A DNA stretch of 64,000 bases. Source: Amanita rubescens. Taxonomy: Eukaryota; Basidiomycota; Agaricomycetes; Agaricales; Amanitaceae. The notes under the pieces are model-generated. The model was not told the origin of the DNA. It ran no database searches and saw nothing but the letters and a program-made list of their open reading frames with translations. Shown here one piece after another: positions 1 to 64,000 of this stretch. Position 1 is the first letter of the stretch. Each line of letters opens with the position of its first letter. The DNA lies in contig WION01000121.1 in assembly GCA_015039365.1 (NCBI GenBank), forward strand, positions 1 to 64,000, in the 5' to 3' direction. The translations under genes and the position numbers were made by a program.

Positions 1-2125
1 TGGAGTTCCAGAGCGTGGTTTCGGAAGATGAACAATACGATGTGGAAGATGACGAGTATGCGAATGAGTTTAGGCGGAACGCGACGTTGACGTATTTGGC
101 TGCTGCGAGGCTGGAGAGGTTGGTCAATATCTGGAACGAAGAGATGAGCGAGGAAGAGAAGGTTGCCGTCGTTAGTGGAGACGGTCAAGGGTCGCGGTAC
201 TCTGCGCACGTGCATGGACTTCAGACCTTTATCGAGAAGGTCACCGTGTTCCGCGCCGCGACCAAGTATGTTGATGAAGATTTGGAGCAAAAGAGCGTCC
301 GAGGTGTGGATGGGGATGTGCTCAAGACTTACAAACTGGCATCACTGTACGACCGGTACTTTGAGTACGCAGAGATGTTGGCGACGCAAGGTCTTGTGAA
401 GGAAGCTGCCGAGTTTATCAAATTGACGCCGACGGATTACAAAGTGAAGGGGGAAAGGGAGAGATTGCTGACTGCTGCGGGTGTAAAGACGTCTCCTGCA
501 GCAGCGGCTGTTCCTGCTGTAGCGGCAACGACTACGACGACGACTATGACGACTGCGACGACCACGTCAGTGAACCGGGCTCCCACAGGCCCGTACGGTG
601 GTTATCCAACGACCTTCCCTAATACGGTGCCTCAACCAATGCAAACAAGCTATTCGAGCTATAACCCTCCCGCTCACTCTACCACTGCCGCAGTTCCCAC
701 TGCCCCTTATGCCCAAGGTCAATATATGCCTGCTACGCAAATGCAGGCACAGCAGCCAACTGCGACCGGGTATGGTGGCTCCCGACCTTCCCATCCTGCC
801 ACTGTCCATCCTCCACCCTTTCGTGGACCTACTGCGAATCCTACACATCCTCCACCTCCACCACCAAAGAGAGACAACGGTGGTTGGAACGATGCCCCAA
901 TGGTGCCGAGCACGAGGCCATTGAATAATCTAAACTTGAACAAGCCAAACGCGATTACGTCACCTTTCCCTAACGCGACGCCTTCTCCCGGGTATGTGTC
1001 ACCTACCTTATCAGCATACGGGGGACAGGCTGCGAATGCTCCATTACCGCCGCCTCCGAGACCTAGTAGTGTGCAACAACAGCAGAGGGTGATGCCACCA
1101 CCACAGGCTGGACAGAGGGTACAGCCACCGCCTCCCGGGCCGCCCGGGCCCCAACAGCATCAACACCCCGGAATTGGATACCCTCCGATAAGGAGACCTA
1201 CTTCGACGACGGGTGTTCCCCCGAGGCAGCCGACGCCTAGTCAATATGCGCCACCCCCTGGAAGGGTTCCTATTGGACAGACACCGCCACCGCCACATCC
1301 CCAAATGGGCCGAGGCTCGATTGTTGCGTCCCCACCCAAGGGACAGGGTCCTCCAGGTCCCGGAATGTACGTTCGAGGGACGCCCTCTCCTGCTCAGTTC
1401 GGACCTGGCGGTGCCCAATCTTCGCCGCCTCCAGTCCCTCAACAACATCAAACTGGCCCGTACGCGCCACCACCCCAGCAACAGATGCAAAGGACGGCAC
1501 CGCCTCCGCTGGGCGGCCAGCAACTTCCGGGACAGTCATTGCAAGCACTGCAGCCGCCAACACCCAGTATGCAATCCCCTCAAGGACCTCCACCTGGTCA
1601 AGCTGGACCTGGACCGGCGAGGGTTGCCCCGATTTCAAGAGCGCCTACTGGCCCTCCACCTCCGAAATACCGTAAGTCCGAGTCGTTTTTGTCTTTCAAG
1701 TCAAAGTACTGATCAATGTTTGCGTTTGCAGCGTCCGGCGATCGCAGTCATATACCCGACCACGCGCGGCCGATCTTTGAGGTGCTCAGCGGTCATCTGA
1801 ACCGGATGAAGCAAGCGACGCCGCCGCAACAAAAGAGGATTGTGGATGATTTAGAGAGGCGGATTGGTTCGTTATTCGATTCGTTGAATTGCGAGACGTT
1901 ATCGGATAGTGTGGTGGATCAGCTGTTAGTTTTGGTGAAGGGTGAGTGTCGCAAGGATGTCATTTTTTGGGTAGTTGGCTGACGTGCATGTTTTTGACAG
2001 CGATGGATGCACATGATCGACCCGCAGCTTTGGCTATTCACGTCGAACTGCTCACTCGTGAATCGCGGACTGAAAATATTGCGCTTTGGATGTCTGGAAT
2101 CAAGCAGCTCATCCTACGGATTTGA
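1..2125 (+). CDS. SEC31: Sec31, COPII outer coat subunit (3' part)
   Basis: This is the C-terminal part of Sec31, the outer-cage subunit of COPII vesicles budding from the endoplasmic reticulum. The gene enters from the left edge already in frame (codons begin at base 3). Exons are <1-1671, 1732-1941 and 2001-2125, with GT-AG introns of 60 and 59 bp and a TGA at 2123-2125. The first 150 or so residues are the helical ancestral-coatomer region (ending near YKVKGERERLL). About 400 residues of Pro/Gln/Gly-rich linker follow, which in this family binds Sec23. The last ~110 residues (from ARPIFEVLSGHLNRMK to GIKQLILRI) are the conserved C-terminal helical domain. The N-terminal WD40 part lies outside the window. 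Decayed copies of this 3' end occur at 6310-6960 and 9690-9770. The family call is firm; splice sites are inferred. Confidence 0.93.
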
Positions 2126-2688
2126 ATACCGTATACAGCTTAGCGTAGTGATTGATTTTTCTCGTCCAAAAATAGTTATATATCTGCCTCCGCCTACCTT
2201 GCTCCCTGTACGTTTTGAACTAATAACATCATGATCAACATAGATATGCAACGCGTCCACATCAAACTCTCACTCTCTCTGAGTCTTACTCCAACCTACG
2301 TTACAGTCGTTATTCCAACACAACCATCCTAAAATAGCACTCGGTCAATGATCACATGAAACGAGAAATTTTCAATGTCGATTTTACGCGCGTGGCTCAG
2401 CCTATCTGACTAACGATCATCTCACTGATACTGCATAGCTGCTTGACCACTGGGTTATCAGGGGTTATCGTGCCCTTCGATATCCTCACCTCCGTGCGTC
2501 CACGTCAGACTTGGTTCTTGAACGGGCTTGATAATCGGGATCGGGCTCAGACTCGGGCTTCTCGCTCCTGCCTCTGTCAATTTTAGTAACATCAAGATCA
2601 TGATGTACGCATTGATGGCCACCATGCAACGATATAAAAAGCGTTGCGCTTGATTCACACCCCAGAGCTGGTCTCCTCACTGCCCATC
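2126..2688. other. Intergenic, SEC31 3' flank and promoter of next gene
   Basis: No coding signal was seen. The first 80 bases are the SEC31 3' flank and are matched by the flank of the SEC31 pseudogene near 6925-6990. The right end holds the TATA box of the secreted-protein gene. Confidence 0.6.
2633..2639 (+). promoter_or_regulatory. TATA box of the secreted-protein gene
   Basis: The sequence TATAAAA lies about 50 bp upstream of the ATG at 2689, a plausible spacing for a fungal gene with a short leader. Confidence 0.45.
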
Positions 2689-3863
2689 ATGTTTTTTTCG
2701 TACGCGCTCCTTTTATTCCTCCTTGGCACTTCTGTGAATGCCGCCGAGTCAAACTGCAATGACTACCGTTCATGCCTGTCCCAAATAGTGAAAATCCCCG
2801 AGTCTGATATGGCGAAAATAGGCAAAGCTCCTACGCATTGGTATCGGCTAGAACTTCCAAAGGATCGTCTGGTGAGTAAAATATTCCTGCTTTTGAACCA
2901 AGTTTCCGTGTATCTCACATATATACTACAGAAGGGTGATGAAGAGCGTCGTGATGATGTTATCGAAATCAAGGCGGACGGATCTGTACAACTTTGGATT
3001 TTGAGAGACTTGCCTGGGCCGTTTGGTGGAAGTGGTAAATACCTGAGTAATGGAAACATAAGGCGTATTGCGGGTGTCTGGGGCGCGGTGCCAACTGTCA
3101 GTGATCTATCGCAAATTTTCAGCCCTAGAGGTGTTTTATTTGACTTTATAGAGTCAAATGTCGATTGACGAGCGCAACCGTGAGCTGAGCTGCCAAATCA
3201 CAAAGGATTGGTCCATACATAAGCACGGGGAGCTCGGAGAGGTCACCTGTCAGGTTAAAAATGTGGTAATACCCGAAACTGGCGCGACTGGTGGCTCACC
3301 TTCCCCACCTTCCGAAAATGATGAATATGATGCTTGGTACCGAGTAAAGGTCAGCAGAAATTTGTTAATATTCAACTGCGCACTGCCTCACACTTGCCAC
3401 AGAGTGGCGGCCGTAGCATTAACGATGTTGTGGACTTCAATTCCAATGTCAGGGGGAAGAAAGGGGTCCTAATGTACGGCAATCTTGATCCCCGTGGGGG
3501 AATATCCTTACACATTGACCCTCCAAACGTGGATGATATTGTGGGCACCTTTCGTGTGATGCCATCTGTCAGTGCTCTACTGCAATTTCTTTGACACGTC
3601 TTACCAATCTGACGTTACAGTCTCGCGTCAAAATGGAACGCCGTCGCGAGCGGTTGGTCATCACAAAGCAGACTCGGACGAAGACAACAGTTGTCAAGAA
3701 ATATGGGCTATTCAGGCGACCGCAAACGCAACAGGTGCAGACGCCTTATTATCGACTCGATCGCAAAGAACCACAGTACCCCCAAGTCCCTATCCCCCAA
3801 CCGTATCAACCAGTCGTTTCCCCCCAACAAGCGCGGCGCAAATCTAGGCGATCCCACCCGTAA
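2689..3863 (+). CDS. Secreted protein of unknown function, five exons
   Basis: I do not recognise the family. Exons are 2689-2871, 2932-3096, 3152-3349, 3403-3567 and 3621-3863, all joined in phase 0, giving 317 aa. The first ~19 residues (MFFSYALLLFLLGTSVNA) are a clear signal peptide, so the product should enter the secretory pathway. There are two loosely similar modules, each with a WYR motif before an intron and a module-closing W/F-x-VP/MPS segment before the next GTCAGT donor, which suggests an ancient internal duplication. The C-terminal ~80 residues are basic and Gln/Pro-rich, unusual for a mature secreted domain. The start is chosen because it gives the signal peptide and lies about 50 bp from a TATA box. 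Introns of 51-60 bp all keep the frame, which supports a real gene. Confidence 0.65.
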
Positions 3864-4032
3864 TTGAAGTAACGTCTTGGGCCCCATCGAAGTGACTATT
3901 GACATAATAAGGCTTTACTATAGAAGTTTGCGTTTCAGCTTCGTATTTGTCGGGTCCCTCCTCGTGTTGGGGTAGTATAAAGCACTATAATCCAACGCTC
4001 TTTCATTATTACCCACGGTTCGCAACGTAGAC

Positions 4033-4400
4033 ATGAAATCGGTGAGTTTGGCGTGAGCGTTTCTAGTGACGCGGAGAAGATGTGTTGACATTGTCTAACA
4101 GCAATTCCCCTATGCACCTGGGCGGCACCTGACAATCTGAACTGAGAGTCGTCAGGGGAATTTCTCAATGTGCATGCTTACAATGACCTTCTGAACTTTG
4201 AGATGCTTACTACGTCTTATGATATAGCCCGTACATCCCCGGCATCGGACCGGCCTTACCATCGGAGAACGGTGACCCTTGCCATTCCTCGTCCTTCAGC
4301 ATCGCAGACTCCTTAGGGCCTGTGTCCCCGTCCTCCGTCGGCACTGCTGGCAGGTCACGTCGGTTGCAAGACGACATAAATTTTGAGCAACTTATCCTAA
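4033..4400 (+). pseudogene. Decayed copy of the C2H2 zinc-finger gene (5' part only)
   Basis: This stretch matches 11708-12110, the 5' part of the zinc-finger gene, including its intron (donor near 4042, acceptor CAG at about 4101) and the segment before the fingers. Relative to that copy it lacks about 25 bp near 4252, has an early stop in the first exonic segment, and loses similarity before the zinc fingers. It is therefore a truncated, non-functional duplicate. It does keep the frame where the other copy carries an extra base, so comparing the two helps reconstruct the ancestor. Confidence 0.6.
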
Positions 4401-4768
4401 CCCGCTCGCGCCTCACTCAGCGCGTGTCATTCCCTCTCTTGGCGCAAGTAACCAGCAACTGGTGGGTTCGAGGATTGATGATTATGTATCTTACTTTCCC
4501 TTGGCGCCGGGCTATTGCCACCTGAATTACAAGCGGAGCAGAGATGCCCAAACTTGATCTTTATCTCCGTCGAGTTCCATTTCATTAGTAAAGAAAGCAT
4601 CCATGAGGGTGCCGAAGTGAGTGGGATAAATAGGTGAGGGAAAATAACGCCACCATCATTCATATTCATTAAGTGGTACGCTTACATAACACGAGGGCAA
4701 TCTCCCGTTTCCTCGACTTCCTTCTCTCACTTTGCTTCGCCGCCCCGCTCCGCCGCCCCCCCTCCACT

Positions 4769-5664
4769 ATGTTTTCAGACGGTAGAAATAACTCGAGTTC
4801 GAGAACACCACGAGGGCAGTCCAAGTCAGAAATGTTTTCCAATGCAGAAGACATTGATATAAATGGTGGACAAGTGCATAATGCCCGTGATATGGTTGTG
4901 ATCAATATTAACGCTCCGGGATCTAACCATTCAATGGGGACATGGTTCACAGAGGTTAGTTTATGGAAAAGTTGAGTTTAAACTGGTGATCATGTCATGA
5001 CGCAGATCCGCGAGCCGACGCAACGTTCCCGTTGTAACTGTGGTACATCGTGCCCTTGTCGTGAAATTCACAGACAACAATCGAATTCAACAACACCACG
5101 GACACGAACTCGCAGGAATAGATCTCCTGAGGGACATGGCACGCGAAGTCGCAGGTGGAATTACAGGGAACAAACCAATGCGACATACTCTCCGCCAGAC
5201 CTGGGTGGCCGGTCGCGCAGCCCGGAACGATTCTCATCGTCATCGCGTAGCCGACGTCATGGGCCCATACAGGAATCGAGGAATAGTGGAGAGCGGGTAG
5301 ATGACCCAGTTCGACGTAATAGCAATAGGATTGGTGAAGGACGTACTAATGGAGAGTATTCTGCTTCGAGAAGATATAGGGGCAGAAGGTTCTATAGAAG
5401 GGGCTTCAACCGTGCAGTGAACAGTTATCACCGCGCCTTTGCTGATGACAATTCATTGCCGCGATCCTCAGGAAGTGACTACGTCAGCGAGGGTGTCGAT
5501 AGCGGGGATTACCCGGATTCGTCCACGCAGTATACACAGCGTAAGCATATTACTATTATGTGCATTTCGAAGCAGAGATCAGCTAAATGTGTATTCCAGG
5601 ACGGCGCGACGAACCATACAATGGTGATAGACGGTCACGCATGGACCGTGCGCAACGATATTGA
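4769..5664 (+). CDS. Arg/Ser-rich protein with an N-terminal 'FSNA...INGG' motif
   Basis: Three exons, 4769-4954, 5006-5540 and 5600-5664, give 261 aa. Residues ~20-50 read FSNAEDIDINGGQVHNARDM. This resembles the short N-terminal motif (F-x-NA ... I-x-GG) common at the start of many Agaricomycete proteins, including NACHT/NLR-like ones; that link is my inference. The rest is rich in Arg, Ser, Asn and Tyr with many RS/SR pairs and a CNCGTSCPC cluster, so it is probably disordered and possibly nucleic-acid binding. Without splicing the second intron the frame would run on to 5869, but the degraded duplicate near 9070-9215 preserves the same donor and acceptor positions, which supports the splice. 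No catalytic domain is visible. Confidence 0.5.
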
Positions 5665-6309
5665 CCGGTCGCCAAATGGAATTATCGTCAACTCTGGGTA
5701 TCACTCAATTCTCATGTCCGGTCTGGTCCTCAACATAATCGTTCGATGGGCACCTTTTATCGATTGCCGTGTCAGAAGAAACTGTCACCAAATAAATGGT
5801 AAACTCACCAGATACCAACCACGCTGGAGCGTCGTTGATCTTTTTTCTCATTTAACCAAACCCTCTTGATTTTCGTTGCTTTTGTTATGCATTCAAATTG
5901 TGTTCATACCATGCTATCGTCGTTGCTATTGATGTCTATTTAGTTCCACGTATTCAAGGCGTACCTGATATTGGATTGATTATAAGAAATACGAGTGCTT
6001 CCCGACCTTGAGCTTTGGGTTGTGTGAGCGTCTGACTTTGAAGGTGGGAAACAGGCACGCAACCATGATGCACGAAAGACTGAAACTAAAGTTTACGATA
6101 ATTTTAAACACCACGTGACTCCCAGGCCAATGACGTCAACCTAGTCTTAGCGCCTACCGCACGGTACACTCACTGAACATTGCAAATATGGATGGTCCGG
6201 TAAGCATCGGCCCGTCTGGTGCGTTGAATGACGAGTCGATGTCACCTAAAATTGCTTGTTGGCCGTCAATATTCAGTTCTCGTGAAGTGTGCGTCTCTTT
6301 TATGAGCCG
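5665..6309. other. Non-coding flank duplicated at 9330-9640
   Basis: No gene seen. Several stretches (around CACGCTGGAGCGTCGTTG near 5820, TATAAGAAATACGAGT near 5982, and CACCACGTGACT near 6110) recur in the same order at about 9345, 9530 and 9600. This marks the block as the tail of a tandemly duplicated unit. Confidence 0.6.
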
Positions 6310-6960
6310 AGAAAACTGACTGACGTGCTTGCTTTCTGACAGCTCTGAATGCACATGATCAACTAGGAACCCCCAAAAGGAAACCTGTTTCGACGACGGG
6401 TGTACCCCCAAGGCGGCCACGCCCAGTTAGTATACAGACACCATACACTATCCCCACCCCCTCAGAAGGGCCGAGGTCCATTGGTGCTTCCTGCCCTTCG
6501 AGGAAAGGGTTTTCCAGGCTGGAATGTATTTTCGCGGAACGCTCTTTCTCGCCCAGTTTGGCCCGTGCTTAGCTTTCGCCGTCTCCAGTTTCTCAACGGC
6601 GGCTTCATCATTGACCCTGCTTGCATGCGCCTCCACCGCAGCAAAAGAGGGTTCTGGATTATTCGGAGAGGAGGATCAGTGCGTTGTTTGACACGTTGGA
6701 TTGGGAGACGTTGTTGGATAGTGTGGTGGACCAGTTGTTGACCTCGGCGAAGGGTGAGTTTCATAGAGTGATAACGGTTGAGGTGGATGATGGCTGACGT
6801 GTTCCGTTTTTGACAGCGATGGATGTACATAGTCGAGCTGCGACTTTGGCTATTCATGTCGATCTGCTCACTTGTGAATCAAGGGCGCGTTGGATGTCTG
6901 GAATCACGCAGCTCCATCCTACGGGTTTGTGAATACCGTATACGTGGTGATTTATTTGTT
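6310..6960 (+). pseudogene. SEC31 3'-end pseudogene
   Basis: The segment 6375-6960 follows SEC31 from about 1195 to 2130 with large gaps. It contains the Pro-rich linker (from ACGACGGGTGT), the C-terminal domain (CAGCAAAAGAGG, GATAGTGTGGTGGA) and the last intron (donor GTGAGT, acceptor TTTTGACAG), and ends in the same final exon. Frame-breaking indels and substitutions destroy the reading frame. A second small piece at 6310-6360 repeats only the last intron end and the start of the last exon. It is a segmental-duplication relic, not a retrocopy, because the intron is kept. Confidence 0.85.
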
Positions 6961-8889
6961 TTTTCGTCCCAAAATAATTGATTATTACCCACAGATCGCG
7001 AGGAACTTTGAGGTGGCGAAATGTGGTGATATACGGGGAATTGTCCTCAACTCAGACGGATATCCACAATTGTAAATGCCGTCGAGTACGTGACAGGGAT
7101 ATACAGCATGAGTCCTAGCCCCGTTGATCCGCTTAGCCTTAGGCTTAAGTAATAGGGAATGTTCCCCATGTCGCTCTCCATCAATTCGGGATACGGGTCT
7201 GATGTTACCTTTTTTTTGCCATGGCAAATTCGGAATTGACAGATTGTACTCTGCTTGTCAAAAATCTGAATTGCAATCGACAGGGCCTTTTGATACGATG
7301 ACGTTTACCCTTTGTCGTACGTCTTACTTGAAAACGGGACGACTGAGCCTGGCAGGATTACCACATTGACACCCTGATGAACTGGCCTCTTTTAGCGAAG
7401 AGCGGGTGGCCGCGGTCAGTACTTTTGAAGCTAACCTAAATGGGGCCGTACTAAACAACTACCTTAATTAAGGAATACAGTTGACAGCGTTTGGCTCTTG
7501 TTCGCTTATTCCCGAGTGCCATCCGAATAGAAGGCTTCGTTTGTAACAAAACGACAGGTCGAAAGGCGGCGGTGGAGATCAGGTAGCAGGCCGCAGGCCA
7601 TACTTGGGTATCAGTCAGGGATCGTGTTAGCCGGGGATATGATAAGGTGAACTCGCAGGTTTCTATATGATGTACAATGTCCAACTCCGGGATTTCGGAA
7701 AATGCACTCTCGTACGATCCTAACGACAAACTGGAGATTCGAACGGTACAATCAGGAAAAGGAGCCTGCGGCATTACAAAAATTCGAACATTGAGTACTA
7801 GAGCTTTCTACCTGTCATTTCATCATTTCATTAGCGAATGAACACTCAGTCATCAGTCTCGATATCAAAATCGACTCGATAACGATGCGCCCGGAATCAG
7901 CGGATCCTACTGGTATGGTAGAGGCCATGATTCAAAAATATCTAGCTTGTCAACATAGTTCGTTACCTAGCGACTTGTTACACGACCTTGCCTTGAGGCA
8001 AACATGCGTCAGGAAACTTCGCACGCTAAAGCCAACCATTGTTGTCCTTTTGGAATGATTGACCTGACGTAAAAGAAGACCTCTACCTTCACGACTTCGT
8101 TGGTTACACTCGGGTCCGGGAAGGAATAAATAAATAAATCTTCCATAGTGTACGGGACCGTGGGGACTAATATAACTGACGGTACAACTCAGTACGTTTG
8201 ATGCGAACCGGCGCCCATTATATCCAGAACGCCACTGAACTGGTTTCCGTAGGCCTTTCGTTTCCGCAGCTCAGGATGAAACACTCAGGGCAGGGCGGAA
8301 TCCACATGCACAATGAGCTTAACGAATCGAGAAGATTGATCTGTTGTTATCGACGGTGTGGCAACTTGCCTTTTCTGCCGATATACATTTTATTACCCGC
8401 GGCGGTGACAATATCCGGCAACCGCAGACTATGAAGATCGTATATCGTTGCGCCACGCCAGTGAGTGGGGACTAAACACCACGAGAAAGTAAGAGGCTGG
8501 CCTTGGCACGAGAAAAGCCGTTGTCGACTTACCCAGCGCCCTCGAGGCGTTGATCCCGTAGTCCCATATAACTATCACTTTCCAAAGAGACCCGTTTACG
8601 TCACTCATCCGTGCAAGATTTGGGCATGAAGAACGATGGGCCTGGAACAAACAACTAGTGGTTCCGAGGAGATAGAAACATCGAAAGGAGCAATAGCATT
8701 GACAAGTGCCTCGTTCAGTATGGATATGGTGGCCATAGATACGACAAGAAGCACTACGATCTTGAAAACCGTGGCTCTGCATGACCGAGCTATGAGGTTT
8801 TCGATGCACTCGACGCGAGAATGGATCACTATTGCCGCAATTCGGAAGCACACGCAGGATATTGCGACGCGAGTCCAAACTTGCGTGCA
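6961..8889. other. Non-coding filler of duplicated unit, no gene seen
   Basis: Short open frames occur but none has splice structure, codon bias or a recognisable domain. Segments here recur collinearly in 9980-11420: GGAGATCAGG near 7575 versus 10510, and CATTATATCCA near 8216 versus 11264. Confidence 0.6.
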
Positions 8890-8904
8890 CACTACACGGC
8901 TTGT

Positions 8905-9215
8905 AAATATACGTGCACCTTGAAGCAGAGATCCAGCCTCGACGTGAACTTCAGGAAGACACAACAAATCATGCCTGTTCCAATGACGTTGAAAACCCGG
9001 TAATGGGATCCTCAGTGCGCGACTCCGCTGGTGAGGCTGTCAATAAAAATGATTGCTTGAATTCGCATGCGCAATATACAGGCCGCCGTACGTATCCTAT
9101 ACACACTTAGAAGCGAGGATTAGCTAAATGCGAATTTCAGGAAGACGCGACGAACCAAACAATCTGGTGGAAGACCGTCACACATGAACCGTATTGAACG
9201 ATATTGACTATCCGT
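8905..9215 (+). pseudogene. Decayed copy of the Arg/Ser-rich gene
   Basis: Matches the 4769-5664 gene, most clearly around its second intron: CAATATACAGGCCGCC before GTACGT, then ATTTCAG and GACGCGACGAACCA, equivalent to 5529-5620. The 5' exon and much of exon 2 are missing or scrambled. It is non-functional but preserves the splice sites, which is useful evidence for the intact copy's structure. Confidence 0.6.
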
Positions 9216-9689
9216 GAAAATGACTTCGAGCGTCCAGAGTCAGAGTCCTAGGTATCGCCCAACTCTGATGATATCAAATCATAGATCATTCAACGAAGAC
9301 CGCAGTGTAAGGTTGAATTAGCGTATATCAATTACGCTGGAGCGTCGTTGGCCCCACATTTGGCGCTTTCTCAGGCTCGCGCTTGCGCAAATCCTATAGC
9401 TTGAAAGTGTCCTCGTCCCCGTCCATGCGCCCGCATCAGGCTGTAGATTGGTGTCATTACTGTTCCCATTGTTTTCAGCTTCTATTTAGCTTCACCCACT
9501 CAAGGAAAGAAGTATACCTTGTGGTATATGATAAGAAATATGAGTCTTTTGGGTGAGATCTTGAGACTTGGAGCCGTGAGAAGCAACCCAATTCAATGCC
9601 ACGTGACTTCTGCGCATGGGCCATGCTTGGTGCTGCAGAGTTGGCCCAGCGTTATGGGCTAGCTCTCAATTCTTAAATCTCCGTTTCAC

Positions 9690-9770
9690 TGCAGTTGACT
9701 GACCGACGTTCTTTCTTATAGCTGGATGCACACAATCCACCGTGAGCCCTGAATACCCATGTCCAACATT
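9690..9770 (+). pseudogene. Fragment of SEC31 last intron and exon
   Basis: About 80 bp (GACCGACGTTCTTTCTTATAG, then GGATGCACACAATC) match the end of the last SEC31 intron and the start of its final exon. This is the third and most decayed copy in the window and marks the start of the third duplicated unit. Confidence 0.5.
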
Positions 9771-11772
9771 GACAATTGTTTGCTCAAGGTTAACAGGCCG
9801 CGCCCCGGTTTTCTGGGGTCGCGCAACCCGGTACTATGGGTGCGGCGGGTATCACGAACCGGAAAAAAAATCCTGATGGTGTTTCAACCTCCGCACACAA
9901 TGTGCCCCTTCAGGCGGGGGTTAGGCGATTCTTTCTGAATAGATTCACTTCTCCTGGACGAGTAGGGGAAAGACGAGGCACAGAATGCCAACGAGAGTGT
10001 TTGAGGTCATGAAAGCATCAACTACCATATAGGTCTGACGCCACTTTTTGGTCATGGCAAGTGTTGCCAGTCGGACCGACTCGGACTCGTTTTACTGTGC
10101 TCAGGTTCGGAATGACTGATTGTATGTTACCTGTCAAAATCAATCAAAACTGCTGTTGATATGATGACTGACGGGATTTTCCCTTCATTCAGAGGGGCTG
10201 TCAAATCTAGCTTTGAATTGTGACTCGCCGAAAAGCTCGCCAACTAAACATGGCGCGGCTAATCTTACTGAAACTGTTCTCTTAGTAACTAGAGGACTCG
10301 GATGAGTAGAGTAAGTACTATGCCAGCTGGCACATCAGGACGTTGAAGATAACCTAAATGCAGAACATAGTCACCACCTTAAGGAACAAACTTTCAGTTG
10401 ACAGCAATCTGGTTCTCTGGTTGGCAATTTCCCAGCTCTTGGCTAGCTCCATTAGAAGTGTTTATTTTAAAAAAAATTCCGTTTATAGGTCGAAGCAGTT
10501 AGGCAAAAGTGGAGATCAGGGCGGGTCAACGCCAGCCAAGGATACAATCTAGGTGAAATTTTGAAACAGGACCACACTCCTCACAAATTACCCACAGATC
10601 GCTTGATATGAGTAAAGCAACTCAGGGCCTTTTCGGAAATGCCCTGTCATGCATGACCCTAACGACGAGCTGGCGCTGTCCCGTACAAACTGAAAATCTG
10701 GACGAGGACAGGGAGCCTACGCTGAGACAAATATCGAGCATTGGTGAAACTTCTCCATCTGTTACGCCGTGAATTGATTTGATGGCTTAGCAATCTCTCA
10801 GTCTCACACCTTTTGCAGCCCTTACTAGCTCCATATGATATAGAGTGTAAGTGTATTTAGTCTCGATGTTTAATCTTGGCTAGACTGTGCGGATCCTACC
10901 GTATGGTATAAGCCATGATGCATGATGCATGATGCAAATATCTGACATGTCACGCTCACGGTTCGTTGCCTAGCAATCTTGTTTTGGCAAGGTCTTGCCT
11001 CGAGGCATAACTCATGCCGAGTCTTGATATTCCGCATGCTAAAGCTAAGCATTGCTGCTCTTTTTGAATCTATAAAACTGGGATGGTCGAAGCTGATGGT
11101 TTGACATCACGAATGACCTCCGAGTCTGCGTTTACAAAATCACTGGTTATGCTCGATTCGCTAAGAGATAAAATAAGAAACAAAGAGGCACCCCCGCCAG
11201 AGTGTACCGGGACCGCGGGCTGAGCGCAGAGACGAATTCGATTTGATGCGTTGAATCGGCGCTCATTATATCCAACACGCCACTGAAAGGGTCTCTGTCG
11301 GCCTTCTTTTTCCGCTGTGCGGCCTGAAACACTACTCGTGCAGGGCGGACTCCAAACTATCCTTTAAGGAATCGAGAAGATTGATCGCCCTGACATGGTT
11401 ATCGACGGCGTTGCTGCATGCCTTCTCAACCAATATAATATATTTTTTAATTATCCGCGGCAGCTCCGACGAGCCACTCACTAGGTGGCGTGGAGAATGC
11501 CCAGTGGATGGGTTAAAAAGCGACCTGCGACTTCTTTTGAACATGCAGAGTTAGTATGTCGCAGTCCTGCACATGCTCAGTCCACCAACTTCAAGATTCT
11601 AGCCACCAGTGCCCGCACTTCTATTTTCATGTGAGTTTTCTGGTTGAGAACCTCCCTTTGTAGGACTAACCGCTGGAACTATGATAGCAGGGGAGCGACA
11701 TCCCGATCCAGGCGGAATTTGGCGTGAGCGATGTTAGTGACGCGGAGAAGATGTGTTGACGTTCTCTAGCAG

Positions 11773-12271
11773 CAATGCCCTTATGCACCTAGTTCCCAAG
11801 GAGCCGAGGCTGGAATGGTCGGTGATTGGGCCGCTCCTGACAATCCGAACTACGACCAATTGATGTGGGAGTCGTCAGGGGAATTTCTCAATGTGCGTGC
11901 TTACAATGATCTTCCGAGCGCTGAGATGCTTACGACGTCTTATGATATAGCCCGTATATCCTCCGGCATCGGACCAACCTGAGGCAACGAGCTCTGCTTT
12001 CTCCTTGCCATCGGAGAACGGCGACCCCTCCCATTCCTCGTCCTTCAGCACCGCAGACTCTTTAGGACAGGGGTCCCCGTCCTCCGTCGACACTGCTGGC
12101 AAGTCGTGGAGGTGCGACGAGTGCGATAAAGGATTCAAACGAAATTCTGAACTGCAACGTCACCTACAAACAACACTAAAGCACGTAGGACGACGTTATT
12201 TCTGCGATCGATGCAGAAATTCATACACACGCAAGGAAACATTAAAAAAACATAAATGCGAGGCCAAGTGA
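11773..12271 (+). pseudogene. C2H2 zinc-finger protein, frameshifted
   Basis: After an acceptor at 11772 an open frame runs to about 11965 (reading ...MLTTSYDIARI). It then needs a one-base shift to continue through an acidic/Ser-rich stretch into two C2H2 fingers at 12107-12262 (CDECDKGFKRNSELQRHL and CDRCRNSYTRKETLKKHKC) and a TGA at 12269-12271. The copy at 4033-4400 lacks the extra base at this point (around 11960), so the shift looks like a real insertion or a sequencing error rather than an intron. If expressed from the internal ATG at 12005, an 88-aa protein with both fingers is possible. The second finger is atypical, with HKC instead of the usual H-x3-5-H. The likely ancestor was a DNA-binding regulator. 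Confidence 0.55.
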
Positions 12272-14068
12272 TCTTGGCTGTATTTGATGGGATTAATTAT
12301 CGTAGAGATTCTTACTTTAGACCGGTTTGGCAAGGATATGATTAACTTCTATTTAATACGACCCGACGTGGCTAGTTCCACGATTAGCATTTAATTCATT
12401 TTCGAGCACAATTATAATTTGGTCATACAATAAGCAATAGGTCAAAGACTTCTACGCTCATCACTATAGCAAGTTAAGATCCAAGCGACACCAAACCTGA
12501 TGTACGGGGAATCACCTTCAATTCTAAAAATATTGAGCAACGAAATGAATTTCGCGGACCTGTAAAAAATCCGATCGAAGATCAACGAGTCATATCATAA
12601 CTTTCATAAGCAAATCATGGTGTTTCATGGAATCCCTGGCCTGCTCATATGGGTTTCATCGGTGATCATCTTTATACATCGAAGTGTGATGGCCTTTCAA
12701 TGTGTCCGAGTCGTAACCAGGTACGGTTACCTTCGTCACGCAACCGACAAGGTTGACGTTGATCAATCATGGTAATTTGGATGCGTGTGCGGCGCCATGG
12801 TCCAAATTTTCAATCCACAAAGACGAATGTCCCAAGTCAGCTATTACCGGTGGGTGGATATCCGAGATGCAAGCACATGGACGTCTTGGACCAAGTCTGG
12901 GCTCGATAGGTGCTATAATAATAAGTGAAACACGTCTCACTGATGACGGACGTGAGAAATCGAAGCAATGGGCGTCCCGGCTTGATCTCGATTCCGTTCA
13001 CAATGATAACGGTTCCATCAAGTATGTCAGATACCGTAGATCGGCTGTCTGTGGGGGCCACGGAGCTGGTAACACCGATTTATCCAAGCTGACAGATGGC
13101 GTGGAAGTGCATTGTCGGTTACAGCATCGGCTTCAGGCATGATATTGAATTGGGCGTTTCCTGAAACCACGTTACTGATATGTAGTTCATATACGGCTTT
13201 TAAGTTCCGGGTAGGGAGTTACTTCTTTAGTGTCCCTGAACGCCACAATGGAGGGTTAACAAACGTTTTGGGGAACAATCCGAGTTGTGCCATCAACGTC
13301 TATGCCTTGTTTTGCCTAGTGTGTATTGGGTTTTTACCATGGAGACGAGTCTTTTAGACTCCGCGAACACGCAAGAGGGGAGGCAGATTGAACGGTCTTC
13401 AGGGCGCTCGCAATGACGTCATGTAGCGGTGTCATGGCTGCGAGATCGAAGAGATGGTCAATATGATCATTAGGGGCCTGATGAGATTTCAACACTGAAA
13501 GTAGCTGTGGAACCGATACGTCCGGGTGACGGGGCTACCCGATTGAAGAATATGATCCTTGTCAGATGGTTACGTCCTCGAAACAACGCTTGAATTTTCT
13601 GGTAACAGTAACGCGATATCTTTACATACCGTATTCAGATAAAGGTCCGAAGATTTGGCGAAGTAGATGGCAATTGAATGGGAGCATATGGTTGCCAACT
13701 GTAGGGTCGTTCCCGGTTGCCTTTAGACGTCACTGTATATTAAACTCTAACCTTGATCCTGAACGTTATATCAGTTATCATCAAATAAAATTTCAAGAAC
13801 ATCACTTGTTTTTAGGGGTGTATATGGGTTGGTCATTGCATCCGCTGCTCGTTGCTACGCGTTTACGACAAGAAAAGGACCTAGGAGACATCCAGAATGA
13901 TGCTTTTCCTCTTTTAGTTTAGAAAACGACTTCACTTACGATACGAAGGTTTAGTACGTGGAAGTGTGACTTTGTGACATGGACGTGACTCGTGATACCA
14001 CGCTTAGTCAGCAAGCAGGAATTTGTGTACGCACCGACTCACAACTGCAAACTCCCTCGTCCACCACC
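12272..14068. other. Intergenic, no convincing gene
   Basis: Open frames of 118-129 codons occur at 12753-13142 and 13566-13922, but they lack recognisable domains, introns or promoter context. I treat them as chance frames or gene remnants. The right end holds the BRR2 promoter. Confidence 0.5.
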
Positions 14069-17000
14069 ATGTCAAAGCCCGGAAAACCCGACTTGTCGGG
14101 GTACAACTACAGTGCCCTTTCTTCACTAGTTCTCACCGCAGACCGCTCGACTCTACCACGTCGAGACAAAGAACCCGATGGCGCTCCAACCAGTTTGGCC
14201 GGAAAAATTGACGTGAAAGAGATGGGTTCTCGCGCACTGCGGGCAACTCCGAAGGATTTGGAGAAGAAGAAAAAGAAGGCAGCGGATGGGAAGGACAGAG
14301 ATGCGACCGAGAGGCAGCTCGCGAAGAGGCGGGCAGAGGCTTCTGCTGCTGGTGCGGGCGGTGCTCCTGGGTTCGGTTATGCGGACATTATAGAGGCGAC
14401 ACAGGACGTGGAAGGATTGACGTATCGACCTCGGACATTGGAGACGCGTGAAGTCTATCAACTCATCTTGTCGGCAGTGCATGGCCTGCTAGGAGACCAG
14501 TCTCCGGATATCGTTCGTTCAGCAGCGGACGCAGTGCTCGAGGCGCTGAAAAACGAGGGGGTAAAAGACTTTGACAAGAAGCGTCAGATACAGGAGGTGG
14601 TTGGCCCTGTAACCAACGACATGTTTGGGCAGTTGATTAGTTTGGCGAAGAAAATCACGGATTATGGGGGTGAGGATGTGGCTGTAGTGGATCCTGACTT
14701 GGAGAAGAAAGATGCGGAGATTGATGACGAACTCGGAGTTGCCGTGGTTTTTGACGAGGAGGAGCAGGAAGACGAAGACGAAGAAGGCTACGAAATTAAA
14801 GATGAATCGGATGACGAGGAAGCAGAAGGTGAAGAAGACGAAGATGCATCAGGAGAAAACGAAGAGGCAGGCGAAGAGGAGCTGGTAATTGGAGGAGAGG
14901 GAAAAAAGGCGAAGGGCGTCAAAGCGAACAAGGATATCGTCTCCCCCCACGTCATCGATGGATTCTGGGTCCAACGCCAGATATCAGAAATCTACCCAGA
15001 TCCAGTCACAGCCGCCGACAAAGCAGCCTCTGTTCTCACCATTCTTGGCTCTGAATCAAGCTTGCGGGACGTCGAAAATCAGCTCATAGAGTTATTTGAA
15101 TTCCAGAGCTTCCATACCGTCACCAAGTTCTTGAAGAACAAAGATGTCATCGTCTGGTGCACAAAACTCGCTCGGTCGGATGCTGACGAGAGAATGAACG
15201 TCGAGGTGGCGATGAGGGAAAAGGGAGTGGGTTGGATCTTGCGGGAGTTGGCTGGTGATAGGCAACTCAAGACGGCGTCAGATGCCATGGATGTTGACGA
15301 AGCTAAAACCGAAGTGCCCAAGACAGCTACGCTCGCACCTGGTACTACCCTCCAACCCAAGCGGACACTAGATCTTGAAAGCATGATGTTCAGCCAGGGA
15401 GGTCACCTGATGTCGAACAAAAAGTGCAAACTGCCCGAAGGGTCATTCAAGCGCTCTCGTAAAGGCTTCGAGGAAATTCATGTCCCCGCGCCAAAGGCAA
15501 AACCTATGACAGAAGGCGAGCTAGTTCCAGTCACCGCGTTGCCGCCATGGGCCAGGGAGGCGTTTACGGTCCCCAGGCTCAACCGAGTTCAAAGCAAGCT
15601 TTTCCCTGTTGCATTCGGGACGGACGAGCCAATTCTACTCTGCGCACCCACCGGCGCCGGTAAAGTAAGTATTTGCTTCTCGGACATCGACATTCATAGC
15701 TTATTTCTCCGTATTAGACTAACGTTGCCATGCTTACCATTCTGAACGAGCTCGCCAAGGTCAGAGACGAAGCCACGGGAACCTTTGACTTGGATTCCTT
15801 CAAAATCATCTACGTCGCGCCGATGAAAGCCCTCGTTCAGGAAATGGTCGGCAACTTTTCTGCCCGGCTGAAGCCTTTCGGAGTCAAAGTCGGCGAACTC
15901 ACGGGCGACTCTCAAATGACGAAGCAGCAAATTTCCGAGACCCAGATCATTGTCACGACACCAGAGAAATGGGACGTTATCACGCGCAAGAGTACTGATC
16001 TCAGCTATACGAACCTCGTCCGATTAATCATCATTGATGAAATCCACCTTCTCCACGACGAACGCGGACCCGTACTCGAGGCAATCATTGCGAGGACGAT
16101 CAGGAGGATGGAACAGACCAATGAATATGTTCGGCTGGTTGGTCTATCCGCGACGCTTCCCAACTACGAAGACGTCGCGACCTTCTTGCGCGTCGACGAA
16201 AAGAAGGGCTTGTTCTACTTTGACGCCTCGTATCGGCCTTGCGGTCTGCAGCAACAGTTCATTGGTATTACGGAAAAGAAGGCAATCAAGCGGTACCAGG
16301 TGATGAACGAGGTCCTATACGAGAAGGTCCTCGACCAAGCGGGGAAAAATCAAACTCTCGTCTTTGTTCATTCTCGAAAGGAAACGGCCAAGACGGCGAG
16401 GTATCTCCGGGATATGGCAGTTGAGAAGGAGACCATCACGCAGTTCGTCAAACCGGACGGCGCGGTTCGAGAGATCTTGAATGAAGAAGCCGGAAACGTG
16501 AAGGACTCGAACTTGAAGGATATCTTGCCTTTTGGGTTCGCGATTCATCATGCCGGGATGTCGCGGGAGGACCGAGGGCTGGTCGAGGAACTGTTCTCTG
16601 ACGGATCGATTCAGGTGCTCGTATGCACGGCGACGCTCGCGTGGGGTGTCAATCTTCCCGCGCATACCGTCATCATCAAAGGCACTCATATCTACAACCC
16701 TGAGAAGGGTCGATGGGTAGAGTTATCCTCCCAGGATGTTCTCCAGATGCTCGGGCGCGCCGGCCGTCCGCAGTACGACACGTTTGGAGAGGGAATTATC
16801 ATCACGAATCATTCGGAACTTCAATACTATCTCAGTTTATTGAATCAGCAGCTGCCAATCGAAAGCCAGTTCGTCAGCAAGTTGGCTGATAATTTAAATG
16901 CCGAGATTGTGCTCGGAACGATCAGGAACAGGGACGAGGCGGTGCAATGGCTGGGGTACACCTATTTGTAAGTGCATTTCGTACATCATTCAGTAGAGTG

Positions 17001-20000
17001 AAAGCGCTAATAGGATCTGTTTTCAGGTATGTTCGAATGCTCAAGTCACCGTCTCTTTACAGCGTCGGAGTCGACTATCAACAAGACGACACTGGCCTTA
17101 TTCAAAAACGCGCGGATATCGTGCACACGGCGGCTGCGCTTTTGGAGAAGTGCCAGCTTATCAAGTATGAGCGCTCATCTGGGCGGTTCCAAAGCACCGA
17201 ACTGGGTCGCATCGCATCGCATTATTATGTGACATACAACTCGATGATGGTGTATAACCAACACCTGAGGTCAACAATGTCGTCTATCGAGCTCTTCCGG
17301 GTGTTTGCGCTGTCCAACGAATTCAAACTTCTGCCGGTTCGACAAGAGGAGAAGCTCGAGTTGACGAAGTTGCTGGAACGCGTACCAGTACCCGTCAAGG
17401 AGAGCGTTGATGAACCTGCCGCCAAGATCAACGTTTTGCTACAGGCGTACATCTCTGGGCTGAAGCTGGATGGGTTCGTCCTCGTATCAGATATGGTGTA
17501 CGTCACGCAATCTGCCGGGCGTATCCTGCGCGCGATATTCGAGATTTGCCTGAAGAGAGGGTGGGCCGTCCCCGCTAGAGCTGCCTTGGATATGTGCAAG
17601 GAGGTCGAGAAGAGGATGTGGCGTTCGATGACACCACTTCGTCAGTTCAAGGGTGTCCCGACCGAAATCATTCGAAAGGCGGAAGGAAAACAATTCCCGT
17701 GGGATCGCTATTACGACTTGACTCCACCAGAAATCGGAGAGCTGCTCGGTATACCTAATGCAGGACGGCTCGTGCATAGGCTCGTGCATAACTTCCCCAA
17801 GTTACAGTTGCAAGCGCAAGTACAGCCAATCACGCGCACGCTCCTTCGTATCGATCTCTCTATCATACCTGATTTTCGATGGGATGAGAAGGTTCACGGC
17901 GGAGCAGAAACATTCGTCATCATGGTGGAGGACGTGGACGGAGAAGTTGTCCTGTTCCACGATACATTCGTCCTTCGTCAACGTTACGCCGAAGACGAAC
18001 ACAACGTGACCCTGACTGTTCCCATGTTTGAGCCCGTCCCGCCCAACTATTTCATTTCCATTGTCTCGGACCGCTGGTTACATGCCGAAACGAGGCTCCC
18101 TATCTCCTTCAAGCACCTGATTCTTCCCGAAAAATTCCCTCCCCCGACACCGCTTCTCGACCTTCAACCTCTCCCCCTTTCGGCGCTGCATAACAAGGAG
18201 TTTGAAGCCATTTATTCAAGCGGTATACAAACGTTCAACAAGATCCAGACTCAAGTTTTCCAAGCCTTATACACGACCGACGAGAACGTCTTCATTGGCG
18301 CACCAACCGGCAGTGGAAAGACAATCTGTGCCGAGTTTGCATTGCTCAGGTTATGGAGCAAGCGCGAACAGCCTAGGGCTGTATGTATTGAACCGTATCA
18401 GGAAATGGTCGACCAGCGCGTGGCAGAATGGAAGGAGAAGTTCAAAAAACTGCAGGGTGGGAAACAAATCGTGAGCTTGACAGGAGAGACGAGTACGGAT
18501 TTGAGGTTACTCGAAAAAGGCGACGTCATCGTTTGCACTCCACTGCAGGCAAGTTGCTCTACAATCCCTGTTTAGAGCAGTGCTAACCTCACCTTTCCTT
18601 TAGTGGGATATTATATCACGACGATGGCGCCAACGCAAGAATGTTCAAAATGTCGGTCTTCTGATCGCGGACGAAGTACAGCTTGTCGGTGGTGAGGTAG
18701 GACCCACCTACGAAGTCATTATCTCTCGGACGCGCTACGTGTCTGCGCAAACAGAGAACAAGACTCGTGTCGTTGCTTGTGGTGTTTCTCTGGCGAACGC
18801 GCGGGATCTTGGAGAATGGATCGGTGCCCCATCACACGCAATCTTCAACTTTTCGCCAAGCGCGCGTCCACTGGACATGGACATTCATTTGCAATCCTTC
18901 CAGATCTCTCACTTCCCGTCCCTTATGATTGGCATGTCAAAGCCTGCGTACCTCGCCATCGTCGAATACTCGCCCGCAAGACCTGTTATCATCTTTGTTC
19001 CATCCCGCCGGCAGTGTCGGTTGACGGTCGACGACATCTTGACCCACTGCGCTGCGGATGACAAGCCTGATCGTTTCCTGAATATTGAGATGGAAGACCT
19101 ACAGCCCCATCTTGACCACTTGTCGGACAAGGCCTTGGCAGAAACGTTGAAACATGGGATTGGTTATTATCACGAGGCGTTATCAAACCAAGATAAGCTC
19201 ATCGTGAAGCGCCTATTCGAGTCGGGTGCAATCCAAGTCTTGGTTGCGAGCAAGGTACGCCATATTGTTTTCTTTATTGTCTCACTTACCTACTATCAAT
19301 AAATAGGACACTGCATGGAGTATTCCCGTAGCAAGTTATATGGTAATCATCATGGGAGTCCAGTTCTACGAAGGGAAGGAACATCGATACGTCGACTACC
19401 CCGTGATGGACGTTCTGCAAATGATGGGTCGCGCCTGTAGACCGATGAAAGATGAACGTAGTCGCTGCGTCCTTATGTGCCAACAAACACGCAAAGATTT
19501 CTACAAGAAATTCCTCGCGGAAGGCCTACCGATCGAATCTCATTTACCGACACACATGCTTCACGACTACTTCTTGGCCGAAATCGCTGTCAAGACCATC
19601 GAAAACAAGCAGGACGCCATGGATATCCTGACGTGGACATACTTCTACCGGCGAATGACGCAAAACCCTAACTATTATAACCTCCATAATGTCAGCCACC
19701 AACATCTGTCAGATCATCTATCAGAACTTGTTGAAAATACGTTGAGCGACTTGGTGAATTCAAAGTGTATCGCCATCGAGGACGAGATGGACGTCTCACC
19801 GCTGAACTTGGGTATGATCGCGGCATATTACAACATCTCGTACGTTACGGTCGAGGTCTATACGCTCTCCCTCAAAGAACGTACGAAGCTCAAGGGCCTG
19901 CTCGAAGTCGTATCTTCGTCTGCCGAATTTGAAGCGATCCCCATCCGACGTCACGAGGAGGCTCTTCTACGTCGTATTTATGAGCGCGTGCCCGTCAAAC

Positions 20001-20861
20001 TGGATCGTGTTGACTTTGAAGCGCCGCACTTCAAGACTTTCCTCCTGCTACAAGCACACTTCTCCCGGATTCAATTACCGGCAGATCTAGCTGCTGACCA
20101 AGTCCTCGTACTAGAGAAGGTGATGAACCTACTATCGGCCTGCGTCGACGTCATGTCGTCCAACGCTTGGCTCAATGCATTGGGTGCCATGGATCTTTCG
20201 CAGATGTGCGTGCAGGGAGTATGGGAGACGGACTCGCCCTTGAAGCAAATCCCTCATTTCGACGACGATCTCATGAAGCGGTGTAAGGCCGCCAATATCG
20301 AGTCTATCTACGATATCATGGAGATGGAAGACCGGCAACGGAGTGAGCTACTGCAAATGACGCCCGCCCAAATGTATGTCTGTCTCATATCTCTATCAAG
20401 CGTTGGTTACTAACAACAATCTTAGGCGTGACGTAGCAACGTTTGTGAACTCATATCCTACTCTGGATGTCACACAGGAACTGGTGAAGGGCGAGTACAC
20501 AGCAGGGGCTCCCATTGTTCTCAAAGTTGCACTATCAAGGGATGTTGACGAAGAAGAGGAAGAAGAGGGACAGACTGTCGTCGCTCCATTCTACCCAATC
20601 AAAAAGATTGCCAACTGGTGGCTCGTCGTTGGTGACCCGGCCACGAAACAACTTTTGGTGATCAAACGCGTTACTGTGACCAAAAGCCTCGCAGTCAAGC
20701 TAGAGTTTACGCTGCCGAAGGGGAAGCATTCGTTAAAGTTGTACGTTATTTGCGATTCATACGTGGGCGCGGATCACGACATTGCACTGGATCCGATTGA
20801 CGTGGCTGAGGGTGAGGAAAGTGATAGCGAGGAAGATGATATGGACAGCGAGGAAGATTAA
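14069..20861 (+). CDS. BRR2: Pre-mRNA-splicing helicase Brr2
   Basis: Brr2 is the Ski2-like ATPase of U5 snRNP that unwinds U4/U6 during spliceosome activation. Exons are 14069-15664, 15718-16967, 17027-18548, 18604-19254, 19307-20373 and 20426-20861, giving 2173 aa, the usual family length. The N-terminus has a Lys-rich segment and a long acidic run (about residues 230-290). The N-terminal cassette has APTGAGK (motif I, split by intron 1), DEIH, SATLPN and [10 protein letters not shown]. The C-terminal cassette has [12 protein letters not shown] in place of DExH, and GRACRP, a divergence expected for the less active second cassette. Each is followed by a Sec63 unit. The start at 14069 ([14 protein letters not shown]) is preferred over the in-frame ATG at 13979. 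The tail is acidic. Intron 3 is GC-AG. Confidence 0.95.
18549..18603 (+). other. GC-AG intron in BRR2
   Basis: The coding frame ends ...CTGCAG and resumes with TGGGATATTA, giving the expected Brr2 sequence [11 protein letters not shown]. The intron starts GCAAGT and ends CTTTAG, with GCTAAC as a likely branch point. No GT donor nearby keeps the frame. Confidence 0.75.
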
Positions 20862-23436
20862 TTAATTGCGCCAATATATTTACAAATTGTTGTCTGTGTA
20901 GTAGTATTGTAATTGCAAATGGTATTATCCCGATACGTGAGCTTGAGGTATGTATTTACAACAATGCAAGCCAGTAGCCCATATCTATGATGTTCACGTA
21001 CGACGCTGTATCGCCACTCTAAGTAAAGCTTCAGTGATCGAGATTTAAACTAATGCCGATCACAATCCGAGCGGATGCATCTCGTCGTATCAAACAGGGG
21101 GTAGGTTTTCACCGCCTGACGTATGTGTTGGTTGGTCTTATATCATTCATGATGTCAGGTTACTGCGAGGCCTCGCTGGTTCGTTGAATCGTGTTAATTT
21201 TTGGCGTACTTTCTTTCCTCGCGCAGTCTACACAGCCCCACACTATTGATGAGAAAACTGAACTCATTCGACTCGGAAAAGCGGATGTAACGTGAGGGAT
21301 GGACAATCGATCGGGAAAGACACCCGATATGCGGATGTAGCTCGGAATACGTGACAGCCTGACGATCAAACGTGTGACGTGTGACACAAATTTCACTTTT
21401 CCGCAAGTTGTAGTAGTTACCGGCGTGGCAATAGATCTAGACTTGATCAGATTACTAGCTCACTTAGAGATAGAGAGGGTGGGTGACAAGTTACTGTGGG
21501 CTAGCACTGGCAACCAGATGTGCGCAAGCAAGTCGATTTTATGAGAAAATGATGGTCGAGCGACATACGCGTGCCGCCTGAGCAATCGAATCTCGAGCCT
21601 CCGAGATCACAACCTGTTTTCACGCTCGAAATCCCGCCAGCAATCCATTATAATCGTCTGGTTTTTATTACAATTAGTTCTATGGTATTCGACATCTAAT
21701 CGTGGTTAGTTGCAAATAGGAAAGCGGTAAGAGACACGTCGGCGACGCTGGCCTAAAACTTCTTGCGGTTCAATTTTCTGATGCCAGCTCCGGTTCCGGT
21801 TCTCTGCTTGCTTTGTACGCTTTGGCGCAGGGGAGCCTCGGCGGAGTCCCATATTCTATTAACTATATGCGCGTTTTAAGTGGCGTATCGAGGATCTATT
21901 ACATACAAATGTTTGAGGCCATTTGCTGCGGACAAGATAAATGTTGGGCAGACTGTAACCTTTATGATATTGGTTTGCTCATGATGGCGGTCCATTGGTG
22001 GAGTGGAGACTCGCAGATAGTGCGATATGCGCTACTCGTTCAGTTTAAGTTATTTGGTGCTATTTTGACGCTCACCCAAAATTCTGCGAAGTCCAACCCA
22101 CGAGTCATTTTGCCACAGGATTCAAGTACAGCTGTTTTGGGCCTGCGCCGGTGCGTTCAAATGCCTCGCGACCCTAACGAATAGTTGTTTGATGAGCAGT
22201 TTGGATATCGCTCGGTCGTCCCTTACTTTGCCCAAGGTCCCCAATCGAAGCCTTTGCTTTACATAAAGAGCTCAAAGTCAACGAAGAAGTGGTGTTAGGA
22301 TGAGAATGGGATGATGAGCATGTGGTCCATCATTTGCCGGCGCTAATCAAAACTTCCGTGAGTGCTCACTTTTCGCCCCTTCTGTTGGTCTGAGAGTTTA
22401 ACTTTTAGCGTTCTTTCGCCCGATGATACCGTTAGTCCCGAGAACTGGACCATATTCACAATCAACTATCGAATATCTTACACGCGCTCAGTTCGGCATC
22501 CACGACGTGTGCGTGTGGAGCACGGGCCAAGAATTGTGCAATAACACAAATGGCGGCGTTCATGGATGGGATGTAAATATGATTCATCATCCTGATTCCT
22601 GACAAGGTGGACCTGGTTGGTAAGTGGAGGGGATTTAGGATGAAGGAACGGGTGTCGTGTTCTGGCGGGTTGAGCCGAGCCTCAACAACACCCGGTCGTC
22701 ATTGTGTTGCCTGCATCGCCAGCGCTGAAGATTCCGCCTGCAAATATAACAAGAATACAATGCCCCTCAACGCCCAATGATATACCACCAGACCCGAACT
22801 GTCCACGCTGCCTTGTGAAGACCAGATGCCGCCCAAAATGGATTCATAATGGACATGGATGGTATGTGTCGTTTCGTATCCTCGAAAACCTTACTCATAT
22901 CATCCTATCTACAGATTCCATCTCTATGGATAAGCCATCCTCTTCCAATCTTCAAAATAAGGGTTGTACTTCACGACGAATACCACCGCGCTCTTACCTT
23001 CCACTTTATCAAAACATCAGGATGCTATCGAGTATGCAGAGTCTGTCTCGGACCTTGGTGACGTTGATGATGACGATCCCAATCAAAACAGGTTACACAG
23101 CGAAAGAGAAAGATAACACTGCCACCACTGTCAGCCCCTATTATGTAGGCCATAGTTTGGTCAAATTTAAGCTAGCCGATGTGTGAAATTTAAGCACTTG
23201 ATTAAATTGCCTAAATAACTTGCTTCGCCACAAACTGTGATTGAGCTGTGCAAACCCCACATGTGCCTTGTGAACTGTCCCAGATCTCTGCCCCTGGCGC
23301 AGTGCGAAGTTGAATGATGTGCTTGTTACCGACACTTCCACCTAGTGTCTTAATTGGTCATTTGACTTGGAAATTGTATGACTCACTTGGCCTGAGAGCT
23401 CGTCGCGACTCGCCCTTCATTGTATAAGTTGTTCTA
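20862..23436. other. Gene-poor stretch with a possible gene relic
   Basis: The first ~250 bases are the BRR2 3' flank. A weak relic lies at 22740-23130: a possible exon with CPRC...TRC, a good intron (GTATGT ... CTACAG, 22862-22913) and an acidic run (DLGDVDDDDPN near 23060), but these fall in different frames. Nothing else is supported. Confidence 0.4.
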
Positions 23437-23658
23437 ATGCCTCGCACACCGAAAAAGTCCACCACTGCCACTGTTCCTTACACAACTCCCTCACCATCAC
23501 CAAAGAAGAGTCGTAGTCGCAAGTCACAAGGGACTTCTATTCAGGTTGAGCCCATACCTGCTCCCTCGGTTGCACAGCTTCTGGATCAGAGCCGAGAGAC
23601 CACAGATGAGTGGTACAAGTCCAAGAGGACCAAGAATGGTTATGCTAACTACTTGGTG
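23437..23658 (+). pseudogene. 5' fragment of a Crypton-like tyrosine recombinase gene
   Basis: An ATG at 23437 opens 74 codons: a basic Ser/Thr/Pro-rich start (MPRTPKKSTTATVPYTT), then APSVAQLL...SKRTKNGYANYLV. This is the usual N-terminal core-binding start of fungal Crypton recombinases. The expected continuation (x-GKQWLGDW) is not here but at 33428, in frame with a GTG present at both ends (23656-23658 and 33425-33427). After about 23690 the DNA becomes AT-rich like the Helitron segment. I infer that the recombinase gene was split by insertion. An independent truncated copy is the alternative. Confidence 0.55.
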
Positions 23659-24353
23659 ATGTGGGCCACCGCTTTGCGTGGCAAGTCCGAGGCCATTTTT
23701 TGCTACAATAAATTATTAATTATAGTCATGAGGCATAGTACCAGTAACTTTGTTTACAGAAGTTTATGATAGCCTTCCAAGTCTACTAGTAGTACTATAG
23801 TAAATTAGTGATGTTTATCTATCAGGTTTCATCACAATTGAACAGCCTTGATTCTTGAATATCACAGTGTAAGTTTCACTATTTGATCATTTTGCTCTGG
23901 CTACTAATCAGTAACTACCAATACAGAGGTGAAATACTAATTCCAGACAGAAAATGATTCCTTGTTCCTCTTGTATGGAATGTTGACCCACTGATTTCAC
24001 TTCCAATTAAACTAGTAATTTAATAAATAATAGTCTCTAGAAGCCAGCCAATGCATTTTGTGCACTTGATTTTCTAAGTGACCAGAGGTGGATTCTTACA
24101 CTTGTGTCAGTCATGAGAAATGACTTCTCTAAAGATCTAGAACATTTCATTGTGCAATCATTCCATGATTGCTCAATCTTGTTACCACAATTGATTTCTG
24201 GTGATAGCTGTTCATGTGTAGTACTATTTACAAGCCAGAGTGTCTACACTAAAGCATGCCTTATCTGGTCTTATCTCATCTATTTCCAGGAATTGTATGC
24301 TACTGCACTGTACACTGGCAGTAGTTCAAACTGTGAAGTGAATGAGGGATCCA

Positions 24354-27300
24354 TCATTCTGCAAGTATATTTTGTGACATTTGGTAAGTATATATTGCTG
24401 CTGAGGCATTTCTGCCCCTACATATGCTCATATCAATATCTGTTGTGCTTCCTTCATAAATAACACTGTTGCCAGTAGCTATACCATCATGAAACCAGGC
24501 CATACCAACTTCATTCACCAATCTTGATGTGTAATGATATTCACCAAAGTAAATTACCCCTCTTAATATGTAGGTGGCCCTGATGGTGTTTACATCTATT
24601 ATAATTCTTGAGTCAATGGTTGGCTTTTTTCCAGCAAACTGGAAAGCTAAAATTGGTAATACTTGGCAGATGGTGTTCTTCATTTGCAAAGTATCATGGC
24701 AAAGATTACATCTGTGTTGTGAGGATTCCCAGAAATTTTTCATCCAATGACTTATAGAAGGTATTTCATTTGCACCAGCTGCTATCATGCAGCTTGTATT
24801 TTGGAAATGTAAATATCTTGTAGAGGTATCATGTTGAGGACATGTTAGTAGTGTTTCAACAGTTACAGATTCTGTCATCAGTATACACTCCAAGACATCA
24901 CTTATAGATGTAAAATCTCCCCATGGAAATTTCTCATTAGATACTTTTTGCAAACTCCGACGTAACCTGTCTCTAGCAGAATTGAGTGTAGTCAGGTTTC
25001 TTTGTACTCTTTCAAAGTCTCTGACAAGTTTTCTAAGGTGGGTATTATTAAGATTTCTCATATAATCAGTCCATAATGGTTCATTATTCATCCATATTGC
25101 ATAAATGATGGATAGTATTGAGTCATAAGCACAACTGTTTCTATGCCAGGACAGACCACTGGGGATTAAGACACTGGCATCAATTAATGTTTCCCTTTCT
25201 GGTTTATCTACAAGCATTTTATTGTCATAGCATTTTTTCTTTGAACTCTGTGTATCAAGAATCTCATTATCTTCCAATTTGTGTTTGTGAGAGGATCTAT
25301 CATTAGTGGTGTTGCTTGACTTAGAAGGTGTGTTGTTTTTGGTTACTATTTCCCAACCAATATTATCATCAATAGGATCTAACATTGGGTCCAAGTCACT
25401 CCATCTAATAGAGTTATGTACTGTTGCAGGTACATATCCTAAACCTTTGTGTAGTCTATATGCATGTATCAAGTCATTTCTTCTGTCACCAGTTACTATT
25501 TTAGGCAATTTACTGTGGTACTTCAGTTTTGTTATCTCATCTAGCAACTCAAGATCTCTATACTCTTGTCTCAATGCACCTGATGCCTTTCCTGTTATTT
25601 TTTTTGGATCAAAACCCTGCAGTATGATTGTTCCAGCTGCAGTTGCACTTCTTGACAATACTGTATAATATGCCTGATGAGACCTACAGTTATTAAGGTC
25701 AACAGGATTGAAAGGGCGTGTTTTTCCTTGTGATGCAAAGTCAGTCATTGCAAAATTTGGTAACACTTCTACTTGAGATCTTAAAATAGTTATTCTAGTG
25801 TCATCAGGTAAGGTGCAAGTGATATTATTTGTTGTGCATGTGAGAGGCACAACATTTTCTCTCAAGCCTTCTATTTTGACTTGTGAAGGAGGGCTTTTCA
25901 ACTCAAGAAACAAAGTATCCAGCATTAATTGTCCTTTGCTTCCTACTTTTGATTGCCACCCAACTACTGTGGCTTCTTGACCATTTGTTATGCATAACTC
26001 AGTGGCAGCATTACATTTTATCATCACTGGCAGGCCAATACATAATGATAGCCTTCCAGCTACATGCTTGTCTGCAGAGGAGTGTGGCAAGTCCCAGAGT
26101 AATTTTTGCAATGCTGGGCTAATTTCAGATAGTGATCTGGCCTTTCTCTTTTTCTTCCTTTCCTGTGTATCATCATTTTTTTGTTTTGCTGAATCCTCAG
26201 AGTAGAAATGTGTTAATTGCTGATTGTTTTCCTCAGAAAATCTTATGCATCCAATCTTGTTTATTTCATCTTTTTGAGCATTTTTTGCAGTGATTATTGC
26301 AACATTTCTGAAGTTTTTGTCACATATTGATGCCCTTTGAGAATGAAAAGAAGTTATTCGTGTCCTAAGAAATTGAATATCTTCTGGATCACAATCTTTA
26401 TATCTCATGTTTTCAAGGCATTTTCGGAATTTTTCATCTTCAGTACTGTTATTTTGTTGTCGCATATTTTTTCTCAGTATAACAACTGTTGTTATTTGAT
26501 GCCACAAAGATCTACCCATTGTCTCCTCCTGAGAGTGCAATTTTTCTGCAAATTTCCCAACTGTTCTGCTGTATAGAGAGACACCCTCAGCTCCCATTGG
26601 TGGGGGCAGTTGCCCAAAATCACCTGCAAAAATCATGTTAATACCCCCAAAAGGCACTTCTGGTTTATTCAGTACCATACACAGTTGAGCACTAATTTTA
26701 TAAAGATCATGTGCTGACAGCATTGAAACCTCATCAAAGAACACATAGTCAATGCCTTTTAACTGTGTTCGGACCTGTGCTAGAATCTTTTCTGATGCTT
26801 TTCCAACTTTATCATTTATACCAAACATTGAATGATAGGTTGATCCACCCAATAAAGCAGCAGCAGAGCCTGTGGGAGCAACTATCACAAATCTGAAAGA
26901 TTCATTTCGATGCACAAAATAATCAGATATTGCACTAATTACTCGAGATTTCCCTGTTCCACCAATTCCACCAATGTACATTTTAAGCTGATCAGAGTGT
27001 GGCATAATAATGTGATGAGCTACTATCTTAAAAGCACGTTCTTGCTCCTCAGTTAAGGTAAACCTTTTGCATATGTTATCAATTGATGTTTCATGTTTCG
27101 TGGTGTAGAATCTCTTCTCTAAATATGACTTATCAATCACCATTACATCATTATGGTCATGTTTGTGACAAGCAACTGTTTTTTTATCATCCATGCTTGT
27201 ATTTCTATTCTGTCTATTTTCTAGGACAGTTTGTTTGAGACACTGAACCTTTCTTTTCCATTCTGAAGCAGGTAACATACAATCAGGTAAGTAGTAAGGC

Positions 27301-30300
27301 AACTTTACATTACTTGTAGCCTCATCTAAAAGTTTCTTGGACCACCCAGTATTGTGCAATACATTCCTTATTCCTTCTGCTTCTCTTTGTCGCCATAATT
27401 CAGACCTACCCACTTGTTGCAGCATCATATTATCATCCTGATATAAATTCTCAAATTCATCACATTTATTTGGCTTTGTAAACACTTCAGGATCAAATTC
27501 ATCTTGCTCAAGTTGATATTCCTGTCCATAAGGGAGGAAAGTATTATTACCACCACTTTTCAACTGTGCACTATAGTCATCACGTGCATCCAGGCACTCA
27601 TATTTGATGTTAAAGTTTCTCATCAGCTCTTGTTGCCTATCTGTAAACTTATGGTTAAGGAATGCATCATCCCATGTACACTGCATAATTTTTAAGGACA
27701 GAGGATCTCGCCAAGGTTTGAACAAGGTCAGCATAGCAAGACAGTAATATTCTCTGTCACCTTGATCACAGCGTGGAAGAGTTCCAATAAAGTTTGCCAC
27801 TACATCAGGATTTTCAGGTTTCACAACAGAGCCATGAGAATTGTACAGTGGATGAGATTTTATAAATCTGTACATTGAACTTGGCAAAGGTTTGTTCATT
27901 TCACAGTTATCTTCATAATTTGAATCCACATTCAGTGCATCACCATCTGAATCACTACTTTCATCATTTGCTTTATTTGACTTGTTTTTTGTGTAATTCA
28001 TTTTAGACTTGGCTTTGGAAGATGGTAAGGGTTTTCTGCTACAACGCCTTACCCAGTCATATAAACACATGTGTTCAATTTCTGTGGGCCTATAAATGTA
28101 ATCATGGACAGGTGATAGTCCAACTATCTGTGTTTTATTTCTTACAAGACTTATCTTTGGTGGAATGATATCTTTATTCTCAGGATTCCAAGCATGATAA
28201 ACTTCATTAACATAACTTTTCCAATTAAATGGGATAAAAGTATGGCTTGTATAATGATCAGGGTTTTCAAGAAGGTACATGCACACCATTGGAGCTCCCA
28301 TTTCTAGCTTTGTAGAAAGCAAATTCACCATTTTACTCATCAATCTTCTTGCCTTTTCCTTTTGTGAAATATTTCCTTCCAGAACATCTTGATGTTTATC
28401 AAAGATGCTTCTAATGACATCAAAGACAACATGAGTTTTGAGTCCAGTTTTTGTTATATAGTCTGAGATATAAAGAATTACTGCTTTCAAGGCAGTACCT
28501 GACCACATACAAGTTACATCAGTGTTGCAACGGAAAAGATAAGTAAGGTGAGGTGTTAAAGAATTAATCCACTCTTCTTTTTTTTTCACATTGACAGACC
28601 CTGTTTCAGGATCAACATGGGTATTCTCAAAAGTAGGTCTAGGAAATCTGGCTCTACATTTTCCATATTTATTATCCTTGCATCCTAGATAAGCTAGATT
28701 TTTCTTTCTTGATCCATCCTTGTTTGTGCCTCTTTCACAATTGTGAATGTTGGATTTACTAATGATATCATCAACTGTCTCTGCAAATTCAGCCCACCAT
28801 TGGTTCATTTCATCACATTTGTCACATTTGTCCCCTTCTTGATGGTCTATTTTGCAAAAGTCAGGAGGTGGTATTGGCATTGTTTCTGTGGGATCTTTAT
28901 AATTAGGATGATTTTCTTTTTTATGTACCTTCTCCAACACCTGATGTTGAGTGCCTGTTAAGAATTCACCAACCTGGCAGCTTTCAATCCAAGCAATAAT
29001 TTCTTTCTGGAAATTAGAGTTACAATCCAGAATATTATTCCTCATTTCTTGTGGTGTTAGGTTTCCCATCAGCCATAAAAGCAAATGAAGGTGTAATGTT
29101 AGTCTACCCTGTTGCTCAACTGTGCCATAGTATGCAGATATCTTTCCATACAACCCTCTATGTTTAGCATCAACTCCTAAAACATGCTTTATGAAAACTG
29201 TAACAACAAAATGAAAGAAATGAGCACCTGCAACTGGGTTTTGGCATATTAAGCGAAGCCTTTTATCATATGGCATCAGATCAGGTTCAAATGTCTCATT
29301 TGTTGCTGCATAATAGAGACAAATAGGATGTTTAACATCAGCAGGTGATAATGTGATGTACCAAAAAGGAGCACCACAATGGTTTATTAATGACCATATT
29401 TCATTCCTCATCCATTTTTTGCTGGTGGCTGATCCCTTTACCCTCCCTTGTATATGATCTAAGTCATTTATGATTTGATAACATTTCTTTTCTGCATCTG
29501 TTTCTGGCTTTCCTTCACCTTCACTAGCTAAACGTTCTATCAGAGAATTCACTGCATTGATATCAAGAGAAAGCAATCTATCTGTGATATCCTGGAAAAT
29601 ATGCTTATCAGCTAGAAGAAAGCTCTGAGATGTGGATGCTTTGATTTGTTCATGACTGAAAGCAACAAAAGGAAATGTTGGATCTGTTTGGAATCTTTTA
29701 TCATGATACATCAATAGTCGCCTTTTATGTTCCTTGTCTGATATTCCTTTTAAAGAACCTATACCACCTAGTCCATAAGGAAATAGCCAGGGAAACATTT
29801 GGGGATATAAATGAGGATTGTTCCAAATACTCTCAGGATCTTCTGCATGACCAACAGATAGAATTTTTCCATAACTGTTCAAATGCTGGAGTGCTCTAGC
29901 TTTTATTGCAGTAGTTGACATAGTATTAAGTTCTCCACCTGTAAGACCATGCACTGTGAATGAACAATCACCTTCTGATGTTCCATCCTCATCATCAATG
30001 TCAAATAAGCTCATACCCTCAGGTGTTTTGTTAGTAACTGATTCTTTATATTCAACACAGACAGGTGGCATTTCATCATCATACTCTTGCAGATTCATAT
30101 CTGAAATTATAATATCTTCATAATCTATGTGGTTGAGTTGGAGCCATTTTAATGCCTTTTTTACATGATTACGCCGCACAAGAAATGGAGTTCTCTTGTA
30201 ATCAGAGGTTGTTGGTTTAGATGGACCTGTGAACATAATTGCCAATACTTCTTGAATTTCATCTTTGGGAGGAGGGAGGATATTATAAACCTTTGGAATT

Positions 30301-31424
30301 GGTGACTGGAATGCTATAACATTTGCTTTCATTTTGCGCATGCCAGATGCTATTCTAACACAACAAGAACTTTGCCTAATCCGTGCCACTAACATGCGCT
30401 CTACAAATCTCAATGAAGATAATTCTTCTGGGACTTGTCCTATCCACAATCCTTGAGCAAGAGCATATTTTGGAACTTTACTATTTCGTATAGATGCACG
30501 GCATGGACTGCAAATTTGGTTGCATGACTCATCCAAAACAACTGGATACTCACAAATCTTATCTGAATCTGTTAATCTTTCTTTTCTTGAAACACCTGAA
30601 CATCCCAATACATGCAAGAATCTTGTCACAGCAGAAAGTCGGGACAACGATGATCTTGGTACCAACTGACCACAGACAGCACAACCAGCCTCTTCAATTT
30701 GTCTTGCCTCCATTGCATCACAAGTAGATTTGATTATGGTGTGTGCAAGTGCTTTATCTAAAGGTTTAGGGGGAAAGGCATTACAAAAGTTCTCATTACT
30801 GTTACCTATCATATTGATTTTGTTTTCTAATATACAAGAAATATTCATCATACTTATTTTTTCCAGCCCTTCCAACTCTCTATTCATGTCCGCCTTTGAA
30901 GTTTCTGGTACAAGTGTTTCATTATTAACCAAAGTATTTACATTAGCTTTCTGTCTCAACAATTTCACACGTTTTCTTGTTTGCTCTCTTCTTTTTATTT
31001 TTGAGTTATACTTCTTTGGATCAACAGATAAAACTGTTCGATGTCCAGCACAATGTCCTTCACATCTATGTTTTTTGAAAAGGGATTGTAAAAATGCTAT
31101 TGTTGGACATGTTACTTTCATGCCATGTAGTGCAGCAATTCTCCTTCCTGTTGCAAGTGGTAGGAAGGGTGTAATAATTACCAAAGGAATATTAATTATC
31201 AAGTAGTGTATATCTATGTATTGCTTTAAATCATGAGTATGATCTATGAAATAAAAGTTTAAATCTGAGTAGTTCATCACTTGTAACAAGCTGTTATTAA
31301 TGTATGGTGCTATAAGCTCATATGTGATGGGGTGTGTCCTATGTCCTCCTATTTCCAAACATATATGATTATTCTTTATGTATTTGGTGCAACATAATGA
31401 ATGACATAACATAATATCCTTCAT
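24354..31424 (-). CDS. Helitron Rep/Pif1-type helicase with C-terminal USP-like domain
   Basis: A single uninterrupted frame of about 2356 aa from the ATG at 31424; it stays open further upstream to 32039 through 27-bp repeats but without an ATG. The order is: an N-terminal region with CEGHC...TVLSVDP; a Cys-rich segment (CAVCGQ ... CSPCRAS); the Helitron-like N domain (PWLFPYGLGGIG); the HUH Rep motif HLHLLLW at 29072-29093 with paired tyrosines YISDY near 28460-28480; then a Pif1/RecD-type SF1B helicase with GGIGGTGKS near 26950-26975, FFDEVSML near 26720-26745 and FAGDFGQLPP. These are the nicking and unwinding activities of rolling-circle transposition. The last ~270 residues add NSCAYDS near 25121-25140 and YHYTSRLV...WFHDG near 24485-24545, matching the Cys and His boxes of ubiquitin-specific proteases. 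There are no disabling stops, so the element may be recent. Confidence 0.85.
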   Translation of the reverse strand: MKDIMLCHSLCCTKYIKNNHICLEIGGHRTHPITYELIAPYINNSLLQVMNYSDLNFYFIDHTHDLKQYIDIHYLIINIPLVIITPFLPLATGRRIAALHGMKVTCPTIAFLQSLFKKHRCEGHCAGHRTVLSVDPKKYNSKIKRREQTRKRVKLLRQKANVNTLVNNETLVPETSKADMNRELEGLEKISMMNISCILENKINMIGNSNENFCNAFPPKPLDKALAHTIIKSTCDAMEARQIEEAGCAVCGQLVPRSSLSRLSAVTRFLHVLGCSGVSRKERLTDSDKICEYPVVLDESCNQICSPCRASIRNSKVPKYALAQGLWIGQVPEELSSLRFVERMLVARIRQSSCCVRIASGMRKMKANVIAFQSPIPKVYNILPPPKDEIQEVLAIMFTGPSKPTTSDYKRTPFLVRRNHVKKALKWLQLNHIDYEDIIISDMNLQEYDDEMPPVCVEYKESVTNKTPEGMSLFDIDDEDGTSEGDCSFTVHGLTGGELNTMSTTAIKARALQHLNSYGKILSVGHAEDPESIWNNPHLYPQMFPWLFPYGLGGIGSLKGISDKEHKRRLLMYHDKRFQTDPTFPFVAFSHEQIKASTSQSFLLADKHIFQDITDRLLSLDINAVNSLIERLASEGEGKPETDAEKKCYQIINDLDHIQGRVKGSATSKKWMRNEIWSLINHCGAPFWYITLSPADVKHPICLYYAATNETFEPDLMPYDKRLRLICQNPVAGAHFFHFVVTVFIKHVLGVDAKHRGLYGKISAYYGTVEQQGRLTLHLHLLLWLMGNLTPQEMRNNILDCNSNFQKEIIAWIESCQVGEFLTGTQHQVLEKVHKKENHPNYKDPTETMPIPPPDFCKIDHQEGDKCDKCDEMNQWWAEFAETVDDIISKSNIHNCERGTNKDGSRKKNLAYLGCKDNKYGKCRARFPRPTFENTHVDPETGSVNVKKKEEWINSLTPHLTYLFRCNTDVTCMWSGTALKAVILYISDYITKTGLKTHVVFDVIRSIFDKHQDVLEGNISQKEKARRLMSKMVNLLSTKLEMGAPMVCMYLLENPDHYTSHTFIPFNWKSYVNEVYHAWNPENKDIIPPKISLVRNKTQIVGLSPVHDYIYRPTEIEHMCLYDWVRRCSRKPLPSSKAKSKMNYTKNKSNKANDESSDSDGDALNVDSNYEDNCEMNKPLPSSMYRFIKSHPLYNSHGSVVKPENPDVVANFIGTLPRCDQGDREYYCLAMLTLFKPWRDPLSLKIMQCTWDDAFLNHKFTDRQQELMRNFNIKYECLDARDDYSAQLKSGGNNTFLPYGQEYQLEQDEFDPEVFTKPNKCDEFENLYQDDNMMLQQVGRSELWRQREAEGIRNVLHNTGWSKKLLDEATSNVKLPYYLPDCMLPASEWKRKVQCLKQTVLENRQNRNTSMDDKKTVACHKHDHNDVMVIDKSYLEKRFYTTKHETSIDNICKRFTLTEEQERAFKIVAHHIIMPHSDQLKMYIGGIGGTGKSRVISAISDYFVHRNESFRFVIVAPTGSAAALLGGSTYHSMFGINDKVGKASEKILAQVRTQLKGIDYVFFDEVSMLSAHDLYKISAQLCMVLNKPEVPFGGINMIFAGDFGQLPPPMGAEGVSLYSRTVGKFAEKLHSQEETMGRSLWHQITTVVILRKNMRQQNNSTEDEKFRKCLENMRYKDCDPEDIQFLRTRITSFHSQRASICDKNFRNVAIITAKNAQKDEINKIGCIRFSEENNQQLTHFYSEDSAKQKNDDTQERKKKRKARSLSEISPALQKLLWDLPHSSADKHVAGRLSLCIGLPVMIKCNAATELCITNGQEATVVGWQSKVGSKGQLMLDTLFLELKSPPSQVKIEGLRENVVPLTCTTNNITCTLPDDTRITILRSQVEVLPNFAMTDFASQGKTRPFNPVDLNNCRSHQAYYTVLSRSATAAGTIILQGFDPKKITGKASGALRQEYRDLELLDEITKLKYHSKLPKIVTGDRRNDLIHAYRLHKGLGYVPATVHNSIRWSDLDPMLDPIDDNIGWEIVTKNNTPSKSSNTTNDRSSHKHKLEDNEILDTQSSKKKCYDNKMLVDKPERETLIDASVLIPSGLSWHRNSCAYDSILSIIYAIWMNNEPLWTDYMRNLNNTHLRKLVRDFERVQRNLTTLNSARDRLRRSLQKVSNEKFPWGDFTSISDVLECILMTESVTVETLLTCPQHDTSTRYLHFQNTSCMIAAGANEIPSISHWMKNFWESSQHRCNLCHDTLQMKNTICQVLPILAFQFAGKKPTIDSRIIIDVNTIRATYILRGVIYFGEYHYTSRLVNEVGMAWFHDGIATGNSVIYEGSTTDIDMSICRGRNASAAIYTYQMSQNILAE

Positions 31425-31465
31425 TATAATGTGATGGTATAGAATACCCAGTTGTAGGGAAATAT

Positions 31466-31937
31466 CTCTTTCAGAGGCTAGGAGTGTTGTTCCTCTTTCA
31501 AAGGCTAGGAGTGTTATACCTTGTTCAAAGGCTGGGAGTGTTATACCTTTTTCAGAGGCTAAGAATGTTATACCTTTTTCAGAGGCTAGGAGTTTTATAC
31601 CTCTCACTGAGGCTAGGAGTTTTATACCTCTCACTGAGGCTAGGAGTTTTATACCTCTCACTGAGGCTAGAAGTTTTATACCTCTCACTGAGGCTAGAAG
31701 TTTTATACCTCTCACTGAGGCTAGAAGTTTTATACCTCTCACTGAGGCTAGAAGTTTTATACCTCTCACTGAGGCTAGAAGTTTTATACCTCTCACTGAG
31801 GCTAGAAGTTTTATACCTCTCACTGAGGCTAGGAGTTTTATACCTCTCACTGAGGCTAGAAGTTTTATACCTCTCACTGAGGCTAGGAGTTTTATACCTC
31901 TTTCAGAGGTGGAGAGTATACCTCCTTCTGAGGCTTG
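31466..31937. repeat. 27-bp minisatellite, about 17 units
   Basis: The unit is close to CTCACTGAGGCTAGGAGTTT plus TATACCT. Eleven central copies are almost identical and the outer copies are diverged. Because 27 is a multiple of three, both strands stay open; on the minus strand the unit reads SVRGIKLLA. It lies just upstream of the first ATG of the Helitron gene, so it is probably leader DNA rather than coding. Confidence 0.9.
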
Positions 31938-32370
31938 AAATAAATTGACAGACCTTAACCATAGATCTTGAGCATCAGAGAAATCTGAATATTCAGTTTG
32001 ATTGATTAATGTGTTTGTAATTATTAATGTACACACCAATTTCTAGATTGACTTGGGTCTCTTTGCTCCCTTCTCTGCAATCAAGACATTCAAGTGGTGA
32101 CACTTATAATATAATGATGTGCAGACAGTGTGCAGTGTAGGGGAAGAGAGGGTAATAGTGATAGTAGAGTAGAGAGAGAGCATGAGGTTACTAGTCTGCT
32201 GTAGTAAAGCTGAAGGTCTCACCTGGGGGATCAACTTGTATTTCTATATGACATAGCAGGGTGGAACAGGGTGTATGAGATTGGAGGATGGCAGAGGAGG
32301 ACAGAAGAACTTAGTATGGGGTCCATGATGTCAAAGGTCAGATGGGGTGAAGGCAGGACATGCTTGGCTC

Positions 32371-33070
32371 ACCTATGTCATCAATCAGCATATCTTTGAA
32401 AGCTGCAGTGCCCAAGAGGCCATGAGAGAATATGGGAGGATGGTGCAGGGTGCAGGGCATCACAAATCAGCTGTGGTGAGCTGGTGCATGATGGGACTTG
32501 CCTGAATCATGGATCCGCATGTCTATGGGCAGTGTAAGGATCCAACAGGGTCAGTCATAGTGTTGGAGAGACAGAGGAGAGGGCAGGAACATGTTGCAAG
32601 GTATAGGGTAGCCATATGAACTACTAGCACTCAGATATGGTGAAGTGGGGCACTTACCTGCATCATTGATCAGCATCAATGAGAGTGGCAGGGTCCAACA
32701 AGGTATAGGAGGGTGCAGGAGGATGCAGGCAGTGCAGGAACATAGTGCAAGGTCACAGATCAGCTGTGGTAGTAAGATGGGACATAATGGGCTCACCTGC
32801 ATCATTGATCAACATATCCATGAGAAGTGGTGGGGCCCAACATAGTGTGGGAGGATGTGCAAGTGTTCATTGACATGGTGTGAGGTATGGGGTGGCATTG
32901 ATCAGCAGTGGCAAGATGGGGACTGAATCTGGATGATAGAGCTCACCTGCATCATCAATCAGCATATCTGTGAGAAGAGGTGGGGCCTGATAAGGTCCAA
33001 CAGGGTGTGGGATGGCACAGGATGGTGCAGGAACATGGTATGGGGTAGTGGGCATGATGGATCAACTGTT
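32371..33070. repeat. Degenerate tandem repeat of about 130-156 bp, five copies
   Basis: Each copy starts with a variant of CTCACCTGCATCATTGATCA, at about 32371, 32500, 32657, 32792 and 32941. It continues through GTGGGGCCCAAC, GGTGCAGGAACATG and GATCAGCTGTGGT. No open coding frame is shared. The array sits upstream of the Helitron gene. The bases 33071-33410 hold nothing I recognise. Confidence 0.7.
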
Positions 33071-33424
33071 CATCTGCAATGTTGCGAACTTGGACGCGGC
33101 AGTTATGCTGAGTCAGCATGTCACACGCTCCACGTAATGCCACTTGGCGAGTGTTGTGCACATAACTGCAACTCAAGCCACTGCCGGGTGTAAGAGGTCT
33201 TGCTCATACTATACGGGATTGAATACTTCATATAATGTAACATTAGACTCTCTCTCAGTCATATTCTTTTGGGGGATACACTAGTAAGAGGGGACACAGA
33301 CGTGAATGATTATTTGTTGATGTTTGACAAGTCGCGGCTCGGCATTGCGGCAACTTAACTGCGTTACATTGACCATGGATATTCGGCATAAACCGAGTCC
33401 TTCGTCTTACTTCGGCCTCGGAAT

Positions 33425-35442
33425 GTGAAGCATGGTAAACAGTGGCTGGGCGATTGGGCGATTGAGGACCGAACTGATTCGGACGACTCCGAATTGGTGA
33501 CTTCGGAGGACCGAACAGGCGACGACCCAGAAGAAGGAAGTACCAGGGTACACCTTGCCCAAGCCTTCAATACCATCAGTGATCACACCCCTGTTGCTCT
33601 GAGGCTGCTCACTGCCTATAAATGTGAGCACCAGGGTTGCACCTTTGCGACAGCTGAGGGCTTGCGATCAGCCTTTAAGGACTATTTTGAGAGGTGAGCC
33701 TCAGCCTTTCACTTGCTTCCATCCCCCACATTGTTTTCTCTGCTGGACAGGGTTCTTGGGTGTCAAGGTGATGTTTGGCGATATAATTCTCATACAAAGG
33801 CCTGGGAAGGGAATCCAGTCTTCCAGTCCGACTTCAAGACTTATTATGAGTCACTGAAGAATCGGGATAACAGGACAGGGACTGTAACTCAGGCCCTTCC
33901 AATGTTCCCAAAAGATTTGAAGGTCATTATGGACTATCTGGATGGGAAAGATGGTAGCGATAATGTTTCAGTCACTCGGCGACTATACTTCAAGGCCTTC
34001 GCTACAACAGCTTTTGCACTTTGGACAAGGTTAGCTTGCTTCGAGTTTTCGCTAGCTTAATTGACCTAATATACACCCAGGAATGAAGAACTCATCAACC
34101 TCCAATTCGGTAATGTTAAGCTATGCCAGCAATCGGCCACTGGGAGACTCTACCATGAATTCCAGCTTGTTTTTCGAAAAACTAATAAGGACCCAAACAA
34201 AGGTACCAGTGCCTTTGACATGTGCGAAGTGATATCCAATCTCACATGATGGAACTTCGCCAGCCCAGACCTATTTCATCCCTCAAAGTACATCTGAGCC
34301 CGAAATCGACTGTTATACCCATCTGCTCAATTGGGTATCATACCAGCAGGGCCTCATCGCTCGGTCCTTGGGAGTGGGTGATCTTGTCTTCCCAGCCATC
34401 GCTTCAACAGGGCAAATCAAGTTTGGTGTACCAACAAGCCGATCAGGCTTTGAGACCATCATGGATGACATCGTTAAGAAATCAGGTGTGATGCAGGGAA
34501 GAAATGGGAAATTCACAACTCATTGTTTTCGGCGAGGTGGGGCTCAGTATCGCTTCATGTATGCTCCAAAGAAATGGAGCTTGAAGGCTGTCAAATGGTG
34601 GGGGGGTTGGTCATCAGGCGATAATGTAAACCTTTGCCATCCTCTGCCTGATCGATTAGTACTCAATAATGCGACAGGTAAACACCATCATGCGATACCT
34701 CCTCGAAGAATTGACTGCATATGAAGAAGGCTTTAGTGACATCATGATGGACGACAGAGCCTCTGAGCGACATGAGTCCTTCATGGGTGTACCAGACCCT
34801 TCAGCGACACCTACAAAGAAAGACCTCTTTACCTTTGGTGAGGGCATCATTCAGAAATTTGAGGGCCTCTTCCATGTATATGCCAGTACTCCGATACTAC
34901 CAAGGCATTCGCCAAGTCCCCTGGGTGTGACTCCTGTCATAGCAACACAACAGCCTCCAACTCGTATGTTTCTGAGTCGTCTACCACCACATTATACCCA
35001 GCTCAACACAGCCTAACCAGCGATATCAACCAGTTGTCATGTGCCTGGACAGTCGGATGATGAGGGCGAGGTACTCGCAACAGTCTTGTCGGCACCTGTT
35101 GAACACTCGCCTCGGCCATCTCGCATACCCCGAACTACATCTCTTGACGATGTGCTGGCATACTGGGAAAATGGGGCTCCTGATAAGGGGCTGGTGGTAC
35201 CATTGAAGCAATGGGCTGATTTGTTTGACCCATCAGACTATCAGTCGGAGGCAGTGAAATTGAGTAACATTCGATTCATTTGGGAGGAGTTTGCGATTGA
35301 GTGCCAATGTGACTTTAACCTGTTTGAGGCCAAGTTCCCAGGCATGCGACACCAGTACACCAAATTACTCAAGGCAGTCAGGGAGGCAAGAAAAGAGAGG
35401 GGGGAAGCCAAAAGTCGGAATCGGACGAGTCACAAACAATAG
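33425..35442 (+). CDS. Crypton-like tyrosine recombinase (3' part)
   Basis: Exons are 33425-33693, 33751-34029, 34081-34202, 34264-34625, 34678-34963 and 35021-35442, all consistent in phase. The catalytic tetrad of tyrosine recombinases is visible: the first Arg in FALWTRNEELINLQFG across the second intron; HCFRR (H-x-x-R) near 34523; WWGGW in place of the second His; and Tyr in IMRYLL near 34693. The C-terminal ~90 residues (LVVPLKQW ... FPGMRHQYTKLLKAVREARK) match the GCR1_C-type DNA-binding domain found in Cryptons. Such enzymes excise and integrate elements by a circular intermediate. The N-terminal 74 codons are at 23437-23658, so this copy is probably dead unless spliced around a 9.8-kb insertion. 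The donor after FKDYFER is GTGAGC. Confidence 0.8.
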
Positions 35443-35474
35443 TTAGCTTAAATCATTTATTACTAGTATGTTAC

Positions 35475-35775
35475 AACATGTTGTTATTAAACATGTCAAC
35501 AGAACTTGTCTTGTGTTGGCACATGTCGCAACTTGTCCTTATTGTACATATGCTAGGAAAGTGCCTTGTTTGCACACATTCCACCGGAAAGTGTAATTTC
35601 CTTACACATGTCACCTTATGTCATTCATGCACACATTCGATTAGAAAGTGTAATTTCCTTGCACATGTCACCTTATGTCATCCATGCACACATTCGATGA
35701 GAAAGTGTAATTTCCTTACACATGTCACCTTATGTCATTCATGCACACATGCAAGAAAGTTCCTTGTTTGAACAT
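35475..35775. repeat. Tandem repeat of about 56 bp with ACATGTCACC core
   Basis: Three close copies (CTTACACATGTCACCTTATG at 35601, then near 35657 and 35714), flanked by looser ones, lie just after the recombinase stop. The bases 35776-36066 hold no gene. The CACATGT core resembles that of the arrays at 40.7-44.3 kb. Confidence 0.75.
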
Positions 35776-36066
35776 GTCACAAACCTATCTTAAATCTACA
35801 TGTAATATGTGATTGACTATGTCAGTTCCTGGGTTGCTATGTTACATAGTTAGTCAAGATTTAAGGCTAAATTTAAGTAATTTAGGCATGTGTTACAACC
35901 AGACACTTGCCATGACATGAGTGATTCAGACATTTGTTAAAAAGAAACACTTCCATCGATCTGCATCACATTCATCCCAGGACTTGAAACCACACACTAC
36001 TAGCTGCTAATAAGACCTGTTTATGGCTAGAGCGATATACATGGCAAAATGTAGTAATCCGAATTA

Positions 36067-37716
36067 TCAAGCCTCATCCTCGTCATCATCCCAGTTGTAT
36101 TCAATTTCAGCTTCATCATCCCCTTCCTGAATAACTTCCCACACCCTACTCTCATCGATAATCCCCTTCAAACAATCATCCCAAGCCTTCTGTAATCGGT
36201 TAGGAGTGACAAAGGCTAGACCAGCTTGGTGGAAATAATTTGGGTCATCATCATTGTTGACAAAGCTAGGGTCAACCTTCTGAAGACCTGTGCCATGGGC
36301 ATCGCGATTTCTCCAGGCAATGATGGTATTTGCAGCTGGTGCAACTTGGATACCATACTGAGCAAGGTAGAAGCAACCACCATACTCTTGACCTTTGTTC
36401 CGAGAGGTAGTCCATGAGATTGCATAATCATGGGGCTGCGACTCGCGATGTATAGCCCTGTCAATTTCATGTCTTCATCATTTGTTCAAAAAAGGTTAGG
36501 GGGCAATTACCACTCACCTTGCATAATTGCGAGCCATAACACCAGCTGGAGGGGCAAGGTGGACATCAGAGAATGTAAAGGGAATGCCATTAACTATAAG
36601 ATTATATGACCCCTTGTGACTACCCAGTTGGCGAGTTGCATTCATGGCAGGTAGCCCACTTTTGGTGATCCACCGATCAATGTCAACAATGATTTGAGGA
36701 GGGAGCCAACCACGACAAAGGTTCCAGAAGAAAGCGAAGGCCGAACATGTCCTCTGGTCAAGGTCGCGCGCGTCAGTCTTAGTGGAACGAACATTTCGGA
36801 CCCAGTTGAATGAAGGCTTGCTCCGAGACCCTGCAGAATAACCGATCTGGACCAGCGATCCAGGGTCCTCTAACTAAATTTGGTTAGAAAAAAGGTACAG
36901 CCTAAAGCTAATCAGCTTACTCACCCTGATCGACTTCTTAAGCTTTGTTGCATCAGTTACTGTTGCATCAACCCACAGCACAGCCCCTTTGTCCCTGCAG
37001 GCATTGCGCATGACAACCAGAACAATCTCCTTCGTCTTCTTGTCCTTAACAATGATATTGGTGTCAGGGTCAACATAAAGGGTGATCTTGGCAGGGTCAA
37101 GCTGATGGAAGGGGTGTCGCTTCAAGCGAGGATCAGGCTGATCTCGGTTGTAGATGTAATCGAACCAGAGATCCCCAATATCCTTAGATTCGACAACCCA
37201 ATGGTCTGATAAATTTTATTTCATTTAATTGCAATTTAATTGCAGGCAATAATACTACGACTCACTCTTTGGAGGATAAGGGATCTTGAGTTTTGGGAGT
37301 TCAACAACCTTGATGCCCTCAAGGTGCAAATCCCGAGTGTATTGTTGCTTTTCTGCCTTCCAGTTGAGGCCAAGCTCAACAACAAGATGCTTGTGGGCCA
37401 TATCGAGGTCATCCTTTTCCTTGCGACGATGCTCCCATGCAGCCATTATTCCATCCTCGAGAACAGGCATCTTATCGCGATTGCGATTACAGAAGGAGCC
37501 AAAGGCTCCAAGAAGATTGTGGTTGTTGGTCATGTCGGGAGGGGCACCAAAACTTTTTAGGTGAAATCGGAGATAGTCAGATGCAGCAGCAATGTTGTCA
37601 TCTCGGACAGCAGATCTAATGAGATAGAGAAGCCTGGGATCGGTAGATAGGTTCGATGCAAGCATGGCCCAATAGTCGGCTTGCTTTGTTGGTTTACTAT
37701 TGCTAGTGGTCGACAT
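36067..37716 (-). CDS. Probable 2-oxoglutarate/Fe(II) dioxygenase-fold protein (TET/JBP-like?)
   Basis: Four exons in transcription order, 37716-37266, 37205-36925, 36873-36518 and 36457-36067, give 492 aa with consistent phases. The N-terminal ~150 residues are helical and unrecognised. The C-terminal half reads FNWVRNVRSTKTDA ... WLPPQIIVDIDRW ... PPAGVMARNYARAIHRES, then SWTTSRN ... GGCFYLAQYGIQV ... NTIIAWRN-DAHGTGLQ. The IHRE (H-x-E) followed by GG-x-F and a distal HGT fits the H-x-D/E ... H iron site of a double-stranded beta-helix dioxygenase, and the style recalls fungal TET/JBP proteins, many of which are linked to DNA transposons. The fold assignment is inference; Glu in place of Asp is noteworthy. 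The acidic tail is EYNWDDDEDEA. It lies tail-to-tail with the recombinase gene. Confidence 0.5.
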
Positions 37717-37789
37717 GATGCTAGAGGATGACAGTAGTAGTGGAGTAGTAGTGTGGAGGCAGCCTGACTCGCGTAGCTGTGGCCAAGAT

Positions 37790-40240
37790 GGATGGCGATA
37801 TCGGTTTCTTCTCCAAAAATAACTCAGACATATCTGCTACTGCACAATTCTTGCCCTAAGGTCAAAGGTGTTCACGCTACTCGTCACCGTCACCGTGGAC
37901 GTCATCCTGTGAACAACTCCCACCTCCTCACTTCGTGTCACACCACGCGCCTCCAACCTGCACTGCACCACCAACACGCGCCGCATCACCAACCTTTCCC
38001 CATGCCACGTTATCGAGTGTTCTTGGCACCAGCCACTGAAATGTACCACAACGGTACGTTTTCCTTTCGTCTTTTCTTTCGTTTTTTAATCATTATCGTT
38101 TCATGCCATACCAACACCCTTCACCAGCGAGCCCATGCCACCAACCCTGCCCGACCTCATCAACACATACCTCACCACCAACTTGAAGTTCTCCCTTTGC
38201 CACGTCATCAAACATCCCAAGCACTGGCTGTGGGAATGTACCTCAACGGTACGTTTCTCTTTTTTTCTTTTCCATCGTTTTCTCATCGTTCGCAGCTCGT
38301 ATCACACCACCCTTCACCAACTTGCCCTGCGACATCGACCCTTCCCTGCACCACCAACGGACACAAGCCTATGCCACCAACCCTGCCCGACCTCACCAAC
38401 GTACGCCGCCCAACTTCCCCCCATGCCACGTCATCAAACTTCCCCAGGGATTGGCCGCAGGGGTGTACCTCGGCGGTATGTTTTTCTTTTCTCTTTTCAA
38501 TTGGTTTCTCATCATTCGCAGCTCGTACCGCGCCACCACCCTTCGCCAACATGCCCCGCGACACCAACCCTCCCCTGCACCACCAACGGACACAAGCCCA
38601 TGCCAACAACCCTGCCCGACCTCACCAACGTACGCTGCCCAACTTCCGCCCATGCCACGTCATCCAACGAATGCCTACGCCGAATGTACCACAACTGCAT
38701 CACCACCCCTCACCGATGCGCGCTGTGCCACCAGCCCTTTCTCGCACCACCTCATCAAGGTATGTCGCCCATACATTTCTTTTTTTCTAACTAATGACCC
38801 TCAACCCAGCTCCTGTACTCGTCGCACCGCGCGACTCTCATTTCCATGCTACCACGCAGCGACCTCTGCCACTTCAATGTCGAATGACAGTTGGAATCGC
38901 CGATGTCGTCGATGGATTTATGTGGCAAATTGGTATGTTGCCCGAACTTTCTTTTCTTTTCTTTTAACTAATGGCCCTGCCCCCACATTCGCTGCACACT
39001 TTGCGATTCCCAGACCTGTGCGACAACCTCCACCACAATTAAAAGGTATGTCGCTCGTCCCTTTGTTTTTCCCTTTAACTAACGACCCATTCGCTACGTC
39101 GCCATGCGACTCCCACACCTGCGCACTCCCACACCTGTGCAGCAACCATCGTCAGGCATCGCAAGGTACGTCGCCTGTCCCTTTATTTTTCCTTTTTGGC
39201 TAACTAACGATCCTGCCCCTCGCTTCCACACCCGCGCAGTAACCTCCACCATCGCAACGGCAGGCACCAAAGGTATGTCGCCCGTCCCTTTATTTTTCCT
39301 TTTGTCTAACTAATGACTCTGCCCCACAACCCTGCATTCGGCGCACCGACTCGCCGCGCCTCCACGCGATCCTTCTTCATGCCTCCCCTGCACGACTTCT
39401 TCCACGTGCCAATGCCATGTCAACTGTCCCCGCGGTCGCATCGGCACCGAAGGTATGATGCCCATACCTTCGCTTTCTTTTCTTTCTTTCTAACTAACAA
39501 CCCTCAACCCAGCTCCTGCATTCGCTATGCCTCTGCGACTCTCGCATCTGCACATCAACCCCCACCATCACCTCTGCTCTTTCAATCGCATGCAGCGACG
39601 GCTCTCGTCACTTGTCAGTTGGTATGTTGCCCAAACTTTCTTTTCTTTTCCTTTAACTAATGGCCCTGCCCCCACATTTGCTGCACACTTTGTGATTCCC
39701 AGGCCTGCAAGACAACATCCACAACAATTTTGGCATTAAAAGGTATGTCGCTCGCCCTTTGTTTTTCCCTTCAACTAATGACCCTGCCCTGCGACCCTGC
39801 CTTGCATTCGCTGCGTCGCCATGCGACTCCTGCACCCGCGCAGCAACCTCCGCACCTCAATGATGGGCACTATTGCCCATCCTTTTGTTTTTTCTCTTTG
39901 CCTGCCCCTGCATTCGCTGAGCCACTATGCGGCTCCCACACCCGCACAGCAACCATCGTCAGGCACGGCAAGGTACGTCGCCTGTCCCTTTGTTGCTCCT
40001 TTTGGTTTAACTAACGATGACCCTACCACTACATCTGGTGTGTGGCTCCCATGCCTCTCTGCTACTGCAATGTCGCACCCATGGTGCGGCTGTTTGTTTC
40101 CCAACTAATCCCGCGCCTGCGCAGCAACTCCCACCACCTCAATATCGAAGGGTATGCCGCCCATACCTTGTTTTCCCTTGTTTTCCCAACTAATGACACA
40201 CCCTTGCACTCGTTGCGACATTTTCAGTAGTGTTTTGTCG
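37790..40240 (+). repeat. Array of intron-like modules
   Basis: At least thirteen modules of roughly 100-280 bp each contain a donor-like GGTATGT or GGTACGT (about 38053, 38248, 38475, 38759, 38932, 39045, 39162, 39271, 39451, 39620, 39740, 39971, 40150). Each is followed by a T-rich run; many also have CTAACTAA(T/C)GACCCT, which resembles a branch point, and a C-rich Pro/His-type segment ending in CAG. Some modules share longer stretches (CACCAACGGACACAAGC, CCATGCCACGTCATC). Open frames of up to 332 codons cross it but show no domain. Whether it is transcribed is unknown. Confidence 0.6.
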
Positions 40241-40244
40241 ATCT

Positions 40245-40445
40245 AACTGTGCTTAGCGAGTAACGACCCTCGCGAGAAGGCTGATAACACTGAGGAGAGT
40301 CCTGTTGCTTAGGCCTTGTTATTTCATCTCCCCATCGCAGTGTCACTTCGCCAATCTAGAGTGTTTAGCGAGTAATGACCTTCGTGTGAAGGCTGCTAAC
40401 ACTGGGGAGATTCCTGTTGCTTAGGCCTTGTTATTTCATCTCCCA
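40245..40445. repeat. Two direct copies of a ~80-bp sequence
   Basis: TTAGCGAGTAACGACCCTCG ... GGCCTTGTTATTTCATCTCC occurs at about 40254-40340 and again at 40369-40452 with a few changes, 113 bp apart. No gene was seen here or in the next 230 bases. Confidence 0.75.
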
Positions 40446-40689
40446 CAATCCATTGCCCACTGTCGCTACCCTTTTCCCGCATTTACCTGCAGTGATGCTC
40501 CTTTTTGTATTTCTTTTCCTTTTCTCCCTACTTGCCAGCCCACCACATCCCTCCTTCGGTAAAGGATGCCAGAGCTTCGCTACTACCTCGTTCTGGTTGC
40601 CGAGCGACTAGGGTAGCAAAGCCAGTGCTCCAAAGCCAAAGCGAGTGGATTTTTCTTGTTTCTGCAGCCGCATCTTCATTTTTAATGCA

Positions 40690-41760
40690 TAACATGTGCA
40701 AGCCTAACATACCAGTCGCGGAAGTGCCTGTATGGGACATGTTACAAGTCCATATGTGTAAATGCAACACTTCCTTCCACAACATGTGCAAGCCTAACAT
40801 GCCAGTTATGGAAATGTTCAGATTTGACATTTCATAAGTATATGTGTATAAATGCAACACTTCCTTCTACAACATGTGCAAGCCTAACATGCCAGTTATG
40901 GAAATGTTCGGATTTGACATTTCATAAGTATATGTGTATAAATGCAACACTTCCTTCCACAACATGTGCAAGTCTAACATGCCAGTTATGGAAATGTTCA
41001 GATTTGACATTTCATAAGTGTATGTGTATAAATGCAACACTTCCTTCCACAACATGTGCAAGCCTAACATGCCAATTATGGAAATGTTCAGATGTGACAT
41101 TTCATAAGTATATGTGTATAATGCAACACTACTTATGTATAATGCAACACTTCTTGGCACAACATGTGCAAGTCTAACCAGAACAACTAGGGTAGCAAGT
41201 GGGTAGGCCATCTTCCACTATGCGATGTTACATGTGTATAAATAAAACACTTTAATACATAACATGTGCAAGCCTAACATACCAGTTGTGGAAGTGCCTA
41301 GATGAGACATGATACAAGTCCATATGTGTAAATGCAACACTCCCTTCCACAACATGTGCAAGTCTAACATGCCAGTTATGGAAATGTTCAGATTTGACAT
41401 TTCATAAGTATATGTGTATAAATGCAACACTTCTTGGCACAACATGTGCAAGCCTAACATGCCAGTTATGGAAATGTTCAGATTTGACATTTCATAAGTA
41501 TATGTGTATAAATGCAACACTTCCTTCCACAACATGTGCAAGCCTAACATCCCAATTATGGAAATGTTCAGATGTGACATTTCATAAGTATATGTGTATA
41601 AATGCAACACTTCTTGGCACAACATGTGCAAGTCTAACATGCCAATTATGGAAATGTTCAGATGTGACATTTCATGGGTATATGTGTATAAATGCAACAC
41701 TTCCTGGCACAACATGTTCAAGTCCAACATGCCATATACAGAAGTGTGCCAAAAAGACAT
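40690..41760. repeat. 90-bp tandem repeat in two blocks
   Basis: Units such as CAACATGTGCAAGCCTAACA ... GGAAATGTTCAGATTTGACA ... TATATGTGTATAAATGCAAC recur every 90 bp (40771, 40861, 40951, 41041; then 41341, 41431, 41521, 41611, 41701). The two blocks are separated by a diverged stretch that includes a repeat of ACTAGGGTAGCAA. The 90-bp period keeps all frames open, so the long ORFs on both strands here are artefacts. The array lies immediately 3' of the minus-strand gene ending at 41816. Confidence 0.9.
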
Positions 41761-41815
41761 TGCACGAGCAAAGCAAATCTTATTCAAAATTATACAACTT
41801 AACAAGGCAGGAAAA

Positions 41816-44791
41816 TCATACTTGTCCTTTAACATAAGTCTTGAATGCAGCAAGCACCTTTTCCATCTCCTCCTGGTGTGCAGGATTTTCCATGATCATC
41901 ATGTCCGACAAGCGACTCAATGCCCATATTGCAGTATGTTCAAGGCGAGCCTTCTCAGTTTGAAGAAGTGACCTGACTGTGTGCCCTGAGACTGCTGCGA
42001 TACCACCTTCGATGAACCTAAGGGTGGTCGGGTTGAATGCATTCTCTCTCTTTATTTTTCCATCTCCAGCTTGTCGCAGAGGGGTATCGGGGTTCTTTGC
42101 ATTGATCTTCGTAAGCCAAAGCTCAAGGGCTGCAGTCTCAACTGGGCATTCGCACCCACTGAGGTAGTCGCCACCCTTGTCGATCTTGCCCTTGCCACGA
42201 GCACCATCCTTGCAGGAGAGGCACTTCTCTGATCCAATCTGCAAGTGTAAATCAGTTACTGCACAAACCAGGCAAGCTCAGGCTTTAGTCCCACTTACAT
42301 GGTTGTTAAAGAGAGGTTTGATGATTCCAATCCCTGCTTCGACACATCCTGGCCACTTATCTGGCTCATCCCTCGCTTCCTTGATCATCCTTGGAGTCAT
42401 TTTGACTTTCTTTCCCTTCTCATAGTCCCATATTTTAATCTTAGGGCCTGAAATTGAAAGAATGAGCCGATTAAACAGCAAGGACAGTCGAATATCACAC
42501 CTGAGCTCTTCCCAGTAGTAACTTCAATCTCAACAGGTTCATCAATCAAGTCATGCACAACTAGCCACTCGTGGATCCTCCGAATCTCATCCATACCATC
42601 AGGTCGCTCATTGGCCATGGTTGGCCACCCGATGATCGCTGCATTCAAGTTCAAACCTTTGCAAGCCTCCAAAATTGCCCTCTGGAGGTTGCTGCAGGCA
42701 TTGAATAAAGGCTGGAAGGTTGCAGGAGGAGAAGTATAGGTGTGGCTGGTGAATTCATGTCGCTTCTCTGCCCAGGTTTTTCCCCAATCTCTGATGGTAA
42801 GGAAGGAAATCTTGCCAATGACTGCTTGCACTGGAAGGATGTTATTATGGAAGGTAACTAAGAGACCTACTAATGACTCACAGGCTCGCTTCGGGTCTTG
42901 ATCAGGTGAGGGAGGTTCTTCATCCATGGGGTCATCTGGAGTTGAAGAGCGAGTGTGAGCAAGAAGACAAGATCAAGGATGTGATCAAGTTGGACAGTCG
43001 CATCTGAAGTGTTGCACTAGCACACTTCATGGGAGCAATTGCTGAAATTGCCCATGTCCAGAATCAAATGTACAAGTTGCACAAGTTCCTGGATGTGTAC
43101 TAAATATACTGTCACTGCCACAAGGTGTTGCAATAGAACATGTTTAAGCACATGTGTGCAGAGTGAACACTTCCTCGCACAACATGTGCAAGTCCAACAT
43201 GTCAGACGAAGTGTTCAGATAAGACATGGCATCGGCACATGCCACTGGTGTATAAATGAAACACCTCACTGCACAACATGTGCAGGTCCAACACTTTGAT
43301 TGTGGGTGTGTGCAAACTGAACACTTCCATTGGAACTAGGACTTGAAGGCTGGTTCTCACCTTGGTCATGGCTGCCATTGTGTTCATCCTCAGCTGTCCC
43401 TTCATTCCCCTGTGGGTTCCTTCGTTCTGGATCTGGGTGGCAGTGTACCAATCAGCATGACCATACTACTAGCCAGATAATAGATTGTATAAATGTAGTA
43501 GCACAGTAATAGCACTTCGCACAAATGTGTGCAAAGTTCAAGGAAGTGTCCAAAACAAACATGACATTTGTCAATGTGTATGAATGTGGCACTTCAGTGC
43601 ATGATATGTGCAAGTCAAACACCCTAACAATGGATGTGTGCACAAGTGACACTTTCCCACATGAGGTGTCCAAAACAAACATGACATTTGTCAATGTGTA
43701 TGAATGTGGCACTTCAGTGCATGATATGTACAAGTCAAACACCCTAACAATGGATGTGTGCACAAGTGACACTTTCCCACATGAGGTGTGCAAAACAAAC
43801 ATGACATTTGTCAATGTGTATGAATGTGGCACTTCAGTGCATGATATGTGCAAGTCAAACACCCCAACAATGGATGTGTGCACAAGTGACACTTTCCCAC
43901 ATGAGGTGTGCAAAACAAACACTTCCCCTTGCATTCAGAAGTGTATCTCACCTTCATTGCCATCATGGCTATTTCCTGTCCCTCCCCCTCCATTCCCCTC
44001 AGGTGGGTCTTGTTGTTCTGGATCTGGGTGATGTGTCAGTCAGCATGACCATATTACTAGCTAGGTTGTATAAATGTAACAGCATTTCAGCACAAATATT
44101 TGGAGTGTTCAAATCAGACATGACACTTGTTAATGTGTATAAATGGGATGCCTCAGTACACAATGTGTGCAAAAGTAACACCTTCGGACTTCCCACATGA
44201 AGTGTGCAAGGTCAACATGTGAGGTTGGGAAGTGTCCAGATCGGACATGCCACTTGTTAAATGTTAATGTGTGTAAATGTGACACTTCGGTACACAATAT
44301 GTGCAAAGATGACACCTTCCCACATGAGGTGTGCAAAACAAACACTTCCCACACTTCCAGAAATGTACCAGTGACTCAGGCTGTTCTCACCTCGGTTTTC
44401 GCTGTTGTCTGCAGGGTCTGGCTCTTCCATGTCCTGATCATCTTGATGAGCCATCATTGTCGCAACTGTGGGGGTGCAAGCATGAGATCAATCAAGCTTG
44501 TAGAGTTTCAGATCTTACTTTGATCGAGATATGCAGTGTAGGCTTGAAGGGCATTAGCAACTAGCCTCTGGTGGGCTGGACAAGCGATTATAGATCAGTG
44601 CCCCAAAAATAGATGACAGCTAGCTGTCATTTTGGAATACACTCACTTTCACCACCCAAGACACCTCGCTTATCCTTGGCAGTCCTTTTGTATTTGGCGA
44701 GGAACCGAGTAGCACCATTGAGGTGTTCAGCGACATTCTCAGGAGTGAGCTGCGAGAGAGGGATAGGGTTATAAAGAGGTTTAGGTGGCAT
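41816..44791 (-). CDS. Protein of unknown function with duplicated exons
   Basis: I do not recognise the family. Eight exons in transcription order are 44791-44647, 44575-44519, 44465-44391, 44023-43952, 43432-43361, 42935-42501, 42447-42299 and 42238-41816, giving 475 aa. Phases agree at every junction. The start is MPPKPLYNPIPLSQLTPENV. Exons 4 and 5 are both 72 bp and similar in sequence (DPEQQDPPEGN... and DPERRNPQGNE...). They lie in similar introns, so an exon plus intron has duplicated in tandem. The large C-terminal part includes CLSCKDGARGKGKIDKGGDY...CECP, a possible Cys4 metal site. No enzyme motif is visible. It shares the accessory block with the recombinase and dioxygenase-like genes and may be cargo of the same element. 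Confidence 0.65.
43545..43925. repeat. 120-bp tandem repeat, three near-identical units, inside an intron
   Basis: ATGACATTTGTCAATGTGTA starts units at 43561, 43681 and 43801, differing at only a few positions. The array lies within the intron between exons 4 and 5 of the minus-strand gene. Related looser copies fill the neighbouring introns (43040-43330 and 44040-44345). Confidence 0.9.
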
Positions 44792-45590
44792 GTTTCCACA
44801 GGCTGATGTGTAGGGAAGACACAATTAGCAATGCAATAGATGGGAAGCGGCAGTTGCACGACAATTGATCAGATGATCCAATTGCTTATGTTGTCTACCA
44901 GTGATGAAGAACAAACAAACTTTAACACATAAGGATTGAATGCGGTGGAGCGCGACATGTGGTAGACATTAAACATGATGCATGATGCAGCAAGCTGCCG
45001 CGGCTGGGCAGCTTGCGAGCGACATGTGCGAGCCCCACACGTCGCCAACGACCTGTCGCTGTCACACGGGTCACGCGCTTGTGCTTAAATCTGGCAGTTG
45101 GCCGCCCACTGTCGGGCCTTAAATCTGCATCACTATGTAGCCGCGGACAGCGTACGTACAACCTCTCGGTTGAGATAGCCAATAGGTTCGGACTCTCGCT
45201 TGGCAGTGAAACGTTTGGATCTCGCCAACATCACTCTCTAGATCTCCTGTTCTGGATGCCCCATAAGTTGGGGTACCCTGGCCTGGTCGGTTTATCTAGG
45301 CTGCGAGCGGGAGAGTGATGTATGTCAGTTCTGTGGATCAGTACGGCGACAGCTGTGCAAATCCCGCTGTTTTTGCTGTTATTCTTGCTCCGCCTTGGCG
45401 ACTCCACGGTCCATGTTTGAAGAATCACGGCATTGACAGGTTCACCACTAGATACAACTTTACAACTTGGTCTGAGAGAAATCGCAGCTGGGACGAACAA
45501 AAAGTTCTTTTTGATTTGTTACAATTACATATCGTGCAAATGGTGATTGTACAACTTGTACAGTGGCAAATTGAAGATGGTAATACATAT
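44792..45590. other. Intergenic, right flank of the accessory block
   Basis: No gene was seen. The composition changes near 44950 from repeat-like to ordinary host sequence, so the right border of the accessory block may lie here. Confidence 0.45.
44990..45016. other. Perfect 10-bp inverted repeat (hairpin)
   Basis: GCAAGCTGCC (44990-44999) and GGCAGCTTGC (45007-45016) are exact reverse complements around a 7-base loop. It lies where the accessory block ends and could be a transposon-end hairpin or a terminator-like structure. Confidence 0.5.
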
Positions 45591-46859
45591 TTAAAACAAG
45601 TAAGAAATGATAATGGCGACAACGGTGCTGAGGACAACCGCAGCGGAAAGGCGAGGAACGTTAGAAGCTTCGCTGGTGCTTGGAGGGCTACTAGTATCAT
45701 TCCAAGAGTTGCCGGTCAACAAGCCGGTAACCGTATAGTTCATGAGCGGAATGTCGGTAACATTTACATTTGTGTAATTGAGAGCAGCAGCAGCGAACTG
45801 AAATACGTTGGATATGGTAGCATTGGCATCGCCGCGATTAAGGCTTCCGAGATCCCAGTTGAGTTCTATAGTACGCAGGGCGGAGTAGTGCGTGTAAAAC
45901 GTGTCGTCGGTTGTGCCTCTGAGATTAGGGGGGATAACGCCACCGATGAGGCAAGACCATATTTGGTTACGCTCGGCATAATATTGGCTCTCGTCGAACG
46001 TGACAAGAACCAGGGCGTCTTGCATGAATGTAGCGTTGGCAAGGTACGATGAGAAGAACCCGTCGAGCCAAATGCCAGAAAAACTACGGTTGGTATCATG
46101 TCCGTCGTTATCTATGTTGGGAATATAAAAAGAGTAGGCAGGCATATTGTTATTCGTAACATCTTCTATAAAGATATCAGCTATAAAAGAGAATGAGGAC
46201 GAGACGAATGAGTCGACAACGTGTCTTACAATGAACAATGTTTGCCGAACGAGTTTGGTTCAGACCGATGCTATCGAACTGGACGGCAGGGTTGTGTTTA
46301 CGGAAATATGTGCTGTTGGCGTTGACGTAACCCGTCCAGCCTGCGGCGGGAATATCTTCATTGTATGTTTTCCAGGTCAATCCCTTTTGTTCGAGCAAGT
46401 CAAAGATGGATGTCTCGTTTGCGGGTATATCGTAGTAGCCGTCATCTGTGATACCAAAATTGGTACCTGCAACGGCGGCGATATAGTTGGGTTGGGAGGG
46501 GTGGGTGATGCTATTGTAATTAGTCAAGACGATTCCATGCTGGGCAATCGCTCGGTATTGCGGGAGATTGACGACATTGCCAAAGTCCTGATTGGAATAG
46601 CATTGTAAGGTGCGTGTTGAATTGTATCTGGCCATCATAGGCCTACCTGATTTTCGAGGAAGATTTCCAGGAAATACTTGAATACCTTACCGGTTGGAGC
46701 ACCCGGTGTATTTGTGTTATTGTAGAGGGCAGCAGTCGCGCTAGGAAACGCTGACAATATTACGGGGCTGCCTGATATGAAGGCAGGGGTTGGAGTTTGC
46801 GCATAGACGGGGGAGAGTGCTGCTAGCGTAGAAAGAGCAGTGAGTGCAAGGCTACGCAT
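45591..46859 (-). CDS. Secreted acid phosphatase, GPI-anchored (paralogue 1)
   Basis: Member of the fungal phosphoesterase/acid phosphatase family (PF04185 type, as Aspergillus PhoA), which releases phosphate from organic esters outside the cell. Exons are 46859-46647, 46587-46230 and 46180-45591, giving 386 aa. A signal peptide (about 20 residues, ending near VYA) is followed by the family core: HPSQPNYIAAVAGTNFGI, YYDIPANETSIFDLLEQKG, and ALVLVTFDES before a WSCLIGG segment. There are many N-x-S/T sites. The C-terminus has a Ser/Thr-rich spacer and a hydrophobic tail (AAVVLSTVVAIIISYLF) typical of a GPI anchor. It is one of three tandem paralogues with identical intron positions and a 358-bp exon 2 in all. 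A TATATAA lies about 45 bp upstream. Confidence 0.87.
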
Positions 46860-46899
46860 GATAACAAGGAATCAGCAACTACATCGATATCGGAGGCCG

Positions 46900-46906
46900 T
46901 TATATA
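46900..46906 (-). promoter_or_regulatory. TATA box of phosphatase paralogue 1
   Basis: TATATAA on the minus strand, 41-47 bp upstream of the ATG at 46859. Confidence 0.5.
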
Positions 46907-47889
46907 GGTCAGGAACCATGACATGTCGAGCACGTGGGTTCTTGTTCCTTGCATCAGGATTCAGCATGACACGTCTACACGTGCTCTTTTCCTTTTGAAT
47001 CCTAAAGTTCAATAACACGCCCTTGCAAGTTCTTGAAAGTGATCTAGAAGCAACAAATGCCGCGCTCAGCACACAGCGGGGAATGACTCAGGTAAAAAAC
47101 AGTTGAAATAGGCTATGACACTCCTGCAACGCTTGAGTGTCATGAAGAGCCCGGAGCATCAGGAACCCAGAAGTACGTGCCACAATCATTGAAAAGGAGT
47201 TTTATGTCCTGTAGGTGCGGGGCGCCTGCCAGTAGATCTGACGATCAAAGTGTATATGTACATGCGACTTTCGAGCTACCAGCAGGGCGGTAGGTTGTCA
47301 GCAAGTCGCCAGACGAAGAATGCTGTCCGTGAGTGGCGTGGATCGCAGTCGCAGGGGGCGGGTCCCATTCTAAATCGATCTGCGGTTCTAGTTTGGACGT
47401 CAGGAGGCCATGATGGTGTGCTGTTAGCTGGTTCGTCGATGAAGCGGAAACATGTGTCTCGACTGCTGGATGATTAATACCAAATCAACGCCAACAGGTA
47501 GTAGTGACACGGGCATCCATTGATTCGCAGTAGAAAGATGGCCCCTTCAAGCTTCATGGCGGGTCTTTAGGATCAGAAGTTGTCGGCCCTCGGGCCAGAG
47601 TTGTTGTCATCATGAGCATGTGGCCCTGAGATATTTATAATCTCTGATCAATATTGAGGTAATCTGTAATCTGTTTTCCGTATTGAGGCGATGCCCGAAA
47701 ATTGTGGCCAATAGTAGGCCAGCACCTGCAAGCACGCCTGTAGTAAACAAGATCGTTAAAATGGCTCGTACATCACCCAGCTTTCGGAAGACGATCGTAC
47801 AACCAATAGTTGCGTGTTCACCAAGAGAACGGCAATAGCACGTGTAACAATATCTAAACAAATGATACTAGTGATGTCCGATACAATGT
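46907..47889. other. Intergenic between phosphatase paralogues 1 and 2
   Basis: No gene was seen. Short open frames (47250-47477, 47610-47861) have no recognisable features. Confidence 0.5.
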
Positions 47890-49182
47890 TCAAAGCAAGA
47901 AAGGAACAACGATGGCCGCAACGACGCTGAGAGCAGCTGCAGCAAAGAGGTGTGCGACGTTGGTATTTACAGCTCCGGACGACGGCTTGCTACCGCTGGC
48001 ACTCCCGTTTTGAGTTGCGTTGTAGGATTGGTTGGTCAACAGGCCAGTTATGGAATTATTCATGAACGGGATGTTGGAAACGTTCACATTGGTATAATTG
48101 AGAGCAGATGCAGCGAACTGGAATACGTTGGAAAGGGTGGCGTTCGCATCGCCGCGGTTAAGGCTTCCAAGGTCCCAGTTGAGTTCTACGGTGCGCAGGG
48201 CGGAATAGTGAGTGTAGAACGTATTGTCGGTGGTGTTTCTAAGTCTGGCGGGGATAGCACCGCCGATGAGACAGGACCATACTTGATTACGAATTGTGTA
48301 ATTTTCGGACTCGTCGAATGTGATAAGAACGAGGGCTTCATTCATGAATGAAGCGTTGGCAAGGGTCGATTTCAAGAACCCATCAAGCCAAGTGCCAGCA
48401 TAACTTCCGTTGGTATTGTGACCATCGTTGTTTATGTTGGGGGTATAAACAGAATAGGCAGGCATATTTTTATTTGCGATATCCACCTGTAAAACACTGG
48501 CTATAACAGGGAATGAGGACGAGACGACTGAGTTAACAACATATCTTACAATGAACAACGTTCGCCGAACGAGTTTGGTTCAGTCCTATGCTATCGAAAA
48601 CGATGGCAAAGTTATGTTTCCGGACGTATGTGCCGTTCGCATTGGAGTAGCCGGTCCACCCTGCGGCAGGGATATCTTCGTTGTATCCTTTCCAGGTTAA
48701 CCCCTTCTGTTCGAGCAAATCAAAGATAGACGTCTCGTTGGCGGGTATATCGTAGTAGTTGTCGTCGATGATGCCGAGGTTAGATCCTGCGACAGCAGCG
48801 ATATAATTGGGCTCGGAAGGGTGGGTGATGGCATTATAATTCGTCAGCAAGATTCCCTGTTCTGCAACAGCTTGGAATTGCGGGAGCTGGACGATGGTGT
48901 CATAGTCCTGGACGAAAAGACATTGGGATATGTATAAACTGAATCCAGCCGTCATAGGCTCACCTCATTCTCGAGCCAAATCTGCATGAAATACTTGAAT
49001 ACATTGCCTTTTGGAGCGCTCGGCGCATTTGTGCTGTTGTAAAGCGCAGAAGTCGCACTAGGTAACGCTGACAAAATTACGGGGCTGCCTGAAATGAAGG
49101 CAGACGCTGTCGAAGTCTGCGCATGGACAGAGGAGAGGGCTGCTAGCGCAGAAAGAACTGCGAGGGTAAGGCAAGTAGGCAT
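47890..49182 (-). CDS. Secreted acid phosphatase, GPI-anchored (paralogue 2)
   Basis: Exons are 49182-48964, 48907-48550 and 48500-47890, giving 395 aa. The domain order is the same as in paralogue 1: signal peptide ending near VHA, HPSEPNYIAAVAGSNLGI, YYDIPANETSIFDLLEQKG, ALVLITFDES, and a C-terminal Ser-rich spacer with a hydrophobic tail (FAAAALSVVAAIVVPFLL). Intron phases match the other two copies. The spacer before the tail is longer and richer in Gly/Ser. It presumably acts at the cell surface in phosphate scavenging. Amino-acid changes relative to the neighbours are spread over the whole length, so the copies are not very recent. Confidence 0.87.
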
Positions 49183-49227
49183 GGCAGCAGCCTGGAGTCA
49201 GCACCGGCAGTTGATGTTCGATGGTCG

Positions 49228-49235
49228 TATATATA
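49228..49235 (-). promoter_or_regulatory. TATA box of phosphatase paralogue 2
   Basis: TATATATA about 46-53 bp upstream of the ATG at 49182, at the same spacing as in paralogue 1. Confidence 0.5.
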
Positions 49236-50533
49236 GAGGCGTTGCCCAAATATATATATAAATTCACGTACTAGTAGTTAGTTTGAAGTTGTGACTGTGA
49301 CACGCGTAGTACATCCCTCGCACACGTGCGTGAACTCCCCCCAGGACCCGCACGTTCTCCGTCAGGTGGCTCGTTCCTAATTTAATTATCATTGTCTGCT
49401 TAAATGTTCCTTAACATCTCAACATACAAAATCAGACGCAAAAATGTATGGGTAAAGGTAATTGCAAGGTTATTCAGAAAAAGTAGACAAATTGAACGGA
49501 AGCTGCGGTAGCTAAAACAACCTACATTCGGTTCTTTATGTGAATTATATACAAGCTTCGCTATAACGCGAATTCGGGCAAAAATGGCCGGTCCCAGTTC
49601 GTTCTTCATGATCAGAGGTATTAGAAAAAGCGGAGATAACGGAGCCTGCAAGATCATAGTTTCCCTAGTGAATTCGTCGCCGCTGACGCCTAAGGTTTCC
49701 CCGACAAGGCTTATAACGTTAATGCAGCGTCGTTCAAGAAGGTAGAAGCGTCGCGAGAAAGAGAAAGAGTTCATTCTAGCTGTAGTAACGATGGCGCGGA
49801 AGCTGAGCTAGAAGACTAGACTAGTGCTGAACAAGCTCGTCACAGATCATGCACCTGCAGCATAGGTTGCGAGAACCACGATCGTCCTAGTACTTTCTGG
49901 CCGTGTTTTCCTGCTGGCTGATCGTGTAATGGAGTGCATTTGTAAAGACTACGGGTTATCCTCCAGATATTTAGCCTGTTGGGCACGTGTCTCAGTCTGT
50001 CCCAAGGATAATGGGTTTTGTGCAACCAACCGGGTTGCTGTCGCGGGTGAACTTCGGAACGAAATTCTAGTAGTCGCCCCTCGGATAAGCAGGATCAGTA
50101 GTATACATTGACCAGTCGACCCACGAGGTCAGGATTTGGTGCGGTGCAGTCGATGGCCCTAAGCTTGGTGTGACGACGCCAGCAAGAGTTTTTTTCGGAG
50201 CGTGTCAAGTATTGCGGACCATCAATTTCCATCGTCCTCGCATGACATGCACCACGTAAGACAAGAATGCATGAATCAGAGGAAGGGATGGGTTTGCTTT
50301 AGTTGAGCGTCGTGAGGCCCGAGTGATTACAATTTTGCCACGTGGCATCCTGTTCGTTTCCAAACTATCGCCATTATTATTAGTGGAGAAATTTTAATTA
50401 GCGGCAATTACGCAATGTCCATGAGGTGATCTATATTATTATATAATACAGTCCGACAACGGAAAATTTAAAGTCACATACAACATGCAAGTAATGTAAT
50501 GCAAAAGGCGGTCAGATACTCGATAACGAACAT
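49236..50533. other. Intergenic between phosphatase paralogues 2 and 3
   Basis: No gene supported. Open frames of up to 124 codons (49400-49774 minus) lack introns, domains or promoter context. Confidence 0.5.
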
Positions 50534-51809
50534 CTAAAACAGGTAGGGAACACCGACGGCAGCAACGGCGTTGAGAGCAGCTGCAGCAAAGAGGTGCGCA
50601 ACGTTGGTAGTGCCAACAGCTCCGGACGAGTCGCTACCCCCACTCCCACCCCCACCTCCATGAGTCGCGTTATAGGATTGGTCGGTCAACAGACCGGTTA
50701 TGGGACCATTCATAAGAGGGACGTTGGAAACGTCCACATTGGTGTAATTGAGAGCAGATGCAGCGAACTGGAATACATTGGCAAGGGTGGTATCTGCGTC
50801 GTTGCGGTTCAGACTTCCGAGACCCCAGTTGAGCTCTACGGTATGCAGGGCGGAATAGTGAGTATAGAACGTGTTGTCGGTGGTGTTTCTAAGGCTCGCG
50901 GGAATAACACCACCAATAAGACAGGACCATACTTGGTTGCGAACTGCGCGATTTTGGGACTCGTCGAATGAGATAACAACGAGGGCTTCATTCATGAATG
51001 CAGCGTTGGCAAGGGTCGATTGCAAGAACCCATCGAGCCAAGGGCCAGCAGAAGTACTGTTGGCATCGTTATTTACGTTGGGTAGATAGTAGGAGTAGGC
51101 GGGGATATTGTTATTCGCAATATCCACTTGTAGGACATCGGCTATGGACAAGGCAATGAGGATGACAGACGAGTGAATAGATGAAATGTCATACCAGGAA
51201 CAACGTTCCCAGAACGAGTTTGGTTCAACCCGATGCTGTCGAAAACGATGGCAGGGTTGTGTTTTCGGACGTACGTGCTGTTTGCGTTGTTGTTGCCCGT
51301 CCACCCTGCGGCAGGGATTTCTTCGATGTATGCTTTCCAGGTTAACCCCTTCTGTTCAAGCAAATCAAACACAGATGTCTCGCTCGCAGGTATATCGTAG
51401 TAGTCGTTGTTGGTGATGCCGAAATTAGAGCCTGCGACAGCGGCGATATAGTTGGGCTGTGACGGGTGAGAGATGGCATTATAGTTCGTCAGCAAGATCC
51501 CCTGTTCTGCAACAGCTTGGAATTGGGGGAGCTGGACGATGGTTTCATAGTCCTGGATGAAAAGACATTGAGAATGTCATAAACTGGATCCGGCCGTCAT
51601 AGGCTCACCTCAAGCACGAGCCAAATCTGCATAAAATACTTGAATACCTTGCCTGTTGGAGCGCTCGGTGCATTTGTGTTGTTGTAAAGCGCAGCAGTCG
51701 CGCTAGGTAACGCTGACAAAATCACGGGGCTGCCTGAAACGAAGGCAGTCTGTGCATGGACAGAGGGGAGGGCTGCTAGCGCAAAAGCAGCAAGTGGAAG
51801 ACTGCGCAT
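50534..51809 (-). CDS. Secreted acid phosphatase, GPI-anchored (paralogue 3)
   Basis: Exons are 51809-51609, 51552-51195 and 51141-50534, giving 388 aa. The signal peptide is shorter (ending near VHA). The core motifs are HPSQPNYIAAVAGSNFGI, YYDIPASETSVFDLLEQKG and ALVVISFDES, followed by a Gly-rich linker before the hydrophobic tail. Exon 2 is again 358 bp and all phases match. Donor 2 is GTATGA, versus GTAAGA in the other two. A TATAAG element lies about 45 bp upstream. With paralogues 1 and 2 this forms a same-strand array spaced by about 1-1.3 kb. Confidence 0.87.
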
Positions 51810-53324
51810 GATAACGGGGAATAAGCAATTGCTTCGACATCCAATGATTATACTTATACCTTGTTCCCAGCCTCAAGGATCAAACCCCGGGTTCTTTCCA
51901 TTACGACAATCACGACATGTCTACTCGTGTATGAATTCCATCAACGTCCTGCTTGCAACCACCCAACTGGTGGTCTTTACAGTAGTTCAGTTACTAAAAC
52001 ATCCAATATGATTAGTCGAGTTCGAGAGCTAGCTAGAATTTGATAGCCATACCTGGCCCGCCCATGGCGGACGTAAAGCGTCCCCTCACTAACGGCATTT
52101 CCAGCTAGAATGACGGGTGATTTCGTGCCAGCTACCTCACCTGAGGCGCCTGATCGCGACATCAAGAACTTGCTCTGGCGGGTGACAATAGAAATAAGTC
52201 GAGTCGAGTTCATCGACAACTAATGTAAAAATGGGATGGAGTAAGTGAAGGGCGGTGAAACAATCCTCCATGAGATGGCATCAAGTCTAACCAAAAATGG
52301 CTGTCTCGCAACACGTGTGAAATTTGGACATTTAGAGTAGTCAGGGGTAATGTACTAAATAAGGTAGCTTATTAATCATGGCTCGCCTCCAAATTCTGCG
52401 CAGCAATCCTGAGATCTGGGCAAGCGGGTACATGATCGTCATCGACGCCGGCGTAGTGCTCCGTGCTTATGAGAACGTGTTCAGATGGTCGGATGAAGGG
52501 CAGCGGGGATGGCATGCTGAGGGCGGTGTTACTATGGATGGCAAATACTGTCTTGGCGAAAGGTGTCACGCCGTGGCTATGATATCGCGTTCATCAGTTA
52601 CTGCTTCGTCTTCTTCTTCCTTCTATCCTTTCACCTTGTCCTCGAACGTATGAACTGACATAACGTCTCCTCGGACCTCCATAGTGGCAACCATGGACGA
52701 TGGGAAATCTCACACGTCCCAGATACGGCGCTGGTCGACGATGATGACACATCGTGTTTGTCGGGCAAGTGCTTTACATGCCCCGTTTGGCTGATCGCTA
52801 CCATCGACGTTAGAAGGCAAGCAGCGGCGGATAATATCTCCGAGAGTCATGGTCATTTCGATGTAAAAGACCATTCGTAAGTACTCAGGTAAGCGGCGTG
52901 TAAAACATGGAAATTTTACTACAGGTGATTATAGAGCGAGAGCAAAATAAATACTATTGCTGCTGCTCCCCTCCGTTGCCAGTCTGAGGTCATTGGAGAT
53001 CTCGCCACCACCCTTGACATCCACTGCGCCGCACCTAGAATCAACACCATCTCGGCACTGGTAGCCAGCCTGCGGTCGTTGAAAACCCTCGCCACCACGG
53101 CCGTTGAATGGTCGGTTGTGCATCTGTACTTACCATCAATCTGAAAACGGGCGCCGTGCTAGTTTAATGGCGACCACTATGTTTTCCAATGAAGAAAAGA
53201 GTATTCGGATTCAAAATTCAACAGTCATCACTAATGTACCATGTACATTGCGTTAAACAGAGAGACCAAGTTGACATCAAAAACAAGCTGCACTATATAT
53301 GTCAAAAAGTTGTTTCCACCTCCG
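51810..53324. other. Intergenic; right half belongs to a duplicated unit
   Basis: No gene is supported. A 91-codon frame at 52378-52653 has no recognisable domain, and its DNA is matched by degraded sequence at 54415-54850, so it is more likely flanking DNA of the duplicated small-protein unit. Confidence 0.5.
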
Positions 53325-53615
53325 CTACTTGAGCCAGCCAACGGTAACAGGGTAGGCCTCGTATGAGTCGGCATAGATGTTAACATGGTCGTTCGGCTGA
53401 ACTGTGAAGGTTTGCGTTGAGCTCGGCGTCGTGACTGTGAGCGTCTCAGCCGCCTTCCTCGACCAGTAGTTCCTGCTTGAACATTCAGGGGCGGCGGCGA
53501 CGATAGTCTGGTACATGATGGCGGGCTTGACATTGAACGAGGAATGGCTACCTCCAGAAGTATTGGTGATTGAAACGGAGATATCAGCACCACTACGATT
53601 GGAGATCCAAGGCAT
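53325..53615 (-). CDS. Small protein of unknown family (paralogue A), 96 aa
   Basis: A single uninterrupted coding exon starts MPWISNRSGADISVSITNT and has NYWSR, then VQPNDHVNIYADSYEAYPVTVGW. The alternating polar/hydrophobic pattern suggests a small beta-sandwich. There is no signal peptide, no Cys pairs and no known motif. A paralogue of 107 aa lies 1.6 kb downstream and keeps the same landmarks, so both are likely real. A TATAAAA lies about 240 bp upstream, and a CTCTAG acceptor sits directly before the ATG, so a 5'-UTR intron is likely. Confidence 0.65.
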   Translation of the reverse strand: MPWISNRSGADISVSITNTSGGSHSSFNVKPAIMYQTIVAAAPECSSRNYWSRKAAETLTVTTPSSTQTFTVQPNDHVNIYADSYEAYPVTVGWLK

Positions 53616-53662
53616 GACTAGAGATTCGCCGGCGTCAGGACACAGGATTCAACATGGAAAGA

Positions 53663-53678
53663 CTACCATCGATGGTAG
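53663..53678. promoter_or_regulatory. Conserved 16-bp palindrome upstream of paralogue A
   Basis: CTACCATCGATGGTAG is perfectly self-complementary and occurs 48 bp upstream of the ATG. The same sequence occurs at the same distance from paralogue B, so it has been kept while flanking bases changed. Confidence 0.55.
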
Positions 53679-54860
53679 CGACGTACTGGTTGGTTCGAGA
53701 TAAACAGACGTTTGTAAACGATGTGGTACTACTAGCTGTGCTTGTTCTAAGGAAGAGCAGTGAGGTCAGCTATGACTGGTTGTGTGAAGGCGTGCGGTGA
53801 GACCTCACCTGAACGCGTAGCTCAGGACTTGCGGCCTGAACTGCGCTGAAAGTGGGGATTTTATACGAACCATAAATTATTAAAACTTGAAGGAGGAAGA
53901 GTCATGGGAGACTGGTAGCTGCCCATTCGCCCTGTCATTCGCCCTGTCAAGAACGCACTTGTCTTGCGTCCTGGCTTCTCGCACGTGTAGATAGGAGTCA
54001 TAGGACCGGTTTTGACAAGAGAAATTTACTGGTTTTGTTCTTCTTTCGGGATTAGTATAGTCACACAGCCTCTGAGTCGTTACTCCATATTTTCTAGTTT
54101 GAATTCTTCTTGGGGTTCTGACACAGTGACAGGGCGAACGAGATGGACCGATATAGATCATGCCAGGAAGCCGGAATCAGCATGCGATCAATGCCAGCCC
54201 AAGCGCCCTGAATCAAGCACGATTGTGCTAAATCATTCATATGAGCTTTACTATGACCTCTCTTCGCTCGCTTTTCTTGACACGTGCACATACAAAGGGA
54301 CTTGAACTTGTGCGATCAATCATAATCATGAGATCGTCATATTCGCCGAGGCCCTCAAGCTTCCAAACTACACAAACGACGTTGCACCTGATAACGGTCC
54401 GCAAAGTTGTTGAATTCTGCGCACCACCACTACCACTACCACGCAATCCTCTGAGATCCGGGTGACACAAAACAAGCGGATACATGATCGTCATCGATCC
54501 AGCGTGCGGAGATGGTCTGATAAAGAGCAATTGCAACGGGGCGTGCTGATGGCAAAGACTGTCTCGGCGAAAGGTGTTACAGTACACCGTGGCTAAGGGA
54601 ATCAGCTAACGTTGAGGATCTCGCGTTTGTCAGTTACTGTGGTGTCATGCTTCGTCTTCTTTTTTCTTCTATCATTTCACCTTGTCCTCGAACGTCTCTG
54701 ATACAGCACCGGTCACCGGTCAACGATGACACATCGTGCATGTCGGGCAGTGCTTTAAATGCCGGCGAGCAGTGGTGGATAAAATCTCCGATAATCATCA
54801 TCATTTCAATGTCAAAGACCATCCGTAGGTACTCAGGTAACTAGCGGTGTAAAACCTATC
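53679..54860. other. Intergenic, unit junction of a tandem duplication
   Basis: No gene was seen. The bases 53960-54240 match 55700-56010 (shared GTCCTGGCTTCTCGCACGTG and GGACCGGTTTTGACAAGA), and 54415-54850 match 52380-52930. Confidence 0.55.
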
Positions 54861-55184
54861 CTAATACACGGGGCTACCATTGTTTCCCGGACCGTCACCA
54901 AACCAGCCAAAACGAGCAGGGTAGGTCTCGTATGAGTCGGTGTAGATGTTAACGTGGTCGTTAGCCTGAACTGGGATACTGTACGTGCCGTCCCCCATCG
55001 AGACGATGAGTGACTCGGAATCAGTCCTCGTCCAGTAGTTGTTGCCTGAAATTTCAGGGGCGGTGGCGGTGGCAGTCTTGTACAGGATGGCTGGCGGGAC
55101 AAGGAACGTCTCAGTGTTGCCTCCCGAATCATTGGTGATTGAAACTCTGATATCAACACCGGTACGATTGGAGATCCAAGGCAT
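54861..55184 (-). CDS. Small protein of unknown family (paralogue B), 107 aa
   Basis: Starts MPWISNRTGVDIRVSITND and contains NYWTR and VQANDHVNIYTDSYETYP, then a Gly-rich tail (GWFGDGPGNNGSPVY) that paralogue A lacks. Single coding exon, no signal peptide. About half of the residues appear identical to paralogue A, and conserved positions cluster at the N-terminus and the NDHVNIY strand, consistent with a folded domain under selection. Function unknown. Confidence 0.65.
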   Translation of the reverse strand: MPWISNRTGVDIRVSITNDSGGNTETFLVPPAILYKTATATAPEISGNNYWTRTDSESLIVSMGDGTYSIPVQANDHVNIYTDSYETYPARFGWFGDGPGNNGSPVY

Positions 55185-55231
55185 GACTAGAGATTTGCCG
55201 GAGTCAGGACACAGGATTTAACACTGAAAGA

Positions 55232-55247
55232 CTACCATCGATGGTAG
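55232..55247. promoter_or_regulatory. Conserved 16-bp palindrome upstream of paralogue B
   Basis: An identical CTACCATCGATGGTAG, 48 bp from the ATG at 55184, as for paralogue A. Confidence 0.55.
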
Positions 55248-56525
55248 CGACGTACTGGATAAATGGAAGTTTGTAACGGTGTGGTACTGCTGGCTGTGCT
55301 TGTTAAGCTTAAACCTAAGGAATAGCAGTAAGGTCAGAGATGACGGCCCGTTGTGAAGGCGCGCGGTGGTACTTCACCTGAACACGTAGCGGAAGACTTG
55401 TGGCCTGGATTGCACTGACGGCAAGGATTTATACATACCACCACGCGTGTTGAACTTGAAGGAGAAAGAGTCAGGGCAGACTGGTTTTGGTTAGTAGAAT
55501 TCCGACTGTCGCTGGAGCCGCTCCGAGCCGCGAAGACATTCTCACTGCCAGCAGCAGCGGCATTCTAAAGTGAAAGGCACCGTTCGTATGGTTTGGAAGT
55601 CTGAAGAAGGGGAGTATGATGATGGTCTCGTGACTCCGACTGATCGCAAAAGCTGCCCAATGATCGCCCTGTCATTCGCCCTGTCAGACTCAACGCACTC
55701 GTCTTGTGTCCTGGCTTCTCGCACGTGTCGATAAGAGTCATAGGACCGGTTTTGACAAGAACAATTTACTGGTTTTGTCGGGTGGATTCTTCATTTGGGA
55801 TGAGGTGCGCATGAACTGTGACGGTCCAACTAAGTACTAGTGCTAGTTACACAGCCCCTGAGTCGTTTTTCCAGTTTGAACATTTCTTGGGACTCTGACA
55901 GGACGAATGATATGAACCGATATCAATCATGGGAAGTTGGAATTAGCATGTGATCAATGCCAGCCCAAGCGCTCCGAATCAAGCATCGACGATTGCGGTA
56001 AATCATTCATATGACTTTACCATCCACTCGCATTTCTGCCCACACTTGACAGGCAGCTTGTACGATTAATCAGAATCATGAGGCCATCATATTCGAGATC
56101 CTCAAGCTTCAAATCACGCAAACGGTGCTGATAACGGTCCGCAAGCCCGATGAGACCAAATTCTTTGCATGGGATGGGATCGGGATTCCCTACGTGCTGC
56201 TTGTGAATTTCCTTATCATTTTCTTCTATAACGTCAAGGTCGCTGTGAAAACTTCAATTGCCTAAAATTCCGCACGCCCTCTAATGACCGAGGAGCCGTG
56301 AAAACCTTTTTGCATCAATTCTTTTTTTATCAATTGAAAAGATGGGCAGCAATGTCGAGGAGCGATCGCCGAGTCACGAGTTTGTATGTCGCCTTGCATA
56401 CTGCTAGACAACGGGGTCGCGAGCTCCCCCATATATGTCCGCTGTTGTGTCGAATCTGTTGCTCATTCGAGGAGTAACAGGTTGGTTGGTACGGGTCAAA
56501 AACGGTTTGTCTCAAGGCCCAAACC
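55248..56525. other. Intergenic, no gene seen
   Basis: Contains the upstream flank of paralogue B and, at the right, the 3' flank of the RdRP-helicase gene. Open frames here are short and featureless. Confidence 0.5.
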
Positions 56526-59500
56526 TCATCCACTAACATCAACAGCAATGTGTACCTCTTGACATGTTCCAATCGCCCTCTTCCAAAGGTCATTCGTGCT
56601 CATCGTCCTTCGATCTCCCACAATCACCAATGCGAGCTTCGCCCTCGTCCACATGACGTTCAACCTCCTTGGATCATCTAAAAACCCAATCTCTCCCTCC
56701 GCATTACATCGCACAGTGGAGAATACGATTACATCGCTCTCGCGTCCTTGGAACGCGTCAACGGTTGAACAAACTATGGAGGGTGGCACTCGAGAACGAA
56801 GTTCCTGAATCTGCTTCGTGTACGGCGTGAGGATAGTCACGGTTCGTCCCGATCCTTCGCCATTCTGATTCTTTGTCAGTAGAGGAAGTATCTTCTGAAC
56901 CAGTTCAACTTGTCCGATATTGCTCTTGGATCGTCCGCCCATATCCTCTTCTGTTGAGCACTGGACAAAGATGGTTGGTATAGGAAGGTCTCCGTTCTTT
57001 GGCCAGGGGAATGCCGTAAGCAAGAGGGGTTGCAAAATAGTTGCACTGTCCATGTTGCCCGTCATCAACCGGCCTTCATAGAATTCGCGGGAAGGGAACG
57101 CATTGAGTTCCTGAGAGAACCGGTATTGGACATCGAGCATTGTCTTTCGCATTCCGGGTGTCTCAGCATCGTGGCTATAAAGTCTTTCCAAGAGGGATAT
57201 GTCGACTTGCAGGGCCTTGCCCATATTTTTCACCGTGGGACGTAGTTGGACGCTAGACATTACGGTGAGATGCAGGACGGAATCATGAATCCTTACTCAC
57301 TGATCTCCAACGAGAACAGCTTTCTTAATTCCCTTGACAAGTGGAACTAGGGCCCCTGGTTCGGTGACTTGTGACGCCTCATCAATAATTGCAATGTCAA
57401 AGTCGACGTTTCGGAGGATGCCAAGTCCCGCGCCTAGTTCATTAGCCATCCTATCGTTTAGTTTATGAAATGCACAACGTACCAGCACAGGTAGTGAAAA
57501 TGATGGCTGCGCGCTCAACTCTCTCCTTTGCTTTCTTCATAAGCTTACTATTCTCATTGACATCGCCCCCGACCCTGGCGTCAATCGTATAATTTCTCAA
57601 CGCCTTATTCACCTTCGACTGGTCCGTGGAGACCCGGAGTAGCTGCTCTTCCTCGTTAGGAAGTAGGTGCTCCTCGCGGTTTATTTTAATGAAACGTTCC
57701 AGAACATTGTCAACAGCTAAAGATTCTTGTCAGTATTCGAGCCGGCAGAAAAAGCGTATATCTAACCATTATGGGTCGATGCGGTCATGAGGATTTTGGG
57801 GTGCGTTGCAGTGGCGAGGAATCGACGCAGAATTTGAATAACAACGGTTGTCTTTCCCGTACCTAGGAATAGCTTAGGACGTAACGCCAAAGTGGGCGAA
57901 GATGAAATTACCAGGCGGTCCCCAAATCAGCGATAATTGTGAGGTACAAGAGTTCACAGCTGCCACTTGACTGTCGTTCAAGTCACCTGAGGGTATAAAT
58001 TCAGGTTCTGGGGTTGATTCATCACCAGACGCTTCTGCAGGGGACTCTGCCTCAGCCATCGGCGCTCCGATTATGATATTATAGAATGCGCATGATGCTT
58101 CTTTCTCGGTCAGCAATCGTGTTAATGCATCCATCATGGTCCTCGAATTGGCTATTCCGATATCAAAACCGAATTAACGGATTCGTAGGCAACGACACTC
58201 ACCAACACTCCCAGCATTGTACATGTTCCAGTCGATCTTTTCCATCTCTGGCGGTGGAGGGTGGAATAGTTCTATCTTATATTCGCCAGCATTTGCCTGG
58301 TAGACCACACCATCGAGGACTAATGTTCCAAGCCACTTGTTCTCAGCATGAGAAGCAGCCTTCAACCTGACGTGCGAATGTAGCCTAACTGAGGTTCTCG
58401 CATCGACCCTGACATCTGCCTTGATACGACTTGCGCTCCCTGCTATAAAGTGCAATTTACACTGGGCTGGCGCATTCCGATTGTTGCGTTTGATATTTCC
58501 GTCCGCGTCACATGGACACTCATCTCCAGCCTCTTCCGCTCGTTCAAACGCAATACCGAGAGCATGTTTGTATCCGTACTTCATCGCAGCTTGAATTTCG
58601 GTGGGGATAGATCTATTCATGTGATCGTTCAAGACGAGTAAAACTTCTTGAACGAGCTGCGAAGGGCGGACGGATAGAGCAACTAACATCAGCAATTCGC
58701 AATACTCCTCCAATCCAATGGTGGAAACCGTTCCGGCCATTTTATCGAGAGCGACCAAAGATGCAATACCGTGCTTGTTGGCAGCACGGATGATACATCG
58801 CAGAATAGTTGAGGCAAACGACTCGATGTGGGTATTTAACGTAAACGAGTCATTATAGGGAGGATACACTTTGAGCATAACAAAGGCCAGTTCCGGCAAC
58901 CGATCGAGTAACTTTTCGATCAAACCATGGCGGGGATGGAGAGGCAGTGACGAAATGATCTCGTTGAATAAGAGATAGATTTCCTCTTCAGCGTGATGTT
59001 CAAATGCAAAATCGATGACGCGTTCAATTTCCGCCACCGATTGCAGTGTTGCGATGTAAATCCGTATTGTTCCCTCCGTATGCTTAGTTTCGCGTACGCC
59101 ATCGACAGACGGTATAAACGCGCCCTTCAGATATGGCCATTCTTCATATTTTGACCAATCAACTTCACGGATGTCGTTATAGCGGTATGGTTGGGGTTTT
59201 CGATCAATACGCTTGATAAATTCCTCAGTTGGAACGCTTTGGGAACATCAGTATTGTTACAAGGCAGATGTGCGTCCATATACTCACTGCTCAAACCAAA
59301 GATCAAACAATTGATGCGCGACGCGGTCCCTATTTGAGACCACGTGAAGTTCAATGGCCTTTACCTCAGTACGTTGCACTCGTCCAACTTGCTAGCAGTA
59401 AGATAAGGACAACGTTGGACACTTAGAAAGGAAACTTACCTGCTGCACCGTCTTCGAGATTTTCTGTAGCGCAATACTCGCCGCGACATCTGCACCAGGC

Positions 59501-62309
59501 CATGCTGATGTCATGAAGATGAATGTATCAGCTACGTGCTTATTGTAAAGTTGTAAGTTGACGTCGCTGAAGTGTAATCTGTAACCTGTAGTGCATGGCC
59601 GAAGGGTCGCCTCCGTGGCAGACGTTTGAGGCATGAAGGAACAAACAACGACGTTCTCGTTGACCTCGGGATCCTCATTCCACGCAATAGGTCCACGCAT
59701 AAAGACGCCAACTGCAAAGCGCCCCTCCAGCTTTAACTTTGTATCAGTATCTCGATAGATCGCGACCCATGTCGGTATAGTTACCTGGATGAGCAACAGT
59801 TTCCTAGAGTATTCCTGTGTAGCAATCTTCAGATATTCAAAGAATGTCTTCATGCCATTTGTTTTAGACGAGTATAAGCGCTGGATTGGAAACGGCCTCC
59901 CCAATGACCTTTTGTAGAGATCACGTTCCGTCAGAATGTCAGAACGAATGAGAGAATTCCAAACTTCAGGGTGCTCCTCGGCTGACAGTTCCAAAGTGCT
60001 ACTCATGGCATACTTTTCCGCTATGGTTAATGCCGTAAAGTCGATGTGGCTCAAAAAGGGCGTGAAAGTCAGGTTATGTTTCCGAGCGTAAGTAAGAGCA
60101 AGGTTGAATAGCTCATACTCCGATAAAGCATTTTGTTCGCTTTGCAAAAGACGGATGATCAGCTCTTTCGCATCTTCTGGATCCATCGATCTAAGCGCTT
60201 CCCTGTTATCAGATGAGGCTGCGCGTCTAGCTTGGAATTCTTGAGCGTCCTTCTCTAGTAAGGCTAGAATGAAATCCTCCTTTGGCTCTGGAGGTGTTTT
60301 CAACCGGTCCGGAATCTTAATCCTGCCGCCGTCAACTGCCTTGGAATGCAGAGCATTCAATTCTTGACACTCTGGGCTTAGCGCTCCTTTTTCAGCGCTC
60401 CGAACCCATTTCGCATGAAGAGCTGCAACTCGGGCAACGCCGACACTGGTGACCGTTCACGTCAACAATAACCGACATCAAAAAAACTAGCTTACTTGTT
60501 GTAGGCAGCAAAATAGTTGGCCAAGTCTTCTCGTCTTACCTTCGCGTTACTGTGTTCTTTGTTAGGTGGATAATCGTAGGACTTGGGCCATCATTGAAAT
60601 GGTATTACTTATTGGATAGAAAACTCACCTGTACAACGTAAGGTTGGACTAGGTCTTTATCCCAGCATACAAAATATTCATCGCCTAGGTTACAAGGCTC
60701 GTCAATGGATTTTGGGCAAGTGTAAGAGAAACGAACCGTCGAGATCACCCCCGCTACTCATAGCGGGTGCAGCACGTCGTCCAACTGACGCAAACACAAC
60801 ACAGTCGACGAGATGGGATAGCTTGTTGTTGTGGACGGCCCGAAGTTTCAAGCAGTCACCTTGGTACGCCGTCAAGAAGGGCTCGCGACACAGACGAAGA
60901 CATACCAGGATGTAAACATGGGTTTCTGACTACCAAAACGTCCGCGTTGATTGGCGTGGTTTCCCCTCTCCTCGACACAGTGATCCTGACATGGACCTCT
61001 CCTTCGCGTAACACCCTGTACGGATCACAAACTCCGTAAAGACGCCTCGCGTTGCGTATGATCATCCTGGATTTGAACTTGTCACCTCCTTTCTTGAACC
61101 CTGCGATCTCGGCTGCCTGTGCTCTTGTAACTCGCTGAAAAACCGCAGGGTCATCTAGACCCTTCAGTAAGACATTGTCCGCTAGCTCGTACTGACCAAG
61201 GCAGTATAACATGTCGATAGCCTTGACAGGATCCTCGGATGCAGCCTCGATCCAGTTGAAATATTCTTGTTGCTTCGCCCGAATAGCATCATTTGATACA
61301 CCCAAGCTGGACAAGAGGACTATGACATCGTTGTTTAACCTGCCAAAAACATATGGCTTCGAGTGATTTACGACAGAAAAGCGATGATCGACGTCCGTCG
61401 TGAACTTCTTCATGCTTGCCCTAAAACTTGCTAGATATTTACGTTCGGCATCGAGCTGCGGATGAAGCATCAAAACGCCTTTGTAGCCAAGATATCTAAT
61501 GACAGTCACTAAAGGCAAGTCCTCTGGAGAAGACGACAATCGTACCTAATCTGAAAGACGGTTGGCGTGTACCGCTGTCCTCGATAGATAATGCGCATTT
61601 CTTTGCTTAACTGAATTGCTAAGCGACGACTGATGAGCCCACAACCATCTGAGAATATCTCGTCGCCCGACTTGATATCGGAGATATCACATATATGCTT
61701 TGGATCAAGAGTGTAATCCAGTTCTGCTGCCGAGAACAGCAAACCAATACGTTTGGCACCTAGAGAGGAGGTCGATAAGGGAGCGCATAATGTTGAAGGA
61801 CTGACGTTTTGCCACTATCATAATCTTCCCGAAATCACCGAGTTGATAAATCCGCTCATCGAGCTCTGCGTCGTTGTTTGCTTCTCTGAGGAAGCACGAC
61901 CTTTCTCTCTGAAATTCATGTGAGAAAGCATATACATCGCAAAGATCGCTCCGCTCACCAATTGACTATTGCTATGGTGATAAAATCGATATTGTTTCCC
62001 GTTCAGAAACAAGCCGCTCTTCATAAGCCGTGAGATGTACTCCGAGGTGACACGGATACTCGAATCAGGGAATCTTAGGCCTCCAAACGAGACTCTAATG
62101 AACTTCGATGGGTCATCGGAACGGATAATGCGATTGCTCGATAATTGTTCCATCTGGATCGTGATTTTCTCTGCCGTGAAACTGATACCTTTACCATAGA
62201 TAACCCCTGGTTTGGGGTTACGAGGGAGTGCCAGCGCAGCTGACGGCACCGTGAATCTCCACTCGCTATCCTCTGGTAAAGGGTTCAGTCTCAGATTGTG
62301 GGGGGGCAT
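56526..62309 (-). CDS. RNA-dependent RNA polymerase fused to SF1 (Upf1/Hrr1-like) helicase
   Basis: Fifteen exons, all phase-consistent, give 1698 aa: 62309-61959, 61908-61806, 61759-61546, 61495-60906, 60859-60737, 60684-60629, 60581-60496, 60445-59440, 59391-59288, 59236-58203, 58151-57912, 57862-57767, 57716-57483, 57433-57301 and 57252-56526. Residues 1-550 form an RNAi-type RdRP, with FSDGCGLIS at ~187-195, FQIRYLGYKGVL, and the catalytic DLDGD with Asp at 458, 460 and 462. ALHSKAVDGG near 540 then runs in the same exon into a ~680-residue middle region. Residues ~1280-1690 are an SF1 helicase: GPPGTGKTT (1300-1308), DEASQ (1430-1434), GDHVQLRP (~1455), TVDAFQGRE (~1620) and NVMWTRAK (~1655). 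It should make double-stranded RNA in RNA silencing. The RdRP N-terminus is very short. Confidence 0.85.
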
Positions 62310-62430
62310 GATAGAGAAAGTCGTTCCGGGTCCGCGGCTGACACATCCGCAGTAACCCCCTCTGTATAAAAGCTAGACACGGTGTGACTAATCGCTCCAT
62401 CTTTCTGATTCCCACTTGCATCGCCCCGCA
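62310..62430. promoter_or_regulatory. 121-bp divergent promoter
   Basis: It separates the starts of the minus-strand RdRP-helicase and the plus-strand NTPase. TATAAAA at 62365-62371 lies 60 bp before the NTPase ATG. No clear TATA is seen for the RdRP side. Confidence 0.55.
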
Positions 62431-63088
62431 ATGGCGAACCAGGAAGTTAGTGGGCGCAAAGTCGTATACATCGTCGGACCCTCGGTACGTGTTGACGTGA
62501 TTAGTGGCCTTCATCCATTCAAGACATGCATATTGACTCCAGTCAACGGGCAAGACGACCCTATGCACTGCGTTATCAGAAGTCTTAAACCTTAGTGAGA
62601 CGGCATACGTTACAGAGGTTGCGCGGAAGGTGCTTAAAGAGCGTGGGTATACGCGAAATGATGTCCACCACTTAGAAATGCAGCGGGACATCATGCTCGC
62701 ACATATCCAATCGGAGCGCCTTGCGAGAGACTCGGAAGAGTCTCCCGGTTTGATCCTTTGCGACAGGTCCGCTATAGATGCCATTGTATATGCGATTTTG
62801 ACGGCGGGTGATGATCGGAACGCAAATGACCGTAGGGATCAGCTGATTCGAATGGACGAGTTCCAAGACATTCTTCCTTCGTATCGCCAATCGCTATTTT
62901 TTCTACTGGAACCAGTCGAAGAATGGATCGTCGATGATGGAGTGCGGTCGATAGACAACATATGGGGTTGCTTCGAAACGTTTCAAGCCACCCTTCGGTA
63001 CCTGGGCATCGAGTATCGTGTTATTTCCAAGGAGAATAAGCTTATAGCAGACAGAGTCGCAATTGTAACGAAATTGGTTGGGTCTTGA
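62431..63088 (+). CDS. P-loop NTPase/kinase-like protein (AAA_28 type)
   Basis: Two exons, 62431-62484 and 62543-63088, give 199 aa. Splicing restores the P-loop GPSSTGKTTL, which is split by the intron after GPS. Next come VTEVARKVL, QRDIMLAHIQSERLA, LILCDRSAIDAIVYA (a Walker-B/DR lid-type segment) and WIVDDGVRSIDN. This is the layout of the AAA_28/NadR-like kinase-fold ATPases (PF13521), small enzymes that often act on nucleotides or small molecules; the substrate is unknown. The start is the first ATG after a TATA box. It is transcribed away from the RdRP-helicase with only 121 bp between the starts, so the two may be co-regulated. Confidence 0.8.
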
Positions 63089-63752
63089 AAGCTCGGAAGG
63101 AGAGTGTAGTTCTAGTTTCCTGGTTTTTTTGTAAAATGGCAAGTGTAATGGTACTATGAACTGAACATACGAATCGTTGATATTCATGGCCAACCATCGC
63201 CGAGCTAAGAACGCCGACAGGCGGCAGGAATTTTTTTCCGTAACGGATACTTCAGTGGGATGCCGATTGGCGACAAGGTTTGTGGCGCATGTCATGTATT
63301 GACATGTTTCCAAGAGGGGAACTGGACCGCATCCGTGCATAAGAGTGCTGTGCAACGTTGGTTTTAGCGATTCTGCTTTCTTGATCATGAATAGTGTGAG
63401 CGTCACCTTCTAAAATACTCTCGACCCACATCAAAGAACAGACCCGGACAGATCCGGACACCACTGCTGTTCGTGATGCATGATGAAGGAAGTATAACTG
63501 AGAAGATATAAATAGTCACACACCGGGATTAGATCCATTCCAGTGATGCCATCAGCGAATTAGGTACATTGGCCGCACTGCCAGGGCCCAGCGGTGTCCG
63601 CTCGGGACAACTTTGCCTTCTTCCACTTTCTTTTTCTCCCCTCCTACTGGTGCGCGCTTGGTCCGCGTTACCTTTTTTCAGTTCCTTTGAAAGGAACCAT
63701 TGCATCGCACTGTGTGCTTTGCAATTAACGTTGTCCACAGGCCATTTTGATA
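63089..63752. other. Intergenic with promoter of the fungalysin gene
   Basis: TATAAATA at 63507-63514 is the best TATA candidate, about 240 bp before the ATG, which leaves room for a long leader or a 5'-UTR intron. No other gene was seen. Confidence 0.5.
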
Positions 63753-64000
63753 ATGGATTCGTTCAAGTCGCTCGTTTTCCGCTTCGCTATCCTTGCAAGC
63801 ATTATTGTAATGACAAATGCCGCACCATGGCCTGTCTATGCTCGCCACCCCACTCATCGTATCAGGACAATCGGAAAAAGACGAACTCAAGTAGTAACGT
63901 TCCAACCCAAACCGTTGTATAAGGTAAGTTTCGAGTTTTTCATCCTAACATTTTGTTATTGAGTCTCGGTTGAGACCTTTGGGGCTAGCGGTATCGATGA
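63753..64000 (+). CDS. Fungalysin-type M36 metalloprotease (5' end only)
   Basis: Exon 1 (63753-63923) encodes a signal peptide (MDSFKSLVFRFAILASIIV, cleaved near TNA-APW), then ATHR-like HPTHRIRTIGKR and TFQPKPLYK. After a 51-bp intron (63924-63974, with TCCTAAC as branch point) the frame continues TFGASGID to the window edge. The spliced pattern matches the start of the FTP propeptide of secreted fungalysins, which digest extracellular protein. The zinc motif HEYTH would lie beyond the window, so the assignment rests on the propeptide only. Confidence 0.7.

What the first reader, a model, noticed from the sequence alone, without database searches (positions are those of the whole stretch)
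56526..62309. RNAi RdRP and SF1 helicase encoded as one polypeptide
Seen: the RdRP C-terminal motif ALHSKAVDGG and the following ~300 residues share one uninterrupted exon (60445-59440). Each of the remaining seven introns keeps phase into a complete Upf1-like helicase. Known: in fission yeast RDRC, the RdRP Rdp1 and the SF1 helicase Hrr1 are separate subunits, and Neurospora SAD-1 and SAD-3 are separate proteins. Inference: a natural fusion of RDRC-type activities that fixes their stoichiometry and says they work on the same RNA. I do not know of a description of this architecture, but it may exist in other mushrooms.
Basis: partly seen in the sequence, partly recalled or inferred. Interest (0 to 1): 0.85.

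Follow-up and report, generated by a model that had tools for sequence, protein, structure and literature searches.

The report
RNAi polymerase fused to UPF1-like helicase
A mushroom gene encodes one long protein that joins an RNA-copying enzyme of gene silencing to an RNA-unwinding motor; the join is real, shared by many fungi and already reported in a Fusarium, but an unexpected domain of another known shape appears to sit between the two halves.

Summary
The fusion is real. Spliced, the minus-strand gene (ATG 62309, stop 56526) reads from an RNAi-type RdRP (PF05183, E 7e-108) into an SF1 helicase with its motifs present. One detail is wrong: exon 60445-59440 hides a 54-nt in-frame intron (59784-59731), so the protein has 1680 residues in 16 exons.

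The architecture is known. Of 349 homologues returned, 181 carry RdRP, middle and helicase; named ones are mostly Agaricomycetes and Pezizomycotina. Fusarium graminearum FgRdRp5 (FGSG_09076) was described with these domains in 2015, and its deletion lowers exonic siRNAs (PMC4515635, PMC11237814).

The RDRC reading is not supported: the helicase is UPF1/Nam7-like (174 bits) rather than ZNFX1/Hrr1-like (91 bits), and the genome has a separate ZNFX1-like helicase.

The parts
61959..62309 (-). exon 1 (start codon at 62309)
   Evidence: A. phalloides P0001 aligns from the same start without an N-terminal gap
61806..61908 (-). exon 2
61546..61759 (-). exon 3
60906..61495 (-). exon 4
60737..60859 (-). 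exon 5 (ends inside the catalytic DLDGD motif)
60629..60684 (-). exon 6
60496..60581 (-). exon 7
59785..60445 (-). exon 8, corrected: RdRP C-terminus (ALHSKAVDGG) into the middle region
   Evidence: 179 of 182 aligned rows lack the 18 residues; the 54-nt form gives the A. phalloides sequence
59440..59730 (-). exon 9, corrected
59288..59391 (-). exon 10
58203..59236 (-). exon 11
57912..58151 (-). exon 12 (ends inside Walker A, after GPPG)
57767..57862 (-). exon 13
57483..57716 (-). exon 14
57301..57433 (-). exon 15
56526..57252 (-). exon 16 (stop codon TGA ends at 56526)
60304..62153 (-). RdRP core, residues 53-555 (PF05183), catalytic DLDGD at residues 458-462
59332..59961 (-). TLDc-like domain, residues about 670-845 of the 1680-aa protein
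   Evidence: on the model of homologue P0119, mapped to the window; weak profile matches; coordinates
58597..59145 (-). helical-repeat region, residues about 891-1073
   Evidence: secondary structure of the models; weak Foldseek armadillo matches, E about 0.03-0.1
56553..58596 (-). UPF1-like helicase module: part before the core from about residue 1074 (barrel, 1B-like), core residues about 1261-1672, Walker A 1282-1289, motif II 1412-1415

Best explanation
The gene encodes a member of a family of two-enzyme RNA-silencing proteins found in Agaricomycetes and Pezizomycotina, the family of Fusarium FgRdRp5. From N to C: an RNAi-type RdRP core without the N-terminal domains of plant RDR2, a TLDc-like domain, a helical repeat, and a UPF1-like RNA helicase. 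Most likely it turns selected single-stranded transcripts into double-stranded RNA for Dicer. The helicase would move on the template, strip proteins and structure and feed or release it; the TLDc-like and helical parts would dock partners. Shown here: one reading frame, conservation, both sets of catalytic residues, and the same ascomycete/basidiomycete split in both halves. Shown by others in Fusarium: deletion lowers exonic siRNAs. Inferred: helicase activity and direction, template feeding, docking, and the role in mushrooms.
Confidence: 0.75

Rival explanations
1. It is an RDRC in one chain: Rdp1-like RdRP fused to the Hrr1/SAD-3-type helicase.
Against: Sequence: Nam7/UPF1 172-175 bits, ZNFX1 91 bits. 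Another gene of this genome (C105/C35) is ZNFX1-like in the one exon tested: ZNFX1 105 bits, UPF1 59. No NFX1-type zinc finger in the window protein at E up to 1. In the helicase tree the fusions form one group with support 87.
Confidence: 0.1
2. Two neighbouring genes joined by wrong gene prediction.
For: No transcript data. Two further copies in the assembly (C19, C731) have frameshifts relative to the window copy.
Against: No stop between the halves; an exon that runs from an RdRP motif into the middle; the same join in 181 of 349 homologues; a published Fusarium gene of the same build.
Confidence: 0.02
3. A surveillance enzyme outside RNAi: the UPF1-like motor picks aberrant or ribosome-bound RNA, and the polymerase part serves decay or rRNA processing rather than siRNA production.
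For: Helicase is UPF1-like by sequence. Ribosome-biogenesis genes are down in the Fusarium mutant and its authors infer a possible role in rRNA processing.
Against: The Fusarium mutant loses part of its Dicer-dependent exonic siRNAs; a separate UPF1 with its zinc domain is in this genome; RdRP catalytic residues are kept.
Confidence: 0.1

Closest known systems
FgRdRp5 (FGSG_09076), Fusarium graminearum
   Same: Same order and similar size (1721 aa, P0286): RdRP, middle, DEAD-like/AAA helicase; a row of the family alignment; described in PMC4515635 and PMC11237814 (passages).
   Different: Ascomycete; the passages read do not mention a TLDc domain. Differences in gene structure were not compared.
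Plant RDR2 / Neurospora QDE-1 (cellular RdRPs)
   Different: No helicase; the modelled homologue starts where RDR2 is at about residue 277 and QDE-1 at about 393.
UPF1/Nam7 helicase
   Same: Closest helicase by sequence and among the closest by fold.
   Different: No UPF1 zinc-binding or UPF1_1B Pfam match at E up to 1; fused to RdRP; a separate UPF1 exists in the genome.
RDRC (Rdp1-Hrr1-Cid12) and SAD-1/SAD-3
   Same: RdRP and SF1 helicase acting in one pathway (recalled; passages).
   Different: Separate proteins; helicase of the ZNFX1/Hrr1 type, not UPF1-like.
TLDc domain proteins (OXR1, NCOA7, mEAK7, TBC1D24)
   Different: Sequence match only weak or absent; no RNA-silencing protein is among those entries.

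Membership tests
RNAi-type (cellular) RdRP | PF05183 domain with DxDGD catalytic motif | tested here: met
   362 bits, cut-off 23.8; Asp 178/179, 180/180, 180/181
RNAi-type (cellular) RdRP | RNA synthesis activity | not testable with these tools
   no biochemistry; only orthologue genetics (PMC11237814)
UPF1-like SF1 helicase | AAA_11 and AAA_12 with motifs I, II, III, V, VI | tested here: met
UPF1 itself | UPF1 zinc-binding (UPF2-interacting) domain PF09416 | tested here: not met
   not among the 23 families listed at E up to 1; present in the genome's separate UPF1
FgRdRp5-type RdRP-helicase | RdRP, middle region, UPF1-like helicase in that order in about 1700 aa, alignable throughout | tested here: met
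RDRC (Rdp1-Hrr1) | helicase nearer to ZNFX1/Hrr1 than to UPF1 | tested here: not met
   (Nam7 175, ZNFX1 91 bits); by proxy ZNFX1, since Hrr1 was not available
RDRC (Rdp1-Hrr1) | complex with Cid12-type nucleotidyltransferase | not testable with these tools
   needs interaction data
TLDc domain | TLDc fold | tested here: met
TLDc domain | sequence profile PF07534 above the curated cut-off | tested here: not met
   3 of 15 slices, best E 0.029; 1 of 8 proteins at E 0.054, 13.9 bits against cut-off 24.5; none in the window protein at E up to 1

The most novel reading that the evidence does not exclude
The family is a distinct class of silencing enzyme, RdRP-TLDc-helical repeat-UPF1-like helicase, inherited since before ascomycetes and basidiomycetes parted. 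Its TLDc-like domain is a targeting module not reported in RNA silencing before, and in mushrooms retention of the weak-donor intron inside Walker A could make a helicase-less form.
Probability: 0.4. Interest if true: 0.65.

Novelty: new member of a known kind. Interest (0 to 1): 0.42.

Why it matters
Fungal RNAi is usually described with polymerase and helicase as separate proteins. A fused form kept with both active sites intact in Agaricomycetes and Pezizomycotina suggests that unwinding and copying of the same RNA are tied in one branch of the pathway. It makes a clean test possible: inactivate one site at a time in one chain. A TLDc-like domain there would be a new lead to where the enzyme sits or what it binds.

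Tried and rejected
Rejected: two-gene artefact (conserved join). Rejected: Hrr1-type helicase, with the limits given under the rival. Rejected: the 18 residues encoded by 59784-59731 as protein (intron). Not counted as evidence of wider spread: record P0136, labelled Acaulospora colombiana, from a 6.7-kb contig; it groups with Serendipita P0107 and the unnamed P0116 in the helicase tree (99), so contamination or transfer is likely. P0168, labelled Salix, is probably a fungal contaminant (my inference from its match).

Led nowhere: profile of the middle against PDB sequences (three chance-level rows, best E 0.77, none TLDc); hhalign of ten slices against a four-sequence TLDc set (the two TLDc-like slices highest, but probability 1.2-1.4% against 0.05-0.55% for the other eight); VIA on the helicase-bearing model, where helicases fill the 50 rows shown.

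Limits: each protein search lists only its best 120 (806, 982 and 203 matches passed the thresholds), so other fungal lineages were not tested. Paper searches were made, in one open-licence library. One search (TLDc domain with RNA-dependent RNA polymerase) gave one firefly-genome paper; none of the ten rows shown held 'TLDc', so it says little. Of the papers opened I read passages only. One mushroom paper (Sanghuangporus, PMC9769868, passages) lists four RdRPs of 807-1198 aa and names only the RdRP domain in them.

Full report
What is there. Pfam places an RNAi-type RdRP at residues 53-555 (E 7.4e-108) and AAA_19/AAA_11/AAA_12 over about 1284-1671. Among PDB sequences the polymerase part is nearest plant RDR2 (164-178 bits; QDE-1 51-59), the helicase part nearest Nam7/UPF1. 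The closest full-length relative is from Amanita phalloides (81% identity), so the window is probably from an Amanita (inference).

A correction. Aligned with relatives, the window protein carries 18 residues in the middle region that are empty in 179 of 182 rows, and the A. phalloides protein reads straight across. In the DNA this is a 54-nt GT-AG stretch without a stop, 59784-59731, which I take as an intron. The continuity of the frame is not affected.

How common it is. Three protein searches (only the best 120 listed in each) returned 349 different proteins, all three queries being family members. Of these, 181 cover RdRP, middle and helicase. By my reading of the species names they include Agaricales, Boletales, Polyporales, Russulales, Hymenochaetales, Auriculariales, Cantharellales and Sebacinales, and Sordariomycetes, Leotiomycetes, Dothideomycetes, Eurotiomycetes, Lecanoromycetes and Pezizomycetes. 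Quick trees of each half (14 rows from either side, 28 of the 182) separate ascomycete and basidiomycete members: 100 for the RdRP; 99 and 92-94 for the helicase, with two unassigned records inside the basidiomycete side. The simplest reading is one fusion before the two groups parted; transfer is not excluded, and the RdRP tree's outgroup is too long a branch to root it.

Prior description. [quoted passage not shown] PMC11237814 (2024, passages) gives the same build and deletes the gene: ascospore discharge falls to 47.6%, antisense exonic sRNAs from 27.3% to 18.91%, and 21-25-nt 5'-U reads by about 32%, the smallest effect of the three RdRPs tested. PMC4870495 (passages) says it may not be critical for hairpin-RNA silencing. 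FGSG_09076 is P0286. So the architecture is in print for one species. My ten paper searches (named under Tried and rejected) showed me no text describing it in mushrooms or as a family; the library is open-licence only and I read passages, not whole papers.

Both enzymes look active. Across 182 aligned rows, where a row has a residue: RdRP Asp 178 of 179, 180 of 180, 180 of 181; Walker A Lys 166 of 168; motif II 169 of 169 and 170 of 171; motif VI Arg 176 of 179. One to fourteen rows have gaps at these sites (one RdRP Asp has two, another three) and are not in the counts; broken gene models around Walker A probably account for its gaps.

How it most likely works. The polymerase copies a chosen transcript into dsRNA for Dicer; the UPF1-like motor on the same chain clears or moves the template; the TLDc-like and helical parts bind partners. 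Only the parts and the Fusarium phenotype are shown; the rest is inference.

A side observation. The window gene has an intron inside the Walker A coding run. In the list 80 of 120 models have an intact GPPGTGKT/S, 21 break after GPPG (13 of them end within 60 residues) and 19 lack GPPG, against 117 of 120 intact in the mostly ascomycete one search list. In the window this intron (donor GTAATT) and the missed one (GTAACT) are the only two of fifteen without G at +5. Wrong or partial gene models are the plain explanation; regulated retention is possible.

Verdict. A real, conserved and probably bifunctional silencing enzyme; already known as FgRdRp5 in Fusarium; the RDRC reading is not supported; the TLDc-like domain and the breadth of the family are the new parts.

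Noticed in passing
window 57863-57911 (intron in Walker A) and homologue list: Many models in the list break or end where the window has an intron inside Walker A (21 of 120 break after GPPG, 13 of these end within 60 residues, 19 lack GPPG; in the list 3 of 120 are not intact). The window's donor GTAATT is weak. Annotation error, or regulated retention giving a helicase-less RdRP.
   Followed up: partly
G000 contigs C19 and C731 (L017, L018): Two further copies of the gene, 99.6% and 99.2% identical in DNA to the window copy. C19 has ten single-base insertions, six coding and four in one intron, most of which look like sequencing errors (one, at 58189, is shared with C731 and may be real), and 13 coding mismatches; C731 has a 4-base coding deletion at a CTTA repeat and 33 coding mismatches. 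Probably haplotypes.
   Followed up: partly
G000:C124 about 200-242 kb and C37: Several Piwi-domain (Argonaute) matches close together.
   Followed up: no
G000:C69, C207, C278 and C343: UPF1-like helicase genes, several in a row on C69/C207/C278; the four rows tested (three of C69, one of C343) form their own group in the helicase tree.
   Followed up: partly
window about 62431-63088, + strand: A divergent reading frame with a P-loop-like motif (read by eye, no domain search) begins about 120 bases upstream of the RdRP-helicase start codon, so the N-terminus cannot extend far and the promoter may be shared.
   Followed up: no
P0136 (Acaulospora colombiana record): A partial fusion protein labelled as from an arbuscular mycorrhizal fungus groups with Serendipita P0107 and P0116; contamination or transfer.
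   Followed up: partly
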